Positions 1 to 64,000 of a stretch of DNA of 64,000 nucleotides are shown in pieces. Position 1 is the stretch's first letter, and each line of letters begins with the position of its first letter. Under the pieces are notes generated by a model. It searched no databases and was not told the origin of the DNA. It saw only the letters and a list, made by a program, of their open reading frames with translations. Made by a program: the position numbers and the translations under genes. The stretch is from Lactococcus allomyrinae (GTDB taxonomy: Bacteria; Bacillota; Bacilli; Lactobacillales; Streptococcaceae). The stretch is taken from assembly GCF_003627095.1 (NCBI RefSeq), contig NZ_CP032627.1:2170001-2234000 (forward strand), read 5' to 3'.

Positions 1-1
1 G

Positions 2-283
2 CAAGTTGTACTAATGATAAGGGATTGTGCGCTCTATTTTATTGATAAGACAATGAAAGAAGAAGCGAATGAGTTGCTGAAAGACTACAAAAATCTGATT
101 GCGAGTCCTATTGTAGATGTTTACAATCGAAAGGAGTACAAGTTTGTAGAAGGAAAATATCTGCTTATGGTAGGAAAAAAACAAGAAGCACAGCAAATTT
201 TTGAATTTTTAGCGCAAATGTATGAATTGCTGGACTATCCAGAAACAGCAGAAATGATCAGAAAAATCGTTACAAATAAGTAA
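2..283 (+). CDS. Rgg/GadR/MutR-type transcriptional regulator, C-terminal part (5' end outside window)
   Basis: The reading frame is open from the first bases of the window, so this is the last 93 residues of a longer protein and not a small gene starting at the internal ATG at 14. The helical, TPR-like C-terminus (a KYLLMVGKKQEA stretch and a final AEMIRKIV helix) resembles the peptide-binding end of Rgg regulators, which sense short imported peptides such as SHPs. It lies 97 nt upstream of a tiny peptide gene and a radical SAM gene. That is the arrangement known from streptococcal Rgg-controlled RiPP clusters. The DNA-binding domain and any SHP gene are not visible. The family call rests on the helical tail and on context. 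Confidence 0.6.
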   Translation, partial: QVVLMIRDCALYFIDKTMKEEANELLKDYKNLIASPIVDVYNRKEYKFVEGKYLLMVGKKQEAQQIFEFLAQMYELLDYPETAEMIRKIVTNK

Positions 284-286
284 TGA

Positions 287-312
287 TTTTTTAATGTTAA
301 TTTTTATATGAT
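287..312 (+). promoter_or_regulatory. Probable promoter of the RiPP precursor operon
   Basis: A TATGAT -10-like hexamer lies at 307-312, about 70 nt before the precursor start codon. The -35 region is only a T-rich, AT-rich stretch (287-292). A weak -35 is what one expects of an Rgg-activated promoter, but no Rgg box was verified. Confidence 0.35.
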
Positions 313-380
313 ACACTGTGCTTGTGGCGAAGAACGAAGCAACTTGTCACAAATCATAAAAAAATTAGGAGGTGACCAAG

Positions 381-452
381 ATGAAAGTCACAATCAAAAA
401 GAATAAAAAGGCACAAGAAACTCGCCAACATGTGATCAATGTTTGCAGTTGA
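381..452 (+). CDS. Candidate RiPP precursor peptide, 23 residues
   Basis: A 23-codon gene with a strong ribosome site (AGGAGGTG, 367-374) starting at ATG 381. The first 17 residues are basic and polar (many Lys and Gln, no acidic stretch). The C-terminus is QHVINVCS, with one Cys at position 22 and an Asn two residues before it. It precedes a radical SAM/SPASM gene and follows an Rgg-type regulator. That is how precursors of streptococcal radical-SAM RiPPs (streptide and its relatives) are arranged. The Asn-x-Cys end recalls the NxxC subfamily, in which a Cys sulphur is joined to an Asn beta-carbon, but the spacing here is one residue shorter. The modification is inferred, not seen. Confidence 0.65.
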   Translation: MKVTIKKNKKAQETRQHVINVCS

Positions 453-460
453 GAGACTTT

Positions 461-493
461 GAAGCTGCCATAATGAGCAGCTTCTTCTTTTTT
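461..493 (+). terminator. Attenuator-type hairpin between precursor and radical SAM gene
   Basis: GAAGCTGC (461-468) pairs perfectly with GCAGCTTC (477-484) across an 8-nt loop and is followed by a T-rich run to 493. Lying 8 nt after the precursor stop and before the enzyme gene, it probably lets precursor mRNA outnumber enzyme mRNA. Confidence 0.75.
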
Positions 494-513
494 ATTTGGG
501 AAAGGAATCTCCT

Positions 514-1776
514 ATGGCATTATTTACTAATTATGTAGAACAAGTAGAAAGCTCAGACAGCACGATTTTGTACAATTTTTATAACGGTATCTCCATAAAA
601 TATCCTCACATATTATTTAAAAATATAGAAGAATTTTCCAGTAATAGTGATATTTATGATCTTTTAAATTCTGAGCAATTTTTGTCAAATAATTTTCACT
701 TTAAAATCATCGATAGGACACTCCAACTCATTCTTCTTATTCACGAAGATTGTAATTTTCGGTGCACCTATTGCTACGAGAAATTTGAAAAAGGTGCGAT
801 GAGTAAAGAAATTGCAGAGAGTGTCCTAAGGTTTATAAAAAAAGAAATAACGGAAAATAGGGAAAAATACGATAAGATACAACTTTCATGGTTTGGTGGA
901 GAACCATTGCTAAATCTAAAAATCATTGAGTTTTTAAGTGATGAAGTTTTGAAACTAGCAAGACAAAATGACTTGGAATATTATTCAGATATTACTACAA
1001 ATGGTTACTTGCTCAGTCCAAGAATTTTTCAAAAACTTTTGAATTTAAAAGTGAATAATTTTCAGATCACGATTGACGGGACGCAAGTCTATCACGACAA
1101 ACAACGACTTTTAAAAAATGGACATGGAACATATGCTAGAATCATCCAAAATTTGTTGAGCATCAAGAAAAATATAACTGATGATACGGTTATTATCCTT
1201 AGGACAAACGTAGGAAAAGAGAATTATGAAACGATGGATGAAAATATATCAAATCTCATTTCCCTATTTGGAGATACAGAAAATATTTTACTTTTTTTCC
1301 ACAATATTGGTAACTGGGGAGAAAAGGAGATAGAAGTCGTAAAAAAAGACATCCGTCTTGAATTAACAAAACGGGTTATTGAACGTGGCGGTCATGTTGT
1401 ACCGTTTATTTGGACGATGGGACCAGATAATATATGTTATGCAGCAAAAGAAAATCACTATGTCATAGGATCCATGGGTTTGGTGTATAAGTGCACAGTC
1501 GCTCTTTATGATCAAAGAAATATTTTGGGGAGATTGGACAAACAAGGAAATTTGCTAATAGACAGAAAAAAAGAAAAAATGTGGACAGAAGTAGAGCTAG
1601 ATGAAGAATGTTATTCCTGTACACTCTTACCAAGTTGCCTGAACAATAGATGTCCTCTGAATAGAATGACTTCCAAGCAAACTCACTATTGTCTTCCCAC
1701 AAAAGGGCAAATCGAAGAAATGATACTAGTATTGGACAAGCAAAATCTGATTACGTATGAAATTGGAGCGAATTGA
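514..1776 (+). CDS. Radical SAM/SPASM peptide-modifying enzyme
   Basis: A radical S-adenosylmethionine enzyme, 420 residues from ATG 514. I chose this start over the upstream TTG at 496 because AAAGGA at 501-506 is 7 nt before it. The canonical cluster motif CNFRCTYC (CxxxCxxC) sits near residue 82 and holds the SAM-binding 4Fe-4S centre. The C-terminal quarter has a SPASM-type set of cysteines (CYSCTLLPSC, then NRC and a final HYC) for auxiliary clusters. An RRE-like N-terminal region of about 75 residues precedes the radical SAM core. With the 23-residue peptide in front, it most likely installs a cross-link on the peptide, perhaps a Cys thioether. The MFS gene starts at the base directly after its stop codon. 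Confidence 0.85.
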   Translation: MALFTNYVEQVESSDSTILYNFYNGISIKYPHILFKNIEEFSSNSDIYDLLNSEQFLSNNFHFKIIDRTLQLILLIHEDCNFRCTYCYEKFEKGAMSKEIAESVLRFIKKEITENREKYDKIQLSWFGGEPLLNLKIIEFLSDEVLKLARQNDLEYYSDITTNGYLLSPRIFQKLLNLKVNNFQITIDGTQVYHDKQRLLKNGHGTYARIIQNLLSIKKNITDDTVIILRTNVGKENYETMDENISNLISLFGDTENILLFFHNIGNWGEKEIEVVKKDIRLELTKRVIERGGHVVPFIWTMGPDNICYAAKENHYVIGSMGLVYKCTVALYDQRNILGRLDKQGNLLIDRKKEKMWTEVELDEECYSCTLLPSCLNNRCPLNRMTSKQTHYCLPTKGQIEEMILVLDKQNLITYEIGAN

Positions 1777-3009
1777 ATGAACCTTATCAAAAGAAACTCC
1801 ACTTTTCGGTCTCTTTTTCTTTGTAATGTCTTTAACACGATGGGAAGCAATCTCTTCTCATTAGCCTTTATTATCTATGCTTCGACTTATCCCAATAGTA
1901 AGATGTATATCTCTCTAGCAGCACTACTCATGGTTTTTCCGACATTTTTAAATGCTTATATGGGCTATCTGGCGGATCACACCATAAACAAGAAACGAGC
2001 CCTATTTATAACCTCGTGGATTCAATCAGGCTTATTTATAACTGTAGCACTTGTGATTGCGCAGCGCACCCTTATTATTTTTCTATTTTGTATTTTAATG
2101 AATTTAGTAGATGAGCTCTTTGCAATGTATAAAGACGGTTTAGAGCTACCAATCATGCAGGAGCGTGTATCATCAAACGATATACAATCCGCTTATGGCT
2201 TGATGCAAGGGATAAGCTCCTTAATTGGAATTGTGGGTAAGCCTGTTGGACTCATGCTCTTAGCATTATTAGGTCACTCGTTTTCCATTCTTGCCTTAGT
2301 CAATGCAGGCTTATACCTGATATCAGGTTTTGTATTACTAGGAAGCCGAAACTCCCTAGATGTCACTGTAAACTTAGACCAAGAAAAATTTCATTTCTCA
2401 ATCAAAACGACTTTATCACAAATCGGAGAAGTATTCAAAAGGGATCAGGCAGCATCGGCAACGAATCTTATCATTATGGTACTTATTATCAATTTTTCGA
2501 TTAATGGTATTTTACCACTCATTGACCTCGCTATGGTTCATCACAATCCGTTTGACAGCAGTTTTGGATTCGCTGTCACGGTGTTTAGTATTACATTCTC
2601 TTTAGGAATTTTTATCTCCTCAATTTTTATGAATGACTTGTTTCATAAAGGAAGTTTGACAGCGATATTAAGGACAATTTTGGTTTTGCTCATTTTGTTC
2701 TCCTTGCTTATTATTCCTTTCGGATTAGCTGCAGTTGCCGTTCTCTTTATCATAGGATATGCTTTTGCAAAGGTAAATCCTAAATTGACAAGTATCATTA
2801 TTCAAATGATTCCAAAAGAAGATTTAGCGACTGTTAGAGGAGGAATTTCAACATTTTTTGCAACAGCAAGCTCTTTAGGTGTACTAGTGTATGTTGCGTT
2901 AGCAAATATCATTGGTGTCAATTTCACCTTTTCTCTTATTGCATTGTCATGTTTAATCACTATCCTTTATCCTATCTTTATCAAGCCAAACAAAGAACCT
3001 CTCCAGTAG
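1777..3009 (+). CDS. MFS transporter, probable exporter of the modified peptide
   Basis: A 410-residue membrane protein with about 12 hydrophobic helices and the MFS loop between helices 2 and 3 (GYLADHTINKKRAL, a form of GxLaDrxgrkxxl). Its ATG directly follows the TGA of the radical SAM gene, so the two are co-transcribed and probably translationally coupled. It is the only transporter in the cluster, and by context it likely exports the mature peptide or gives self-immunity. MFS export is less common than ABC export in RiPP clusters. The substrate is inferred from position alone. Confidence 0.75.
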   Translation: MNLIKRNSTFRSLFLCNVFNTMGSNLFSLAFIIYASTYPNSKMYISLAALLMVFPTFLNAYMGYLADHTINKKRALFITSWIQSGLFITVALVIAQRTLIIFLFCILMNLVDELFAMYKDGLELPIMQERVSSNDIQSAYGLMQGISSLIGIVGKPVGLMLLALLGHSFSILALVNAGLYLISGFVLLGSRNSLDVTVNLDQEKFHFSIKTTLSQIGEVFKRDQAASATNLIIMVLIINFSINGILPLIDLAMVHHNPFDSSFGFAVTVFSITFSLGIFISSIFMNDLFHKGSLTAILRTILVLLILFSLLIIPFGLAAVAVLFIIGYAFAKVNPKLTSIIIQMIPKEDLATVRGGISTFFATASSLGVLVYVALANIIGVNFTFSLIALSCLITILYPIFIKPNKEPLQ

Positions 3010-3031
3010 TTTTGAAGAGGTTCTTTGTTTG
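2987..3031. terminator. Bidirectional terminator between MFS gene and pdhD
   Basis: A 16-bp perfect inverted repeat: the left arm 2987-3002 and right arm 3016-3031 (AGAGGTTCTTTGTTTG) overlap the last codons of the MFS gene. It ends one base before the pdhD stop codon on the other strand, so it can serve both converging operons. Confidence 0.85.
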
Positions 3032-3032
3032 A

Positions 3033-4451
3033 TTAAACGTGAATAGGCAATCCATCAGCCAATTCAGCAGTATCCATAATCGCTTCACCAAGCGTTGGGT
3101 GAGGTTGGATAGTGAGTGAGATGTCTTTAGAAGTCAATCCATTCTCAATAGCGAGAGAAAGACCAGAAATCAAGTCAGAAGCACCAGGACCAACAATTTG
3201 AGCACCAATAATGGCTCCTTCTTTAGTTTCAGTAATCAAACGTAAGAAACCTGTGGTGTCATTCATAGAAATCGCACGACCATTTGCGGCAAATGGGAAT
3301 TTTGAAATCTTGACATCTTTACGCTCTTTAACAGAATCAGGTGTTTCACCAACTGTAGCAAGCTCAGTTGTAGTATAAGCTACGGCTGGCAAAGCGACGT
3401 GCAAATCCACATCATCTTCGGCTCCTGCGATTGCAGCAGCAGCAACTTTAGCTTGGAATGAAGCTTTATGTGCAAGCATAGGTCCAGGAACTACATCACC
3501 AATAGCATAGATATGAGGAACGTTTGTAGCGTAAGAGTCGTCAACTTCAATTAAACCGCGGTCAGTCAATTTAACATCAGTATTATTCAAGCCAATCAAG
3601 TCTGTGTTTGGACGACGACCAACAGAAACCAACAAGTAGTCGCCAGTCACTGTTTGTTCTTTACCATCCACTTCAAAAGTCAAAGTCACATCTTTGTCTG
3701 TTTGGACAGCGGATTTTGCCATTGCAGAGGTAAAGATTTCAGAACCAGCAGACTTCACGCGATTTGCGATGATATCAGACATCTCTTTATCAAAACCATT
3801 TAAGATATGGTCAAGTCCTTCAACAATCGTGATTTTAGAGCCGAGCATACGGTAAGCACCGCCAAGCTCAGAGCCAATAACACCACCACCAACAATAATC
3901 AGGTGTTTAGGCACTTCAGGAAGTGAGAGCGCACCAGTAGAGTCAATAATACGACCACCAAATGGGAAAGGAGGAATTTCAATAGGACGTGAACCTGTAG
4001 CGATAATCACATCGTTAAACTGTAAGAGTTGGAAACCATCTTCTTGTTCAACATTAATTGTATTATTGTCTACAAATTCGGCAGTTCCTTTGATAACGTC
4101 AATTTTGTGTTTTTTCAACAACATTTTAACGCCACCAGTTAATTGATTAACAACTTTTTCGTCTTTCCATTTTTGCGCAGCAGACCAGTCAAGTTCAACA
4201 TTTTTAACTGAAAGTCCAAAAGGATTTTCACCTTTTTGTTCTTCCAAAGATTCTTGATAGTGGTGACCCACGTTAATCAAGGCTTTTGATGGGATACATC
4301 CAATATTCAAACAAACCCCACCAACATTATCTTTCTCAATAACTGTAACTTTTTTGCCTAATTCAGCAGCACGAATGGCAGCAACATAACCGCCAGGGCC
4401 TGAACCAATAACAACCAAATCAACTTCTGTTGCTTGTGCACCAACAACCAT
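3033..4451 (-). CDS. pdhD: Dihydrolipoamide dehydrogenase (E3) of pyruvate dehydrogenase
   Basis: E3 reoxidises dihydrolipoamide on the E2 lipoyl arms and passes the electrons through FAD to NAD+. The 472-residue protein is full length. It has an N-terminal FAD dinucleotide fold (IGSGPGGYVAAIRAAELG), the redox-active disulfide motif GGVCLNIGCIPSK, a second NAD-binding fold (IVGGGVIGSELG) and the C-terminal HPTLGEA His-Glu pair. It is the last gene of lplL-pdhA-pdhB-pdhC-pdhD. It is separated from pdhC by an unusually long structured spacer, which could give it separate mRNA stability or its own promoter. Confidence 0.97.
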   Translation of the reverse strand: MVVGAQATEVDLVVIGSGPGGYVAAIRAAELGKKVTVIEKDNVGGVCLNIGCIPSKALINVGHHYQESLEEQKGENPFGLSVKNVELDWSAAQKWKDEKVVNQLTGGVKMLLKKHKIDVIKGTAEFVDNNTINVEQEDGFQLLQFNDVIIATGSRPIEIPPFPFGGRIIDSTGALSLPEVPKHLIIVGGGVIGSELGGAYRMLGSKITIVEGLDHILNGFDKEMSDIIANRVKSAGSEIFTSAMAKSAVQTDKDVTLTFEVDGKEQTVTGDYLLVSVGRRPNTDLIGLNNTDVKLTDRGLIEVDDSYATNVPHIYAIGDVVPGPMLAHKASFQAKVAAAAIAGAEDDVDLHVALPAVAYTTTELATVGETPDSVKERKDVKISKFPFAANGRAISMNDTTGFLRLITETKEGAIIGAQIVGPGASDLISGLSLAIENGLTSKDISLTIQPHPTLGEAIMDTAELADGLPIHV

Positions 4452-4780
4452 TTTTTATTCCTCTTTCATTACTTTTAAATTGAAAAATCAAATGGTAACG
4501 AATCCTCGGCGAACGATCTCAAAAGGGGCTAACATCCGTTTAGTCTCCTACGGAGCCGTCACGGCTGAACGCCACGGTAAATCAAGGAATTCGCCTGTGC
4601 GGAATATATGCCGATAAATCGGCTATATTCTCGTCACTATTTAATTTTCCAGAGGGAGCTACGCTCCTATAATTCAGACACGTATGCAACGCCAAATGTC
4701 GCCTATGATTTTCCGCAGAGCGGCACATTTACGCAACTTTTCCAGTAGTGTGAATACTGAGCAAAAGTTGCAAACGAAAA
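4452..4780. repeat. Highly structured 329-nt spacer inside the pdh operon
   Basis: No gene is seen here. The stretch is full of local inverted repeats. They include AGCCGTCACGGCT near 4553, a long hairpin at 4602-4630 whose GAATATA and TATATTC ends enclose a paired core around a TAAA loop, and GGAGCTACGCTCC near 4654. A nested hairpin has outer arms GCAACTTTT (4733-4741) and AAAAGTTGC (4763-4771) and inner arms CAGTA and TACTG. Its base use is less AT-rich than other spacers. The style (long stem with a small perfect apical hairpin) matches the other repeat families in this window, but I cannot align it to them. Confidence 0.6.
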
Positions 4781-6364
4781 TCAAATTTCCATCAACATGA
4801 ACTCAGGATCAGCCAAAAGTGATTTCAAGTAGTTCAATGAAGTTTGACCCAACATACCGTCAATCAAACGGTGGTCATAGGTCATTGACAGCTTCATGTT
4901 TTGACCGACAACGATTTCACCTTCGCCGTTTACGATAGGTTCTTTGACAATAGAGCCAAGTCCCAAAATCACAACGTCAGAACCGTTGATAATTGGTGTG
5001 AACCAACTTCCACGCGCAGAACCGATGTTAGAAATCGTAATCGTAGAGCCTTGCATTTGTGCAGGTTTCAATGAACCATCACGAGTTGCTGTTGCCAATT
5101 CTGCAATTTCTTTGGCGATTTCAAGGATTGATTTATTTTCAGCTTCATGGATGACTGGTACGTATAAACCAGTAGGTGCATTGACTGCAATACCGACATT
5201 GACGTGCTCATGGTAAACAATTTCTTGTTTTTCGTAGTCCACAGAAGCATTGATGTCTGGGAATTTATGAGCTGTTGTAGCCAAAGCTTTAGCCACATAA
5301 GCAAGATACGTCAACTTGATGTCTTGTTTAGCCGCAATATCTTTGAAGCCAGCACGATGTTTCACTAGTTTTGAAACTTCAACTTGGTCAAAGTTTGTAA
5401 CAGGTGGAATATGAGTGTGTTGTGCAGTCATGACTTTAGAGACAACTTTACGTGTTGGGTTCATCGCTACACGTTCGTCTGTTGCACCCGCTTTGACGCT
5501 AGGCGCTTTAGGTGCGTCTGCTGCTTTAGGTGCGCTAGGCGCAGCAGGTGCTTCTGGAGTGCTAGGCGCTACAAGAGGAGCAACTTTACCAGATTCAAAA
5601 GCTTTGACATCAGCAAGTGTTGTATGACCGTGACGACCAGTAGCGGGTACAAGTGTTAAATCAATACCAGCTTTACGCGCATAATGACGTACAGATGGCA
5701 TAGCGAGGACACGACCAGCAGAAGTTGTTTTAGTTAAAGGTGCATTGCCAGCGGGCGCAGCAACTGCAGGAGTAACTTCAACAGCAACAGGAGCAGGGGT
5801 TGCTGTCGCTGGAGCGGCAGAAGAGCCATTTCCGTTGTATTCGATTAAAGGAGCACCAACTTCAACAGTCGTCCCTGCCTCAACAAAAAGTTTAGTGACA
5901 GTACCAGAGTAAGGTGACAAAATTTCTTGCATGAGTTTATCATTTTGTACTTCAGCAACTGGGTCATCTTCTTTGATTACATCTCCAACTTTAACCAGCC
6001 AGTTAGCGATGTCACCTTCGTGCATTCCTTCACCAATGTCAGGCATAGTGAAGATTTGAACATCACCAGTAGGAGCTTCAGCTACTACAGCTGGCGCAGG
6101 AGTAGTTTCTGTTGCTCCACCAGTTCCATCACCGTCAAATTCAACTAAAGGGGCATCAACTTCAACGGTTGTCCCTGCTTCAACAAAAAGTTTAGTGACA
6201 GTGCCAGAGTAAGGCGACAAGATTTCTTGCATGAGTTTGTCGTTTTGTACTTCAGCGATTGGATCATCTTCTTTGACCACATCTCCGACTTTAACCAGCC
6301 AGTTAGCGATGTCGCCTTCGTGCATTCCTTCACCAATATCAGGCATTTTAAAAATCTCAGTCAT
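4781..6364 (-). CDS. pdhC: Dihydrolipoamide acetyltransferase (E2) with two lipoyl domains
   Basis: E2 forms the core of the complex and transfers the acetyl group from its lipoyl arm to CoA. The 527-residue protein has two near-identical N-terminal lipoyl domains (each with the lipoylated Lys in NDKLMQE), joined by Ala/Pro-rich linkers. A peripheral-subunit-binding domain follows (PSVRHYARKAGIDL), then the catalytic acyltransferase domain ending in DHRLIDG, the HxxxD-type active site. The start is ATG 6364, behind GAGGTGG and overlapping the pdhB stop by 8 nt. The two lipoyl domains are also nearly identical as DNA, which points to recent duplication or gene conversion. Confidence 0.97.
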   Translation of the reverse strand: MTEIFKMPDIGEGMHEGDIANWLVKVGDVVKEDDPIAEVQNDKLMQEILSPYSGTVTKLFVEAGTTVEVDAPLVEFDGDGTGGATETTPAPAVVAEAPTGDVQIFTMPDIGEGMHEGDIANWLVKVGDVIKEDDPVAEVQNDKLMQEILSPYSGTVTKLFVEAGTTVEVGAPLIEYNGNGSSAAPATATPAPVAVEVTPAVAAPAGNAPLTKTTSAGRVLAMPSVRHYARKAGIDLTLVPATGRHGHTTLADVKAFESGKVAPLVAPSTPEAPAAPSAPKAADAPKAPSVKAGATDERVAMNPTRKVVSKVMTAQHTHIPPVTNFDQVEVSKLVKHRAGFKDIAAKQDIKLTYLAYVAKALATTAHKFPDINASVDYEKQEIVYHEHVNVGIAVNAPTGLYVPVIHEAENKSILEIAKEIAELATATRDGSLKPAQMQGSTITISNIGSARGSWFTPIINGSDVVILGLGSIVKEPIVNGEGEIVVGQNMKLSMTYDHRLIDGMLGQTSLNYLKSLLADPEFMLMEI

Positions 6365-7337
6365 AATCAACCACCTCTTTAACTTTATTCACGATATCTT
6401 CTGCTTTAACCGCCCAATCATTTTCAGCTTGAGCAAATGGGAAGATTGAGTCTGGACCAGTGACACGACCAATAGGCGCTTTGAGGCTCAAAACAAAACG
6501 TTCTGAAATTTCAGCCATAACATTTGCCGCAATACCAGCAGTACGTTGGGCTTCCTGAACGACTACGACACGACCAGTCTTTTCAACAGTTTTACCGATA
6601 GAAGCGATGTCGAGAGGAGCAACAGTGCGCAGGTCAAGGACTTCTGCCTTGATTCCTTCTTTTTCAAGTTGTTCAGCAGCTTTGAGTGCAAGCGGTACTG
6701 TACCACCATAGGCGATGATAGAAACATCAGAACCTTCTTTAGCTACAGCAGCTTGGTCAAGTGGTGTTGTATAATAGCCCTCTGGCACTTCACCTTTGAG
6801 TGAGCGATAGAGGTGGAGATTTTCAAGGAAAATGACAGGGTCATTGTTTTCGATGGAAGCTAAAAGTAAACCTTTAGCATCAGCCGGATTTGATGGCATT
6901 ACAACACGAAGTCCAGGAATTTGCGAGAACAAACCTTCGATTGAATCAGCGTGCATCTCAGGTGTCTTAGTTCCGATACCATAGGGCGTACGAACAACGA
7001 TATTGTTTGAACGTGTGTTGTTGAAACGATAACGTGTACGACTCATTTGACCTGCGATAGAGTCAAATACTTCAAAGATAAATGTTCCGAATTGAATTTC
7101 CATGATGGGATGGAAACCTTGAGTTGCAAGACCAATCGCCATACCACCAATTCCTGATTCAGCAAGCGGAGTATTGAAGACACGGTCTTCACCATATTTC
7201 TTTTGGAGTCCATCTGTTGCACGGAATACCCCACCATTTTCTCCGACATCTTCACCAAAAACTAGAGTGTCTTTGTCTTTTTCAAGCGCAAGGTCAAGCG
7301 CTTCTGTAATTGCTGCAATATAAGTTTTCACTGCCAT
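6357..7337 (-). CDS. pdhB: Pyruvate dehydrogenase E1 component, beta subunit
   Basis: The beta half of the thiamine-diphosphate E1 heterotetramer that decarboxylates pyruvate and acetylates the lipoyl arm. At 326 residues it has the usual family length. It shows the EDVGENGGVFRATDGL segment typical of E1-beta, with the Glu that activates ThDP, and the C-terminal transketolase-like domain. Its start is 2 nt after the pdhA stop, and its end overlaps pdhC, so it is tightly coupled to both. Confidence 0.97.
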   Translation of the reverse strand: MAVKTYIAAITEALDLALEKDKDTLVFGEDVGENGGVFRATDGLQKKYGEDRVFNTPLAESGIGGMAIGLATQGFHPIMEIQFGTFIFEVFDSIAGQMSRTRYRFNNTRSNNIVVRTPYGIGTKTPEMHADSIEGLFSQIPGLRVVMPSNPADAKGLLLASIENNDPVIFLENLHLYRSLKGEVPEGYYTTPLDQAAVAKEGSDVSIIAYGGTVPLALKAAEQLEKEGIKAEVLDLRTVAPLDIASIGKTVEKTGRVVVVQEAQRTAGIAANVMAEISERFVLSLKAPIGRVTGPDSIFPFAQAENDWAVKAEDIVNKVKEVVDYD

Positions 7338-7339
7338 TC

Positions 7340-8464
7340 TTATTTGCCCTCGCTTTCAAATTTTTCAATTTGCTCAAGCATTGCTTGGCTAGGTACTTCA
7401 AGTGTGTTTTTGATGAAGCTAGAGATTTTTTGTTTTTCAACATTATTTGCTTTTTTGATGTCAGCATCAATGCGAGCATCAAGTTCAGCAATATAAGCTT
7501 CTTCTTTTGCAGTATCCCAAAGTCCTTTGTCTGTCAAGAATTTACGCATACGAACAAGAGGTTCTTTCTTCCACCAAGCATCAATATCTTCTTTTGTACG
7601 ATAGCGAAGCGGATCATCACCAGCTGTTGAGTGTGGTTCAAGACGATTTGTGATTGTTTCAATAACTACGGGACCATTACCAGCGACGGCCCAAGCGCGT
7701 GCTTCTTTTGAAGCGAGGTACATTGCGATAGCATCCATACCATCAACAACAATAGATGGCGCACCAGCAGCCCATCCTTTTGCAGCTAAATGTGGTGCAG
7801 CAGTTTGAAGACTTCGAGGAGTTGAAATCGCAAAACCGTTATTTTGAATGAAGGCAACAAGTGGGGCTTTGTAAGCTCCGGCAAAGTTGATTCCTTCATA
7901 AGTATCGCCTTGTGAAGAACCACCATCACCTGTATAAACAAAAGCTACGGCATCTTTTTTACGTTTTTTGAGTCCAAGAGCAACACCGGCAGCTTGAACG
8001 TATTGAGCGCCGATGATGATTTGTGGGAACCATGAATTGACTGGTTTTCCATCATCAGTAGTGTATTCATTACCAAGCTGGTGTCCACGAGACCAAAGAA
8101 GCCCTTTCCAGATTGGCCAACCTTTTGAATAAATCTGTGGAAGGTCGCGATAGCCTGGGAAAAGCCAGTCTTCATCTGTAAATGCAAAGGCTGAGGCCAT
8201 TTGAGAAGCTTCTTGACCTGCATGGGGACCAAAGAACCCCATACGTCCTTGTTTTGCGAGTTTCATTGAACGAATGTCTACTTGACGCGCAAAAAGCATA
8301 CTCTTGAAGAGTTCGACAAGTTTTTCATCAGATAGTTCTGCACGTTTAAGTCCATCTTCATCAACGATTTTTCCTTCTTCGTTGAGGATTTGCAACATTG
8401 GGAATGCAGTATCTTGCAATTCGAGTTGCGTTTTGAAATCTAAGATTTGTTTACTGTTTGACAT
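7340..8464 (-). CDS. pdhA: Pyruvate dehydrogenase E1 component, alpha subunit
   Basis: E1 alpha, 374 residues, carries the thiamine-diphosphate binding motif that begins GDGGSSQGD and ends with the following NN (about residues 175-205), and RYRTKEDID near the C-terminus. It is the first pdh gene of the complex, 82 nt downstream of lplL. An AGGAAA ribosome site precedes ATG 8464. No clear promoter is seen between lplL and pdhA, so transcription may begin upstream of lplL. Confidence 0.97.
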   Translation of the reverse strand: MSNSKQILDFKTQLELQDTAFPMLQILNEEGKIVDEDGLKRAELSDEKLVELFKSMLFARQVDIRSMKLAKQGRMGFFGPHAGQEASQMASAFAFTDEDWLFPGYRDLPQIYSKGWPIWKGLLWSRGHQLGNEYTTDDGKPVNSWFPQIIIGAQYVQAAGVALGLKKRKKDAVAFVYTGDGGSSQGDTYEGINFAGAYKAPLVAFIQNNGFAISTPRSLQTAAPHLAAKGWAAGAPSIVVDGMDAIAMYLASKEARAWAVAGNGPVVIETITNRLEPHSTAGDDPLRYRTKEDIDAWWKKEPLVRMRKFLTDKGLWDTAKEEAYIAELDARIDADIKKANNVEKQKISSFIKNTLEVPSQAMLEQIEKFESEGK

Positions 8465-8546
8465 TATAGATTTCCTTTCTATTTCCTATTTAGAAATTTA
8501 GCATTTTTCTAGTAGTTTTTCTTGAATAAAGCTTGTGAATTAAGCA

Positions 8547-9548
8547 TTATTCAACTAAGTCATCGGCTTTGAACATTTGAGCGAGTTCATCGTTTTCAAT
8601 TGTTCCGAAATATTGTCCTTCTTTGTTGGAAGTGAGAACTTTATGGACGGCTTCAGGAGTGAATTCGATGCCGATAAACTGCTCTTTAATATCACGCCAG
8701 TCACGAACACCGAGGAAATCACCGAGAAAATTGATTTCTGTGATTTTTCCGTGTTCTACATTGACTTGGACGTCGATGCTACCACCTGTAAATTTAGCAT
8801 GATTGCTAAATGCGAATTTTGGTGACTCACCATAATTCCAATCCCAAGTGGAGAATTGGCTATCACGCCAATCTTTGATACCTGCGAGTTGATTGTCACT
8901 CAAGATAAGTTCATTGTCTTTTCCTTCATCAGTGAGATAGTATTTTAATGCTTCGATGAAACTATCTAATGTCAAGTCCTCAGGAGCATAATCTTTGATG
9001 TTACCAACGCGAGCGCGGACAGATTTTGCTGCTTTGCTGACGAATTTCTCATCGCTGACATTGAGCGAGCGAATCATGGCTTCAACATCGGTATCCCAGA
9101 GAAGTGTTCCGTGATGCATGAGGTAGCCACCAGCGTAGCGCTGAGCATTACCTGATATTTTCTTACCTTCGACTTCAAGATCGTTACGACCTGTGATTTG
9201 AGCATTAATGCCAACAGCATGAAGTGCATCATACATGGGCTGGACAAATTGTTTAAAGTTGACAGATGCCGAACTTTCAACGGGGACAAAAAATGTGAAG
9301 CAGATATTTCCCTCATCGTGATATACTGCACCACCTCCGGATACACGACGAACGACTTGGACATCGTGATTGTCGATATAGTCTTGATTGACCTCGGCAA
9401 AAGTATTCTGGTTGCGACCTACAATAACTGCACGTTTGTTTTGCCATAATGAAAAAACAGGCTCAGTTGGTTTTAAATTGTAGAGTAGCCAGCTGTCCAT
9501 AGCGATGTTGGTGTAAGCGTCTTGACCTAGATAGTTGATAAATTGCAT
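8547..9548 (-). CDS. lplL: Lipoate-protein ligase
   Basis: Attaches free lipoate to the E2 lipoyl lysines (ATP-dependent, via lipoyl-AMP). It has the lipoate-binding motif RRVSGGGAVYHDEGNI and KISGNAQRY (the catalytic Lys region), followed by a C-terminal accessory domain, 333 residues in total. I chose ATG 9548 because AAGGA stands 9 nt before it and MQFINYLG is the normal start of the family. The longer frame to 9602 has no ribosome site. It sits upstream of the pdh genes whose product it lipoylates. Confidence 0.93.
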   Translation of the reverse strand: MQFINYLGQDAYTNIAMDSWLLYNLKPTEPVFSLWQNKRAVIVGRNQNTFAEVNQDYIDNHDVQVVRRVSGGGAVYHDEGNICFTFFVPVESSASVNFKQFVQPMYDALHAVGINAQITGRNDLEVEGKKISGNAQRYAGGYLMHHGTLLWDTDVEAMIRSLNVSDEKFVSKAAKSVRARVGNIKDYAPEDLTLDSFIEALKYYLTDEGKDNELILSDNQLAGIKDWRDSQFSTWDWNYGESPKFAFSNHAKFTGGSIDVQVNVEHGKITEINFLGDFLGVRDWRDIKEQFIGIEFTPEAVHKVLTSNKEGQYFGTIENDELAQMFKADDLVE

Positions 9549-9620
9549 GTTTATGCATCCTTCCCAAATCATTGTGTTGCCTTTGTCAAAGTTATTTGAC
9601 AAATTTACACATACAGCTTA

Positions 9621-9649
9621 ATTATACCCCTTGTGAAAGGAAATGTAAA
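9621..9649 (-). promoter_or_regulatory. Promoter of lplL-pdh
   Basis: On the minus strand TTTACA (9644-9649) and TATAAT (9621-9626) are 17 nt apart, about 75 nt upstream of the lplL start. Confidence 0.75.
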
Positions 9650-9781
9650 GAAAAATGGATTGCGCTTACAATTAGTGTTAATATTCACTTTGTTTCTGTG
9701 AATTTTGTGAAAGACTTATCATTTTACTATTTAATAAAAAACAGCCTGATACTATTTTCCTAATCATTGCAAGGCAGTAGA

Positions 9782-10648
9782 CTAGTTAGTATCATTTGGC
9801 TGTTTTTGAATTTGATTACGGATACGAATTGCTTGTTCAGGATAGTCTGTGATGATGCCAGCGACGTTTTCATGAAAAGCTTGTCGCATTTCAGATTCGC
9901 TATTTACTGTCCAAAGTCTGACAGGTTTATTGGACAATGCTGTAAGGACAGGATGCTTGAATGCGTAGGATTTACGAGGGTGAATACTGGTAATAAAATC
10001 TGTCAGTAACCCATTTTCAATCTTTTTAAGTCGATTATTAGTGAGATAACTTAATTCGACATCGGGTTCAATTTCGCTGAGAATTTTTAGAGAGTCAATA
10101 TTAAAAGAGCTATACAAATGGGTAAAAGGCCACTGCTGGCTTTTCATCAGTACTGACAGCTTTTTTTCAATACCTGGATAGTGATATTTGTCAGTCTTGA
10201 TTTCGATATTCAAGCTTCCTGTGAAGTGTAAATCTGTCAGTAATGACAGGACTTCCGAAAGGATTGGTATTTTTTCTCCACGAAAATCTTCTTTGAACCA
10301 AGAGCCTGCGTCGAACCTTTTGAGCTCGGCAACAGTCATCTTGCGTACAAGTCCTTTACCTGTGGTTGTTCGGTCAATTTTTTCATCATGAATGACAATA
10401 AGTTCACCATCAATAGAAAGATGCACATCAAGTTCAATCCCATCAGAATGAACACGGACTGCTTCACGAAATGAAGCAAGCGTATTTTCGGGACGATTGC
10501 ATTTGGAACCACGATGAGCAAAGACAAAAGTTTGAACTTCATGATTCATCTGTTGATTCCGACTCAGCCATTTTTCTGATTTACCGAATTTTCGCTTGTC
10601 AAGCGTACGTAATGTTTTATTGATAAGGTTGGATAAACCGATAACCAT
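9782..10648 (-). CDS. Glycerophosphodiester phosphodiesterase family protein
   Basis: Hydrolyses glycerophosphodiesters to an alcohol and glycerol 3-phosphate. The GDPD TIM-barrel begins near residue 43 with AHRGSKCNRPENTLASF (the HRG and ENT metal and phosphate-binding signature). DGIELDVHLSIDG and VIHDEKIDRTT (the HD pair) follow. The first 40 residues are an extra basic segment with no signal peptide, so the enzyme is probably cytosolic. ATG 10648 is supported by AAAGGAG. A family-1 structured repeat ends directly before this ribosome site. Confidence 0.88.
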   Translation of the reverse strand: MVIGLSNLINKTLRTLDKRKFGKSEKWLSRNQQMNHEVQTFVFAHRGSKCNRPENTLASFREAVRVHSDGIELDVHLSIDGELIVIHDEKIDRTTTGKGLVRKMTVAELKRFDAGSWFKEDFRGEKIPILSEVLSLLTDLHFTGSLNIEIKTDKYHYPGIEKKLSVLMKSQQWPFTHLYSSFNIDSLKILSEIEPDVELSYLTNNRLKKIENGLLTDFITSIHPRKSYAFKHPVLTALSNKPVRLWTVNSESEMRQAFHENVAGIITDYPEQAIRIRNQIQKQPNDTN

Positions 10649-10665
10649 GTGTATTCTCCTTTCGT

Positions 10666-10775
10666 TTAAGATATGAGGAAGTCTTGCCCTGAAACTGTGA
10701 AAAATAGGAAAATCCAGATTTATGCTTGTGCAAGTTTTAAGTTTTACATTTATTAATTTTTTGAGTCCGATTTAA
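10666..10775 (-). repeat. Structured repeat family 1, copy 1 (degenerate left arm)
   Basis: Read on the minus strand, the segment ending at 10666 has the same right arm as the other family-1 copies: TATTTTTCACAGTTTC, then CTTCCTCATATCTTA. A small apical hairpin (CTTGTGCAAG) is present, but the left arm pairs poorly. A second CACATCTTA-like end near 10770 suggests two fused or decayed copies. It lies in the 5' leader of the GDPD gene. Confidence 0.6.
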
Positions 10776-10868
10776 GATGTGAACATCCCCTTGCCTCTTG
10801 CTCTTGGTAAACATCCTGAATTCAGTGACATAAGATTTCGCAAGATGATTCTTACTGACAGAAATTGG

Positions 10869-11513
10869 TCAGTGACTTTCGTCATATTCCTGCTCTATTG
10901 CTTTGACAAAATCATGCATGATTTGATTTCGTTTTTTGCCTATATTTTTTGCCTCATCGGTATTGAGTAAATCTTCAAGCAAAAAAAGTTTTTCATAAAA
11001 ATGATTAAGCGTGGTTCTCTTTTTTTGATGATAATCAGCCTTTGTCAGTACGTTGACAGGTTTGTCAGCAGGGTCATAAAGTACGCGGCCATGTGCCCAT
11101 CCATACTCTAGCGTACGAGCAATGCCCCAAGCGCCCATAGCATCAAGCCTGTCAGCATCCTGCACAATCTGTCCATTGATGTCTAAGGATTTCCGACTTT
11201 CGATATTTGACGAAAAGCTCATATTGTCAATGATAATGAAAATCTGCTTGTTGACAATACTGTCAGTACTGACAGTATTTAAAAATTCACTGACAAAAAT
11301 TTTCTGCTGCTCTACATGGTCTGTCAATTTTTCGTCATAGGTATCATGCAAGTAACAAGCAGCCAGCACAATCTCACGATTTGCTGACGGCTCTGTCAGT
11401 AAAATTTTATTTGCCAAAGCTACCACGCGTTCAATATGGTCAAAACCATGACCATCATTGTTTTCTATATGAACTTTTTTAGCAAATTCTGCAATTTTTT
11501 CTAAATCAATCAT
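10869..11513 (-). CDS. HD-domain phosphohydrolase
   Basis: A 214-residue metal-dependent phosphohydrolase of the HD superfamily. The first His set lies in HGFDHIERVV, the HD pair in YLHDTYDEK, and a later Asp in VQDADRLDAMGAWG. Proteins of this shape act on nucleotides or other phosphomonoesters, and the substrate cannot be read from sequence. It overlaps the preceding DUF6440 gene by 4 nt (ATGA), so they form one operon. Its codons include an exact CTGTCAGTACTGACAG palindrome at 11260-11275 and several half copies. Confidence 0.85.
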   Translation of the reverse strand: MIDLEKIAEFAKKVHIENNDGHGFDHIERVVALANKILLTEPSANREIVLAACYLHDTYDEKLTDHVEQQKIFVSEFLNTVSTDSIVNKQIFIIIDNMSFSSNIESRKSLDINGQIVQDADRLDAMGAWGIARTLEYGWAHGRVLYDPADKPVNVLTKADYHQKKRTTLNHFYEKLFLLEDLLNTDEAKNIGKKRNQIMHDFVKAIEQEYDESH

Positions 11514-11701
11514 TGGTAATCCTTATTAATCCGAGGTTTTCCTTCTTTGTCCATTAGTACAGTCAATCCGCCCGCATAACCAGCAGCATGAAAAAGATAC
11601 TCAATCCCAGTTTCTTTGTCCACAATAACTGTATTCGTTTCAAGCGGTGCTGCTTTTCCAGTTGTTTGTTCAAACCGTTCTTTGATGTCATTTTTGTCCA
11701 T
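11510..11701 (-). CDS. DUF6440 family protein
   Basis: A 63-residue protein whose second half (VDKETGIEYLFHAAGYAGGLTVLMDKEGKP) matches the pattern of DUF6440: a conserved strand, a GG turn and a final 'D-x-x-GKP'. The function is unknown. It is translationally coupled to the downstream HD hydrolase through an ATGA overlap. Confidence 0.75.
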   Translation of the reverse strand: MDKNDIKERFEQTTGKAAPLETNTVIVDKETGIEYLFHAAGYAGGLTVLMDKEGKPRINKDYQ

Positions 11702-11718
11702 AAAAGTTCTCCCAATTT

Positions 11719-11896
11719 AGACTTACTGTTTTAATTATTTTAATATCTGAATTTTTATCACTAAGTTCTATAAGTGCAATTTCAACATCAAAGCCAGATG
11801 ATAAGTTGATAAGTGAGCCTTTTCAAAAATGTTCCAAACGCTTTGAATAACTTCATTGAACGCATCGTCAAATTTTAAAACAAGTGAATAATCCAT
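11719..11896 (-). pseudogene. Remnant of a 2'-5' RNA ligase family gene
   Basis: From ATG 11896 the minus strand reads MDYSLVLKFDDAFN and on to HLSTYH. That is the usual beginning of 2'-5' RNA ligase/cyclic phosphodiesterase-like proteins. The frame then breaks, and a second frame continues with SSGFDVEIALIELSD before ending. Only about a third of a normal gene remains, with no intact HxT motifs. Confidence 0.55.
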
Positions 11897-11899
11897 ATA

Positions 11900-12925
11900 T
11901 TATTTAAAATAATTAATTCCCATAGCAGACTTAACTTCATCAAGCGTTTGACTAGCGACAGCTTCCGCTTTCAAAGAACCTTGCTTGAGCATATCATAGA
12001 CATAGTCCATATTTTTGGCAAACTCAATTCGGCGCGCACGTATTGGCGACAATTCTCGGTCAAGCACTTCGAGCAGATAGCGTTTTGTTTTCACGTCACC
12101 AAGTCCACCTGCCTGATATTGTGCCTTCATCTCAGCAATAGTTGCCGCATCATCTGCATTACCAAAAACATCAAGATAATGGAAAACCATATTTCCTTCG
12201 ATTTTACCAGGGTCTTCAACTTTGATATGGTCAGGATCAGTATACATACTCATCACTTTTTTCTTCAAAGTATCCGCATCGTCCGCAAGGAAAATTCCAT
12301 TATTGAGTGATTTAGACATTTTTGCATTACCATCTAGCCCTGGTAAACGTCCAGCTGCTTCGTTTTCAGGATAAATACCTTCTGGTTCAACTAAAACATC
12401 AGCATGGTAAGCATTGTTGAATGAACGCACAATCTCACGTGTTTGCTCAATCATCGGTTTTTGGTCATTGCCAACAGGCACATGAGTTGCCTTAAAAGCT
12501 GTGATATCAGCCGCTTGTGACACAGGATAGACTAAAAATCCTGCAGGGATAGATTCGCCAAAACCTTTTTGAGCAATCTCTGTCTTAACCGTTGGATTAC
12601 GCTCCAAACGTGCCAAAGAAACAAGATTCATGTAATACATGGATAATTCAGCAAGCTCTGGAATCTGACTTTGAATAAAAATCGTTGATTTTTCAGGGTC
12701 AAGTCCAGCTGCTAGATAGTCTAGTGCAACATCACCCACAGATTGAATAATTTTTTCAGGTTCTTTAGCATGGTCGGTCAACGCTTGCTGGTCGGCAAGA
12801 AAGATAAACATATTATATTTACCTTCATTTTGCATTTTCACACGATTTTGGAGCGAGCCAACGTAATGTCCGATGTGAAGTTTTCCAGTAGGGCGATCGC
12901 CTGTTAATATAGTTGGTTTAGTCAT
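11900..12925 (-). CDS. trpS: Tryptophanyl-tRNA synthetase
   Basis: A class I aminoacyl-tRNA synthetase charging tRNA-Trp, 341 residues, full length. Both class I signatures are present: HIGH as [12 protein letters not shown] near the N-terminus and KMSKS in [10 protein letters not shown] near residue 200. It is preceded by a T-box antiterminator, so expression should rise when tRNA-Trp is uncharged. Confidence 0.97.
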
Positions 12926-12986
12926 AATTTAAGATGAGCTTGTCAAGGAGTAAGCTCAATTCCTTTCTTCAGTTTAAATTTGGAGC

Positions 12987-13170
12987 AAAAAAGCCCGTAG
13001 AACATCATAAAAAATAATGCTCTACGGGCGCTATCTGCGCGGTGCCACCGTGATTTGAAATCATAAGATTTCCTCAAAACTTGCCAAAGACAAGTCGCTT
13101 TATAACGGAAGCTACCGTAATTTTTTCAAGAGATGAATACTTTATTAAAGTTGTGACGTCTACTCAGGTT
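12987..13170 (-). promoter_or_regulatory. T-box leader of trpS
   Basis: On the minus strand the T-box core GGTGGCACCGCG lies at about 13035-13050. It is followed by an intrinsic terminator: arms GCCCGTAGA at about 13021-13029 and TCTACGGGC at 12993-13001, then a T-run to 12987. This is the standard layout, with uncharged tRNA-Trp stabilising the antiterminator. I could not identify a canonical stem I with its GGTTGGTG-like and AGAGA elements or a clear TGG specifier in the 100 nt upstream. The 5' limit is therefore approximate, and it overlaps the family-2 repeat at 13148-13329. Confidence 0.8.
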
Positions 13171-13329
13171 GCTTTTGATGCGAACCTAAGACGCAACCTT
13201 GTAACAACTAAGTGATCTATATGAGCAGTCTGTTTAACATCTTTGCTACGAGGTCACGTTATCCATCCGCTTTAAGCGGAGTGTCAAAGCGTAACTCGAC
13301 AAAAAAGTAGCGTTTCCGAGCACATCTAT
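13148..13329. repeat. Structured repeat family 2, copy A
   Basis: Aligns over its full length with the copy at 25461-25673. Shared blocks include GTAACAACTAAG, then CTATA, AGTCTG, TTAACATCTT, GAGGTCA and an ACATCTATT end. An apical hairpin TCCGCTTAAAGCGGA stands where copy B has TCGCTCTAAGCGA. It lies between the trpS T-box and the osmC promoter. Confidence 0.65.
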
Positions 13330-13550
13330 TGTAAAAAATCATTTTTGTTTTTTGTAATTGCAAATCAAGCCCATTCACTTCGTTGAAAACATCGACTTAC
13401 ACCGCCGCCGACTTTCTAGAGATTTCATTCAGATGGTTCAAAAATGCAATTCATTTTGAGCACATCTAGCATCAAAGCTACTTTCTTGATGGTTTAAATT
13501 TTACACTTTTTGTAAGAAACTGTCAATTGCTTCAATCTGGTAGCAATTTC

Positions 13551-13605
13551 TTGAATTTCTCAGGATAAAGCGCTATACTCAAAATGTAAAAAATGTTTTA
13601 CATTT
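13551..13605 (+). promoter_or_regulatory. osmC promoter with an operator-like palindrome
   Basis: TTGAAT (13551-13556) and TATACT (13574-13579) are 17 nt apart. Directly after the -10, AAATGTAAAA (13582-13591) is mirrored by TTTTACATTT (13596-13605), a perfect inverted repeat over the expected transcription start. It is well placed for a repressor, which I cannot name. The half sites point outward, so it is not a TACAnnTGTA copper box. The stretch 13330-13550 holds no gene. Confidence 0.7.
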
Positions 13606-13682
13606 AAAAGATTACAATAATGAGTTTGTATGCCCAATCTTTCGTCTTTGGGTAGTCGAACTCTACCCAAAAGGAGAAAATT

Positions 13683-14120
13683 ATGGCAAACGTATCCACA
13701 GCATCTGCACACTGGGAAGATTCACTTGAAAATGGTTTTGGTACAATTTCAGCAGAAAGTTCACAACTTTTTACAGAAGTTCCTTACAATTTTAAAGCAC
13801 GTCTTGATAGTCAAGCACATATTACAACACCAGAAGAATTACTTGGTGCAGCTCATGCCGCCTGTTTTAGCATGGCATTCTCACTTGTTTTAGGAACAAA
13901 AGGACTTGTTCCAACGAGCGTAGATACTACTGCTGATGTTACTTTTGATGTTACATCAGACGGACCAGCTATTACAGGAATCAAATTAACCAATCATTCT
14001 GTCATTCCAGGGCTGTCAGAAAAAGATTTTCAAGAAATTGCTCAAGAAGTAAAGGAAAATTGTCCAGTTTCAAAGGCTTTGGCAGGAGTTGATATTACCT
14101 TAGAAGCAACTTTAGGATAA
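13683..14120 (+). CDS. osmC: OsmC/Ohr family thiol peroxidase
   Basis: A 145-residue OsmC-fold protein that reduces organic hydroperoxides with two reactive cysteines. The first Cys is in AAHAACFSMAF (about residue 61) and the second in KENCPVSKAL (about 127), the spacing typical of the OsmC subfamily. ATG 13683 follows AAGGAG. The gene is monocistronic, with its own promoter and a terminator right after it. Confidence 0.88.
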   Translation: MANVSTASAHWEDSLENGFGTISAESSQLFTEVPYNFKARLDSQAHITTPEELLGAAHAACFSMAFSLVLGTKGLVPTSVDTTADVTFDVTSDGPAITGIKLTNHSVIPGLSEKDFQEIAQEVKENCPVSKALAGVDITLEATLG

Positions 14121-14129
14121 AAATTGGAT

Positions 14130-14157
14130 AAAACGAGCATTTTTGCTCGTTTTTTTT
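14130..14157 (+). terminator. osmC terminator
   Basis: AAACGAGCA and TGCTCGTTT form a tight hairpin followed by a run of T. Confidence 0.9.
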
Positions 14158-14185
14158 GGTACAATGAATTTATTAAGCTAATTAA

Positions 14186-14436
14186 TTGAGTTCGGGATTC
14201 TAAAAGCTAGGCGATTAGATAAATTTGAAATCATTGAAAATAGATGCTCTGCTGTCCATTCACTCTACCTCCACTTCGTTACTCTGTCGATTCTTGCAAA
14301 AGCACTAAAGTGCCTAGTCGAAATCGTAATCAATTAAAATTGTAAGGCGAAATGGCAACTTCCAGAACCTTGTTTTTGGACGAACCTGTAGTTTTCTAAT
14401 TTTCCTAATTTCAGGACGAGCGCCCCTCATATCTTA
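14186..14436 (+). repeat. Structured repeat family 1, copy 2 (long form)
   Basis: Starts with TTGAGTTCGG and ends with CCCCTCATATCTTA directly before the ribosome site of the VOC gene. GAAATCATTGAAAATAGA near 14228 pairs imperfectly with TTTCTAATTTTCCTAATTTC near 14393. The interior carries an extra hairpin around GCACTAAAGTGC. It is about twice as long as the other copies and fills the whole intergenic space, which has no gene. Confidence 0.65.
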
Positions 14437-14449
14437 AAGGAGTATGACT

Positions 14450-14818
14450 ATGATTTTTAATATGTGCACTATGCTTTACGTTCAAGATGTAAAAGCAGAA
14501 GCTCACTTTTTTCAATCCATCGGATTTTCAGAAATTTCTCGTGAAACAATTGCGGAATCTGAAACAGTAACCTTTGCTCCGCAAGCAGAAGGAAACGCCC
14601 GTTTGCAGATTTTTGATATTGAATTCATCAAGTTGATGAGTCCAGAAGTAGCTGATAATAAGCCATCTATTTTATTTACAGTATCAGATATTTCAAAATG
14701 GTATGATAATGTAAAGACTCAAGGAGGTTTTATCAGCGATTTACAAGATATGGGTGGTAAACACACATTCAACTTTCAAAGTCCAAATGGTTCTTATTTT
14801 GCCTTCATGGAAGCCTAA
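14450..14818 (+). CDS. VOC-fold (glyoxalase/bleomycin-resistance-like) protein
   Basis: A 122-residue single-domain VOC protein beginning MIFNMCTMLYV, with the beta-alpha-beta-beta-beta repeats expected of the fold and a final NFQSPNGSYFAFME strand. The start at ATG 14450 is preferred over 14444 because AAAGGAG is then 7 nt away. No catalytic function can be assigned. The canonical metal ligands are not clear, so it may bind a small molecule rather than act as an enzyme. Confidence 0.75.
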   Translation: MIFNMCTMLYVQDVKAEAHFFQSIGFSEISRETIAESETVTFAPQAEGNARLQIFDIEFIKLMSPEVADNKPSILFTVSDISKWYDNVKTQGGFISDLQDMGGKHTFNFQSPNGSYFAFMEA

Positions 14819-14830
14819 ATATGAAAAATT

Positions 14831-14855
14831 AAAAGTGCTAGTTAGCGCTTTTTTT
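14831..14855 (+). terminator. Terminator of the VOC gene
   Basis: AAAGTGCT pairs with AGCGCTTTT (one G-T pair) and is followed by T residues. Confidence 0.75.
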
Positions 14856-15043
14856 GTTTAACGATAACTTAAATACTTCATGAAAGATTAATAAATATTC
14901 AACACAGTGTCAGAATGAAAAGTGTATATAATTTTGAGGTTAGTATAAGATAAAATAGTTTTATCATGCAGAGAAAGGGGTTTTAATTGCTCATTTTTAT
15001 GATATGATATGATTAGATAATAATGTAAGTAGGTTTAACCCTA

Positions 15044-16036
15044 ATGATTTTTAATTATATTTATACTACTTTCCTAACAATCCTCTATACACTTGTGATG
15101 TCATTTGCTTTGGGGAGCTATTTAAAAGAGCATAAGAAGAACTACTTGTTAATAACACTTTATTTTCTTCTTCTTATCTTGAATGGCTTACTTGTAACCA
15201 TGTCGGAAACATTTAAAACATTTGCCAGCGATTATAACCGACAATTCATGGTAAATCCAATCATTGAAACGCTTTATTATTTAGCGATTTTTGCAATTGC
15301 TTTAAAGCTAATCAATGAATTACTTGAAGAAAAGATAAAATATCACCAATACGGAATTTATATCGTATTTGCTTTATGGCTCATTGTGGTTCCTTTTTTT
15401 AGTAATTCTGCATTGAAAGTATGGCTCTACTATTTTCCAAGTCAGGCTGTCACAATTTATATGGGAATTTACTTGCTCAAGCACTACCATAAGATAGAGC
15501 AGTCAATTGTATGGCGAAATTATGCGAAATGGCTCGGTCTATTGGCTTTGATTTTTGGAATAGCTATTGTTTCAGAAGATACTTTTGTTATTTTCTTTAG
15601 AGATATCTATCACGCTAATATGTTAAAAATTCATAATCGCAATGTATCTGAGGATATTTTTCACATCTCACTTTGTATGGTAGCGATTAAGTATTTTTTG
15701 TTTAATTATGAAACAAATTCTGTAAATCAAATAATTCCTCCTTCACTAGATATAGTAAATATTGATGTTGATGAAGAAAATGCTGCGCGTACATATGAGG
15801 AATCATTTTACTTTGATAAATTTGTAGCTACTTATGGTATCACTCAAAGAGAAGCGGAAATCCTTGACTTACTCATAAAACGCAAGCACAATCAGGAGAT
15901 TGCAAATCAACTCTACCTCTCTCTTGGAACAGTAAAAACACATACTCACAATATTTTTATCAAGCTTCAAATTGAGCGACGCTCAGATGTTTGTGAGGTG
16001 TGGGAAGAATTCAAAAAAAACGGAAAAAATAAATAA
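15044..16036 (+). CDS. aguR: Membrane-bound LuxR-family regulator of the agmatine pathway
   Basis: 330 residues: about seven hydrophobic helices in the first 225 residues, a short acidic linker, and a C-terminal LuxR-type helix-turn-helix (QREAEILDLLIKRKHNQEIA, then a GTVKTHTHNIF recognition helix). In Lactococcus lactis this architecture belongs to AguR, a one-component transmembrane sensor that detects agmatine and activates aguBDAC. It stands alone, with a weak ribosome site and its own terminator, directly upstream of aguB as in L. lactis. Confidence 0.9.
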   Translation: MIFNYIYTTFLTILYTLVMSFALGSYLKEHKKNYLLITLYFLLLILNGLLVTMSETFKTFASDYNRQFMVNPIIETLYYLAIFAIALKLINELLEEKIKYHQYGIYIVFALWLIVVPFFSNSALKVWLYYFPSQAVTIYMGIYLLKHYHKIEQSIVWRNYAKWLGLLALIFGIAIVSEDTFVIFFRDIYHANMLKIHNRNVSEDIFHISLCMVAIKYFLFNYETNSVNQIIPPSLDIVNIDVDEENAARTYEESFYFDKFVATYGITQREAEILDLLIKRKHNQEIANQLYLSLGTVKTHTHNIFIKLQIERRSDVCEVWEEFKKNGKNK

Positions 16037-16041
16037 TGATA

Positions 16042-16078
16042 AAAATATCTGTTCTAAATGAGCAGATATTTTCTTTTT
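16042..16078 (+). terminator. aguR terminator
   Basis: AAAATATCTG (16042-16051) and CAGATATTTT (16063-16072) form a perfect hairpin followed by TCTTTTT. Confidence 0.85.
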
Positions 16079-16199
16079 GCAAAGATGAAAGCTTCATAAA
16101 TTATTAAGTAAATGCTCTAAACCTTACTAAACTTTTTAATTTAATCCATTGATATAAAAGGGCTTTCATGAATTTTCAAAGATTATATCTTTAGGTTGA

Positions 16200-16240
16200 T
16201 TGTTTTAAAAATATGCTCCTGATATACTGAAAACGTTCCC
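16200..16240 (+). promoter_or_regulatory. aguB promoter with CcpA (cre) site
   Basis: TTGTTT (16200-16205) and TATACT (16223-16228) are 17 nt apart. TGAAAACGTTCCC (16228-16240) matches the cre pattern TGNAANCGNWNNC at every fixed position and overlaps the end of the -10, where CcpA would block transcription. Carbon catabolite repression of this operon is known in L. lactis. Confidence 0.85.
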
Positions 16241-16262
16241 GAAAGGGAGAGCGAAAATTTAA

Positions 16263-17315
<1,053 letters not shown>

Positions 17316-17330
17316 GAAAGTGTGTCTTCT

Positions 17331-18692
17331 ATGGAAAATGGAAAGAAAAAATTTAGCTTAGCGAGTGCAATTCTTTCTGTCATTTGTGTTGTTTTTGTTG
17401 CCGAGGCAGCAGCACCTGTTGCTGCCATTGGTAACTCTCAGTTCTTTTGGTGGATTGTTTTGATTATTGCTTTTCTGTTGCCTTATGGTCTGATTACTTC
17501 TGAGCTTGGAACAACTTATACAGGTGAAGGAGGACTTTATGATTGGGTAACAAAGGCTTTCGGCCATCGTTGGGGAGCGCGTGTTTCTTGGTTTTATTGG
17601 ATTAATTTCCCACTTTGGATGGCTTCGCTTGCTGTACTTTGCCCAGACTTACTACAAAAAATATTTGGTTTTCAACTCAATACACCTATTGCATTGGTTA
17701 TTGAACTTGTCTTTATTTGGGTGATTGTCTTAATCAGTCTATATCCTGTAAGTGATAGTGTTTGGATTCTGAATGGTGGTGCAGTCATAAAAGTGTTCTT
17801 AGCTTTGGCTTTGGGTGGCTTTGGAGTTTATTCTGCAATCACACATGGTGTAGCGAACCATTATACCTTAGCTTCACTTTTACCAAGCTTTGATTTGCAT
17901 AGTTTATCTTTTATCTCAGTGATTATCTTTAATCTGCTAGGTTTTGAGGTAATATGTACTTTTGCTGATAGTATGGAAAATCCTAAAAAACAAATTCCTC
18001 AATCAATCATTATTGGTGGGGTGGTTATTGCAGCAATCTATATGTTTTCAGCTTTTGGGATTGGTGTTGCGATTCCGACGGATAAACTTTCGACGAGTTC
18101 AGGCTTAGTGGATAGTTTTCAGGTGATGTTAGGTACACCAACGGGTTGGTTTATCAGCTTGATTGCCTTTCTGTTCATGCTGACCTTGTTTGGTAATATG
18201 GTTTCCTGGTCACAAGGGGTAAATAATATTGCAAGTTATGCTGCTGATAATGGTGATATGCCTAAATTCTTCTCAAAACGACGTTCGTCTAATGGAATAT
18301 CTTGGGGCGCTGCATTGATGAATGGGATTGTGGCAACGATAATTGTTGTTATTGCTCCAATCTTACCTAATCAGGACTTGTTCTGGTCATTCTTCTCTTT
18401 AAATCTCGTTTTGTTCTTATTGAGTTATGTTCCAGTATTTCCTGCATTCTTTAAGTTGCGTAAAATTGATCCTGATACTCCTCGCCCTTTTCGGGTAAGT
18501 GGTGGGATAGGAGTATTGAAGTTATACACAGCTTTACCAATGATTATTATCATTATTTCACTCATTTTTACTGCTATTCCACTGCAATTTGATAAGGCCT
18601 CGCTAAAAGAACAGCTTCCGATTACGATTGGAGCAATTATCTTTATCATTATTGGTGAATTAATTATTTGGACAAAAAAGATAAAAAAATAA
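17331..18692 (+). CDS. aguD: Agmatine/putrescine antiporter
   Basis: An APC-superfamily exchanger with about 12 membrane helices that imports agmatine and exports putrescine, so the pathway yields ATP and raises pH. 453 residues from ATG 17331. The GTG at 17322 is only a base or two from the GAAAG ribosome site, so the ATG is preferred. The gene order aguB-aguD-aguA-aguC and the 15-nt spacing to aguB support the assignment. Confidence 0.9.
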   Translation: MENGKKKFSLASAILSVICVVFVAEAAAPVAAIGNSQFFWWIVLIIAFLLPYGLITSELGTTYTGEGGLYDWVTKAFGHRWGARVSWFYWINFPLWMASLAVLCPDLLQKIFGFQLNTPIALVIELVFIWVIVLISLYPVSDSVWILNGGAVIKVFLALALGGFGVYSAITHGVANHYTLASLLPSFDLHSLSFISVIIFNLLGFEVICTFADSMENPKKQIPQSIIIGGVVIAAIYMFSAFGIGVAIPTDKLSTSSGLVDSFQVMLGTPTGWFISLIAFLFMLTLFGNMVSWSQGVNNIASYAADNGDMPKFFSKRRSSNGISWGAALMNGIVATIIVVIAPILPNQDLFWSFFSLNLVLFLLSYVPVFPAFFKLRKIDPDTPRPFRVSGGIGVLKLYTALPMIIIIISLIFTAIPLQFDKASLKEQLPITIGAIIFIIIGELIIWTKKIKK

Positions 18693-18705
18693 AGGAGAAA
18701 TAAAA

Positions 18706-19803
18706 ATGTCAAAACGTATTATTGGTACCACACCAAAACAAGATGGATTTCGGATGCCTGCTGAATTTGAAGCACAAAAACAAGTGTTTATGATTTGGCC
18801 AGAACGTCCAGATAACTGGCGTGATGGTGCAAAACCAGTACAGATTGCATTTGCTAATGTGGCTAAAGCAATCAGTCAATTTACGCCTGTCACAATGTTG
18901 GTTTCTAAAGCACAATATCAAAATGCACGTTATCAACTGGCGGATGAGATCAGAGTGATTGAGGTCTCAAATAATGATTCTTGGGTGCGAGATTGTGGTC
19001 CGACATTCGTGATTAATGATAAGGGTGAACTTCGTGCAAATGACTGGACTTTTAATGCATGGGGAGGATTAGTTGATGGTTTATACTTCCCTTGGGATCA
19101 AGATGATTTAGTGGCACAAAAGGTTTGTGAGCTGGAAGCTGTTGATTCTTATCGAACAAATGATTTTGTACTAGAAGGTGGCTCTTTCCATGTTGATGGA
19201 GAGGGGACGGTTTTAACGACAGAAATGTGTCTTTTGTCTGAGGGACGTAATCCCCATATGACTAAAGTAGAAATTGAAAATATGCTTAAAGAGCATTTGA
19301 ATGCGGAAAAAGTCCTCTGGCTTGGTGATGGAATTGACCCTGAAGAAACAAATGGTCATGTGGATGATGTTGCGTGTTTTGTTGCTCCAGGTGAGGTGGC
19401 TTGTATTTATACAGAGGATGTTCATTCACCTTTTTATGAAGCAGCACAGGATGCCTACAAACGTTTGAGTGAAATGACAGATGCCAAAGGTCGTCAACTG
19501 AAAGTGCATAAGCTGACTTGTCCAGTCAATAACGTTACGATTAAGGGGGATTTCAAGATTGATACGGTTGAAGGAACACTTCCTCGTGAAGATGGCGATA
19601 TCTGTATTGCTTCTTATATGAATTTCTTGATTACAAATAACGGAGTTATTGTTCCGCAATATGGGGATGAAAATGATGCATTAGCTTTGCAACAGGTTCA
19701 GGAGATGTTCCCAGAACGTGAAATTGTCGGGGTTAATACTGTAGAAGTTGTATATGGTGGGGGAAATATTCACTGTATTACGCAACAACAACCTAAGGCG
19801 TAA
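18706..19803 (+). CDS. aguA: Agmatine deiminase
   Basis: Hydrolyses agmatine to N-carbamoylputrescine and ammonia. A 365-residue guanidine-group-modifying enzyme (pentein fold). It has WVRDCGPTFV for substrate binding, NGHVDDVACF (the His-Asp of the triad), and the nucleophilic Cys near the C-terminus in GGGNIHCITQQQP. It starts 13 nt after aguD behind AAAGGAG. Confidence 0.95.
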   Translation: MSKRIIGTTPKQDGFRMPAEFEAQKQVFMIWPERPDNWRDGAKPVQIAFANVAKAISQFTPVTMLVSKAQYQNARYQLADEIRVIEVSNNDSWVRDCGPTFVINDKGELRANDWTFNAWGGLVDGLYFPWDQDDLVAQKVCELEAVDSYRTNDFVLEGGSFHVDGEGTVLTTEMCLLSEGRNPHMTKVEIENMLKEHLNAEKVLWLGDGIDPEETNGHVDDVACFVAPGEVACIYTEDVHSPFYEAAQDAYKRLSEMTDAKGRQLKVHKLTCPVNNVTIKGDFKIDTVEGTLPREDGDICIASYMNFLITNNGVIVPQYGDENDALALQQVQEMFPEREIVGVNTVEVVYGGGNIHCITQQQPKA

Positions 19804-19820
19804 AAGGAGACTAGAATAAA

Positions 19821-20768
19821 ATGGGAAAGCGTATTGTCGTTGCTCTTGGGGGAAATGCGATTTTGACAGACAATCCAACAGCTCAGGCACAGGCGGAGGC
19901 TCTTCAAAGAACTGCTGAACAGTTAATTCCGTTAATTAAAGGGAATGATGTTGAGATGGTCATCACACATGGTAATGGTCCTCAAGTTGGAAATCTGTTG
20001 TTGCAACAATTGGAGAGTGATTCTCCTAAAAATCCTGCAATGCCTCTTGATACTGCGGTTGCTATGACTCAAGGACAAATTGGATTTTGGATGGGTCAAG
20101 CATTTACTAAAGCTTTGATTGATAATAAGATGTCAGAAGTTCCCTTTGTGTCTGTGGTGACTAGAACAGTTGTTGATGCTAATGACTCTGCTTTTGAAAA
20201 TCCAACGAAACCAATTGGGCCTTTTTATACAGAACAAGAGGCTAAAGAGATTCAAATACAATATCCTGATTGGAAAATAATTGAGGACGCGGGTCGCGGC
20301 TATCGTCGTGTTGTACCTTCACCATTACCTTTACGTATTGTGGAAGCGGAAGCAATCAAGCCTTTATTAGATGCAGCTGTGTTAGTGACGGTATCTGGCG
20401 GCGGAGGTATTCCAGTTGTTGAGGAGGATAATGGTTTTAAAGGGGTTGAAGCGGTCATTGACAAAGATTTTTCTGCAGCCAAGCTTGCTGAACTTGTGGA
20501 TGCAGATGAACTTGTGATTTTTACTTCTGTTGGCGATGTTTTTCTAAATTATGGTAAACCCAACCAGCAGACTTTGGGAACTGTCTCGGTGAGCGAGATG
20601 AAGAAGTATTTGGCTGAGAATCAATTTGCAGCGGGTTCGATGAAACCCAAAGTTGCGGCAGCAGTTTCTTTTGTGGAGAATACGGGAAAAGTTGCTACGA
20701 TTACTTCACTTGATAATGTAACAAACTTTGTTAAAAGCGGTGCAGGAACGCGAATTATTCCTGATTAA
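19821..20768 (+). CDS. aguC: Carbamate kinase
   Basis: Transfers the phosphate of carbamoyl phosphate to ADP, giving the ATP of the agmatine pathway. 315 residues with the amino-acid-kinase signatures VALGGNAIL, THGNGPQVGN, the glycine loop SGGGGIPVV and DKDFSAAKLAE. It is the last gene of the operon and is followed by a terminator. Confidence 0.95.
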   Translation: MGKRIVVALGGNAILTDNPTAQAQAEALQRTAEQLIPLIKGNDVEMVITHGNGPQVGNLLLQQLESDSPKNPAMPLDTAVAMTQGQIGFWMGQAFTKALIDNKMSEVPFVSVVTRTVVDANDSAFENPTKPIGPFYTEQEAKEIQIQYPDWKIIEDAGRGYRRVVPSPLPLRIVEAEAIKPLLDAAVLVTVSGGGGIPVVEEDNGFKGVEAVIDKDFSAAKLAELVDADELVIFTSVGDVFLNYGKPNQQTLGTVSVSEMKKYLAENQFAAGSMKPKVAAAVSFVENTGKVATITSLDNVTNFVKSGAGTRIIPD

Positions 20769-20774
20769 AGTAAT

Positions 20775-20812
20775 AAAAAGTAGTATGGAGAAAAATGCCA
20801 TGCTATTTTTTG
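20775..20812 (+). terminator. Terminator of aguBDAC
   Basis: AAAAAGTAGTATGG pairs with CCATGCTATTTTT (one G-T pair) and ends in T residues. Confidence 0.8.
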
Positions 20813-20871
20813 CGATTTTAATTATAATGATGAGTCATAAGAATGAGGTGAAGGCACTTAGTTTTTGCTAT

Positions 20872-20987
20872 AACTGAGTTCGCATGATTAGAAATGGGTG
20901 ACAAAAGATAAATCTCTCCAAGAAACTTCGTTTCTCTCCGAGATTTTCTATTTTTCATCATTTCTTGCAAATCGTCCTCTCATCTTG
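20872..20987 (+). repeat. Structured repeat family 1, copy 3
   Basis: Begins AACTGAGTTCGC and ends CCTCTCATCTT. The left arm GATTAGAAATG pairs with CATTTCTTGCAAATC, and further in AAATCTC pairs with GAGATTT. The apex is a GAAACTTCGTTTC hairpin. Its right end carries TTGCAA (20965-20970), 18 nt before a TATAAT at 20989-20994, so the repeat appears to supply part of a promoter for the next genes. Confidence 0.7.
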
Positions 20988-20994
20988 GTATAAT
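20965..20994 (+). promoter_or_regulatory. Promoter overlapping a family-1 repeat
   Basis: TTGCAA and TATAAT with an 18-nt spacer; it probably drives the permease gene at 21222. Confidence 0.55.
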
Positions 20995-21021
20995 TTGATT
21001 ATCAAATCATTCTTTGAAAGG

Positions 21022-21126
21022 TTGAGCAATCAATTTGTTGAAGCTACTGGTTCGTATGATAACTGCGTTTTGCTTAACTCCCAATATAAGAGAAGTGAAA
21101 GCTTGGATTTTAAGCACATGGGATAG
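21022..21126 (+). pseudogene. Possible decayed gene start or leader ORF
   Basis: After GAAAGG, a TTG-started frame reads about 34 residues (starting MSNQFVEATGSYDN) and stops at 21126. It looks protein-like in its first half, but I do not recognise it, and the TTG is too close to the ribosome site. It may be the residue of a gene lost between aguC and the permease, or a leader peptide. The rest of 21127-21221 shows nothing further. Confidence 0.25.
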
Positions 21127-21221
21127 TGGGATAGCAGTACTTGGTTTGATAAAAATGGAATCCAACCTCTTTAGTGGAGATATTATATCATTACAGTTGG
21201 ATTTGTCTCTTGGAGGGATGT

Positions 21222-22508
21222 ATGAAAGAAACTAAACTACTTTCACCTACTGCCATTTTTTTACTCGGAATTAATTCTATTATTGGTTCGGGTATTTTCT
21301 TGCTTGCTGGGAAGATTTATCAAGATGCTGGGACACTTAGTTTACTTGCGATATTATTTGCTGGTTTATCTATCTTTGTGATTGCCTTTTCTTATGCAAA
21401 CATGAGTAAAATTTATCCTGAAAATGGTGGTGCTTTTGTCTATGCGAAGGAAACTTTTGGACGTTTTCCAGGTTTCGTGATAGGGAGTATTACTTGGCTT
21501 TTGGGTGTGGTCACATTGGCAACTGAAGTGTCAGCTTTACTTACGGCATTAAAGATGATTTTTCCAAATCTTGCAACACGGCCCATAGGACTTTTGGTTA
21601 TTTTATTGTTAGGGGTTATTTCGTATTTTGGAACATCAATTATTGCGGGTTTGGACAATATTACCTCTTTTGTCAAACTTTTGATTGTTGTGGTTTTTGT
21701 TGGGACTTGTGTTTGGTTGGTGCGTGGTGAGAATTTTACTACGCTGTCAGTACTGACAGAAAGTTCGTCAGCAGGTCATCATGCTGTCAGTGGTTTTTTA
21801 TCAGCTTATGGGACAATTTTCTTCTTTTTCACCGGTTTTTCGTTTTTACCAGTCAATGCTGAGAAGATGAAAAATCCGGCTAAGAATTTGCCTAAAATGA
21901 TGGCTATTGTGATGCTGACGTGTATTACAGTGTATCTGGTGATTCAGACGATAACAATTGGTAGTCTTGGAGCGAATCTTCCTGCAACGATTGTGCCAGC
22001 TGCAACAGCTTTTAGTAAAGTGGTTGGTGGTATTGGAATTCCTTTGTTTGTTATTGCAATATGTGTTTCTATCTTTGGGGTAATTGTGGCAACAACGTTT
22101 AATACTCCAACAATTCTTGCCAGTTTAGCTGAGTCGCATGAAGATGTGCCGATGATTGTGGCTAAAACGAATCATTTTGGAACAGCGACTTGGGCAATTT
22201 TCTTAACTACATTGGGTGCAATGGGGCTTTTTCTCAGTGGAAATTATGTCTTTCTTAGTGGATTGACTGTTTTTATGAGTTTTGTTCAATATTTATCAAC
22301 TGGTCTTGCAAATATTAAGAAAAAATTTGTTTGGATAGGTGTTGGTACAGTGATTTTTTCATTGGTTCTGTTGACAAGTTTCACGCTTAATGTGCTTTTA
22401 TTTGGTGTGAGCATTCTCCTATTACTTGTTGTGATTTATTTCATTGTTAAATTGGACGATGAGGAAAGGGAAAAATGGTTGCAGGAAAGAGGGAAAAATC
22501 ATGGTTAG
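21222..22508 (+). CDS. APC-family amino-acid permease
   Basis: 428 residues from ATG 21222 (GGAGGG four bases upstream; the longer frame from 21174 lacks a site). There are about 12 membrane helices. The first holds the GINSIIGSGIFLL motif of the APC superfamily, where the unwound GSG contacts the substrate backbone. The substrate cannot be told, but proximity to the agu operon is a weak hint towards amino acids or amines. Codons near 21744 contain an exact CTGTCAGTACTGACAG palindrome. Confidence 0.82.
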   Translation: MKETKLLSPTAIFLLGINSIIGSGIFLLAGKIYQDAGTLSLLAILFAGLSIFVIAFSYANMSKIYPENGGAFVYAKETFGRFPGFVIGSITWLLGVVTLATEVSALLTALKMIFPNLATRPIGLLVILLLGVISYFGTSIIAGLDNITSFVKLLIVVVFVGTCVWLVRGENFTTLSVLTESSSAGHHAVSGFLSAYGTIFFFFTGFSFLPVNAEKMKNPAKNLPKMMAIVMLTCITVYLVIQTITIGSLGANLPATIVPAATAFSKVVGGIGIPLFVIAICVSIFGVIVATTFNTPTILASLAESHEDVPMIVAKTNHFGTATWAIFLTTLGAMGLFLSGNYVFLSGLTVFMSFVQYLSTGLANIKKKFVWIGVGTVIFSLVLLTSFTLNVLLFGVSILLLLVVIYFIVKLDDEEREKWLQERGKNHG

Positions 22509-23106
22509 TAAATCACGTCTAGGAGGTTTTGTGGATGGGATTGTCGCAGTTGTCATGACAATCATGTTGTTGGAATTTCGGATTCCAGAAAGTGGTTTGC
22601 TCATGGATTTTTTGCGCAATAATCTTGTTTATATGATTGCCTATATTTTGAGTTTTATCTATGTAACGACTTCGTGGTTTAATCAGCAGTATATGTTAAC
22701 GAATGCTGAACGTGTGACACGAAAGATTTATATTTCTACGATGTTATGGATTTTGTCGTTATCGTTGTTGCCTGTGCTTGCAGCTTGGACAGGTCGTACG
22801 ATTGACCTATTTGACCGTCTTGGAAGTACAGCTCCCAAAACGCCTGCTTTATTGTTTATGGCAATGATTGGACTGTGGGGGCTAGCTTATGTACAGATGA
22901 GCAAAGCTTATATTTTGGACAATCCAGCTCATGTTGCAGAAAAAATCAAAGCAATGGAAGTTTTGCACGTACTCAATCATCCAATCTGGATTTTAGTTAT
23001 TTTTTTAGCGATGGTGGTAACGTATTTTTATCCTCCTTTTGTTCTTATTTACACGGCAGGAGAGATGATTTGGTCAATGCTACATTCAAAAAATGAGCAA
23101 AGATAG
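22501..23106 (+). CDS. TMEM175/DUF1211 family membrane protein, probable potassium channel
   Basis: 201 residues and about six membrane helices. The first helix begins RLGGFVDGIVAVVMTIMLLE, the position and shape of the RxxxFSDG signature of prokaryotic TMEM175-type channels, here with Val in place of Ser. Members of this family are leak-like potassium channels without the classical TVGYG filter. The start ATG 22501 overlaps the permease stop by 8 nt, so the two are coupled. Confidence 0.8.
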   Translation: MVSKSRLGGFVDGIVAVVMTIMLLEFRIPESGLLMDFLRNNLVYMIAYILSFIYVTTSWFNQQYMLTNAERVTRKIYISTMLWILSLSLLPVLAAWTGRTIDLFDRLGSTAPKTPALLFMAMIGLWGLAYVQMSKAYILDNPAHVAEKIKAMEVLHVLNHPIWILVIFLAMVVTYFYPPFVLIYTAGEMIWSMLHSKNEQR

Positions 23107-23188
23107 TCTGTCAGTTCAATGCGCCCAATGAAAGTGTTGATATAGAAGAGTTGTCAGCTGCTGATAAGTCTGTCAGCATACTGACAAA
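23107..23188 (+). repeat. Structured repeat family 3, copy 1
   Basis: Three hairpins in a row: TTCAAT with the GTTGA side, GAGTTGTCA with TGATAAGTC, and CTGTCAG with ACTGACA. The order and spacing match copy 2, with compensating base changes. It lies between the TMEM175 gene and the next small membrane gene. Confidence 0.65.
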
Positions 23189-23206
23189 GTTTAAAAGGAG
23201 AAAAAA

Positions 23207-23542
23207 ATGAGTAAACGTGGAATTTTTAGATTTATTTTGAGTATTATTTTGCTGATTATTATTTGGGTGTGTGTGATTTTGAATTTTGGTTTTATTCCAT
23301 TTGTAGCAGGAGCATTTGTTTGTGCGGTCATTTTTATGATGTCTGATTATAAATTTTCGGAGCGTAAAAAACTGACACCGACTAAGAAAGTTCAAAAAAT
23401 AAATGTCCTAATCTGGCCAGCGACGGTCGTTTCGGTTCTCGTTGCGTTGTATGTGACGGATTATCTGCTCGCGCTCGCGATTGTACTGACGCTGATTTTG
23501 CCTGCTGGTATTTTCCTGAATGACAAGTATCAGCAGCGTTAA
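23207..23542 (+). CDS. Small membrane protein of unknown function
   Basis: 111 residues with two pairs of hydrophobic helices (residues about 8-50 and 67-105), separated by a basic stretch SERKKLTPTKKVQK. ATG 23207 follows AAAGGAG. I do not recognise a family. It is the first of three small membrane-protein genes in tandem, all on the same strand and separated by TGTCAG-rich hairpins. Confidence 0.6.
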   Translation: MSKRGIFRFILSIILLIIIWVCVILNFGFIPFVAGAFVCAVIFMMSDYKFSERKKLTPTKKVQKINVLIWPATVVSVLVALYVTDYLLALAIVLTLILPAGIFLNDKYQQR

Positions 23543-23545
23543 AAA

Positions 23546-23636
23546 GCTGCCAGTTCAATGCGCCCAAAGTAAGCATTGAATCTGCGGATAAAAGACTTAT
23601 CAACGAAGCTGATAAGTCTGTCAGTATACTGACAGA
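23546..23636 (+). repeat. Structured repeat family 3, copy 2 (best example)
   Basis: TTCAATGC pairs with GCATTGAA, GACTTATC pairs with GATAAGTC, and CTGTCAG pairs with CTGACAG across a TATA centre. All three stems are perfect. It ends at the ribosome site of the next gene. Confidence 0.75.
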
Positions 23637-23649
23637 ATAGTGAGGAGAA

Positions 23650-23991
23650 ATGCGCAGAAATTTTTATATTGTGATTTGCATTTTATATATTCCAATGATG
23701 TTCATCAATGTTAACTTAAAATCATTTTGGTGGTTGTCGCTGATAGGAGTAGCTTTACTTGTTGTGGCAATGATTATTTTTGAGCGTAAATTTACTGACG
23801 AGCAGACACTAAGGAAGAAAACGAAATGGCGTCACTATTTTCTCACTTGGTTTTTGACAGTTTTGGGGGTAACTTTCTTGATTTCAGCGGTAAGTTATTT
23901 CATTCATTTTGACTGGTATCGCTGGTTTCAACCTTTATTTTATGCGCTTATTGCGATCGGTCTAGCTTACAGCTCACGATTTGAAAAATGA
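23650..23991 (+). CDS. Small membrane protein of unknown function
   Basis: 113 residues with four hydrophobic segments: two near the N-terminus up to residue 42, a basic charged loop, then two more. GGAG precedes ATG 23650. The layout (two helices, charged loop, two helices) resembles the 111-residue gene upstream and the 118-residue gene downstream. They may be diverged duplicates, though I see no strong sequence identity. Confidence 0.55.
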   Translation: MRRNFYIVICILYIPMMFINVNLKSFWWLSLIGVALLVVAMIIFERKFTDEQTLRKKTKWRHYFLTWFLTVLGVTFLISAVSYFIHFDWYRWFQPLFYALIAIGLAYSSRFEK

Positions 23992-24066
23992 AACCCCTTG
24001 TCAGCGTGCTGACGAAAATGTACTTCCTGTCAGTATATTTTTTCAGAATTATAAGGAGTTTGTGAT

Positions 24067-24423
24067 ATGATGACAAAAAAAGAGTACACTTTTTGGCTAT
24101 TAAGTAGCATTGCAATGTTTCTTGCAATACCTTTTTTCTTGTTCCCTTACAGATTTCAAGGATGGGCATTTTTATTTTTTATGATTGGTGGAATTTTGAT
24201 GTTTTTTATCAAAGATAAGTCAGCACCAATTAAGCCCTTGCCAAATAGATTTTGGCAAAAGCGATGGTTTTGGGCGTGTATATTTATTCCTCTTATTTTG
24301 TTAGTGGGAATATTTTGTTGGGGAAAGGTTAGTAATCCTCCTTATTTTCTAATTATTCTCTGTCTTGAATATCCAATTATGGGCTATTTCCAAACTAAGT
24401 ATGACTGGAGAAGAAAAAGTTAA
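24067..24423 (+). CDS. Small membrane protein of unknown function
   Basis: 118 residues, again with two hydrophobic helices, a basic Trp-rich loop (KPLPNRFWQKRWFW) and two further helices. AAGGAG stands in front of ATG 24067. It is the last of the three tandem small membrane proteins and is followed by a terminator shared with plsX. No known domain is recognised. Confidence 0.55.
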   Translation: MMTKKEYTFWLLSSIAMFLAIPFFLFPYRFQGWAFLFFMIGGILMFFIKDKSAPIKPLPNRFWQKRWFWACIFIPLILLVGIFCWGKVSNPPYFLIILCLEYPIMGYFQTKYDWRRKS

Positions 24424-24443
24424 AAAGCCAATGTTGGCTTTTT
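24422..24443. terminator. Bidirectional terminator between small membrane gene and plsX
   Basis: AAAAAGCCAA and TTGGCTTTTT form a perfect hairpin with A and T runs on either side, usable on both strands. Confidence 0.85.
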
Positions 24444-25437
24444 AATTTTCCATATTTTCGAAATGTTCAACGAGCTTGCCAGTCACATCTGTTTCTAACA
24501 TTTTGTGAATTTGTCTCAGCGCAGATAATATAGCGATTTCGCTTGAGTTGCCATGTGCTTTGATAACAGGTGCTTTTAAGCCGACAAAAGCTGCACCTCC
24601 AGCAGCATCTGTGCTCATCATGTCTTTGAGTCCAGAGAGAGGTTTTTTGATTAAAGCACCACCGATTTTTGTCGTGAAACTTCCTTCCATAATTGCTGCT
24701 TTAATCTGTTTCATAAGAACGCTTGCTGTACCTTCAATTGCTTTAAGTACAGCGTTTCCCGTGAAACCATCAGCTACAACGACATCAGCACCTCCAGTGA
24801 GAATATCACGTGATTCAATATTTCCGATAAAGTTGATTTCAGACATATTAGATAAGAGCTCATGTGCTTCTTTGACGCTTGGTGAACCCTTTGACTCCTC
24901 TGTACCGTTAGAAAGTAAGGCTACTTTTGGTTTTGTTATTCCTCGGACATTTTCAGCGTAGTAAGAACCTAAAATTGCGAAATCAACTAAATGCTGCGCC
25001 GTGTTTTCAGTATTGGCACCGAGGTCAAGCATCTCAAAGCCACGCCCGTCGCTTGTTGGTAAAGTAGACATGAGCGCAGGACGTGAAACTTGCTTGATTC
25101 TCTTGACCAAAAGCAGACCTGCAGTCAAAAGTGCGCCGGTCGATCCAGCAGATAAAACAGCATCAGCCTCTCCTTTTTTAACAGCTGTCACTGCTCGAAC
25201 GAGGGAACTATCTTTTTTAGATTTAATTGCGGTTACTGGATCATCGTGAAAATCAATGACTTCAGTAGTTTCTATGATTTCTATATTTGTTTCATCATCT
25301 AAAAATTGACGAATTTTTTCTCCGTTACCATAAAGCTGAAAAGTTACGTCGGAAAATTCTTTTTTAGCAAGATTAACACCTTTTACGATATTTTCAGGAG
25401 CGAAATCTCCTCCCATCGCATCGATTGCAATTTTCAT
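24442..25437 (-). CDS. plsX: Phosphate acyltransferase
   Basis: Makes acyl-phosphate from acyl-ACP for phosphatidic acid synthesis, as a peripheral membrane enzyme. 331 residues starting [20 protein letters not shown], the hallmark PlsX N-terminus. I start at ATG 25437 with GGAG just upstream, rather than the TTG at 25449. No acpP or fab gene is adjacent on the downstream side. A family-2 repeat occupies the 5' region. Confidence 0.95.
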
Positions 25438-25460
25438 ATTCTTCTCCAAATTTATTAATT

Positions 25461-25673
25461 AAGGTTGTGTAGAAACTCGTCTTACTCTTGATGGCGAACA
25501 TAAGGTATGCCCCCCAAGGTGTAACAACTAAGCGACCTATACGCAATAGTCTGCTTAACATCTTCAATATGAGGTCATAACTCTTATTCCTTCGCTCTAA
25601 GCGAGGGCACTGTCAAAGTTGAGAATGAAGCAAGCGCAGTTTGACAAAAAGGCAGAGTTGACTTCACACATCT
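25461..25673. repeat. Structured repeat family 2, copy B
   Basis: Starts AAGGTTGTGTAGAAACTC and ends near ACACATCTATTA. The two ends are inverted relatives of each other (GAAACTC against GAGTTGAC). The middle holds the TCGCTCTAAGCGA hairpin. It matches copy A throughout. It occupies almost all of the plsX-HAD spacer, which has no gene. Confidence 0.7.
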
Positions 25674-25690
25674 ATTATTAAAATTATAGC

Positions 25691-25716
25691 AAAAAAAGTG
25701 GTTTAATGACCACTTT
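25691..25716 (-). terminator. Terminator of the HAD gene
   Basis: On the minus strand AAAGTGGT pairs with ACCACTTT across CATTAA, followed by T residues. Confidence 0.85.
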
Positions 25717-25720
25717 AGTT

Positions 25721-26533
25721 TTACTTTCCAGAAATAATACGCTCAATCTCAGTAAAAACAGCATCTTCATCATTGCTTCCAATGATGTTGTCAGCAAGAG
25801 TGAGTATTTCCTTAGTTGCATTGCTTACAGCGTATGAAGTTCCAGCATATTCTAGCATTTCGTAGTCATTCATTTGGTCGCCAAAAGCAGCGAGATTATC
25901 TGCTGTCCATCCAAAATGTTTGACTAAAGCATTGAGCCCAGAAGCTTTGCTGATTCCATCTGGGATAATATCAATACTCGTAAAACCTGTTGTTGTTGCA
26001 CGGACGTAAGGAAGCTCTTCAGTGATAAAACTTTCACATTCACGTGTCTTATCCTCAGGAAAATTCGTGGTGACTTTGAGAAGGGTGTCGTCAATCTCAT
26101 CAAGGGAATTCACAATCTGGCAATTAGCATAATAAAGTTGAGCCTTATCAAAGAACCAGTCAGATACACCTTTGATAGAATAGGCACCTTTAAGTCCAGA
26201 AATCAGAAAGTCACCATCAGGTGATAAGGGCATTCTGCGTAGCAAATCAATGATTGAATCAATTTGTGAGGTAGAAAATGTTTGTGCGGAAATCATTTGA
26301 TTTTTATAGCTAACCACGCCACCATTTTCAGCAACAAATGCCATTTTATCTGTAAAACCGTCAAAGAGTTCTTCTAAAGCTAAAAGTTGTCGTCCCGAAG
26401 AAGCGCAGAAAATCCAACCTAATTGGTCAAATTGTTCAAGTACAGTTGCTAGTTTATCACGATTATATGCGCGATCAGAACGCAAAAAAGTTCCATCCAT
26501 ATCTGTTGCAAACAGCTTTAATTCTTTCGTCAT
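25721..26533 (-). CDS. Cof-type HAD-superfamily sugar-phosphate phosphatase
   Basis: 270 residues of the HAD-IIB (Cof) class. Motif I is ATDMDGTFL at the N-terminus with the nucleophilic Asp. A large cap domain follows, a Lys follows in SKASGLNALVKHFG, and GDQMNDYEML forms motif IV. Such enzymes dephosphorylate sugar phosphates or related metabolites, with broad specificity. The exact substrate is not predictable. Confidence 0.9.
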   Translation of the reverse strand: MTKELKLFATDMDGTFLRSDRAYNRDKLATVLEQFDQLGWIFCASSGRQLLALEELFDGFTDKMAFVAENGGVVSYKNQMISAQTFSTSQIDSIIDLLRRMPLSPDGDFLISGLKGAYSIKGVSDWFFDKAQLYYANCQIVNSLDEIDDTLLKVTTNFPEDKTRECESFITEELPYVRATTTGFTSIDIIPDGISKASGLNALVKHFGWTADNLAAFGDQMNDYEMLEYAGTSYAVSNATKEILTLADNIIGSNDEDAVFTEIERIISGK

Positions 26534-26619
26534 TTGTTTCTGTTAGTCCTTTAAATTCATTACGAGTTATTATTATAATTTTAACTTAGCAGCACTAAGC
26601 TCTGCTTTCGTTCTACTAA

Positions 26620-26649
26620 CATTGGTGGGGAAAAGAATCCCCACCAATG
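26620..26649. other. Perfect 11-bp hairpin without a U-tract
   Basis: CATTGGTGGGG (26620-26630) mirrors CCCCACCAATG (26639-26649) with an 8-nt loop. Neither strand has a T-run directly after it, so it is not a standard intrinsic terminator. It lies downstream of the NUDIX gene on the minus strand. Confidence 0.6.
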
Positions 26650-26701
26650 AAGTAATCACTTTAATTCAAGATAAAATTTATTCAGCTATGAAATCATCAA
26701 T

Positions 26702-27235
26702 TTAATTTTCTACAAATGAAGTTTCACCATTAAATCTAATATAATCAAAAATGTGTTTTGCATAGTGAAAAGGAATAAATTTCCCCTCATCAATCAATGC
26801 ATTTAATTCGTCTTCGGATACCCACTGCATCGCAGAAACTTCTGATTTTTGAAGTTTTAAATCTTTGAGCGGTATATTTTTTTGAATGATAAAAATTTCA
26901 CTCCAACCTTCATAGAACTGGATTGTTAGACGACTTGGTACATTTGAAAAGTCATGGAAAATTCCTGTTTCTTCTAGAAGTTCTCGAGTAGCAGCTTCAT
27001 GGAAAAGCTCCCCAGCCTGTACTCCACCGCTAGCCGTAAAGTCCCAGAAGTGAGGAAAACTTGACTTTGTCACCTGGCGTTGTTGAATAAGCACTTTATC
27101 ACCAGTTTGACTAAAAATAATAACACGAACAACAAAGCGAAATTGACCATCTCCTAGAGGGATTCCGCGTGTTCCGATTTTTCCTGTCTTTAGTTTTTGG
27201 GCATTATAAATATCAAAGTTTTCCGTAATAATCAC
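26702..27235 (-). CDS. NUDIX hydrolase
   Basis: 177 residues with a full Nudix box (G in GGVQAGE, then RELLEETGI), which binds the metal for hydrolysis of nucleoside-diphosphate-linked substrates. The start appears to be GTG at 27235 with only a weak GAAAG site. An isopentenyl-diphosphate isomerase-like layout is possible, but specific residues are lacking. No operon partner is seen. Confidence 0.82.
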   Translation of the reverse strand: MIITENFDIYNAQKLKTGKIGTRGIPLGDGQFRFVVRVIIFSQTGDKVLIQQRQVTKSSFPHFWDFTASGGVQAGELFHEAATRELLEETGIFHDFSNVPSRLTIQFYEGWSEIFIIQKNIPLKDLKLQKSEVSAMQWVSEDELNALIDEGKFIPFHYAKHIFDYIRFNGETSFVEN

Positions 27236-27309
27236 ACTTTCGGTAAGGAAGTGATTACTGACAGTTCCTATATCCGCCGATTCAACGGCTCATGATAATC
27301 GCGTTGAAC

Positions 27310-27391
27310 TGACACAGTTCTGTCAGTTCAGTAAACATTGAATCGGTGGCTAAAAAACTTGTCAGCAAAGCTGGTAAGTCTGTCAGTAACC
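27310..27391. repeat. Structured repeat family 3, copy 3
   Basis: TTCAGT with ACATTGAA, then ACTTGTCAGC with GCTGGTAAGT, then the CTGTCAG block, in the same order as the copies at 23.1 and 23.5 kb. It sits between the NUDIX gene and the ABC-F terminator. The whole 27,236-27,453 spacer is rich in TGTCAG and has no gene. Confidence 0.55.
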
Positions 27392-27408
27392 TTTTTGTCA
27401 GTAAAACA

Positions 27409-27442
27409 AACTCTGTCAGCAATTTTTATTACTGACAGAGTT
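27409..27442 (-). terminator. Terminator of the ABC-F gene built from TGTCAG halves
   Basis: AACTCTGTCAG (27409-27419) and CTGACAGAGTT (27432-27442) form a perfect 11-bp stem just after the ABC-F stop codon. Confidence 0.7.
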
Positions 27443-27453
27443 ATCAAATCAAA

Positions 27454-29091
27454 TTAATCAGCCCAAAGTGCTTTAACTTTTGCTTGCACTTCATCATTAG
27501 AAAGATAATCATCATAAGTTTCACCAATGCGGTCAATAACACCAGATTTGCTGAGGACAACGATATGATTTGCAATCGTATTGATAAACTCATGGTCATG
27601 TGAGGCAAAAAGAATACTGCCTTTGAAAGCCTTCAGACCATCATTGAGTGCAGAGATAGACTCCAAATCCAAGTGATTAGTTGGGTCATCAAGTACCAGC
27701 ACATTAGCACGTTGAAGCATCATTTTTGAAAGCATGACACGGACTTTTTCTCCACCTGAGAGGACATTGACCGATTTCAAAGATTCCTCACCTTTGAAAA
27801 GCATCCGTCCAAGGAAACCGCGCAGATAAGTATTGTCGTCTTCTTCCTTAGTCAAAACGAACTGACGGAGCCAATCCAAGATACTGTCAGTAGAAGCAAA
27901 GTCTTTCGTATTATCTTTTGGCAAATATGAGCGAGAAGTCGTTACGCCCCATTTAATCTCACCGTCAACCGTCCAGTTATCCTCAATGTCGCCCATCAAA
28001 GCACGAATCAATGTCGTTTGTTGAATATCATTTTGTCCGATAAAGACTGTCTTATCACCAGGCGCCAAGATAAATGAAATATTTTCCAAAATGATTTCAC
28101 CATCAATAGCAACTGAAAGGTTATCTACACGTAAAAGGTCATTTCCGATTTCACGTTCTTGTTCAAAACCGACAAATGGGTATTTACGTGAAGAGGGGAC
28201 AAATTCTTCAACTTCGATTTTATCCAGCATTTTCTTACGTGAAGTTGCCTGTTTAGATTTGGAAGCATTGGCAGAGAATCGCGCGATAAATTCTTTAAGT
28301 TCAGCGATTTTTTCCTCTGCTTTGCGGTTGGCATCACCTTGCAAGCGCAAAGCTAACTCAGATGACTCTTTCCAAAAATCATAGTTTCCTGGGTAAAGTT
28401 TGATTTTACCATAGTCAAGGTCAGCCATATAAGTACAAACATTATTTAAAAAGTGGCGGTCATGAGAAACAACGATAACGGTATTTTCAAAGTTAATCAA
28501 AAATTCTTCTAACCAAGCGATGGCTTGAATATCAAGTCCATTAGTTGGTTCGTCCAAAAGTAAAACGTCTGGTTTACCAAATAAAGCTTTAGCCAGCAAG
28601 ACTTTGACGTGTTCGCCAGAAGTTAAGTTTGCCATACTGTCCATGTGTTGCTCAGTCTTAATACCCAAGTTTTGTAGCAGTTTTGCAGCTTCAGACTCTG
28701 CTTCGTAGCCACCCATTTCGCCAAACTCTGCCTCGAGTTCAGCTGCGCGCATGAAATCATCATCCGTTGCATCAGGATTCATGTAGATGGCATTTTTTTC
28801 TTGATTGATGGCAAAAAGTTTTTCATTTCCCATCATTACAACATCAAGTGGTGTTTGGTCTTCATAGTCGTAATGGTTTTGTCGTAGTACGGACATCCGT
28901 TCATTTGGTCCCATTGAGATATGACCTGTTGTCGGTTGGATTTCACCATCTAAGATTTTCAAAAATGTTGATTTTCCTGCACCATTTGCACCAATCAAAC
29001 CATAGCAGTTGCCAGATGTAAACTTGATATTGACTTCATCAAAGAGTTTACGGTCAGAAAATTGTAGAGAGATATCAGATACTGTAAGCAT
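27454..29091 (-). CDS. ABC-F family ATPase (YkpA/YbiT-like)
   Basis: A soluble protein of 545 residues with two ABC domains and no membrane helices, of the ribosome-associated ABC-F class (translation factors or antibiotic protection). The first domain has a good Walker A (GANGAGKST) and signature (TSGEHVKVLL). The second Walker A reads GQNDIQQTTL and lacks the Gly-Lys-Ser/Thr core, while its signature LSGGEKVRVML is normal. So only one site may hydrolyse ATP well. The linker between the domains is about 80 residues. Expression may depend on the family-2 hairpin directly upstream. Confidence 0.88.
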   Translation of the reverse strand: MLTVSDISLQFSDRKLFDEVNIKFTSGNCYGLIGANGAGKSTFLKILDGEIQPTTGHISMGPNERMSVLRQNHYDYEDQTPLDVVMMGNEKLFAINQEKNAIYMNPDATDDDFMRAAELEAEFGEMGGYEAESEAAKLLQNLGIKTEQHMDSMANLTSGEHVKVLLAKALFGKPDVLLLDEPTNGLDIQAIAWLEEFLINFENTVIVVSHDRHFLNNVCTYMADLDYGKIKLYPGNYDFWKESSELALRLQGDANRKAEEKIAELKEFIARFSANASKSKQATSRKKMLDKIEVEEFVPSSRKYPFVGFEQEREIGNDLLRVDNLSVAIDGEIILENISFILAPGDKTVFIGQNDIQQTTLIRALMGDIEDNWTVDGEIKWGVTTSRSYLPKDNTKDFASTDSILDWLRQFVLTKEEDDNTYLRGFLGRMLFKGEESLKSVNVLSGGEKVRVMLSKMMLQRANVLVLDDPTNHLDLESISALNDGLKAFKGSILFASHDHEFINTIANHIVVLSKSGVIDRIGETYDDYLSNDEVQAKVKALWAD

Positions 29092-29116
29092 TAGTTTTCC
29101 TTTTGTTTAAATAGTC

Positions 29117-29236
29117 GTGTTTAGAAACTCTGCTTTTTCAGCGAACTACGCTTTGGTGCTCGGCGCTTACGCCGAGTAAATGAACACAAAGTTAGGTTCG
29201 CTTTAAAAAGCAAAACGAGTTTCCAAACAACCTTAA
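29117..29236. repeat. Structured repeat family 2, copy D (compact hairpin)
   Basis: The outer arms begin GTGTTTAGAAACTC and end GAGTTTCCAAAC. Inner arms AGCGAAC and GTTCGCT, then CTTTG and CAAAG, enclose a perfect apical hairpin CTCGGCG-CTTA-CGCCGAG (29159-29176). The ends match the terminal sequence of copy B. Only the centre is shorter. Confidence 0.75.
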
Positions 29237-29404
29237 TATAAGCTCATTTTTACTTATACTGTTTAGCTTTTAAACGGAATATTTAGTAGCTGAACCAGTA
29301 TCACAAAGAGCATTCTACTCTTATTCTATCATAAATACTAGACTTTATAAAGCTTATTTTTCTTTGTCAGTAATGAGAAATATGCTGTCAGCAAATAATT
29401 TTTT

Positions 29405-29420
29405 CTGTCAGTACTGACAG
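29405..29420. repeat. CTGTCAGTACTGACAG palindrome, intergenic copy
   Basis: An exact 16-bp palindrome, one of four in this window (others at 11260, 21744 and 38373). The surrounding spacer 29,237-29,533 has more half copies, is AT-rich, and holds no gene. Confidence 0.85.
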
Positions 29421-29533
29421 ATTGATTTTTGAATTTTTAGTTTCAGTTTAGTGTGAGTTTAGTGAGAATTAAGTGGATGCTATTATAATATATTTATTCC
29501 AATTAAAATTTTTCATAAAGTTTACTCCTAATT

Positions 29534-29565
29534 TAAAAGACACGGCTGGTTACCGTGTCTTTTTG
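29534..29565. terminator. Terminator of the envelope operon
   Basis: AAAAGACACGG and CCGTGTCTTTT form a perfect hairpin, flanked by A and T runs, right after the lipoprotein gene on the minus strand. Confidence 0.85.
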
Positions 29566-29570
29566 TCCAT

Positions 29571-30011
29571 TTATCGTTCTAAAATCCAGTGAAATTGAAG
29601 ATTTTCACTACCTTGAAAAGGGCCTCCCTTTACACTCCAAATATAAAAAGATATTTTAGGATTTTCTACTCCAACTTTTTTCATTTTATCTAAAAGCTGT
29701 TCAGCGAAAGGTTCAAATTTGGTTTTTATGTTATCAAAATTCTCTTGACTGACTGGAGTATTTTCATCTAATTTCAAACTATATTCATATTGATTGGTAA
29801 CGGAGGCTCCAAAAGGCGCACCTTCAAATTCCCAAGTCGTATTTTCTCCAAATACTTTCTTTAATTTCTCTGTTTGATCTCTAGCAACATTACTTGTCAA
29901 ATTAAACTGGTCGTACGGTCCTATATTTTTATGAGAATCGTGCTTGTTTGAACAACTCGTAAGAAAGAGAAGAAGTAAAAAGAGAAAAATTAATCTAAAA
30001 TACTTTTTCAT
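29571..30011 (-). CDS. Lipoprotein of unknown function
   Basis: 146 residues with a signal peptide of Lys-Lys and about 14 hydrophobic residues, ending in a lipobox LTSC. The mature protein would be anchored through Cys20. The rest is a small alpha/beta domain I do not recognise. Its ATG overlaps the stop of the DUF1906 gene by one base (TAATG), so translation is coupled. It is the last of four envelope genes. Confidence 0.75.
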   Translation of the reverse strand: MKKYFRLIFLFLLLLFLTSCSNKHDSHKNIGPYDQFNLTSNVARDQTEKLKKVFGENTTWEFEGAPFGASVTNQYEYSLKLDENTPVSQENFDNIKTKFEPFAEQLLDKMKKVGVENPKISFYIWSVKGGPFQGSENLQFHWILER

Positions 30012-32182
30012 TAAGCAAGCACTAAAAGAGAGAGCATGATGATTCCAAACACCGATATTAGCCCATCAGCTTGAATCGTTTGAGCTACAGGAAGAATCGG
30101 TTGAGCTGTCATACTAGAGAAAGTTTCCAAAAGACGAATGAAATTCATCGTTGGAGTCGCTTCTGATAGGTAGCTAGATACTTTTAGCAAAGTATCATAA
30201 TTCCCGATATCTTCAGGTTGCACAGCTTGTACGGTGTCTCGTCTCAGATAAATCTGTACTCTCCATGTTACCGCTCTACCGCTCCCATCATTATAGCTAT
30301 AATTAAATTTTACCTCGATTCCTCGATTGGGTTCTTCTGGTCGATTTGCAGGAGATATCGTAAATGAACCTTCTTTGATGTTAGAAGCTATTTCGTTATA
30401 AATGGTAAACTTCTGTTCCTCAATAGGGAGAACAATTTTCCCATAATACTTGGTTAATTGTTCAATTAAATCGTTCGTGATTTTTCCGTTACTTATTTTT
30501 AAATCCAAAGGATTATTTGAAACATCAGTATCAAGACTTTGGATAAGCTTAACATAGACGTTATACGGACCAGATGGAATCAGTAGTTCACTATCAAACT
30601 CAATTGTTCCAAGAGCAGGTGGGGCTAAAATAGGGAGAATTTCACCAAGTTGAATAAGTTTTTGACGAGTCGGTCTTATTCCCACATCCTCGAAGTGATT
30701 GAACCCTAAATCACGACCAGATACAGCAACTTGGTCAATAGCAAGTACTCCACTATCCAAACCTGTTGAAAATTCTATAAACTGGTCAAAAGCCCATAGA
30801 TTTGGCATAGGAAAACCTAAATTTCCGCTGTATCCTGTTGACATATCTGATACAAAGGCGTATGCAGCAAAGCCAGCAGAGATTACACGGTTGCAAATGT
30901 TTCGAGTTCCATATATTCCTACTCGATATCCTGTTGGAAGTAGAGCGTTATAGATTGATTCAAAATAAGGCAGAATCGTTCCTGCTATGTTGCCATCTTG
31001 GATATCTACATCTACTGCAAAATAAATGACCGTTCCAACAGGAATTTCTAAATTAGCTGCAGCATCTCCAGCCGTGAATCCATCGATATTTCCTTGGGGT
31101 GCATTGAAATAATCAATATCCCAACCTCCATCTTGATAAATGGGAAAGACAGAAAGTCCACGAGAAAAAATAGCTGATAATTCTTCAATGGATAGAAATT
31201 TATCATGTTTATCTGAACCAACTCCCACACTTCCAGTAAGATAACGTCCAATAATTTTTACGTCCATATCAACAAGGGTTTGGATTTGTGCCAGTGTGAG
31301 CTGAGTAGATGTATCAACTCCATCTGCGTTTCTGTCTGTATCTCCAGCACTAGATAATAATCCTTTAATAACCATTCTATCTGCTATCCTAGTATACTCA
31401 GGGAGAATCATAAATTTACGAAAAGAAAGAACAGCATCACCCATACTATCAGAGAAATAACCATCAAATACCCCATCGGAATAAAAATCATTTACATATA
31501 ATCCGAATTGTACGATTCTTACGTAATTTCCGCTGTCTCCTTCAGAAATAGGATAAGTCCGACTCGTTGTACCGTTTCCATAAGAACCAGTTGCTTCATC
31601 AGGAGAATAATTTAATTCAGCTTGCAAGGCATAAATTAGCGCAGTATTGGTATCACGCTGATAAATCCCATCACAAGGTATTATTCCGAAGTAATCAGAA
31701 TAATTAGCATTTAACCATTGCTGTATTTCTCGAATTTTGGCATCTCCTCCTGGAACTAAGACAAAAGCACTCATGTCAAATAAGGCTCTAGCCCACATTC
31801 CAGATAATTTACCATTTGGAGCATATCCAGCATCAGCCTGCAGTTCGTTTATTGCATTGGTAATGTTGGCAGAATATTTACCATCAAATCCGCCAGGGCT
31901 GATTCCTTTACACCAAAATGCTCCCTGAATAAGATAAACGATATTGCCTGTCAATCCGTTAATGAGGTGTGGTGTTATATTTTCATCAAAGCGTTGCAGG
32001 GTTGTGTCGCCAAAATTAGGTATCAAATCTGTAATATTTAACTCATGTTGTAGAGCCTCAATCAACCCATAAATTGTTGCCCACCCAGTTTGTCCATTTT
32101 CTGGAACTTTATCAAAACCTGCAATATTTCCGTAGGTTAGATTTAACCATTGTTGCGTTTGAAGTACTAATTTATCTGCCAT
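30011..32182 (-). CDS. Large peptidoglycan-binding-like protein with DUF1906 (Rv2525c-like glycoside-hydrolase-like) domain
   Basis: 723 residues. The first 280 or so consist of repeated units, each with TQQWLNLTYG, REIQQWLNANY or VRIVQFGLYVN followed by a GxFDGxYS-type turn, like peptidoglycan-binding modules. Residues of about 290-510 form a DUF1906 domain (IGRYLTGS, FPIYQDGGWDIDYF, TVIYFAVDVDIQDG, YRVGIYGTRNICN, MPNLWAFDQF), a TIM-barrel related to glycoside hydrolases. A C-terminal domain of unknown type follows, ending in a hydrophobic segment (LISVFGIIMLSLLVLA). No N-terminal signal peptide is seen, so how it leaves the cell is unclear. The tail may anchor it. Confidence 0.8.
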   Translation of the reverse strand: MADKLVLQTQQWLNLTYGNIAGFDKVPENGQTGWATIYGLIEALQHELNITDLIPNFGDTTLQRFDENITPHLINGLTGNIVYLIQGAFWCKGISPGGFDGKYSANITNAINELQADAGYAPNGKLSGMWARALFDMSAFVLVPGGDAKIREIQQWLNANYSDYFGIIPCDGIYQRDTNTALIYALQAELNYSPDEATGSYGNGTTSRTYPISEGDSGNYVRIVQFGLYVNDFYSDGVFDGYFSDSMGDAVLSFRKFMILPEYTRIADRMVIKGLLSSAGDTDRNADGVDTSTQLTLAQIQTLVDMDVKIIGRYLTGSVGVGSDKHDKFLSIEELSAIFSRGLSVFPIYQDGGWDIDYFNAPQGNIDGFTAGDAAANLEIPVGTVIYFAVDVDIQDGNIAGTILPYFESIYNALLPTGYRVGIYGTRNICNRVISAGFAAYAFVSDMSTGYSGNLGFPMPNLWAFDQFIEFSTGLDSGVLAIDQVAVSGRDLGFNHFEDVGIRPTRQKLIQLGEILPILAPPALGTIEFDSELLIPSGPYNVYVKLIQSLDTDVSNNPLDLKISNGKITNDLIEQLTKYYGKIVLPIEEQKFTIYNEIASNIKEGSFTISPANRPEEPNRGIEVKFNYSYNDGSGRAVTWRVQIYLRRDTVQAVQPEDIGNYDTLLKVSSYLSEATPTMNFIRLLETFSSMTAQPILPVAQTIQADGLISVFGIIMLSLLVLA

Positions 32183-32261
32183 TATCTACTCCTATTCTTC
32201 TTGTACTATCAGTATGACTCAGGTGGTTTGTGGAAATTATCTAGGTAGGGGACTGCTAAAC

Positions 32262-32663
32262 TTAATTCTTATTCTTCTTGTTATTCGCCTCTATCGCTTT
32301 TTCAATTTGAGTCATACTGGCAGAGTTGGGGTCAGTTTGTGTGTGATAATAGGTTACCTTATTACCTTCTTGGAGTTCTACCAAGTCGCTTTTACTTGAA
32401 AGAGAGGCAAGTATTCCACCATGAGGGAGTACCAAGAGATGTCTGGAACGGTCAGGATAATCCTTCAAATTATAGATTTCTCGAAAAGAGGCTATAGTTG
32501 GAAAACGTTTGACACAGTACTCGATGGTTCGATTATTTTTCTGTTTTTGTTCGGGAGTATAAACGGAAAAACTAGTGATGGGTTTATTGATATAGGAGTA
32601 AATTCCTATCCCAATCCCTACTCCTATCAAGATAAAAGCAAAACCACTTAGAACTTTTTTCAA
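32262..32663 (-). CDS. Membrane-anchored protein of unknown function
   Basis: 133 residues: an N-terminal membrane helix (VLSGFAFILIGVGIGIGIYS) followed by about 100 extracellular residues and a charged C-terminal tail (IEKAIEANNKKNKN). It overlaps the upstream secreted-protein gene by 4 nt (ATGA). It contains no domain I recognise and is likely a surface component acting with the DUF1906 protein. Confidence 0.65.
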   Translation of the reverse strand: MKKVLSGFAFILIGVGIGIGIYSYINKPITSFSVYTPEQKQKNNRTIEYCVKRFPTIASFREIYNLKDYPDRSRHLLVLPHGGILASLSSKSDLVELQEGNKVTYYHTQTDPNSASMTQIEKAIEANNKKNKN

Positions 32664-33376
32664 AGCTTACCTGTTCCTTTCACATAATAAAAAGCATTCG
32701 TTACATTGGTGAAGTATAGCATCGGTTGACCTGTATGGGACCTGTAATAAGTACTTGATGATGTAATTTTTGTACCATCCAATATCCCAGAAGTCATATT
32801 ACTCACTTGAGTTAAAGTTCCAATGCGACCAGGTCCATTATATGTTAACCAATCTAAAGCGCATAATGTGCCATTTTCATCATCTCCAATCCAGTATCCT
32901 CCATATCTCCAAGTGTTAGTACCAGCATCTGAAAAATAGTCGGAAGTATAAGATGTCCCTGCCACATTTAATACTTTAGAAGAAGCAGGTGGAGTCGCAC
33001 CAAAAACTTGAAATGGGTTATTTTGTGCTGCAAGAGCAGTTTCATATTTATCAAAAGCTACTTTTTCAGCTTGAGTTACAGTTATTGCGTTAAGACTAGT
33101 GGTACTATCTATAGTGACCCAAGAAGACTCATCAATTTTTCCATTGACCAAATCTCCTATTTTTGCTTCACCTTGCACATAACCTCCCAATGGCAGAGCA
33201 ACTACTTTTTCATTTTGGTCGAAATTGCTGAATTGTTCGGAAATCTGTTCCTTAACGAGTTCAGTTGCGGTGTTTTGAATATCATCGGCCTGAACATTTG
33301 TAGGACTAAGCGCAAAGCTTCCAAGAGTTGCAGTAACTAATGCAGTACTTACTGCAAAGATTTTAAAGTTAGTCAT
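32660..33376 (-). CDS. Secreted protein of unknown function
   Basis: 238 residues from ATG 33376 (GGAGG in front; the longer frame to 33433 has no site and would spoil the signal peptide). There is a clear Sec signal peptide with cleavage after NVQA near residue 30. The mature part is acidic and rich in Ser, Thr and Tyr, with no recognised family and no sortase motif. It is the first gene of a four-gene operon with one strong promoter, and likely a surface or released factor. Confidence 0.7.
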   Translation of the reverse strand: MTNFKIFAVSTALVTATLGSFALSPTNVQADDIQNTATELVKEQISEQFSNFDQNEKVVALPLGGYVQGEAKIGDLVNGKIDESSWVTIDSTTSLNAITVTQAEKVAFDKYETALAAQNNPFQVFGATPPASSKVLNVAGTSYTSDYFSDAGTNTWRYGGYWIGDDENGTLCALDWLTYNGPGRIGTLTQVSNMTSGILDGTKITSSSTYYRSHTGQPMLYFTNVTNAFYYVKGTGKL

Positions 33377-33439
33377 GATAGACCTCCATATGTAAAGTAT
33401 AAATCTGATTGCGAGTGCGCACTCTTTAATCACAAGCCT

Positions 33440-33468
33440 ATTATATATAGAGAAGTAAGCGTTGTCAA
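33440..33468 (-). promoter_or_regulatory. Strong promoter of the envelope operon
   Basis: On the minus strand TTGACA (33463-33468) and TATAAT (33440-33445) stand 17 nt apart: perfect consensus at both hexamers. Confidence 0.9.
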
Positions 33469-33504
33469 CGTTAAAAAAGTATGAGATTCTAATATTTTTT
33501 ATGA

Positions 33505-33534
33505 AAAAATCTCCTAGGCAGGCGATCTAGGAGA
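33505..33534 (-). terminator. Terminator of the XRE gene
   Basis: TCTCCTAG and CTAGGAGA pair across 9 nt, followed on the minus strand by TTTTTT. Confidence 0.85.
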
Positions 33535-33567
33535 ATGAAGAGATATAAGTATGAAATTTACGTACTT

Positions 33568-33834
33568 TTAAGTAAAAAAATCAAGATTAGAAAAAAAGAA
33601 AACGAGAATTAATGTAAAAAGCTTGCCAATGTCAATATCAAGAAGAGATACAAGATGTTTGAGCGTATCAAAGTCTGGTTGCGCACGTCCTTTCTCCCAG
33701 CCACAAATAGTCTGCTTACTAAAATGTAATGATTCAGCGAGCGCTTTTTGGCTAAGTCCTTTTGCCTTTCTGGCTTCTCGGATAGTGTCTCCTAATTCTT
33801 GTGTGATTTCGGTTTTGAATTGTTTTGCAGTCAT
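33568..33834 (-). CDS. Small XRE-family regulator with hydrophobic tail
   Basis: 88 residues from ATG 33834 (AGGAG five bases upstream). The helix-turn-helix covers residues about 15-60 (LGDTIREARKAKGLSQKALA, then HFSKQTICGWEKGRAQP). The last 16 residues are strongly hydrophobic (FTLILVFFFSNLDFF), which suggests a membrane-bound or membrane-sequestered regulator. The tail could be a truncation product. It lies upstream of the envelope operon on the same strand and may control it. Confidence 0.75.
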   Translation of the reverse strand: MTAKQFKTEITQELGDTIREARKAKGLSQKALAESLHFSKQTICGWEKGRAQPDFDTLKHLVSLLDIDIGKLFTLILVFFFSNLDFFT

Positions 33835-33845
33835 AATCACTCCTG

Positions 33846-33862
33846 AAGAAAAGCGTTTTCTT
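33846..33862 (-). promoter_or_regulatory. Possible cre-like palindrome before the XRE gene
   Basis: GAAAAGCGTTTTC is a perfect palindrome close to the CcpA consensus but lacks the leading T-G. It lies just before the XRE ribosome site. Confidence 0.35.
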
Positions 33863-33969
33863 TATGATTATTATAACATTTTGATAAGAAAATATACCAG
33901 CACAAATATGAGTGATTGAGATATTTATAGAAGTAAGTACGTGCCAAAACTTTGAATTTCGTCTAACTA

Positions 33970-34052
33970 AATTCGGTGAGGAATTGCCCTTTTATCAGTC
34001 GCTTTAGCGACTAGAGAAAATGGACAAATGTTTTACGAAAATCCCACTGAAT
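33970..34052. repeat. Long imperfect stem with apical hairpin, downstream of the SDR gene
   Basis: ATTCGGTG near 33970 pairs with CACTGAAT near 34045. A longer imperfect stem encloses the apical hairpin AGTCGC-TTTA-GCGACT. The architecture is the same as repeat families 1 and 2, but the sequence does not align well to either. Confidence 0.5.
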
Positions 34053-34063
34053 AAGTCTTAACT

Positions 34064-34888
34064 TTATTTTTGTTTTCCCGTTCGATTCAATATTAATGTA
34101 AGCACTCTGATAAAGAGTTTGGGATGAGCGCGTGCAATATGAACAATGGCACGGTCACCCATAGAATGGAAATATCGACGTTTGGGCTTTTCATCTGTCG
34201 CTGCTTTATAAAAGAGTTCGGCAAGTTGTAGAGAAGTTGCGCCAGCACCCAGACTTTCGCCAGATAAAGCACCACGAATACTAACTACGAGAGGTTGATA
34301 AGGACTATTTTGCTTTAGATTTTTTTCTGCATTTTCCATAGCAATCGCACCCCAACTTGAAGCTGTGCCACCAGGTTGAATAACGATTGAACGTATACCA
34401 AAAGCTTTGACTTCAGTATCAAGTGTATCAGACCATTGTTGCATTGCAGCCTTTGTCGCATGGTAAAAGCTCCCTAATGGCATATAAAGATCGCCACCAA
34501 TGCTTGAAATATTGATAATTCGTCCAGATTTTTGTGTGCGCATTGTAGGTAGAACAAGTTGAGAAAGCTCTACTGCACCAAAGAAGTTAGTTTCAAACTG
34601 TTTACGGACATTTTCCATTGAGATTTCTTCTGCTGGACCATATTCACCATAGCCGGCGTTGTTGATGAGGACGTCGATGCGGTCTGCTTGGTTCAGGATT
34701 TCGGTGACAAATGCTTGGTTACTTTTGGAGTCTGTTACGTCAAGTTTGAGTGCAGTGATATTTTTGTCTGTTGGGATTTTTTTGACACGGCGAGCGCCCG
34801 CAAAGACCTGCCAACCTTTATTGGCAAAGAGTTTTGCGGCTTCGTAGCCCATGCCGTTTGATGCGCCTGTAATGATGACTGTTTTCAT
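34064..34888 (-). CDS. Short-chain dehydrogenase/reductase (SDR), paralogue 1
   Basis: 274 residues from ATG 34888. Cofactor motif VIITGASNGMGYEA at the N-terminus (TGxxxGxG), NNAGYGEYG, then the catalytic Ser in NISSIGG and YHATK (Tyr and Lys). The basic residues after the second strand (GARRV) favour NADP. It sits next to a tetR gene with palindromic sites between them, so it is likely repressed by TetR. A close paralogue lies at 36040-36870. Confidence 0.9.
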   Translation of the reverse strand: MKTVIITGASNGMGYEAAKLFANKGWQVFAGARRVKKIPTDKNITALKLDVTDSKSNQAFVTEILNQADRIDVLINNAGYGEYGPAEEISMENVRKQFETNFFGAVELSQLVLPTMRTQKSGRIINISSIGGDLYMPLGSFYHATKAAMQQWSDTLDTEVKAFGIRSIVIQPGGTASSWGAIAMENAEKNLKQNSPYQPLVVSIRGALSGESLGAGATSLQLAELFYKAATDEKPKRRYFHSMGDRAIVHIARAHPKLFIRVLTLILNRTGKQK

Positions 34889-34942
34889 GATAAATGTCTC
34901 TTCCTTTTTAAATAAATGATTGTTCATTCACTTAAACATTAT

Positions 34943-34960
34943 AAATGAATAATCATTCAC
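34943..34960. promoter_or_regulatory. TetR-type operator candidate in front of the SDR gene
   Basis: ATGAATAATCAT with extended flanks is nearly palindromic and shares the TGAAT/ATTCA half sites with the perfect palindrome in front of tetR. Confidence 0.55.
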
Positions 34961-34979
34961 TTGTCAAGTGAAGTGTCAT

Positions 34980-35561
34980 TTAATGCAAAATTAGGGCATC
35001 TACTGAGAGTTCAATCATTTGATCAATTTCTTTTTCGGATGGACCTGTTCCACTACGAGCATGTGATGTTAGAACTAGACTGATTGCAGAAGCAGACCAA
35101 GTTAAAAGCAAATCAACTGGATAATCTTTGATTATTTTTGCTTCTAAAAGCCTATTATAAAGCGCTACTATAATCTCTGCGCGCTTCATTGAATAGGCAA
35201 GCCCTTCTGTTGAAATTTCGCTTGGATTTTCAAGTGCTTCTCGCATAAAAAGCGTCTCTCTAGGATTATTACTCCAAGAAGTAATCATAAAGCGAAGGTA
35301 GTTTTTAAGTTGAGCAAGGGGATTTTCACCAGCTTGTGAGATTGCTTCTGTATCACCATCATCAAGTAAATCTTTGACTTCAATCAAAATGCTACCTAGC
35401 ATATCTGTCTTATCCTTATAATAAATATAAATCGTCGCGGGACTAACGCCAGCAATTTTGGCTACTTTTGCAATAGAAAGTCCGACAAGTCCAACTTCTT
35501 TGGTCAGTTGAAAAACGGCTTGGGAAATGGCTTCTTTTTTATTTTCATCAATTTTTCTCAT
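34980..35561 (-). CDS. TetR-family transcriptional repressor
   Basis: 193 residues. The N-terminal helix-turn-helix (KVAKIAGVSPATIYIYYKDK) is typical of TetR. The C-terminal ligand domain (AcrR/QacR-like) has Trp-rich helices (MITSWSNNPRETLFM). Its gene runs in the same direction as the SDR gene downstream. A palindrome at 35577-35592 just upstream suggests self-repression. The ligand is unknown. Confidence 0.9.
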   Translation of the reverse strand: MRKIDENKKEAISQAVFQLTKEVGLVGLSIAKVAKIAGVSPATIYIYYKDKTDMLGSILIEVKDLLDDGDTEAISQAGENPLAQLKNYLRFMITSWSNNPRETLFMREALENPSEISTEGLAYSMKRAEIIVALYNRLLEAKIIKDYPVDLLLTWSASAISLVLTSHARSGTGPSEKEIDQMIELSVDALILH

Positions 35562-35576
35562 AGTTTTATTTTAAGT

Positions 35577-35592
35577 AAATGAATATTCATTT
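35577..35592. promoter_or_regulatory. TetR operator candidate (perfect palindrome)
   Basis: AAATGAATATTCATTT, a perfect 16-bp palindrome 15 nt before the tetR start codon. The same TGAATxxTCA core recurs upstream of the SDR gene. Confidence 0.75.
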
Positions 35593-35608
35593 GTCAAGGG
35601 GGATGTAA

Positions 35609-35645
35609 AAAAGAACAGCGTGATCTCTGTCATGCTGTTCTTTTT
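35609..35645 (-). terminator. Terminator of the DUF1801 gene
   Basis: On the minus strand AAAGAACAGCATGA pairs with TCACGCTGTTCTTT (one G-T pair), followed by T residues. It overlaps the DUF1801 stop codon. Confidence 0.85.
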
Positions 35646-36030
35646 ATAATTCATATTGTCTAAGAAGATTTGAGATGTTTTCTTTGTATTTGTCTAGAAA
35701 GGTCTGATTTTTAATACGTAGACAGCCTTTTCCAGTTGAAGATTTTGGGAAGTTTTTTGTGTATTGCTCAAATGTGGATGTCGTATCGTAGATATAGAGA
35801 GCAATATAATTTTTTTGAGGAGCGATATTGATATAGCCCGCATCTTCATAATCTGGTGATGGCCGTGGATTTTTTCCTAAAGCAAGAGCACAGAAGGTTT
35901 TTCCATTATCAAAAAGTCGTGGAGGATGGTTTGGGAACTGCTTGACAACGAGTTTCACTACTTGTCGCATGAGCTCGGAATCAAAGCTTTGTGCAATGAG
36001 CCCATCAAGATTTTCTGCTTTATTATACAT
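35644..36030 (-). CDS. DUF1801 family protein
   Basis: 128 residues with the YdhG-like fold (PRLFDNGKTFCALALGK, GYINIAPQKNYIALYIY, KGCLRIKNQTFLDK). The function is not established. Related proteins bind small ligands or take part in iron handling. It lies 9 nt after the second SDR gene on the same strand and probably shares its transcript. Confidence 0.75.
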   Translation of the reverse strand: MYNKAENLDGLIAQSFDSELMRQVVKLVVKQFPNHPPRLFDNGKTFCALALGKNPRPSPDYEDAGYINIAPQKNYIALYIYDTTSTFEQYTKNFPKSSTGKGCLRIKNQTFLDKYKENISNLLRQYEL

Positions 36031-36039
36031 TCTACCTCT

Positions 36040-36870
36040 TTACTTTTTTTCAAAGTAACGCATAGCAAGGAGAAGAGCTTTGCGGAAAACTTTGGGATGG
36101 TTTCTTGCAACATACACCATAAATTTATCACTAAAAGAGTGCAAATAGCGTAGACTAGGCTTGATATCTGTTGCTGCTTTATAGAAAAGTTCCGCTAAAT
36201 CGGTAGTTTTTGCGCTATTTTTCATAAATCGTTCTAGACCCATAGCAACTGAACTTACAAGGGGTTGATAGGCAGAGTTCTCACTCATGTTCGCCTTAGA
36301 ATTATCAAGAGCGATAGAACCCCAACTAGACTGTGTACCTCCAGGCTGGATACAGATGGAACGAATACCGAAAGGAGCGACTTCAAGATCAAGAACATCG
36401 GACCATTGTTGAATAGCTGCTTTTGTCGCGTGGTAATAGGCACCAAGCGGCATATAGACATCACCGCCAATACTTGAGATATTAACGATACGACCATAAT
36501 TTTGAGCGCGCATAATTGGTAGGACAAGTTGAGTGAGTTCAACTGCACCGAAAAAGTTAGTTTCAAATTGTTTTCTTATCTTGTCCATTGGAATTTCTTC
36601 TGCTGGCCCATATTCACCATAGCCAGCGTTGTTGATGAGGACGTCAATGTGTCCTGCATCATTAAAAATCTGTTCAATGAAAGCATGGTTTGAAGTGGAG
36701 TCAGTCACATCAAGTTTGATGGCAACAATATTTTCACCATCTTGGGGAATTTTTTCGACACGACGTGCACCTGCGTAAACTTTCCAACCTTTTTTGGCGA
36801 ACAGTTTTGTCGCTTCATAGCCCATGCCGTTTGATGCTCCTGTGATTGCTACTGTTTTTTGATCGGTCAT
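36040..36870 (-). CDS. Short-chain dehydrogenase/reductase (SDR), paralogue 2
   Basis: 276 residues, clearly homologous to the SDR at 34064 over its whole length (shared TGASNGMGYEA, GARRVEKIP, NNAGYGEYGPAEEI, ISSIGGD, the YHATKAA motif and QPGGT). The catalytic Ser, Tyr and Lys are present. The two paralogues flank tetR and the DUF1801 gene, which suggests a local duplication. The substrate is unknown. Confidence 0.9.
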   Translation of the reverse strand: MTDQKTVAITGASNGMGYEATKLFAKKGWKVYAGARRVEKIPQDGENIVAIKLDVTDSTSNHAFIEQIFNDAGHIDVLINNAGYGEYGPAEEIPMDKIRKQFETNFFGAVELTQLVLPIMRAQNYGRIVNISSIGGDVYMPLGAYYHATKAAIQQWSDVLDLEVAPFGIRSICIQPGGTQSSWGSIALDNSKANMSENSAYQPLVSSVAMGLERFMKNSAKTTDLAELFYKAATDIKPSLRYLHSFSDKFMVYVARNHPKVFRKALLLAMRYFEKK

Positions 36871-36988
36871 AATATCACACTTTCTTATTTTTGATGTGGT
36901 TCATAATTTTGCTTTTGCGCTTGTAATGATTGTGTCCCAGTCGTTGTTTTCTATGGTATTTAAAAGCAGCATGAATGCTAAAACACTT

Positions 36989-37654
36989 TCATTTTTTTAA
37001 AGACTTTTTGTAGAGGTCTGAAGTTTTGATTTGGGCGGTCATTGCTGACGAAAATTCGTCTTTACGTTTTTCTTGAGTAGCGGACTGCTTGGCAGAGTAG
37101 ATGTAGCGCGCCCAGTCGCGCTGATAACCTGACGTGAGGTTATCAAAGTAGTCAAGCGCTGTCAGTTCGGTCAGTAATTGACGAAGCTCTGGGAGCTTGT
37201 TTGTATAGTCAGTAACGCGTTGACTAGCTACAGGAGTTTTTCTTGTTTTTTGACTGGCTATATTTTTGATAGCAATGACGGTGTAAATCTCGTCAAGTGC
37301 AACCATACGATTGAATTTGAGTGTACTATCGGTAACGAGTTTACTATCAGGATTAATCTTTAATAAGTCAAAAAGTTCATCACGATGAATGGAGGTGCTA
37401 AACTTTTTGTTTCCAACTTTCGGATAGGCGACAACATAAAGGCCGTCAGGGGATACTTTATCACGATATTTAGCAAAAGACTTTGTAAATTCTTGGGGAT
37501 TTGTGACGAAAGTAACGATGAGGTCGTAACTGTTTTTTTCGTCAGCATCCTGACAGTTTGTTAAGTCTGATAAATAGCTGCTATCGGGAAGATTGAGTAC
37601 CAATTTATTGTTGAATTTGTTGAGATTGAGTTTTTCTACTAGCGTTTTTACCAT
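36989..37654 (-). CDS. YdeI/OmdA-type protein with DUF3052-like N-terminus
   Basis: 221 residues. The first 115 resemble DUF3052 (SYDLIVTFVTNPQEF, PDGLYVVAYPKVGNK), and the last 80 resemble the YdeI/OmpD-associated family (TSGYQRDWARYIYSAKQSAT). Fusions of this kind are common in Firmicutes. The family has been linked to bacteriocin resistance, but no biochemistry is known. ATG 37654 follows GGAG. Confidence 0.72.
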   Translation of the reverse strand: MVKTLVEKLNLNKFNNKLVLNLPDSSYLSDLTNCQDADEKNSYDLIVTFVTNPQEFTKSFAKYRDKVSPDGLYVVAYPKVGNKKFSTSIHRDELFDLLKINPDSKLVTDSTLKFNRMVALDEIYTVIAIKNIASQKTRKTPVASQRVTDYTNKLPELRQLLTELTALDYFDNLTSGYQRDWARYIYSAKQSATQEKRKDEFSSAMTAQIKTSDLYKKSLKK

Positions 37655-37887
37655 CTATTTTCTCCGATTTTTAAGATAATTATACCACTTCAAATGGTAG
37701 GTGCAAACTGTTTATTTCTAAATCATTTTTGACTTCATTAGCTCTGATAAGTAGAAACAAAAAAACTCCCGAGGAGTAGACGGGAGTTTTAGGAGTAATT
37801 TATGAAAAAGTTTATTTAGGAGTATGAAAACATTATATGTCACAAAGCTGAAATGAAACTTAAATGAAAAGGAAAACCTTTTCTTTT

Positions 37888-38625
37888 TTATTTATTATAA
37901 AAATTAATTGTCGTATTAAGGAAAAATTCGGGAAGGCCATCGTATTTTTGAGTGTAATTTTTCCGAAATCGTTCATCATCACAATACATATGGGTCAAGC
38001 CGATGTGTGCCTCGGGTGTGACGCTGTGGTCTTCCCAGTAAAATTCGAGCCATCTTTTGTGAAGTTTAACAGCTTCAAAAGCGAGCTGCTCATCGTTGTC
38101 AGCATAAGCTTTTTCTAATATATTAATAATTTTTTCATGAGTTTCCTTTGTCCAACCAAAATCTGTTTCACTTTGGTTTAGAAATTTTTGGTTTGCTTTT
38201 TTGATAGTTTGCTGACCGTATTTTTGGCGGATTTCGATGCCATAATTTTTTTCATTTTCTTCTAGTTGTTGCTGTTTGAAAAGTTCAAAATCTTTTTTTG
38301 ACATTTGATAATCTCCTTTTTCTAGTTTTGATGATAGGTGTTTAATCAGTGCTGATAAGGTATTTTGGCGTTCTGTCAGTACTGACAGATGTGTGGTCAG
38401 CGCTGTTTTTTCATCAATTTGTGCTGACAGAATTTCTTTAATTTTCTCTAATGGTACATTGAGCTGACGGAGACTCAAGATGTAGAAAATTTGATTGAGG
38501 TCATTGTCAGTATAGTTTCGATAGTCATTGTCAGCGCGACTGGGTGAGAGTAAGCCTACGGACTCCCAATGTCGCAAAGTTTTTGAGGTTAGCCCTGTGA
38601 GTTTAGTAACTTGTTTGATGTTCAT
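37888..38625 (-). CDS. MerR-family regulator with TipAS-like ligand domain
   Basis: 245 residues from ATG 38625 (the MNIKQVTKLTGLTSKTLRHW start is typical). The winged-helix DNA-binding domain covers residues 1-70, a coiled-coil dimer helix about 75-115, and a TipAS-type domain the rest (QKFLNQSETDFGWTKETHEK, HIGLTHMYCDDERFRKNY). Such proteins sense drugs or other hydrophobic compounds. Its own promoter, with MerR-type 19-nt spacing, lies at 38733-38763 and forms one side of the island attachment site. An exact CTGTCAGTACTGACAG occurs in its codons at 38373-38388. Confidence 0.88.
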   Translation of the reverse strand: MNIKQVTKLTGLTSKTLRHWESVGLLSPSRADNDYRNYTDNDLNQIFYILSLRQLNVPLEKIKEILSAQIDEKTALTTHLSVLTERQNTLSALIKHLSSKLEKGDYQMSKKDFELFKQQQLEENEKNYGIEIRQKYGQQTIKKANQKFLNQSETDFGWTKETHEKIINILEKAYADNDEQLAFEAVKLHKRWLEFYWEDHSVTPEAHIGLTHMYCDDERFRKNYTQKYDGLPEFFLNTTINFYNK

Positions 38626-38732
38626 ATAAGACTTGAAGACAGGTGTCACAAGCGTGTCAACTGTATTTTCCTTTCGTTATAAAGTGAGAAGTTTAAAGAT
38701 TAAATTTCTCCAAATCATCAGCTGATAAGTCT

Positions 38733-38763
38733 ATTTTACAACTTTACCTTAGGTCAAGGTCAA
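38733..38763 (-). promoter_or_regulatory. MerR-type promoter with operator, overlapping attL
   Basis: On the minus strand TTGACC (38758-38763) and TAAAAT (38733-38738) are 19 nt apart, the over-long spacing that MerR activators correct. ACCTT-AGGTC-AAGGT (38746-38760) is a dyad inside the spacer. The att repeat starts at 38749, within the dyad. Confidence 0.75.
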
Positions 38764-38770
38764 GTGATAA
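38749..38770. repeat. attL: left copy of the 22-bp direct repeat
   Basis: The sequence starting TTAGGTCAAGGTCAAGTG occurs identically at 50635-50656. The integrase gene ends 74 bp inside this copy, as expected for a site-specific integration event. Confidence 0.85.
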
Positions 38771-38819
38771 GCTAGAAAGGCTTATATACCAAGTGCCGCG
38801 AACAATCTCTCGTGACTCG

Positions 38820-38837
38820 CCTACGTTTTTACCTACG
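38820..38837. repeat. Integrase arm-site candidate, left
   Basis: CCTACGTTTTTACCTACG; the same sequence with one change (CCTACGTTTTTACTTACG) lies at 50513-50530 near the other end. Each contains two CTACG units. Confidence 0.6.
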
Positions 38838-38843
38838 CTCTAC

Positions 38844-40043
38844 TCAAAAATTAGCGAAATCGGAGAAAAGTTTCATTTCATTTTCTGCCTTGGTTGGTTC
38901 TAAGTGACTATATGTGTCCATTGTCATTTTTAATGTTGCGTGTCCTAGTCTCTCTTGAATGACTTTGTAAGACATACCAGCATTGAGGCAAAGTGAAGCG
39001 TGTGAGTGTCGAAAACCGTGAAAACCAATATCTGGAACATTTGCACCCTTAAAAATAGTTTTCAGTGTCCTTTTAAAACTATTATAGTCAGCAACTCCCC
39101 CGGTCTTTTTTGGAAAGATAAGTTTTTGATTGGGTAGACCTAATGCCATAAAATATTTTTGTTGAAAAAGCCACCAAGATTTAAGTATCTTTTGAGCGTG
39201 AGGGTCAATATGTACAACTCTCACGCTTTTACTTGTTTTTGGAGAGTCTTGTATCTGCTGTTTAAGAGTGACATTCTTATTTACAGTAATCGTACCATTA
39301 TTAAAGTCTAAGTCTTCCCAGTTTAAGGCGAAAGCTTCACCAATACGCAAACCAGAAGCGACAAGGAGACGGCATAAAGCAGTCATGAATTCATTTGTCC
39401 ATAACCCTTTAGGAAGTCCTTCTAGATGTTTAAAAAATTGGTTGAGTTCATCCTTGGTTAAATGTTTTTGTTGCCTTGCAGTTGATTGTACTTTAACTTT
39501 GGGGATAAGAATGTTTTGACAAGGGTTAGAACTGACGATACCTAAAGACAGGCCGTACTTAAAAATACGGTTTGTAATGCTGAAATAGAGCCGATAATCA
39601 CGGCCTTTTCCTTTTGCTCTTCTAGATTTATTACCAATTGGTAAACTAGCAGTTTCAGCCCATTGATTGACTTGCTTTTGAATGATATGTGGAGTGATTT
39701 TGTCTAACCTATATTCTCCAAAAGATGGTAATATATAGTAAGTGAGATAGCTGTGTATGTTCCCTAAACTACGCGGCTTTTTATCTTTTTTATAGAAATC
39801 AAACCAGAGTTCAGCAAGGTCTTTAAAAGTCTTGAGCTGCTTTTCCTTTTTGACACATCCATTTTTAATAAAATCATTTTGAAGCCGTGAGAGTTTAGTC
39901 TTAACGGCTTTTTTTGTGTTCCCACGCACATCAGTACGTACTTGCTTACCTGTGAGCTTGTCAATGCCAATATAAGCACCACGGAGGATGTAACGTATCT
40001 CTCCGCCTTTAGTTTTGTATTCTTTGATATTTAGTTTGTTCAT
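38844..40043 (-). CDS. int: Site-specific tyrosine recombinase (integrase)
   Basis: 399 residues from ATG 40043 (MNKLNIKEYKTKGGEIRYIL). N-terminal AP2-like and SAM-like core-binding domains are followed by the catalytic domain with Arg in ASGLRIGEAFALNW, HGFRHSHASL (His-x-x-Arg) and the nucleophile Tyr in LGHATLKMTMDTYSHLEP. It is full length and looks functional. It lies at the left end of the island, transcribed towards attL, the normal place for the integrase of these elements. Confidence 0.95.
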   Translation of the reverse strand: MNKLNIKEYKTKGGEIRYILRGAYIGIDKLTGKQVRTDVRGNTKKAVKTKLSRLQNDFIKNGCVKKEKQLKTFKDLAELWFDFYKKDKKPRSLGNIHSYLTYYILPSFGEYRLDKITPHIIQKQVNQWAETASLPIGNKSRRAKGKGRDYRLYFSITNRIFKYGLSLGIVSSNPCQNILIPKVKVQSTARQQKHLTKDELNQFFKHLEGLPKGLWTNEFMTALCRLLVASGLRIGEAFALNWEDLDFNNGTITVNKNVTLKQQIQDSPKTSKSVRVVHIDPHAQKILKSWWLFQQKYFMALGLPNQKLIFPKKTGGVADYNSFKRTLKTIFKGANVPDIGFHGFRHSHASLCLNAGMSYKVIQERLGHATLKMTMDTYSHLEPTKAENEMKLFSDFANF

Positions 40044-40060
40044 GTTGGTTTGTCTTTCTA

Positions 40061-40080
40061 GCACCGCCCAGTACGCAAAA
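40061..40080. repeat. 20-bp repeat GCACCGCCCAGTACGCAAAA, copy 1
   Basis: An exact 20-bp match to 41155-41174. A shorter inverted relative (GCACCGCC followed by GTACGTAAAA) lies at 50487-50504. Copy 1 is 18 bp upstream of the integrase start codon. Confidence 0.85.
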
Positions 40081-40149
40081 GTCAAAACATGAATATGGTA
40101 GCCCATAAAACCTTTTATATAAAGTTTATAGTTACTTTAAAATTATATT

Positions 40150-40821
40150 TTATTCATCATCACGAGATAAATTTTTAGCATCCTCTAGATAATCCATAAT
40201 TGATTGTTCTTGTTGACCTTTCATAAGATAACCAATGTAACTTATTAATTCTTGTTGTTTGTCTATAGTTAGAGAGTGGAATGCATTGAGAATCCAGTCA
40301 TCTACTTCCTTTTCTGAATGATTGAGTCGTCTTTCATTGTCTGTTAACTTTTTTTCAATCTTTTCTTTTTCTTGTTCCATGAAATGAATATTGGAACTAG
40401 CTATTCCACTTTTTACATACTTTAAAGCTGAAGTAGCTTGTTCCAGACTAGCTGCTATTTCCATTTTTGTATTATTGAATTTTTCTTTGTCACTATCTGT
40501 TTCCACAAGTGTTTCTAAATCATTTAATTTTTTATTCATATCCTCAAGATATGAAATATATTTATATAACCCAAAGTGATCTCCTTTACTTTCTAAATCA
40601 AGAACACGCTGGATCTCTTTATCATCACTCTTTTCAATACCCGACAAATAAGCAATCGAAACTCCAAAATAATCTGCTAATATTTTAGCCTTATCAACCC
40701 TTGGCTCTACACCTCGTGATTCATAACTTGCAAGTGTCGATTTTCCAATATTTGTCTTATCACTTAATTGTTGTAACGTAAGTCCTGCATTTATTCTTAA
40801 CTCTTTGATTTTATTTGTCAT
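40150..40821 (-). CDS. CI-like XRE repressor of the island
   Basis: 223 residues from ATG 40821 (GAGGTG in front). The helix-turn-helix covers residues 5-55 (LRINAGLTLQQLSDKTNIGK, then STLASYESRG). A long helical, coiled-coil-rich C-terminus without a LexA-type protease domain suggests a non-SOS repressor. In satellites such repressors are released by a helper-phage protein rather than by RecA. It is divergent from the rightward early genes. Confidence 0.85.
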   Translation of the reverse strand: MTNKIKELRINAGLTLQQLSDKTNIGKSTLASYESRGVEPRVDKAKILADYFGVSIAYLSGIEKSDDKEIQRVLDLESKGDHFGLYKYISYLEDMNKKLNDLETLVETDSDKEKFNNTKMEIAASLEQATSALKYVKSGIASSNIHFMEQEKEKIEKKLTDNERRLNHSEKEVDDWILNAFHSLTIDKQQELISYIGYLMKGQQEQSIMDYLEDAKNLSRDDE

Positions 40822-40842
40822 ATTAGCACCTCTTGAAAGCAT

Positions 40843-40956
40843 TATATCATACTTAATTTAATTTTGTATAACTTTTTTGTTGACTTTTGCACGAAATTAA
40901 ACTAAAATGATTTTATCGTTTAAAATTAAACGTAATTAAACTAGGAAGGAGCGATC
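40843..40956. promoter_or_regulatory. Divergent control region of the island with repeated operator motif
   Basis: TTGACT and TAAAAT, 17 nt apart, form the rightward promoter. The motif AATTAAAC occurs at least three times to the right (near 40891, 40925 and 40936), with an inverted relative on the repressor side (TTTAATTT near 40858). These are likely CI-like binding sites. Confidence 0.7.
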
Positions 40957-41148
40957 TTGAAAGAGATAACAAGTGAAATTGCAAAAGCAATCCGGCGAAA
41001 AGCGGCTGATTTGCAGCTTTCTCAGAAGGAAGTGTGCAAAGAAATTGGTATAACTCCAAAGACATATTCACGTCTGAAGGTAGGCGGTTATCATGTAAGA
41101 GATACAGTTTACATAAAAGTAACTCAGTGGCTAGTAAAAGACTATTAA
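40957..41148 (+). CDS. Small HTH protein (Cro/excisionase-like)
   Basis: 63 residues starting at TTG 40957 behind GGAAGGAG. A helix-turn-helix lies in LSQKEVCKEIGITPKTYSRL. It is the first rightward gene after the divergent control region, the place where Cro- or Xis-like switches are found. The exact role is inferred from position. Confidence 0.7.
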   Translation: MKEITSEIAKAIRRKAADLQLSQKEVCKEIGITPKTYSRLKVGGYHVRDTVYIKVTQWLVKDY

Positions 41149-41154
41149 AAAAGC

Positions 41155-41174
41155 GCACCGCCCAGTACGCAAAA
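41155..41174. repeat. 20-bp repeat GCACCGCCCAGTACGCAAAA, copy 2
   Basis: Identical to 40061-40080. The two copies bracket the repressor, control region and first HTH gene. Confidence 0.85.
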
Positions 41175-41226
41175 TTGAAAGCAAGAAAGACTGCAATGTC
41201 ATGAAACTATGTAGAAATGAGGATAA

Positions 41227-41922
41227 ATGACCCCATTAGTATTATTTGACAGCCTAGACTTGTCAAAAGCAAGCAATGAAAATTTTTATACGACTACCGA
41301 GATTATTGCTGAACGATCAGATAATTCTTATAAAGTTGTATCTGATTTAGTTCGTAAATATCGTTCTGAACTTGAAAAAATTGCACCTCTAAATAGCTTT
41401 TTGAAAAAGCTAAATGCAAATGATGTAGGGCGTTCAAGAAAAGTTTATCATCTTAACGAACAACAAACTTTATTCTTTATTCCATTGTTGGGAAATACTC
41501 CTGCAGTTGTACAATTCAAGTTTGATTTAGCTGCTGCATTTGTAGCACTGAGAAACGAACTACAAGCCCGCAAGATTGCAAGAGCAGTTGAAAAGCCGAA
41601 AGGAATTACTCTTCATCAAGCTATTTCTGAGTGGAATCATTACCCACGGCATGGTAAGATATGGCATACGATTATTAGAAGTTTGCTTGCTACAACAGTA
41701 ACAGGACTGACCAAGAAGCAAATTCAAGCTAGAGATACTGACTGGAGAAAAGAAAAAACGCTCCTAGACCTCTTAGATTCGGAGGAAATGGAACGTTATA
41801 AAATGCTCGAAAATATTGTGATATCCATGATTGAAGCTGGCTCTGACTATGACCCTATCAAAGCAGCAATCAAATCCACAATGACAACAAAAAAAGCTGA
41901 AACCACCACAGAAACAGCTTAA
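41227..41922 (+). CDS. Rha-family phage regulatory protein
   Basis: 231 residues. The N-terminal Rha domain has FYTTTEIIAERSDNSYKVVS, then a KVYHLNEQQTLFFIPLL strand and FKFDLAAAFVALRNE. The C-terminal part is a helical extension specific to this protein. Rha proteins are phage-encoded regulators that interfere with other phages or with host functions. ATG 41227 follows GAGGATAA. A GTAAGGCAA-type hairpin in 41930-41965 may terminate or attenuate the transcript. Confidence 0.82.
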   Translation: MTPLVLFDSLDLSKASNENFYTTTEIIAERSDNSYKVVSDLVRKYRSELEKIAPLNSFLKKLNANDVGRSRKVYHLNEQQTLFFIPLLGNTPAVVQFKFDLAAAFVALRNELQARKIARAVEKPKGITLHQAISEWNHYPRHGKIWHTIIRSLLATTVTGLTKKQIQARDTDWRKEKTLLDLLDSEEMERYKMLENIVISMIEAGSDYDPIKAAIKSTMTTKKAETTTETA

Positions 41923-41993
41923 AACAATAGTAAGGCAAGCTCTTTACGAGTTTTGCTTTACTCAAATTATAACATATTTGAGGAGAAACACAA

Positions 41994-42158
41994 ATGAACC
42001 ATACAATCGAAGTATTATACCCAACTCACGGCACGCAATCAGGCGCACAAGTTCAGTTTGACCCAAGCACACACATTTGGACAGTTTGGACAAAACAAGG
42101 CTTAGAACGAACGTTTAGAAGCGTAACTTCTTATGTTAGATACATGACGAAAGGTTGA
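41994..42158 (+). CDS. Small island protein of unknown function
   Basis: 54 residues from ATG 41994, with GAGGAG 8 nt upstream. It looks like a compact beta fold (MNHTIEVLYPTHG, IWTVWTKQGLERTF). Its stop overlaps the next start (TGATG). No known family. Confidence 0.6.
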   Translation: MNHTIEVLYPTHGTQSGAQVQFDPSTHIWTVWTKQGLERTFRSVTSYVRYMTKG

Positions 42159-42394
42159 TGGATATGATTGAAGATATTAATTTAAAAAACGCTGAAGTTT
42201 CAGCAATCCTAACAATGGTTTTAGATGAAATTCAAGGAATATATAATCTTGAAGAAGAAAATTGGCACCATGAGTTAGTTAGACTTAAAAGTACTCTATT
42301 TACTTCGCTTTATATGATGGATGAACGAGTACAAGATATTAATGGAATCGCTAGATTAATCATGAAAAAAGAAGTTCAAAAGGAGAAATCATGA
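42158..42394 (+). CDS. Small acidic helical island protein
   Basis: 78 residues from ATG 42158, overlapping the previous stop. It consists of helices (AEVSAILTMVLDEIQGIYNL) and a Lys-rich tail. I do not recognise it. It belongs to the early operon. Confidence 0.55.
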   Translation: MDMIEDINLKNAEVSAILTMVLDEIQGIYNLEEENWHHELVRLKSTLFTSLYMMDERVQDINGIARLIMKKEVQKEKS

Positions 42395-42663
42395 GCCAAA
42401 TATTATCAGAGCGAACAGAGCAAGAACTTGCTCAAGGTGTGTTGCAACGCTTGGATAAGCTTATAGAGCAGCGTGAGCAACTAAACAAACCATTTCCTTA
42501 TGTGCAACAGTCCGAACTGATGAAAGAGTTAGGTGTGTCTACAACTTATTTTTCTAAGCTAAAATTACACGGCTTAAAACAGGTCATCTTGGAAGATGGC
42601 GATCGCACCGTTTGGTATTCCAAGCAACAACTTGCGGAATTAATGGACTCTCTAGCAGAGTAA
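42391..42663 (+). CDS. Excisionase/AlpA-like small DNA-binding protein
   Basis: 90 residues. The second half (ELMKELGVSTTYFSKLKLHG, TVWYSKQQLAELM) is a winged-helix of the MerR/excisionase kind. It overlaps the previous gene by 4 nt (ATGA). It could act in excision or in activation of replication genes. Confidence 0.65.
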   Translation: MSQILSERTEQELAQGVLQRLDKLIEQREQLNKPFPYVQQSELMKELGVSTTYFSKLKLHGLKQVILEDGDRTVWYSKQQLAELMDSLAE

Positions 42664-42725
42664 AAAAAACTAGCGAGGGAGATTGCTGGCAGTATGATAA
42701 AACTAAAGGACATAAGGAAATGAAC

Positions 42726-42944
42726 ATGAACAAACAATGGTCTATGACCGCAAAAGTAAATGAGCTTGAACGTAGAAAGCTCAAAAAGTTTGGTGCAGTG
42801 AAAAAGGAGTATCGAGAGTTTTCGATTTACTACAAGAAGATTGCTACTTCCGGCTCCTTTTGTCCGCCTGTGAGAGTTTTGTTGTTAAATATAAGCAACA
42901 AGCCTCATCAGAGCCACAGACCCAATGGGAGGGCTAGGAAATGA
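42726..42944 (+). CDS. Small basic island protein of unknown function
   Basis: 72 residues from ATG 42726 (AAGGA 7 nt upstream; the frame extends to 42612 but that part overlaps the previous gene). Very basic (ELERRKLKKFGAVKKEYREF). No recognised domain. Confidence 0.45.
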   Translation: MNKQWSMTAKVNELERRKLKKFGAVKKEYREFSIYYKKIATSGSFCPPVRVLLLNISNKPHQSHRPNGRARK

Positions 42945-43090
42945 CTGACATCAAAGTTAGCTACTTTGTAGCAGACACAGACAGCGCAGTCATGGGGAAA
43001 CTCAAAGCCGCTTTAGGAGAGGTTACCCAAAAGCGAGACAGCTTACGATTAGAAGTATCAGAAATAAAGGAGCTAAAAAATGAAATTTAA
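42941..43090 (+). CDS. Small island protein, coiled-coil type
   Basis: 49 residues from ATG 42941 with GGAAATG overlap to the previous stop and a helical, charged second half (KLKAALGEVTQKRDSLRLEV). It overlaps the next gene by 11 nt. The function is unknown. Confidence 0.45.
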   Translation: MTDIKVSYFVADTDSAVMGKLKAALGEVTQKRDSLRLEVSEIKELKNEI

Positions 43091-43403
43091 AAACTTACAA
43101 CCACTAGACCAGAATATTATCACTATTATGAAAGCACACATAGGACTTGATAAAGTGATTAAGCTTGATGTACTGGTGGACTTGACGAATAGCGATAGGC
43201 GCACGATACAAGCTCGTATTGCCTACTTACAAGAGCATTACTGTGCCATTGGCTCAACTGATGATGGCTATTTTGTACCACAAAGTGAGGAAGAGCGGAC
43301 GGCGGGAATTACGAAGAAAGAGAAATCCGCATATAGCGCTTTACGTGCAATTAGTGGTGTTCGTACCGCTCCTCTTGATTGGCTGGACAAGATGATGGAT
43401 TAG
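43080..43403 (+). CDS. HTH-type small protein before the primase gene
   Basis: 107 residues with a winged-helix-like segment (KLDVLVDLTNSDRRTIQARI, AYLQEHYCAIGST), as in loader or initiator accessory proteins of satellites and phages. It directly precedes the replication gene, so it may help in origin binding. Confidence 0.6.
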   Translation: MKFKNLQPLDQNIITIMKAHIGLDKVIKLDVLVDLTNSDRRTIQARIAYLQEHYCAIGSTDDGYFVPQSEEERTAGITKKEKSAYSALRAISGVRTAPLDWLDKMMD

Positions 43404-43412
43404 GAGGAGAAC

Positions 43413-45148
43413 GTGACGGAAGTTACCATGGACTATCAATATTTAGAGCAACAACGCAATGCTTGGGAACGATTGGAAAAAAATCTTAAACGAGCTTTAT
43501 CTCTACCTTGGGAAGAGTTTGACAGTCCCGACAGTGGAAAAATTCCCAAAGAGCTAGATAAAGTTCATGTCTTGCACCATGATGTTTATGAGTACCCCAT
43601 CCTTGCAAGTAAAAATATAGAAATCGAAAACGCGCGAATGAAACGACCGAGCCTTTACCTGAATAATGGATTGATTGCCCTAGGAATTGGATATGGGGTT
43701 CTTGGTTCAAAAAAAATCAAAGGGACGTCTGAGGAACAAAAAGAAGTAACAATCAGTGAGGAGAACGCCCCCGTTTTGTCAGTGCCATCCTCGATTATTT
43801 GCATGGAACTATTGCCTTTAAAGAGGGACAACTCTTTGCAACCAACGCCTACCAACTAGCTTATCTTTCAGAAACTGCACTTGCGAAACGGTACCGAACC
43901 AGTCAAAAAAGTCTTTTCCAAGCGGATGATGTGATGAATATTTTAAAATTCATTCACTCAAAATTGGAACTCGAACCCGTAAAGACGATAAAAACATCGA
44001 CTATCGCAGGGGCGGACTTTCAGCTAGATTTGGAGAAAAAAATAATCTTCCAAGACCGCCCTCCTCAAGCCACGGAGTGTTATTTCAAATACTTTGAGGG
44101 CCAATATTACCAAGCTGTCAGTGAGCTAACTGTGAAATACGCGGAATTTCTTTCAGAGGTTACTGACGACTCCGACAGTTTGCACAATGCGAGTTTGCAA
44201 CCTATTTATCAAATGTTAGTAGCTTGTGGCTTGCAGAAAAAAGACAAATTTTTTGTGTCAAAATCAAGAGAGCGGACGGGAAAAGGGTTGAGAAATGGCA
44301 TTGTTTCCTCCCTCTTTGATACAAAAACCGTAAACCTCAATGAGTTGGCCAACAAAGCCACGGGAGCGATGGCATGGGCGAATCTTGATAGTAAAGAGAT
44401 GTACCTGGCGACCGAAAGCGCAGGCCTTGACCGTCAGCTCGAAATCATGCTAAAAATCATTGCAACTGAAACCATAGCCCAAGGACGACGACAAGGAAAA
44501 GATTATTCTGAGGTTAATTTAAGCGGTATATTGTCAATTGATACGAATGAAAAAGTCTTCTTTTCTTCGGGAATGAAGAGTAGGGCGGTAAACATCGCTT
44601 TTAAAGACCGCCCCAAAGAAGAGACAGACTCCGAGCGTAAAGATTGGTTTGATCCCTATGCGATTCCTTTGACTACTGACAAGGTAGCAGGAGGTTTGGC
44701 TGCTTTGCTTCATTCTTTTCTCTTTTGGAAATCTACGACGTTTTGTTTTGACTTTAAGCAAGTAGAAATGAATAACTTTACGGGAGATGATGCCCAGTTT
44801 GACGATGTTCAGGTTTATATTATGGATAAAATGATCGCAGGCGATGAGGTGGTCTTGATTACTAATAATGATGAGATTAAACAATTACTCAAAGAAACTT
44901 ACACGGGGGCAACCAAGAAATTAGACCGAAAAAATGCACTTGATGAAATCGGGATGGCAGAACGTAAAAGCCAGGTCATACACCCCAATAATCTCGAACG
45001 AAAAAGTATTAGGCACATCAGAAAAACCAATCCTAAAAGATTTCAAAAAGCAAGTACTGCTTACATGGAACAAGTGATGGAAAATGCGAAATTTATACAA
45101 AACCCACAACCTAACCCAGAAATAACCCATATTTTAGGAAGCGAATAA
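43413..45148 (+). pseudogene. Primase/helicase-like replication protein, split by a frameshift in a C-tract
   Basis: Two frames together give one protein of about 578 residues. The first runs from GTG 43413 (GGAGGA upstream) into the run of five C at 43768-43772. The natural continuation (RFVSAILDYLHGTIAFKEG) is then in the next frame up to 45148. One more C would join them exactly. The C-terminal half has a degenerate P-loop region (SRERTGKGLRNGIVSSLF) and ILSIDTNEKVFFSSG, the pattern of D5/P4-type phage primase-helicases. It lies just before the origin. The break may be real, a phase-variable tract or a sequencing error. Confidence 0.65.
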
Positions 45149-45800
45149 CCGCACTAATAAAGGGATTGACCCCCAATAACCCGTATAACCCACATTTCTC
45201 TTATAAGGGTTATTTCATATAAAAATAATTATCTAGGTTTTAATACTATACCAATTTTTAATAAGAAATAAATTTTATTTTATACTCTTTTAAGGGGAAA
45301 TACGGGTTAGAGGTTTTTGCGGGTTAAGCGTTGGTAGCGTTGGGCTTGAGGTGGGTTGTAAAACGGGTTATAACCCGCAAAATTTGGGGGTTATGTTGGA
45401 GAAATAGATAGAATCAAATACAAAACATAAATTGGTATATTTAAAAAAGGAGAAAAAACAACTCGAATGGGTAAAAGAGGGTATAAAAGAAAATAAGGTG
45501 CATTTGTAAATGCACCAAATAATTAAATGCACCCTACAAATGCACCCTTAAAAAACCTATATTATATAAAGGGTTATGGACAATAGGGTATAAAGGTGCA
45601 TTTATATTTAATAAAAATAATATTTAGTATTAATTAAAAGGGTGTGTCTCTCATGTACACCTAGTAAAAGTTTGACGAATTAAATGCACCCCATGAAAAC
45701 AACGCTTTCAAAACAGTGTTAAGCTTTGATATGACAGGGTTTGTGAGGGGTGTGTTACTAAATGCACCACTGAAACCAAACGCACCCCTAAAATAGGAGA
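45149..45800. other. Iteron-rich origin of replication of the island
   Basis: No gene is seen here. Two repeat systems are present. From 45160 to 45400 the motif AACCC or its inverse GGGTT recurs about ten times (for example ATAACCCGTATAACCCACAT and ACGGGTTATAACCCGC). From 45497 to 45786 the 9-mer AAATGCACC or its inverse GGTGCATTT occurs seven times exactly (45497, 45508, 45525, 45538, 45595, 45682, 45760) plus AAACGCACC at 45778. An AT-rich segment lies between. Position after the primase gene fits a satellite origin. Confidence 0.75.
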
Positions 45801-45804
45801 AAAG

Positions 45805-45834
45805 ATGAAAAAAGCACGTTGTCCGACTTGTTAA
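45805..45834 (+). pseudogene. Truncated zinc-ribbon ORF
   Basis: After GGAGAAAAG, a 9-codon frame ends MKKARCPTC then stop. It looks like the first Cys pair of a zinc-ribbon protein cut off by a stop codon, perhaps a remnant. Confidence 0.3.
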
Positions 45835-45891
45835 AACCTGTTATAAATTTTACTGACAGAAACTATATATTAGAAAAATGGAGAAAATCAA

Positions 45892-46413
45892 ATGAAAATT
45901 ACAAAACAAATAGCACAAGCAAACCTTAATCTCTTGAAAACTTTTATGAATAGCTTTGCGAATGAAGCACAAGGCACAGAGATTGCATTTGAGGTCAAAG
46001 GGGCTTTATCAGTGTTAGATAACGCACTGGCTCAAAGTGGGGAAGAACAAGCTGAATACCAACCGAAGACACCCGCAAGTATTCGATTAAAGAACATCAA
46101 AAAGTTTCTTGAGGAATGGATTGATGATGATGCAGCAAGCGCAACAAGTGCGGAGGTTGACCTTTTAGCAGAGCTTTTGGGATTCCGTGAGCTTGTAGAG
46201 TTCCCTGATGTGTTTGATAAAGATGATGAGGACAACATCAAAGCACAGATACAAGAACTATACTCACTCAACAATTCAATGATTACTGCAGACCCTAACC
46301 ATATACCAAGATATACAGACGGAACAATTATTAAACCGTCTGACTTAGCAGATATGAACATGAATGCTTTAGATAATATCGCTGAACTCATCGGCTTTGA
46401 ATTAGAAGAATAG
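45892..46413 (+). CDS. Island protein of unknown function
   Basis: 173 acidic residues, mostly helical (KITKQIAQANLNLLKTFMNS, LLAELLGFRELVEF), starting at ATG 45892 with GGAG upstream. A second Leu/Gly/Phe motif in NIAELIGFELEE repeats that theme. No recognised family. It is the first gene after the origin and perhaps the start of the late, packaging-related operon. Confidence 0.55.
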   Translation: MKITKQIAQANLNLLKTFMNSFANEAQGTEIAFEVKGALSVLDNALAQSGEEQAEYQPKTPASIRLKNIKKFLEEWIDDDAASATSAEVDLLAELLGFRELVEFPDVFDKDDEDNIKAQIQELYSLNNSMITADPNHIPRYTDGTIIKPSDLADMNMNALDNIAELIGFELEE

Positions 46414-46565
46414 GAGAAATAATGAGAGTAAGACACCCAACAAAAATAGTTGTTTTAACTAAATAATAAAAATGGCTGTTAAGTCAATAAATGCAAGGAG
46501 TTACAAGATTTATTTGTAGTTCCGATTATAATATATATTTACCAATAGAAAATGGAGAAATGAAC

Positions 46566-47144
46566 ATGAGAACACTTGAAGAAATTGAAACACAATTCAT
46601 CAATATAAAAAAAGCAAACGAACAAGAATTTAAAGATTATGATGATAAAGTTTTTGAAGCACAGAGAGAGCTTGAGGAAGCCAATAAGGAGCTTTCAAAT
46701 GCGGAAGCTACCGCTAACCTTGAAGCTTACAAGATTGCTAAAGATAAAATTTGGACAACAAAACAAAGCGTTGAGATGTATCAGAATATCAAGAATAAAA
46801 AAGTGAAGAATCCTCTAGTTTCAGAGGAGGAATATAAAACACTTACTCAAGAGATTATTCGTGCTGCAGATGCCTTTAATGATAAACAAATGGAGCAAGC
46901 GAAAAAACTTGCCGAACAATTGAGTGAGTTGTCTGCAGAACGAAATGCAATGATCAATAAATCTAATAGTCTGTTATCTACTTTGCAGCGTGACTTTAAA
47001 AAGCTAGAAATTTTGGAGGGAACAAACTCAAGAGTAACTCACACGGCTGATGGTGGGAAAACAATTACGAGCTTGCCACAAGTTCGGGTGGGTTATCTTG
47101 ATACAAAAAATTTATTAAATAGAGCATTGGGGGGAGGGAAATAG
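46566..47144 (+). CDS. Coiled-coil island protein (possible scaffold or capsid-remodelling factor)
   Basis: 192 residues from ATG 46566 (GGAG 8 nt upstream). Long heptad-rich coiled coil (EAQRELEEANKELSNAEATA, MEQAKKLAEQLSELSAER), then a short globular C-terminus. It overlaps the next gene by one base. Paired with the scaffold-like protein that follows, it is a candidate for the capsid-size or packaging-diversion functions that satellites use against helper phages. Confidence 0.5.
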   Translation: MRTLEEIETQFINIKKANEQEFKDYDDKVFEAQRELEEANKELSNAEATANLEAYKIAKDKIWTTKQSVEMYQNIKNKKVKNPLVSEEEYKTLTQEIIRAADAFNDKQMEQAKKLAEQLSELSAERNAMINKSNSLLSTLQRDFKKLEILEGTNSRVTHTADGGKTITSLPQVRVGYLDTKNLLNRALGGGK

Positions 47145-47452
47145 TGAGTGAATACGAAAATTTGATGGCTAACATCTCTAAGCAGAATGAACTAAAAAAC
47201 CAAGGTAAACAATCTTTACCAGCAACACCAGAGTTACGTGAAGCTATTGCAGTAAAGCATAACTTGCCAGCAGAGATGGCTGAGAGATTACGAGGAGAGG
47301 ATGAGCAATCGCTCATTCAGGATGCGGAGTATCTTAGCCAGTATGTTAAAAAGACAGTACCAACAGCTCCGTTGAAAAGCACAGAACCAATCATGAAAGA
47401 CCCATTGACACAATCACTACAAGAACTTGTACATGATCTAACTGGACAATGA
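47144..47452 (+). CDS. Small scaffold-like island protein
   Basis: 102 residues, GTG start at 47144 coupled to the previous stop. ATPELREAIAVKHNLPAEMA, then ERLRGEDEQSLIQDAEYLSQ, is reminiscent of the C-terminal parts of phage capsid scaffolding or head-assembly proteins. The similarity is weak and inferred by eye. Confidence 0.45.
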   Translation: MSEYENLMANISKQNELKNQGKQSLPATPELREAIAVKHNLPAEMAERLRGEDEQSLIQDAEYLSQYVKKTVPTAPLKSTEPIMKDPLTQSLQELVHDLTGQ

Positions 47453-47734
47453 TATAGCAAGAGAGATGAGTGTGCAGTGCCTGCTCTTAGCTTTAAAAGA
47501 TAACCAGATGAAACTATGTTAATTATTATTTATTAACATAGTAGTTTAAATAAATAATAAAAAAATATTTATATTAATTTATTATTTTTTTAATTTTATT
47601 TTTCTAATTTGAAAATAATTTTTAAAGAAAGTATGGGGCATAGCCCCCTCCCCCTCGGTCGCGCCGTCTTTCACGCCGTCACTGTACATTTTTTCTCGTG
47701 CGTGTGTTTAACAGGAGGAAAAGAGGTTTAAAAA
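47453..47734. other. AT-rich spacer with a short GC-rich block
   Basis: No gene. 47510-47620 is almost pure A and T. 47635-47690 is abruptly GC-rich, with a tight hairpin GGGGCATAGCCCC (47635-47647) and the direct repeat CGCCGTC-TTTCA-CGCCGTC. The purpose is unknown. A packaging (cos/pac) site is conceivable. Confidence 0.5.
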
Positions 47735-47905
47735 ATGAGTACCATCCGATGTAAAATCTGTAAAAAAATGTTCCAAACTGCCAAACAAGAGCGGTATTGT
47801 AGCGAAGAATGTAGAAAAGAAGCTCGCAAGAAAGTTCGTAAAAATTGGGAAGAAAAGAACCCTGATTATATGAAAAATTATATGCGAGATTTACGTAAAA
47901 AATAG
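47735..47905 (+). CDS. Small zinc-finger protein
   Basis: 56 residues with two Cys pairs (CKIC and CSEEC) followed by a basic, Arg/Lys-rich helix (EARKKVRKNWEEKNPDYMKN). Proteins of this kind often accompany HNH endonucleases or terminases. ATG 47735 follows GGAGGAAAAG at a long distance. It closes the early/late operon, with a terminator at 48002. Confidence 0.65.
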   Translation: MSTIRCKICKKMFQTAKQERYCSEECRKEARKKVRKNWEEKNPDYMKNYMRDLRKK

Positions 47906-48001
47906 TGCTACAAATCAAGTCGTAGCACGATATAAAAAATATAAAGTAAAATCCCCATACAAGGGCATTTGGATATAATAGTAGTTAAGAATTCAGTTTT
48001 T

Positions 48002-48023
48002 AAAGCGCATTGCAGTGCGCTTT
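48002..48023 (+). terminator. Terminator before the cargo genes
   Basis: AAAGCGCA and TGCGCTTT form a hairpin with a TTGCAG loop, followed by T residues. Confidence 0.85.
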
Positions 48024-48080
48024 TTTTGTTTATATTCTAGTGATATAATGATAATAATCACAAGTAAAAGAGGAAATAGT

Positions 48081-49325
48081 ATGGGAAATAAAATTCAAGA
48101 TAATGATTCTATAAATGAGTTAGGAAAAATTATTAAAACAACGAAGGTTTTGAATCCTATTTTAAAGTTATTAAATATAGATTCTGGAATAGACATCAAT
48201 AAGATAACAAAAGAATATGCTGATTTATTGACATTAAATGATGACTTTAATATGTACTATCATGATAGGGGGTGGATTGCTCATGAATCACTTAACATAG
48301 ATGTTTTGAAATTCTGTGTTAGTATCGCAAAAGATGGGAATATTGATCGTGGCGAAGAAGCTCTGATGGAGTATTACGAAGGTGAATTAAAAAATTTTGA
48401 GAAATATTCTTATAGAAAGCATTTTTATGATAGACATGAGCTATTAAACCTTGCGATAGAAGATTATTTTTCTGGACGGTACCATGCTTCTATACCGATA
48501 GCTTTATTAAGTGCTGACGGAATAATAAATGATGTTGAACCAACGGGATTATTTGCGAAAGAAACCGACTTGGAAGTTTGGGACAGTATCTCTGGCCATG
48601 GGAGCGGCTTAAAGTCTTTGGTTTCACTGTTAAGTAAAAATCGAAAAAAAACTAGTACGGATTCTATATCTCTTCCATATAGAAATGGTATTTTACATGG
48701 AAGAGATATAAATTACTATAACAAATTTGTTGCCATTAAATCTTTTGCATTATTAATATATTTAGCAGATTGGATAAGAGAGAGATCTAGTGAAGCTGAT
48801 AGGATGAGAAAAAAAGAAGAGAAGGAAACAAAAACGTGGGGAGAATTATTTAAAAGTATAGCCAATACAACTAGGGAACAAAAAGAAAATGAAAAGTTGC
48901 TAAAGGAATGGAAACCGAGATTTTTTGAAGTAATTCCATCTACTTATGAAAGTAATTCTCCAGAAGAAAAGGTCTTTGAGTTCTTAGAATGTATAAAAAA
49001 TAAAAATTATGGCACACCTACTTCTATGTATCCAACTTTTATTCTAGGGAATTCCTCAAGAAAATCAAAAGCTAGAATACTTAGAGAAAATTTTAAAGAT
49101 ATAACAATTACTAATTATGAAATATCTAAAATTAATGATAGTTCAGCAGCAGTCACTATGATAACGATGAAAATAGCTTATGAATATAACGGACTGTTAA
49201 AAGAAAAAAATGTGGATTTTAGAGTAATGTATGAAGTTAACGGAGAAGTAAATAATCGACTTAAATTAAATGGTAGTTGGAAAATCACAAATATAGAAGG
49301 TATTAGCTATATTTTGATAGAATGA
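48081..49325 (+). CDS. HEPN-motif cargo protein, candidate abortive-infection effector
   Basis: 414 residues from ATG 48081 (GAGGAAA upstream; the frame extends to 48015 without a site). A helical domain of about residues 90-240 ends in PYRNGILHGRD. Arg201-Asn202-x3-His206 fits the R-x4-6-H active-site motif of HEPN ribonucleases, with the polar residue after Arg. A long coiled-coil (ERSSEADRMRKKEEKETKTW) follows, then a C-terminal beta-rich domain. HEPN RNases are common effectors in phage defence and toxin systems. It lies in the cargo position of the island. The RNase role is inferred, and no antitoxin is apparent. Confidence 0.6.
   Translation: MGNKIQDNDSINELGKIIKTTKVLNPILKLLNIDSGIDINKITKEYADLLTLNDDFNMYYHDRGWIAHESLNIDVLKFCVSIAKDGNIDRGEEALMEYYEGELKNFEKYSYRKHFYDRHELLNLAIEDYFSGRYHASIPIALLSADGIINDVEPTGLFAKETDLEVWDSISGHGSGLKSLVSLLSKNRKKTSTDSISLPYRNGILHGRDINYYNKFVAIKSFALLIYLADWIRERSSEADRMRKKEEKETKTWGELFKSIANTTREQKENEKLLKEWKPRFFEVIPSTYESNSPEEKVFEFLECIKNKNYGTPTSMYPTFILGNSSRKSKARILRENFKDITITNYEISKINDSSAAVTMITMKIAYEYNGLLKEKNVDFRVMYEVNGEVNNRLKLNGSWKITNIEGISYILIE
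48665..48710. repeat. 14-bp perfect inverted repeat around the HEPN active-site codons
   Basis: TATATCTCTTCCAT (48665-48678) mirrors ATGGAAGAGATATA (48697-48710). The 18-nt loop between them encodes the RNGIL part of the motif. Confidence 0.8.
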
Positions 49326-49642
49326 TAAAAATTCACTAATATTTTTACTATTAATAAAGTTTTTCAGTTCAGAAAAAAATTAATGTGAAGAATGCGGCAA
49401 AAGAAAGCATCTCTTTGTTGCTAGGAGTGCTTTTGTATTACTGAATTTTAGGACTTGTATTCGCAAATTCTATGAATGCAAAAACGAAAATTTCTGTTTT
49501 GCTACTTGTGACAGAATGCTATACCGACATCACTTAGGGTATGAACAATATACAACATTTGTATATTATCAGTAGCATATATTTATAATATTAATACAAT
49601 TTCAGTTTTTGGTATGATAATAATTAAATAGGTAAAAGATTA
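49326..49642. other. Spacer between the two cargo genes
   Basis: No gene is recognised. A weak hairpin near 49400-49440 (AAAGCA with TGCTTTT) may end the HEPN transcript. A TATGAT at 49613-49618 is the likely -10 of the next gene. The -35 is unclear. Confidence 0.5.
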
Positions 49643-50425
49643 ATGAGTATGAGTATGAAAAAAGTAAAAATTGTTATAGTTCTTTTTGCAAATAGTCCTA
49701 AGGGTAGCTTTGAAAAAGAAGAATTAGTGGATGAAAAAGATTCGTTACGAAGCGTTGCGATTAAGCTTAATAATGAATATGTAAGTAATATACCGGAAGA
49801 AGAAAGAGAAGGCTATCAAAGAATTCTAAGTTCCACCAACCCACTCGGAATAACGGTAGAAAAAGAATCCCCATATAACGGTACATTTTTTTATTTTAAT
49901 GATGAAGAAGAAGTTATGTTTATGACACTCTATGAATTTCTTGAAAGAGATACTACTATTTTTGAAATAGAAAATCTTATTTCTAAAGGTTACCTGAATG
50001 GCACTTCTGATATTATCTATGTATATGTTCCAAATGGATTGGGAAGCGGTCCAGAATTAGATTACGTAAAAATTCTATTATCTACTTTTTCTAAAGTGGT
50101 CCTCCCTGTTGTTGGTGGATTTTTTGCAAAAAAAATAAAAAAAATTATTTTTATGAAAAAGATGAAAAAGCGGGCAAAGTATTGGGTGGAAAATAGAGGT
50201 GTAAGAGGAGCAAAACAGATTAGAGCTTTTATAGATATTAAAGGGGAGTGGCTGACTGAGGACTTAAAAAAATGTCTAGCTATTGATGAAGAAATAGCAA
50301 CAACTTTATTAAAGTCTTTAGGTTATGAATTGTCGGGTGATATTTGGTATAAAAGTTACTCTGAAGAGGCGATAATTAATAGGAAACGTTGGGAAGAATA
50401 TTCTGAACATAATTACATGTACTAA
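49643..50425 (+). CDS. Cargo protein with one membrane segment, unknown function
   Basis: 260 residues. The start is uncertain, because ATG at 49643, 49649 and 49655 follow each other and the ribosome site is weak. The first 140 residues look like a soluble alpha/beta domain. A hydrophobic segment with a basic end follows (STFSKVVLPVVGGFFAKKIK, then KIIFMKKMKKR), and the last 85 residues form a small helical domain (WLTEDLKKCLAIDEEIATTL). It sits with the HEPN gene at the right end of the island, so a defence role is plausible. The sequence gives no family. Confidence 0.5.
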   Translation: MSMSMKKVKIVIVLFANSPKGSFEKEELVDEKDSLRSVAIKLNNEYVSNIPEEEREGYQRILSSTNPLGITVEKESPYNGTFFYFNDEEEVMFMTLYEFLERDTTIFEIENLISKGYLNGTSDIIYVYVPNGLGSGPELDYVKILLSTFSKVVLPVVGGFFAKKIKKIIFMKKMKKRAKYWVENRGVRGAKQIRAFIDIKGEWLTEDLKKCLAIDEEIATTLLKSLGYELSGDIWYKSYSEEAIINRKRWEEYSEHNYMY

Positions 50426-50450
50426 ATTATGAGGAAAAATATAATATATA

Positions 50451-50475
50451 AAAAAGCACTTACTAAGTGCTTTTT
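50451..50475 (+). terminator. Terminator of the second cargo gene
   Basis: AAAAAGCACT and AGTGCTTTTT form a perfect 10-bp hairpin. Confidence 0.85.
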
Positions 50476-50512
50476 ATGGTTCTCAATTTTACGTACGGCG
50501 GTGCAATTTTTA

Positions 50513-50530
50513 CCTACGTTTTTACTTACG
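50513..50530. repeat. Integrase arm-site candidate, right
   Basis: CCTACGTTTTTACTTACG, one mismatch from the left copy at 38820. A GCACCGCC inverted relative of the 20-bp repeat lies just before it (50487-50504). Confidence 0.6.
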
Positions 50531-50634
50531 TATTCAAGTAAATGTAAGTTGTTGTAAATGAGCTATATGATGTAAAAAGGCACTAAAAGTGAGGTTGGTT
50601 TCTTTATATTCTCCTAAGATATTGCTTATTTGGA

Positions 50635-50656
50635 TTAGGTCAAGGTCAAGTGATAA
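50635..50656. repeat. attR: right copy of the 22-bp direct repeat
   Basis: Identical to 38749-38770. The flanking ACC on the left of attL is replaced by GGA here, so the MerR dyad is incomplete on this side. Confidence 0.85.
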
Positions 50657-50666
50657 AACTAATTTC

Positions 50667-50702
50667 TTGACAGAAAAAACTTTTTCGTTTACAATTGTAA
50701 AC
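50667..50702 (+). promoter_or_regulatory. Promoter of the detoxification cluster with a CopR-type box
   Basis: TTGACA (50667-50672) and TACAAT (50690-50695) are 17 nt apart, starting 10 bp outside attR. GTTTACAATTGTAAAC (50687-50702) is a perfect palindrome whose core TACAATTGTA fits the lactococcal copper box TACAnnTGTA, placed over the -10 where the CopR repressor would act. Confidence 0.85.
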
Positions 50703-50724
50703 ATAAAGAATAAGAAAGCTGGAT

Positions 50725-50928
50725 ATGACAATGAAAGTTACTTTTAAAACGCTTGATGGACGTACAGGAATAAAAGAGTTTGAGACTGTTGATGAGTTTG
50801 TAACATTGCAAAATCGAGAAATTCCTGCAATTGATGATTCAGCACATGTTGTCGAATTAATAGTTGACGGCAAAGTGCGTGAGTTTAAAGGAAATATTGC
50901 TGATTTATACTTTGAACTGAGTAAGTAA
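50725..50928 (+). CDS. DUF4649 family small protein
   Basis: 67 residues (MTMKVTFKTLDGRTGIKEFE, VVELIVDGKVREFKGN) forming a small beta-rich fold typical of DUF4649 in Streptococcaceae. The function is unknown. It is the first gene behind the copper-type promoter, and a family-1 repeat lies between it and the VOC gene. Confidence 0.75.
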   Translation: MTMKVTFKTLDGRTGIKEFETVDEFVTLQNREIPAIDDSAHVVELIVDGKVREFKGNIADLYFELSK

Positions 50929-50933
50929 GAAAG

Positions 50934-51048
50934 GAATTGAGTTCGTCTTCCTTGAAGCTGTGTCATTAGGCAAAATGGAACGTTCACTTCGTGAAGAATT
51001 TCATTTTTCTAAATATTTTCGTTTTACGGCAGTCGAGCTCACATCTTA
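50934..51048 (+). repeat. Structured repeat family 1, copy 4
   Basis: Begins GAATTGAGTTCG and ends GAGCTCACATCTTA, three bases before the VOC start codon. The apex is TTCACTTCGTGAA, and the stem includes CATTTTTCT and TCGTTTTACGG segments. Unlike other copies it has no ribosome site after it. Confidence 0.65.
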
Positions 51049-51050
51049 TA

Positions 51051-52009
51051 TGAAAGTACACCATATTTCATTATTGACAGGTGATTTCGAGCAAAATTTT
51101 CATTTTTATGTGGATATTTTAGGATTACGTTTGGTCAAAAATTCAATTAATCAAGGCAATATTTATATGCGACATGTCTATTATGGTGATTTTTTGGGAA
51201 GTGTCGGAACTGTAGTGACTTTTTTTCCTGACCATCGTTTTAATCATGAACGTATCGATGGGAAGTCAGCACTGACAGGAATCAAGTTTAGCATTCCACG
51301 CGGTTCACGACAGTTTTGGACGAAGCGATTAGCAAAATTTATTACTGACAGCTCTGTAAGTACATCTAAAAGTTTGTCAGTACGGGATTTTGACCAAATT
51401 CCTCTAGAATTTATCGAAACAGATGATATTTTAACCAACTGGAATGTTAATACGTTGACAGATATTCCGGCAGAATTTCAAATCACAGGAGTTCTTGGTA
51501 CAACGTTGTTGACTGACCATATCGAAGCTACCACTCAATTTCTCAAAGATATGGTAGGAGATTTTTCAGCAATAACTTTGGAAAAAACAGAGAATAATTT
51601 GCCGGTTTCTAAGTGGGGACGTGGTTCGGTAGACCGTATCGCCTTTGCAGTTGAATCTACAGCAGAACTGGATGCCATTTGGCAAAAAGCAGAGCGACTT
51701 GACTATACGCGAGAAGCCTATGTGGATCGCGGATATTTTAGCTCGGTGTATTTGCTGACACCATCAGGTAATCGTATTGAGTTTGCGACCTTGCGACCTG
51801 GCTTTACACTTGATGAGTCAGTGCGTGAGTTGGGTACAACTTTTGCTTTGCCACCACGCTATGAAGCTCGTCGTAGAGAGTTACTCCGTTATTTTGGAAA
51901 ACAAGGGGAACATTTCGATAAAATAAAACCTGCTAAGTTTGACGAGGATGTCACAGTAAAAATTAATCAAATTCGTCCTCGCAACGACACATCAGGAACT
52001 CGTTATTGA
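51051..52009 (+). CDS. VOC-family ring-cleavage dioxygenase-like protein
   Basis: 319 residues from ATG 51051 (MKVHHISLLTGDFEQNFHFY, the normal VOC start). It has two VOC repeats with candidate metal ligands: His at KVHH and GRGSVDRIAFAVEST in the second half, and a Glu in GNRIEFATLRPGF. Proteins of this sort (MhqA/MhqO type) accompany quinone- and electrophile-detoxifying genes. The upstream in-frame extension to 50960 lies inside the repeat and is not coding-like. No ribosome site is visible. It may be translated poorly or by coupling. Confidence 0.78.
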
Positions 52010-52078
52010 ATGAGGTAGAAACAGAAAAATCTAATATTCCAGAAGGCTATGCGCTAAAAGCTTAGGTTGAACGTAAAT

Positions 52079-52197
52079 CAACTGAGTTCGGTGCGCTTGA
52101 AATTAGTGAAAATAGATAAATTCCAGAATCGTGCTCTCGCACGAACCTGAAATTTTCTAATTTTCATAATTTTAGGATGAGCGCACCTCACATCTTA
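52079..52197 (+). repeat. Structured repeat family 1, copy 5
   Basis: Begins CAACTGAGTTCGGTGCGCTT and ends AGCGCACCTCACATCTTA. GGTGCGCT and AGCGCACC are a perfect pair, the stem continues inward with mismatches, and the apex is TCGTGCTCTCGCACGA followed by ACC. It is directly followed by copy 6. Confidence 0.8.
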
Positions 52198-52200
52198 ATC

Positions 52201-52320
52201 AACTGAGTTTGGAAGGCTAGAAACTTGCGAAAAAAGATGAAATTTTGAATCTACTGCTTAAGCAGAACCAAAAATTTCCCTATTTTTCACAGTTTCTGAG
52301 CAAGCCTTCCTCACATCTTA
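52201..52320 (+). repeat. Structured repeat family 1, copy 6
   Basis: Begins AACTGAGTTTGGAAGGCT and ends AGCCTTCCTCACATCTTA-like. GGAAGGCT and its partner (GCCTTCC) pair. The apex is CTGCTTAAGCAG followed by AACC. It is tandem with copy 5 (period 122 nt) and just before the hydrolase ribosome site. Confidence 0.8.
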
Positions 52321-52339
52321 TTTTGAAAGGAGACATAAC

Positions 52340-52956
52340 GTGACAGATTATATTTTTAAGGCTGGTAATCCGTTGCTAGCTCCCATTCTGCTTCTACATA
52401 GTACAGGAGGAGATGAACATCAATTATTACCTATTGCTGAGAGGGTTGCACCAGGACATCCCGTGCTCTCTATTCGCGGCCGAGTCAACAATCAGGGGTA
52501 AATCGATATTTTAAGCTCCGCAGCGTGGGTGGGTTTACGCAGGATAATTTTGACCTTGATTCATTGGCGCTTGAGAGTCAATGGTTGGCAGATGAAATCT
52601 TTGCGTTAGCTGAGAAATACAATCTTGATGCAGCAAAATTTATTGCGATTGGGTATTCAAATGGTGCGAATATTGCACTTTATATGACACTTAAAGGTAT
52701 TTTTAATTTTGATAAAGTCATTGCACTCCACGGAATGCAACTGACAGAAATTAATCATCCTGTCAGCACTGACAACAAGCGTGTATTTCTAACTTATGCA
52801 CCTAATGACCCAATTGTATCGGAGCGCAATTTTAATGCATTGATACAAGATTTGGAAACAGCAAGTTGTCAGAATGAGATTTTTAAGTGTACTTACGGTC
52901 ATCAACTGACCGAAGACGAACTTGTTGCAGCCAAGAAGTGGCTAGAAATGTACTGA
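52340..52956 (+). pseudogene. Serine hydrolase (YahD/MhqD-type carboxylesterase), frameshifted
   Basis: From GTG 52340 (AAAGGAG upstream) the frame encodes an alpha/beta-hydrolase start (LLAPILLLHSTGGDEHQLLP, RGRV) but meets TAA at 52499. The continuation (NRYFKLRSVGGFTQDNFD, the nucleophile GYSNGANIA, HGMQL and the final His in TYGHQLTEDEL) is in another frame to 52956. A single missing G in the GGGG run at 52495-52498 explains it. The catalytic Ser-His are otherwise intact. In L. lactis the homologue YahD is copper-induced, which agrees with the CopR-type box. The break may be a real mutation or an error. Confidence 0.75.
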
Positions 52957-52974
52957 CAGAATTTCTGTCAGTAC
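52950..52974. terminator. Hairpin of TGTCAG halves after the hydrolase
   Basis: GTACTGACAG (52950-52959) and CTGTCAGTAC (52965-52974) form a perfect 10-bp stem overlapping the stop codon. T residues are few, so termination is partial at best. Confidence 0.6.
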
Positions 52975-53147
52975 GCTGATGCATAATTTTTATGACACAA
53001 AGTTAGCGCTACAATATGTCAATTGTAATCATCATTAGCTACTATCTCAACGATGCATTGCAGATAGAACAAATAATTTTTAGAATGAAACGAATAAGCA
53101 TATTAATGCAAATTTTTATTCATATTAAATAAAACAGGAGAAATATT

Positions 53148-54311
53148 ATGACTCAAGCGATTCAATCACAAATCGAAAATAATCATGTCCTTGGCGGTGT
53201 TCATCATGTCACAGCCATAACATCTAGCGCTCAAAAAATCTATGATTTTTTCACAAATATCATGGGACTACGTCTTGCAAAATTGACAGTCAATCAAGAC
53301 GACTATGAAACATATCATCTTTATTTTACAGAAGAAGACGGTAAAGGCGCAGATATGACTTTCTTTGATTTCAAAGATATTCCGAAAGGAATGCACGGCG
53401 CAAACAATATCGAACGTGCATCATTTCGTGTACCAACAGATGCTTCACTGGACTATTGGACAACACGTTTTGATAAAGCTCATGTCAAACATGGTGAAAT
53501 TACAACAAAATTTGGTCAAAAAACCTTAGAGTTTGAAGATTTTGACGGACAACAATATCAATTGATTTCTGACCAAGCCAATACAGGAGCAGTTTCACAA
53601 GGACACTCATGGCAACTTTCTAATGTAGCTGCAGAGCATGGGATTACGGGACTTGGTCCAGTGTTTGTCAAGGTAGAAAATACAGATAACCTTCGCTTAA
53701 TTTTAGAAACAGTCTTTGGTTTTCGTTATGCAGGTCAGGAAGGAGATTTACATCTTTTTGAAGTTGCTGAGGGTGGCAATGGGGCTGCGTTAATTATTCA
53801 AGAAGCGCATGAAGGTGATCGCTACGCTTATCAAGGTTATGGCACAATTCATCATCTTGCACTTGGAACGACAGACCCTGAAACTTTGAAATATTGGATT
53901 GCTCGGATTAATGCTTTCCAACTGCCAAATTCTGGTCTGGTGGATCGTTTTTATTTCTCAAGTGAGTATGTTCGTGTTGCTCCAGGTGTTCTTTTTGAAA
54001 TTGCGACTTATACACCGGGTATTGGAGCTTTAGAGATGGCAAAATCAGGCCTTGGAGTTGTTGACAGTTATGAAGAAGCTTTGATTACTTCAGGTTTCTG
54101 GATTGATGAGAGTAAGGAACAATCAGGTCTTGGATTAAGCTTGCCACCACATCTTTTCCCAGGGGATGAAGCGACAAAAGCACGTACTGCTGCAAGTTTA
54201 CGTCCTCTTGATACATCAGATACACATCGAGACCGTCGTGAAGATGAGCTTTGGACGATTGAAAAAGTCGTTGAACGCAAGGCAGGTGTTCCTCTTGAAG
54301 CTACAAAATAA
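53148..54311 (+). CDS. VOC-family ring-cleavage dioxygenase-like protein
   Basis: 387 residues with two VOC units: HHVTAITSSAQKIYDFFTNI at the start, and metal-ligand-like His in GTIHHLALGT and Glu in VLFEIATYTPGIG in the second. It is close in type to the Firmicute MhqO/MhqE proteins that accompany quinone detoxification, and to lactococcal YaiA. It has a good site (AGGAG before ATG 53148) and precedes the flavin reductase. It may open or bind catechol-like compounds. The reaction is not proven. Confidence 0.82.
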   Translation: MTQAIQSQIENNHVLGGVHHVTAITSSAQKIYDFFTNIMGLRLAKLTVNQDDYETYHLYFTEEDGKGADMTFFDFKDIPKGMHGANNIERASFRVPTDASLDYWTTRFDKAHVKHGEITTKFGQKTLEFEDFDGQQYQLISDQANTGAVSQGHSWQLSNVAAEHGITGLGPVFVKVENTDNLRLILETVFGFRYAGQEGDLHLFEVAEGGNGAALIIQEAHEGDRYAYQGYGTIHHLALGTTDPETLKYWIARINAFQLPNSGLVDRFYFSSEYVRVAPGVLFEIATYTPGIGALEMAKSGLGVVDSYEEALITSGFWIDESKEQSGLGLSLPPHLFPGDEATKARTAASLRPLDTSDTHRDRREDELWTIEKVVERKAGVPLEATK

Positions 54312-54435
54312 AACTAAGAAATACGAATAATCACAATTTTTAGTTTTAGTACACGAAAATACACCAGCACCACTTTAAAATGCTTTTGACATGAAAGAAT
54401 ATTAATAAAAAAATCTAAAAAGAAAAATCTAATCA

Positions 54436-55026
54436 ATGAAATCTTATAAAGCAGACGAGCTGAATCAACAGCTCGTCTATAAACTTTTATCAGGAAGTGT
54501 TGTTCCTCGTCCCATTGCGTGGTTAACAACACAAAATCGTGATGGACTGGTCAATGTTGCTCCGTTCAGTTTTTTTAATGTTGCTTCAAGTCATCCTCCG
54601 CTTTTGTCAATTGCTTTTACTGGCAACAAAGATAGTCTGAATAATCTACTTTCAACTCAAGAAGCGGTTGTCCATCTTGTTAACAGTGATAACGTTGAAC
54701 TAATGAATCTGACTGCTAGTCGTGTACCTGCTCATATAAGTGAAGCAGAGAGATTTTTAATAGAGCTTACTCCCTCGCAAATGGTCAAGGTTCCAACCAT
54801 AAAAAATAGTAGTGTCCGCTTTGAAACGAAGCTCTACCAGCATATTCCTCTAGGAGATGAGGGACATCTTGTTCTTCTTGAAGTGATTCATTTTGCTTTC
54901 GATGATGAAATTCTTGATGAACAAAATTTTCATATCAACACAGATAAACTAGCACCAATCGCGCGTTTAGCAGGGAATGATTACGCAGTGCTAGGAGAAA
55001 CTTTCACAATAAAACGTCCAGAATAA
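54436..55026 (+). CDS. Flavin reductase-like FMN-binding protein
   Basis: 196 residues of the flavin reductase-like (split-barrel) family: GSVVPRPIAWLTTQNRDG is the phosphate- and flavin-binding start, NVAPFSFFNVASSHPP follows, and the ending is typical. It corresponds in position and family to YaiB of the L. lactis copper-regulated cluster. It lacks a good ribosome site. It probably supplies reduced FMN or acts as an oxidoreductase in the same pathway. Confidence 0.82.
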   Translation: MKSYKADELNQQLVYKLLSGSVVPRPIAWLTTQNRDGLVNVAPFSFFNVASSHPPLLSIAFTGNKDSLNNLLSTQEAVVHLVNSDNVELMNLTASRVPAHISEAERFLIELTPSQMVKVPTIKNSSVRFETKLYQHIPLGDEGHLVLLEVIHFAFDDEILDEQNFHINTDKLAPIARLAGNDYAVLGETFTIKRPE

Positions 55027-55028
55027 CC

Positions 55029-55087
55029 CTGTCAGTATGCTGACAGAATAAAAAAATACACTGACAAATTTTGTCAGTGTATTTTTT
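55029..55087. terminator. Two tandem hairpins of TGTCAG halves; bidirectional terminator
   Basis: CTGTCAG-TATG-CTGACAG (55029-55046) is followed by a long stem AAAAAATACACTGACAAA paired to TTTGTCAGTGTATTTTTT (55051-55087), with runs suited to both strands. It lies between the flavin reductase and rpmG. Confidence 0.85.
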
Positions 55088-55106
55088 ATATTTTTACTTA
55101 AAAAGA

Positions 55107-55268
55107 TTATTTAACTTCTTTAAAAACAACGTGTTTACGTAATTTTGGAGAATATTTTTTAAGTTCCAATTTGTCTGGAGTGTTACGTTTATTCTTTTGA
55201 GTAAGGTACAGACGTTCACCAGATTCTTTGTGTTCAAGAATAACATGTGTGCGTACACCAGCTGCCAT
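55107..55268 (-). CDS. rpmG: 50S ribosomal protein L33
   Basis: 53 residues ([20 protein letters not shown]), with no Cys pairs. This is a zinc-free (C-minus) L33 form, as is common in lactic acid bacteria. It lies directly downstream of rpmF, the usual pair in Lactococcus. Confidence 0.93.
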
Positions 55269-55297
55269 AGTTGTTTACTTCCTTTCTTTTGAGTAGA

Positions 55298-55471
55298 TTA
55301 CTTAGTTTCGCGTACTTTGCGGCCTTTGTAGTAGCCTTTAAGTGAAACGCGGTGTGAGTGACGGTAGTCACCAGTAGTTTCGTCAAAAGTAACAGTTGGA
55401 GCTGTCAATTTGTAGTGTGTACGACGACGGTTTTTCTTTGCTGATGAAGTGTGACGTGCAGGTACTGCCAT
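55298..55471 (-). CDS. rpmF: 50S ribosomal protein L32
   Basis: 57 residues beginning [20 protein letters not shown], a typical L32 start, with no Cys and so zinc-independent. It follows a strong ribosome site (GGAGG) and the promoter at 55553-55580, and precedes rpmG by 29 nt. Confidence 0.93.
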
Positions 55472-55552
55472 TGTTTTAAGTCCTCCGTAGATTTTATCGC
55501 TTTTGCATCAATGCACTTAATAAAGTAACATCTTGCAAAAACATACTTTATT

Positions 55553-55580
55553 AGTATAGCATAAATTTCTAGAAATGCAA
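55553..55580 (-). promoter_or_regulatory. Promoter of rpmF-rpmG
   Basis: On the minus strand TTGCAT (55575-55580) and TATACT (55553-55558), 16 nt apart, with TGC before the -10. Confidence 0.75.
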
Positions 55581-55744
55581 GCATTGTAAAGTAAAAATAC
55601 TTGACAAAATTCATGATGATTTTTTGTCAGCATACTGACAGTTTATAGACGAATAATACTCGATTGACAAATATCTTTGACAGTCAAATTACTAAGAGAA
55701 TGATATTATTTCTGATAAAATAATAGAAAATATCAATAAAGTTG

Positions 55745-55895
55745 AGGAGTCAACTCGTTTTATTTTTGATGATGAACCTATCTTTGCGTTTTTAGTTGCT
55801 GTGACAAAGTGGAGTAAACAAACGTGAGGTGGACACTGTCAAGCTTGCATCATAGCGTAGTTCAACAAAAAAATAAAGTTGACTTCACAAGTCTA
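55745..55895. repeat. Structured repeat family 2, copy C
   Basis: Left part GTCAACTCGTTTTATTTTTG and GATGAAC match copies B and A. Right part CACTGTCAAGC, AACAAAAAA, AGTTGACTTCACAAGTCTA also matches. The ends form terminal inverted repeats (GTCAACT with AGTTGAC). The middle section of A and B is missing. It fills most of the rpmF-ATPase spacer, which has no gene. Confidence 0.65.
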
Positions 55896-56026
55896 ATAAA
55901 TAACTTAAAAATTTAGCTCAGTTCGATTGAATCAAAGCGGCGTTAAAAGTTGACAATCAGGTCACATAAGCTTTTAGCAAGGCAGAGCAAAGTCTCAGGA
56001 CAAATAAATTTTTAAGGAGATAATGA

Positions 56027-57847
56027 ATGACAAATCTTAAAAAACTCATTCTCGTGTTTGTCATCGCACTTGCTGCACTGGTGGCCTATTTTGGTTTTAA
56101 CCAGCCTCTTGTTGCACAGATGATCGTCACGATTGTGGGTGGCATTTTGGCGCTCTCAATGTTCATTGAAATGATAAAAACTTTGCGAAGTGGCTCTTAT
56201 GGTGTGGATTTACTTGCAATCACAGCAATTATTGCTACACTTCTGGTAGGAGAATACTGGGCTTCGCTTATTATCATTTTGATGTTGGTTGGTGGAGAGA
56301 GTCTGGAAGATTATGCGGCAGGACGTGCTCACCGAGCTCTTGCTTCGTTACTTGAGAAATCACCAGATGTTGCTCACGTGAAAATCAATGATGAGGTTAA
56401 GGATTTCGCACTTGATGAAGTGGAGATTGGGAGTACTTTGCTCATTAAACCTATGGAAGTCATTCCAATTGATGGCCACCTGCTCTCTGAAGCAGCCCAG
56501 CTTAACGAAGCTTCGGTTACTGGTGAAACTAAGCCAAATGAGCTTTTGGCTGGGGATGAAGTGCTATCTGGCGCGATTAATGGCAATTCAAGTATTGAGA
56601 TTCAGACTACTGTCGTGGCGAGTGATTCTCAATTTCAAAAAATTGTGCAATTGGTTAAAGAAGCAGAAGCTACACCGGCGAATTTTGTTCGATTGGCAGA
56701 TAGATATGCTGTTCCTTTCACGATTATTGCCTATATTATTGCTGGTATCGCTTATGCTATATCGGGCAATCCCGTAAGAATTGCAGAAGTTTTGGTCGTG
56801 GCGAGTCCTTGTCCATTGATTTTGGCAGCGCCGATTGCTTTTGTTTCGGGAATGAGTCGTTCTAGCCAAAATGGTGCATTGATTAAAAATGGGACAGTGA
56901 TTGAAAAACTTGCTAAAGCTCGTGGAATTTTTCTTGATAAAACGGGAACAATCACCGAAGGAAAAATCCAAGTCGAAAAAGTTGTTCCTGTATCAGAAAT
57001 TCTATGTGAGATTGAGGATAAAAACAAAACTCAAGAGCAGTTTACAGCATCTGAACTACTTCAAATTGTTTATACATTGGAACAATCCAGTAATCATATT
57101 CTTGCTAAAGCGGTCAGCAGCTACGCTGAAGAACGTCATGTTGTTCCTTTACAATTGTCAAATTTGACTGAAGTTGCGGGACTCGGTGTAATTGGTGAAA
57201 TCAATGGTGACACTTTTAAAATCGGACGTGCGAGCTTTGTGGGTGCACCGGAAAATGATTTTGAAACAGCATTTTATGTTGCAAAAAACAATCAATATAT
57301 TGGTGCCGTGACATTTACAGATAGTTTGCGGCCAGAAGCCAAAACGACAATTGCTAGGCTGAAAGAAATCGGTCTTTCTAAGATTACGATGCTGACTGGA
57401 GATAACATTCGTGTAGCGAGCAAAATCGCAGATGAAGTTGGTATTGACGACATTCATGCCAGTCTGATGCCAGATGAAAAGTTACAGTTCATCAAACATT
57501 CACCTGATAAACCAGTCATTATGGTGGGAGACGGTGTAAATGATGCTCCAGCTCTTGCAACAGCAGATATCGGAATCTCTATCGGTGTGGGCTCTGGCAC
57601 TGTAGCGAGCGAAGCGGCAGATATTGTCCTCCTACAAAATGACTTGAGTAACGTCACGAAATCTATCGAAATCAGTCGTGATACGATGAAAATTGCTAGA
57701 CAAGCGGTAATGATAGGAATTGTGATTTGTATTGTCTTAATGTTTATTGCGGCGACAGGTGTAATTCCTGCGATTATTGGTGCAGTATTCCAAGAGGTAA
57801 TTGATGTTGTATCAATTCTATACGCACTTCGGGCATTGAGAGGTTAA
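56027..57847 (+). CDS. Heavy-metal-transporting P-type ATPase (P1B)
   Basis: 606 residues and about six to eight membrane helices, with no N-terminal HMA metal-binding domain. The membrane metal site reads SPCPLILAAP, the phosphorylation site LDKTGTITEG, and the hinge MVGDGVNDAPAL. The usual HP dipeptide of P1B pumps (SEHPLA) is replaced by SSNHILA, so the ATP-binding site is unusual. By family it exports Zn, Cd, Co or a similar divalent ion. The metal cannot be decided. AAGGAG precedes ATG 56027. Confidence 0.88.
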   Translation: MTNLKKLILVFVIALAALVAYFGFNQPLVAQMIVTIVGGILALSMFIEMIKTLRSGSYGVDLLAITAIIATLLVGEYWASLIIILMLVGGESLEDYAAGRAHRALASLLEKSPDVAHVKINDEVKDFALDEVEIGSTLLIKPMEVIPIDGHLLSEAAQLNEASVTGETKPNELLAGDEVLSGAINGNSSIEIQTTVVASDSQFQKIVQLVKEAEATPANFVRLADRYAVPFTIIAYIIAGIAYAISGNPVRIAEVLVVASPCPLILAAPIAFVSGMSRSSQNGALIKNGTVIEKLAKARGIFLDKTGTITEGKIQVEKVVPVSEILCEIEDKNKTQEQFTASELLQIVYTLEQSSNHILAKAVSSYAEERHVVPLQLSNLTEVAGLGVIGEINGDTFKIGRASFVGAPENDFETAFYVAKNNQYIGAVTFTDSLRPEAKTTIARLKEIGLSKITMLTGDNIRVASKIADEVGIDDIHASLMPDEKLQFIKHSPDKPVIMVGDGVNDAPALATADIGISIGVGSGTVASEAADIVLLQNDLSNVTKSIEISRDTMKIARQAVMIGIVICIVLMFIAATGVIPAIIGAVFQEVIDVVSILYALRALRG

Positions 57848-57899
57848 TTTTGAGTGAATGGAATACATTCAAGTTTTAATAAAAGCTAATATTCAAAAT

Positions 57900-57933
57900 A
57901 AAATGCGCTGACAGAATCCTGTCAGTGCATTTT
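57900..57933. terminator. Bidirectional terminator of TGTCAG halves
   Basis: AAAATGCGCTGACAG (57900-57914) and CTGTCAGTGCATTTT (57919-57933) pair with one G-T and end in T and A runs on the two strands, between the ATPase and parB. Confidence 0.85.
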
Positions 57934-57941
57934 TTGTTTCG

Positions 57942-58724
57942 TCAGTCTTGTTTTTTGAGCAGATGAACCAAGTGTTCCAATTCATCTAAGCTGTCAAAAT
58001 CAAGAGAGAGCGTTCCCTGATGACTTTTGTTACTCTTGATTTTGACCTTATTACCAAGTGCTTGCATGAGTTCTTTTTCAAGTGCTTCTGTAAAAATATT
58101 TTTTCTGTCAGTGCCAACATAAATTTTGTCAGTACCATAAATTAATTCTTCCAATGCTCGGACATTGAGATGGCTACTCACTACTTTGTCAGCGAGTTGC
58201 AATTGTCTATTGGCATCTTTTTCAGCAAGGAGTGTTCTTCCATGTGCCAACGAAATCTCACCAGATTCCACCCGACGTAAAATAACTTCAGGAAGTCCAA
58301 GTAAGCGAATGAGATTAGAAACGTAAGAACGTGATTTTCCTAAAGCTTGAGCAATTTGTTCATGAGTCATCTTTAACTTGTCAGCAAGTTGAGCAAGTGA
58401 GCGTGCTTCTTCAACAGGATTTAGATTTTCACGTTGCAAATTTTCTAGGATAGATAAGGTCATCATTTCCTTATCTGAATACGTGCGAATAATGGCAGGA
58501 ATCGTTACCATTCCTGCTAATTTAGAAGCTTGAAAGCGCCGTTCACCAGCCAATAGCTCATAACCAATGAGCCCTGATTTACGAACGATGATAGGTTGCA
58601 ATACACCGTTTTCTTTGATAGAACGTGCTAGTTCTTCAAGTTTGTCTGTGTCAAATACCAATCTGGGTTGGTATGGATTTTTGATAATTTCAGAGAGTTT
58701 AATTTGTTCGATTTGCTCAGTCAT
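57942..58724 (-). CDS. parB: ParB/Spo0J chromosome-partitioning protein
   Basis: 260 residues: the CTPase/ParB domain (NPYQPR, LLAGERRFQASKLAG, ENLQRENLNPVEEA), a helix-turn-helix in MTHEQIAQALGKSRSYVSNL, and a C-terminal dimer zipper. It binds parS and loads SMC near the origin of replication. No parA is present here and I saw no parS site in the window. It lies just after rarA in the same direction, with a gap of 65 nt. Confidence 0.92.
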   Translation of the reverse strand: MTEQIEQIKLSEIIKNPYQPRLVFDTDKLEELARSIKENGVLQPIIVRKSGLIGYELLAGERRFQASKLAGMVTIPAIIRTYSDKEMMTLSILENLQRENLNPVEEARSLAQLADKLKMTHEQIAQALGKSRSYVSNLIRLLGLPEVILRRVESGEISLAHGRTLLAEKDANRQLQLADKVVSSHLNVRALEELIYGTDKIYVGTDRKNIFTEALEKELMQALGNKVKIKSNKSHQGTLSLDFDSLDELEHLVHLLKKQD

Positions 58725-58789
58725 TTATTTTTTGACATCATCATCAGTCCACTGTTCGTTTGACTGACAAGCTTTCCTTACCCAAAAGT

Positions 58790-60070
58790 TTATCGCTTTT
58801 GAGAAGATTTGTCGCCCCCTCCTTTTTGTTCATTAATCCATTGTTTACGTAAGTTTAGCGCTTTTTCATATTTTCCCATATCATCTGGTTGGAAATAGTC
58901 AGCTTTTATCAGCTTATCAGGAAGATACTGCTGGTTGACCCAATGGTTAGGAAAATTGTGTGCATACTGATACTCCACGGAGCGTCCCAACTCTTTGGCG
59001 CCTGCATAATGCCCATCTTGCAAATGAGCTGGAATGGGAAGATTTCCATATTTTCCGAGGTCAGAAATTGCCTCATCCATCGCCAGATAGGCAGCGTTTG
59101 ATTTTGGAGATAGTGCTAGGTCAATCACAATATTTGCAAGAGGAATTCTTGCTTCAGGAAAACCGAGCTTTTCAGCCGCTTGCAAAGCTAGTACGGTGTG
59201 AACAGCAGCATCAGGATTGGCGAGACCAATATCTTCGTAAGCCATGACAGTCAATCTTCTGGCAAGAGAAGGTAAATCCCCTCCTTCAATTAACCTTGCA
59301 GCATAGTGTAAACTTGCGTTGACATCAGAACCTCGAATGGACTTTTGCAGGGCAGAGAGCAAATCATAATGAGCATCACCATCTTTGTCAAAAGTTGCAG
59401 CTTTTTTCTGTAAAGAATTTTCCATGTCATCAAGCGTAACATGATGATTTTTGGAAGAGAGTACAGCAAGTTCCAGCGCATTAAATGTACTACGTAAATC
59501 GCCGTTTGTTGAGTGAATTAAAAAATACAATGCATCATCATCAAGGCTGACATCAAAGTCAAAAGCTCTCGTTTTGTCTTGTAAACTCAGGTTGACAGCT
59601 TGCTGTAAATCCTCAGGCTCTAAGGGTTTTAATTCAAAAATTTGAACACGAGAACGAATGGCAGGTACGACTGAAAAATAAGGGTTTTCAGTTGTTGCAC
59701 CGATCAAGATAATCTGGCCATTTTCTAAAAGAGGTAATAAAAAGTCTTGCTTTGGCTTGTCAAGTCGATGGATTTCATCAAGTAACAAAACAAGTTGCCC
59801 AGAGAACTCGGCTTCAGCAGCAATTTCTTGTAAACGTTTTTTAGTATCAGTTGTTGCATTAAACGTTCTAAAGCTAGCCTCCATTGTTCCAGCGATAGCA
59901 GAAGCAATGGAGGTTTTTCCAATACCTGGTGGACCGTAGAGGATCATGCTAGAAAGGAGACCAGTTTCGACCATTCGACGTAAAATTTTTCCTTGTCCTA
60001 CAAGGTGGCTTTGACCGATAATTTCATCAATATTTCGTGGTCTCATACGCCGTGCGAGATTTTGAACCAT
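58790..60070 (-). CDS. rarA: Replication-associated recombination protein RarA/MgsA
   Basis: 426 residues from ATG 60070 (GGAGAAG just upstream; MVQNLARRMRPRNID is the usual start). AAA+ domain with Walker A GPPGIGKTS and Walker B LLDEIHRLDK, TTENPYFSV as sensor 1, and a C-terminal tetramer domain (HYAGAKELGRSVEYQYAHNF). It acts at stalled replication forks. It is upstream of parB. Confidence 0.94.
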   Translation of the reverse strand: MVQNLARRMRPRNIDEIIGQSHLVGQGKILRRMVETGLLSSMILYGPPGIGKTSIASAIAGTMEASFRTFNATTDTKKRLQEIAAEAEFSGQLVLLLDEIHRLDKPKQDFLLPLLENGQIILIGATTENPYFSVVPAIRSRVQIFELKPLEPEDLQQAVNLSLQDKTRAFDFDVSLDDDALYFLIHSTNGDLRSTFNALELAVLSSKNHHVTLDDMENSLQKKAATFDKDGDAHYDLLSALQKSIRGSDVNASLHYAARLIEGGDLPSLARRLTVMAYEDIGLANPDAAVHTVLALQAAEKLGFPEARIPLANIVIDLALSPKSNAAYLAMDEAISDLGKYGNLPIPAHLQDGHYAGAKELGRSVEYQYAHNFPNHWVNQQYLPDKLIKADYFQPDDMGKYEKALNLRKQWINEQKGGGDKSSQKR

Positions 60071-60246
60071 AACTTCTCCAATCATAAAAATAAATACTCA
60101 ATATACTAGTTCTACTTTAAAATCCGACAGGGTTTTATTAGTGATAGTTGTAACTAGCGTGTCATGAAGTTAAGCCGTTGTTGGTTTTTACAATGAATTA
60201 ACTATAAAGGCTAATTTACCTAGGTTTACAAAGCTGTAAATGATGT

Positions 60247-60738
60247 TTACAGTAAAGTTTTGTCAAGATAATAAGCTAGAAAACAATCATCAATGTAAGT
60301 TTCGTCAATAAAGAACTCTTTGCGTAAACAGCCTTCACAAACAAAACCAAGTTTTTCGTAAAGTTTCAGAGCAGTAGGGTTCGAGCTCATGACTTGTATC
60401 GTAATTTTTTTATATCCTTCTTGACGTGCATAATCAATAAAAAAAGTGATAAGAGATGTAGCGACGCCTTTGCCACGCGCTTTTTCGACAGTCATTATCC
60501 CAAAAGTGATGATATGTCGTCCAAACTCAGATTTGTGTCTAGGACCATAATCAAGAACACCTAGGATCTCACCATCTTCCTCTGCGATGAAATAACCCAT
60601 TCCTTTTGTGATTTTTTCAATAATCTTTTCAGCTGAGGAATTCATGACGTGCGGAGTTGAGGTGAGAGGCCAATTCTCATTTTCGAGTTGTGCAACAATT
60701 GCAAAGTCGCGAGGTTCAATTTTCCTAATTTTCATCAT
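60247..60738 (-). CDS. GNAT-family N-acetyltransferase (ribosomal-protein type)
   Basis: 163 residues (ATG 60738 or 60735; GGAG upstream). The acetyl-CoA loop lies in KARGKGVATSLITFF (RGxGxA), and the substrate side is similar to the RimI/RimJ families (NPTALKLYEKLGFVCEGCLR). It may acetylate an N-terminus or a small molecule. It faces the opposite direction to the DUF3013 operon. Confidence 0.85.
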   Translation of the reverse strand: MMKIRKIEPRDFAIVAQLENENWPLTSTPHVMNSSAEKIIEKITKGMGYFIAEEDGEILGVLDYGPRHKSEFGRHIITFGIMTVEKARGKGVATSLITFFIDYARQEGYKKITIQVMSSNPTALKLYEKLGFVCEGCLRKEFFIDETYIDDCFLAYYLDKTLL

Positions 60739-61073
60739 TAATCTCCAGATTTCTTGATTCAAAATGCACTGTCTAATACGCGCTTACTTTTAAAAATCAT
60801 TAGAAGTGACCAGTCGCAACCTTTGCGCCCGACACTCAAACAGTTTATTTACAGTTAATCTACTGATTGACTAAAGCCGTTGAGAGATTAACTAGTGGAA
60901 CTGTTGTAAATATAAGTGTATTGGAACTAGACACGCTTTTCACGCCAGTTTTTTGTTATAATTATTTTAACATAAAATAAGAGATGAGAGTTAGAGGGTG
61001 GAGTTATATCGTTTATGAACGAAGTTTCATTCAGACAAATAAAACATTCACTCTGACCTTTGGAGGTAAAAAC
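60739..61073. other. Divergent spacer with AT-rich promoter region
   Basis: No gene is seen. TATAAT at 60957-60962 with TTG in front is an extended -10 for the DUF3013 operon. The -35 is poor. Some TTTACA/TGTAAA half sites occur on both sides (60218-60256, 60850-60920) without forming a consensus copper box. Confidence 0.5.
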
Positions 61074-61541
61074 ATGGCTAAATTTGGCTTTTTAGATATT
61101 TTACAGGAAGAACTTGAAAAGAATTTTAATTACGATTTTGAGATAAATTGGGACAAGAGAAACTTTGCAGTTGAGGTCAGCTTTTTATTAGAAGCTGAAA
61201 ATGGTGCAGGGGTTGCTGTAACAGATGCCGATGGTATCGAATCTGAAGAAAATATTATGTATGAAGATGCAATTGTTTTTTACAATCCAGTCAAGTCACA
61301 GGTTGATTCAGTAGACTATCTGACAACGATTCCCTACACTGACAAAGGTCTGTCAGTAGAGTTTTTGGCTTATTTTGCCAAATTTTTGCAAGAAACGGCA
61401 GATGTTGGATTGGATGATTTGATGGATTTTTTGGCAGATGATGAAGCAGAAGAATTTGCTGTAAAATGGGATGTTGATAGCTTTCAAGTAGGTTTGTCAG
61501 CACTGACAGAAACTGAATTTTTCAAATATCCGAGGTATTGA
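61074..61541 (+). CDS. DUF3013 family protein
   Basis: 155 residues from ATG 61074 (GGAGG six bases before; the longer frame to 60984 has none). Acidic, with the DUF3013 pattern (GFLDILQEELEKNFNYDFEI, FLQETADVGLDDLMDFLADD). The function is unknown. It is found in Streptococcaceae next to genes for a VOC protein and acetyltransferases, as here. Confidence 0.8.
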   Translation: MAKFGFLDILQEELEKNFNYDFEINWDKRNFAVEVSFLLEAENGAGVAVTDADGIESEENIMYEDAIVFYNPVKSQVDSVDYLTTIPYTDKGLSVEFLAYFAKFLQETADVGLDDLMDFLADDEAEEFAVKWDVDSFQVGLSALTETEFFKYPRY

Positions 61542-61543
61542 AA

Positions 61544-61960
61544 ATGGTCAGTAAAAATCAAAATATCGCACCATCACCTTATGTTCTTTTCCCAGGCAAT
61601 GCGCGCGAAGCATTAACTTTTTATAGTGAAATTTTTGGCTGTCAGCTTTTTTTACACACATTTTCTGAATTTGAACGTACAGATGGACCAGCAAATGCCA
61701 TTGCTCACGGAGGCTTGGTTGATGGTCCTGTCAAATTATACGGAGCAGATACAGCCGTAGGGCAAGCTTCTGTAAAAATGGAAGGAATGATGCTGACCTT
61801 GCTTGGAGTAGCAGAGCCAATGACATTACATCAGTGGTTTAATCAACTCTCGGTTTCTGGCACAATTATTGAACCATTGCAACACCGTGCTTGGAGTGCC
61901 ACAGACGGACAAGTCGTTGACCAATTTGGCTTGTGTTGGTTAGTGGGTTATGAGGACTGA
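61544..61960 (+). CDS. VOC-family PhnB-like protein
   Basis: 138 residues, ATG 61544 chosen (GAGG 8 nt upstream, unlike the TTG at 61538). PhnB/DUF1338-like: APSPYVLFPGNAREALTFYS, then the C-terminal VDQFGLCWLVG. No clear metal site. It runs in an operon with DUF3013 and the next acetyltransferase. Confidence 0.82.
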   Translation: MVSKNQNIAPSPYVLFPGNAREALTFYSEIFGCQLFLHTFSEFERTDGPANAIAHGGLVDGPVKLYGADTAVGQASVKMEGMMLTLLGVAEPMTLHQWFNQLSVSGTIIEPLQHRAWSATDGQVVDQFGLCWLVGYED

Positions 61961-62446
61961 ATGTTGGAGATTTATGAGCTAACAGATGCTGACGAAAAAT
62001 CTGTCATTACTGACAAGATTTTACGACAACTTCCAGAGTGGTTTGGGATTCCGTCAGCACTGACAGAATATGTCAAGGGAGTGTCAGATAAGATTTTCTA
62101 CGTAGCTTTTGACGGAGAGCACTATCTAGGCTTTCTTGCAGGTGAAATTCATTATGGACGGACGGGTGAAAGCTTTGTTTGCGGAGTGTTACCAGAATTT
62201 CATTCTAAAGGGATTGGTATGGCACTTTATCATAATTTTGAGCAAAAACTTTTATCGCAAAATTGTGAGAGAGTTGTAGTTAAAACGTTAAGTAGTCAAC
62301 GTAAAAATGAATATTATCATAAGACACGCCAGTTTTATAAAGCTCAAAAGTTTGATGAATGGCTAGATTTACCAGAGCTTTGGGGACAGGCAAATCCTTG
62401 TTTGCTTATGGGAAAAATATTAAAAAATAGAAGAGAAATAAAATGA
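61961..62446 (+). CDS. GNAT-family N-acetyltransferase
   Basis: 161 residues with the acetyl-CoA motif in LPEFHSKGIGMALYHNFEQK (the GxGxA loop) and a YHKTRQFYKAQKF segment near the end. The substrate is unknown. It starts right after the VOC gene and overlaps the ABC-F gene by 4 nt (ATGA). Confidence 0.85.
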   Translation: MLEIYELTDADEKSVITDKILRQLPEWFGIPSALTEYVKGVSDKIFYVAFDGEHYLGFLAGEIHYGRTGESFVCGVLPEFHSKGIGMALYHNFEQKLLSQNCERVVVKTLSSQRKNEYYHKTRQFYKAQKFDEWLDLPELWGQANPCLLMGKILKNRREIK

Positions 62447-64000
62447 GTATTTTAGATGTTAAAAACCTGAGTCACGGCTTTGGTGACCGTGCGATTTTTG
62501 AAGATGTGAGCTTTCGGTTGCTCAAAGGCGAGCATATTGGCTTTGTCGGAGCAAACGGCGAGGGTAAATCAACTTTCATGAGCATTATCACAGGCACGCT
62601 GACCCCTGATGAGGGTAAGGTAACTTGGTCAAAAAAGCACCGCGTTGGCTACATGGACCAGCACGCAGCGCTTGGCAAAGGCAAAACCACTCGAGAAGCA
62701 CTCTCTGAGGCTTTTCAGTATCTTTTTGATGTCGAAGCGGAAATCAATGACACTTATATGAAAATGGCGGAAATGTCAGAAGACGAGATGAATGCTGCCC
62801 TCGAAAATGTCGGCGAGCTGCAAGAAGAACTGGACACAGGCGATTTTTATCTGATTGACTCAAAAGTCGAAGAAACCGCGCGTGGACTGGGTCTGACGAA
62901 TTTGCTAGATAAGGATGTCGCAGATTTGTCAGGAGGGCAACGGACGAAAATCCTGCTCGGTAAGCTCCTGCTTGAAAAGCCAGATATTTTGCTCTTGGAC
63001 GAACCGACGAATTATCTGGATGAGGAGCATATTTTTTGGCTAAAAAATTATCTGAAAAACTATGAAAATGCCTTTATCTTGATTTCGCACGATGTGTCCT
63101 TCATGGATGAGGTCGTCAACGTCATTTACCATGTGCATGGGCAGGGCATTACGCGCTATTCAATGAGCTATCACGAGTTTGAGCGGGTTTTTGAGGAAAA
63201 GAAAAAGCAGCTTGAAAATCTGCATGATGCGCAAGTGGCGGAAGCAGCGAAATTAAAAGATTTCATTGCCCGTAAAAAAGCCAATGTTGCGACCTCTGGA
63301 CAGGCGAAAGCGCGTGAAAAAATGCTGGCGAAAATGGAAATTGTCGATACCATTCACGAGAAACCAAAACCGCATTTTGATTTCAAATTTAGCCGTAAAC
63401 CGAGCCGTTTGGTCTTTGAGGCGACTGATTTGGTCATCGGTTATGCTGCTGAAAATCCACTGTCTGCACCGATTAATCTCAAAGTCGAAAGCGGGCAAAA
63501 GATTGCCTTTGTCGGCTCAAATGGGATTGGGAAATCCACGCTGCTCAAGAGTCTCATGGGCTTAATTCCTGCACTTTCTGGCGACATTGAAAAAGGAAAT
63601 TTCCAAGACATCGCCTACTACGAGCAGGAAATCAAGGAGCCGTCGCAAAAAACAGTGCTAGACGACCTCTGGGACGAATATCCAAGCTGGAATCAGGCCG
63701 AATTGCGCGGTGCGCTGGCGCGCGTGGGACTCACAACGAAACAAATCGAAACGCGCGTCTATGTGCTGTCAGGCGGTGAGCAAGCCAAGTTGCGCTTTGC
63801 CAAGCTGATGAACACAGAGTCAAACATCTTGATTTTGGACGAACCGACCAATCACCTCGATGTTGATGCGAAAGAGGAGTTAAAACGTGCGCTGATCGAC
63901 TATCCTGGCACGATTTTGATGGTCAGCCACGAACCTGAGTTTTATGAAGGAGTTGTCTCTGATGTGGTCAATTGTGAGGAATGGACGACGAGGATTTTGT
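62443..64000 (+). CDS. ABC-F family ATPase, 3' end outside window
   Basis: At least 519 residues from ATG 62443. Two complete ABC domains: Walker A GANGEGKST and GSNGIGKSTL, signatures LSGGQRTKILL and LSGGEQAKLRF, and LDEPTNYLD and LDEPTNHLD as Walker B. The inter-domain linker is rich in Lys, Glu and Ala (about 80 residues). Both ATP sites look intact, unlike the ABC-F at 27.4 kb. The region is GC-richer than its neighbours. Ribosome-associated function is inferred from the class. Confidence 0.9.
   Translation, partial: MSILDVKNLSHGFGDRAIFEDVSFRLLKGEHIGFVGANGEGKSTFMSIITGTLTPDEGKVTWSKKHRVGYMDQHAALGKGKTTREALSEAFQYLFDVEAEINDTYMKMAEMSEDEMNAALENVGELQEELDTGDFYLIDSKVEETARGLGLTNLLDKDVADLSGGQRTKILLGKLLLEKPDILLLDEPTNYLDEEHIFWLKNYLKNYENAFILISHDVSFMDEVVNVIYHVHGQGITRYSMSYHEFERVFEEKKKQLENLHDAQVAEAAKLKDFIARKKANVATSGQAKAREKMLAKMEIVDTIHEKPKPHFDFKFSRKPSRLVFEATDLVIGYAAENPLSAPINLKVESGQKIAFVGSNGIGKSTLLKSLMGLIPALSGDIEKGNFQDIAYYEQEIKEPSQKTVLDDLWDEYPSWNQAELRGALARVGLTTKQIETRVYVLSGGEQAKLRFAKLMNTESNILILDEPTNHLDVDAKEELKRALIDYPGTILMVSHEPEFYEGVVSDVVNCEEWTTRIL

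What the first reader, a model, noticed from the sequence alone, without database searches (positions are those of the whole stretch)
2..3009. Rgg-linked radical SAM RiPP cluster with a 23-residue Asn-x-Cys precursor
The order is Rgg-type regulator end, 23-residue basic peptide ending QHVINVCS, attenuator, radical SAM/SPASM enzyme and MFS exporter. Streptococcal quorum-controlled RaS-RiPPs have this plan. The single Cys with a nearby Asn suggests a thioether, but the N-x-C spacing differs from the described NxxC subfamily by one residue. A Lactococcus member with a new cross-link topology is possible.
Basis: partly seen in the sequence, partly recalled or inferred. Interest (0 to 1): 0.85.

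Follow-up and report, generated by a model that had tools for sequence, protein, structure and literature searches.

The report
Lactococcus single-ring Asn-x-Cys peptide cluster
A Lactococcus chromosome carries a small gene cluster that probably makes a short secreted peptide closed into one tiny sulfur ring by a radical enzyme; it is a new branch of a known peptide family, and a ring of that spacing is already known from one relative.

Summary
In detail: end of an Rgg gene, a 23-residue peptide gene ending HVINVCS, a hairpin, a radical SAM/SPASM enzyme and an MFS transporter. A second Lactococcus genome (G024) has the same order with a precursor ending HVINIC; leader and core are conserved, the middle hardly, so the Asn-x-Cys motif is real. 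'New cross-link topology' is not supported: relatives of this enzyme lie beside short peptides with Asn-x-Cys or Asn-x-x-Cys, the spacing changed several times on the enzyme tree, and the QMP (suisactin) relative, reported to form nine-membered sactionine rings around one intervening residue, has Asn-x-Cys twice. Best reading: a new, early-branching, single-motif RaS-RiPP subfamily with one thioether from Cys22 to Asn20, alpha (QmpB-like) more likely than beta (NxxC-like), then MFS export. Chemistry and function are inferred. The recO-pdhD site is a turnover site for Rgg-linked clusters; relative G016 has lost precursor and enzyme there but keeps Rgg and a 70%-identical MFS, suggesting export or self-protection. 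No short-hydrophobic-peptide gene was found nearby. The only intact enzyme of this branch that I saw is the window's.

The parts
2..283 (+). C-terminal part of an Rgg-family regulator; the full gene (about 298 aa) begins upstream of the window, right after recO
367..373 (+). ribosome-binding site AGGAGGT of the precursor gene
   Evidence: read
381..452 (+). precursor peptide gene, MKVTIKKNKKAQETRQHVINVCS (23 aa)
   Evidence: homologue in G024
381..404 (+). leader motif MKVTIKKN, identical in G024; most relatives share M-x-[VI]-x(2-4)-N
   Evidence: (24 of 27 distinct precursors)
429..446 (+). conserved core HVINVC; Asn20 codon 438-440, Cys22 codon 444-446 (predicted thioether partners)
   Evidence: the cross-link itself is inferred
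461..494 (+). terminator-like hairpin and T-run between precursor and enzyme, probable attenuator; a hairpin with a T-run lies at the same place in G024
514..1776 (+). radical SAM/SPASM peptide maturase (420 aa); CX3CX2C at 751-774; later cysteines C308, C327, C366, C369, C375, C380, C393
1777..3009 (+). MFS transporter (410 aa), probable exporter and/or self-protection

Best explanation
A chromosomal RaS-RiPP cluster of a new, early-branching subfamily. Rgg controls a 23-residue precursor; a hairpin after the precursor lets more precursor than enzyme be made; the radical SAM/SPASM enzyme recognises the leader MKVTIKKN, takes hydrogen from Asn20 and joins it to the sulfur of Cys22, giving one small ring (nine-membered if at the alpha carbon as reported for QmpB, ten-membered if at the beta carbon as for NxxcB); the leader is trimmed by a protease not in the cluster and the short cyclic peptide leaves through the MFS protein, which may also protect the producer. 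Shown: gene order, conservation of leader and core in two genomes, enzyme family and its tree, the hairpin in two genomes, loss of producer genes with the MFS kept in a relative. Inferred: every chemical step, trimming, export and regulation.
For: Orthologous Rgg-precursor-rSAM-MFS cluster in G024: residues 1-8 identical, 1 of 8 identical in residues 9-16, core HVIN[VI]C kept. Of the 36 enzyme matches, 27 loci carry on the enzyme's strand a short precursor with NxC or NxxC, 5 a Cys precursor without that Asn, 4 none found. ORFs chosen by the leader pattern alone in those 36 loci: 26 distinct on the enzyme strand, 20 with NxC/NxxC, and 0 on the other strand. In 12 of 13 distinct peptides with two such motifs (some near-copies) both have the same spacing. 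7 Paenibacillus loci examined (of 9 fetched) each have a short ORF ending NCNxC before the enzyme. The only solved-structure match at E up to 1e-5 is 5wgg, by recall the SCIFF thioether enzyme CteB.
Against: No product, no mass and no structure: all structure jobs met a full queue. Five of 36 loci (four of D-H-Y-C type, and L061) have precursors without the Asn, so the family does not need Asn. Enzymes nearest to the window's are interrupted (G024, G457; also G506, which is not on the tree), so activity may have been lost repeatedly. No leader protease is in the cluster and no SHP gene was found nearby. That QmpB and NxxcB belong to this enzyme family rests on precursor motifs, not on their sequences, which I did not have.
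Confidence: 0.72

Rival explanations
1. The cross-link is a beta-thioether (NxxC-type chemistry) on N-x-C spacing, giving a ten-membered ring: QMP spacing with NxxC regiochemistry, which I did not meet in the passages I saw.
For: NxxcA joins Cys23 to Asn20 at the beta carbon (review passages), and precursors with exactly N20/C23 (L013, L052) belong to enzymes of this family. The window enzyme branches outside both the NxxC-like and the QMP-like groups, so position on the tree favours neither chemistry.
Against: The only reported product with one intervening residue that I met, suisactin, is alpha-linked.
Confidence: 0.25
2. The 23-mer is (also) the signal for the adjacent Rgg: a ComS- or SHP-like pheromone encoded next to its receptor, modified by the enzyme, exported by the MFS and read by Rgg.
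For: It starts 97 bases behind rgg and no SHP-like ORF was found in the scanned stretch around it.
Against: It is basic rather than hydrophobic; in G013, G020 and G016 the precursors lie behind the transporter, three copies in G013; Rgg-MFS pairs with no such peptide seen exist in G016, G023 and G027.
Confidence: 0.12
3. The cluster is decaying or silent and the ring is no longer made.
For: G024, G457 and G506 enzymes are interrupted; in G016 precursor and nearly all of the enzyme are gone.
Against: In the window every gene is open (the Rgg as read from the genome), the ribosome-binding site is strong and the conserved cysteines are present.
Confidence: 0.15

Closest known systems
QMP subfamily (suisactin, QmpB), Streptococcus suis
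   Same: Enzyme relative beside a precursor with Asn-x-Cys twice (TNFC, VNLC); reported rings span one intervening residue.
   Different: Two rings and a C-terminal QMP; precursor lies after the enzyme; 33% enzyme identity (L028) and another branch. Here one motif, precursor first, MFS partner.
NxxC subfamily (NxxcB, S. orisratti)
   Same: Single Cys to Asn thioether reported, Asn20 as acceptor; precursor before the enzyme in the L013-type relatives.
   Different: Two intervening residues (Cys23) against one here; the enzymes beside N20/C23 precursors group apart from the window's.
TIGR04463 radical SAM/SPASM RiPP maturase
   Same: Best NCBIfam match of the window enzyme (1.6e-50).
   Different: 172 bits against a cut-off of 525, so not a member by that rule.
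Rgg-rSAM-ABC clusters of other Lactococcus-group genomes (G013, G020, G016)
   Same: Rgg 28-45% and enzyme 33-37% identical; G013 at the same recO-pdhD site; N-x-C or N-x-x-C precursors.
   Different: ABC exporter (best match GggC but below its cut-off) and precursors behind it.
RaS-RiPP regions predicted by antiSMASH in Lactococcus lactis UTNCys6-1 and ATCC11474 (PMC10094308)
   Same: Already in print as radical SAM RiPP regions of the same genus (passages).
   Different: No precursor or motif was given in the passages I saw; whether any of them is this cluster was not tested.

Membership tests
RaS-RiPP (Rgg-linked, streptococcal type) | radical SAM/SPASM enzyme beside a short precursor with a conserved core motif | tested here: met
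RaS-RiPP (Rgg-linked, streptococcal type) | Rgg gene adjacent | tested here: met
   (TIGR01716, above cut-off)
RaS-RiPP (Rgg-linked, streptococcal type) | SHP pheromone gene near rgg | tested here: inconclusive
   none found at the window's cluster by a simple hydrophobicity and ribosome-site scan; unusual SHPs could be missed
NxxC subfamily | Asn-x-x-Cys in the core | tested here: not met
   N20-V21-C22
NxxC subfamily | enzyme groups with those beside N20/C23 precursors | tested here: not met
   separate branch, 98/95 support for the window's group; true NxxcB sequence not available
QMP subfamily | Asn-x-Cys with one intervening residue | tested here: met
QMP subfamily | two such motifs and C-terminal QMP | tested here: not met
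   one motif, ends in S
TIGR04463 | score above the curated cut-off | tested here: not met
   172.2 against 525 bits
sactipeptide or ranthipeptide | thioether to the alpha, or to a non-alpha, carbon | not testable with these tools
   needs mass spectrometry and NMR

The most novel reading that the evidence does not exclude
The cyclised C-terminal peptide is itself the signal read by the neighbouring Rgg: a radical-SAM-modified pheromone, made, exported and sensed by one four-gene unit, with no separate SHP.
Probability: 0.1. Interest if true: 0.8.

Novelty: new variant of a known kind. Interest (0 to 1): 0.47.

Why it matters
It adds an early branch outside Streptococcus to the radical SAM peptide clusters best studied there (RaS-RiPP regions in Lactococcus had been predicted before), and it suggests that one core, Asn separated from Cys by one or two residues, underlies several streptococcal subfamilies named after other letters. 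Because spacing differs between near relatives (TNNCNIC and TNFCVNLC beside TNYGCNSPC), the family is a natural set for asking what sets ring size and alpha versus beta attachment; the window's member, with a single minimal motif, is a simple substrate. Rgg-MFS pairs left without producer genes make the role of the MFS testable.

Tried and rejected
Three weak precursor hits in other genomes of the family (G135, G136, G322) were rejected: they lie in unrelated loci. The first precursor scan mis-read the loci whose match is on the minus strand, because loci of the genome search are not turned; corrected. The window's Rgg was translated in a wrong frame (comparison void, the SHP scan there is unaffected) and (its Rgg rows ignored); corrected. 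A residue-shuffle test of the motif (23 of 27 observed, mean 10.8 in 5000 shuffles, never reached) is circular, because most peptides had been picked by that motif; I rely on the leader-only selection, whose pattern was itself drawn from these peptides but found nothing on the other strand, and on the strand control (33 of 115 small ORFs on the enzyme strand, 5 of 68 on the other; near-copies and a few unrelated ORFs included). Plasmid and phage records gave only relatives under 60% identity, viral contigs none; the cluster's DNA had no plasmid match. Genome contigs gave nine Paenibacillus loci and one partial Chloroflexi match. L017 (G032) was left out of the second tree as a long branch. In L051 an out-of-frame remnant of an L022-type precursor is visible; it was counted as none found. 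Chance as an explanation of the precursor, and a plain unmodified SHP, were rejected.

Literature: of PMC13361665, PMC8326336, PMC12395415, PMC10094308, PMC10134562 and PMC8092268 I saw passages only; the primary QmpB, NxxcB and 2018 survey papers were not read (titles from a reference list; QmpB look-up failed; the others were not looked up). That I met no Lactococcus N-x-C cluster in print rests on searches, limited to the held library and mostly to their listings. On re-checking I lowered interest from 0.50 to 0.47 because of the Lactococcus predictions.

Full report
What is there. The window opens in the last third of an Rgg gene (2-283). A 23-codon gene with a strong ribosome-binding site follows at 381-452, then a hairpin with a T-run (461-494), a radical SAM/SPASM gene (514-1776) and, starting directly after its stop codon, an MFS gene (1777-3009); pdhD lies beyond on the other strand. 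In the genome the Rgg gene starts just after recO.

Is the precursor real. The peptide was sought in 335 genomes of the family: 5 matched at E up to 10, of which the own genome and G024 are real (the other three were inspected and rejected). G024 carries Rgg, MKVTIKKNPKSNSNHKHVINIC, a 57%-identical enzyme and an MFS protein in the same order at another chromosomal site. Residues 1-8 are identical, residues 9-16 agree at 1 of 8, and the core (HVIN, then V or I, then C) is kept; a hairpin with a T-run stands between precursor and enzyme in both. The G024 enzyme is interrupted near its SPASM part, which weakens this as evidence of present use.

The enzyme family. The enzyme matched 32 of 335 family genomes at E up to 1e-40 (33 matches) and 15 of 395 order genomes at 1e-50, three of them outside the family. 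The 36 loci were scanned for short precursors on the enzyme's strand: 27 have one with N-x-C or N-x-x-C; 5 have a Cys precursor without that Asn (four of D-H-Y-C...GNEF type, and L061); in 4 I found none. Choosing ORFs by leader pattern alone gave 26 distinct ones on the enzyme strand: 20 with the motif, 4 family members without it, 2 unrelated; none on the other strand. Seven of nine fetched Paenibacillus loci were examined, and each has a short ORF ending in NCN-x-C before the enzyme.

What the spacing means. In 12 of 13 distinct peptides with two motifs, some of them near-copies, both share one spacing (the exception is L060). On the enzyme tree the labels N-x-C, N-x-x-C and no-Asn need at least 6 changes, and well-supported branches alone force 4 for each of the first two; this is fewer than in shuffles (mean 10.7), so spacing is partly inherited yet changes between near relatives: TNNCNIC and TNFCVNLCQMP sit beside TNYGCNSPC. 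So spacing is not a boundary between enzyme families. The QMP-ending precursor identifies its locus with the QMP subfamily by motif; its product is reported to have two sactionine rings with one intervening residue (review passages), and a synthesis paper tried the first ring as Dhb-Phe-Cys toward a nine-membered ring (passages), matching the Phe-Cys of TNFC; that the acceptor there is this Asn is my inference. The precursors of L013 and L052 have Asn20 and Cys23, the positions reported for NxxcA (review passages). I did not have the sequences of QmpB or NxxcB, so these identifications rest on the precursors.

Where the window belongs. Its enzyme groups with G024 and a broken copy from another family of the order, G457 (precursor ending TTNNCNCKQPI), with 98/95 support, outside the NxxC-like, QMP-like and ABC-linked groups (G457 and Paenibacillus are long branches and their places are less sure; G506 was not placed). 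It is far below the cut-off of the best curated model (172 against 525 bits). Hence a new subfamily of a known kind. RaS-RiPP regions have been predicted in Lactococcus lactis before (passages); whether any is this cluster was not tested. The likely product is one ring of nine (alpha) or ten (beta) atoms at the C-terminus, by ring arithmetic.

The site and the transporter. Of 18 genus genomes, 17 gave pdhD. In 12 of these recO and pdhD are less than about 365 bases apart; in four the gap is filled: the window's cluster in G000; Rgg-rSAM-ABC with three precursors behind it in G013; Rgg-MFS-ABC in G016; Rgg-ABC in G022, whose pdhD is nearly identical to the window's; in G028 recO was not found nearby. 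In G016 the MFS is 70% identical, and the stretch before it reads NLITY, like the C-terminus of the window enzyme (QNLITYEIGAN): precursor and nearly all of the enzyme appear deleted and the MFS kept. Rgg-MFS pairs without an enzyme also occur in G023, where no such remnant was seen, and G027. This fits an exporter that also protects, but an unrelated use is not excluded.

Regulation. The Rgg proteins compared are 44-56% identical to the window's, apart from the distant one of the G016 ABC cluster (28%). A scan for short hydrophobic peptides with a ribosome site found none in the stretches scanned around the window's cluster and G013's, and one unconvincing ORF in G024's. Whether the cluster is quorum-controlled, and by what, is open.

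Verdict. Observation confirmed; RiPP reading supported; new-topology claim not supported, because a one-residue spacing is already known from a relative. Alpha or beta attachment remains open.

Noticed in passing
L111 (G000:C1:2092000-2101000), 3726-7847 -: A second Rgg-linked RiPP-like locus in the same genome: Rgg, 30-aa peptide ending TLGCPVF, a RamC-like (class III lanthipeptide) synthetase in two ORFs (one 614-aa ORF in G012, L113), and an MFS 37% identical to the window's; in G016 (L114) Rgg, a like peptide and the MFS are there but no synthetase ORF was seen.
   Followed up: partly
L086 3144-4448 - (G016): Apparent deletion scar: tail of the radical SAM enzyme before an intact MFS next to Rgg; producer genes lost, transporter kept.
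   Followed up: yes
L112 and L115 (G023, G027): Rgg directly followed by a related MFS with no enzyme or precursor seen.
   Followed up: partly
L043 2893-3197 - (G013): Three tandem precursor genes behind the ABC exporter, two ending CGAGC or CGSGC after N-x-x, one shorter.
   Followed up: partly
L030, L033, L038, L094, L061: Enzyme relatives whose precursors have D-H-Y-C or D-H-H-E-C and no Asn before the Cys: a different acceptor is likely.
   Followed up: no
L059/L096 (G506): Broken copy of a window-like enzyme (47%) followed by three near-identical 31-aa ORFs spaced 561 bases apart.
   Followed up: no
window 34064-34927 and 36040-36870 -: Two similar short-chain dehydrogenase genes near an integrase-like gene at 38844-40106 (judged by eye from translations).
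   Followed up: no
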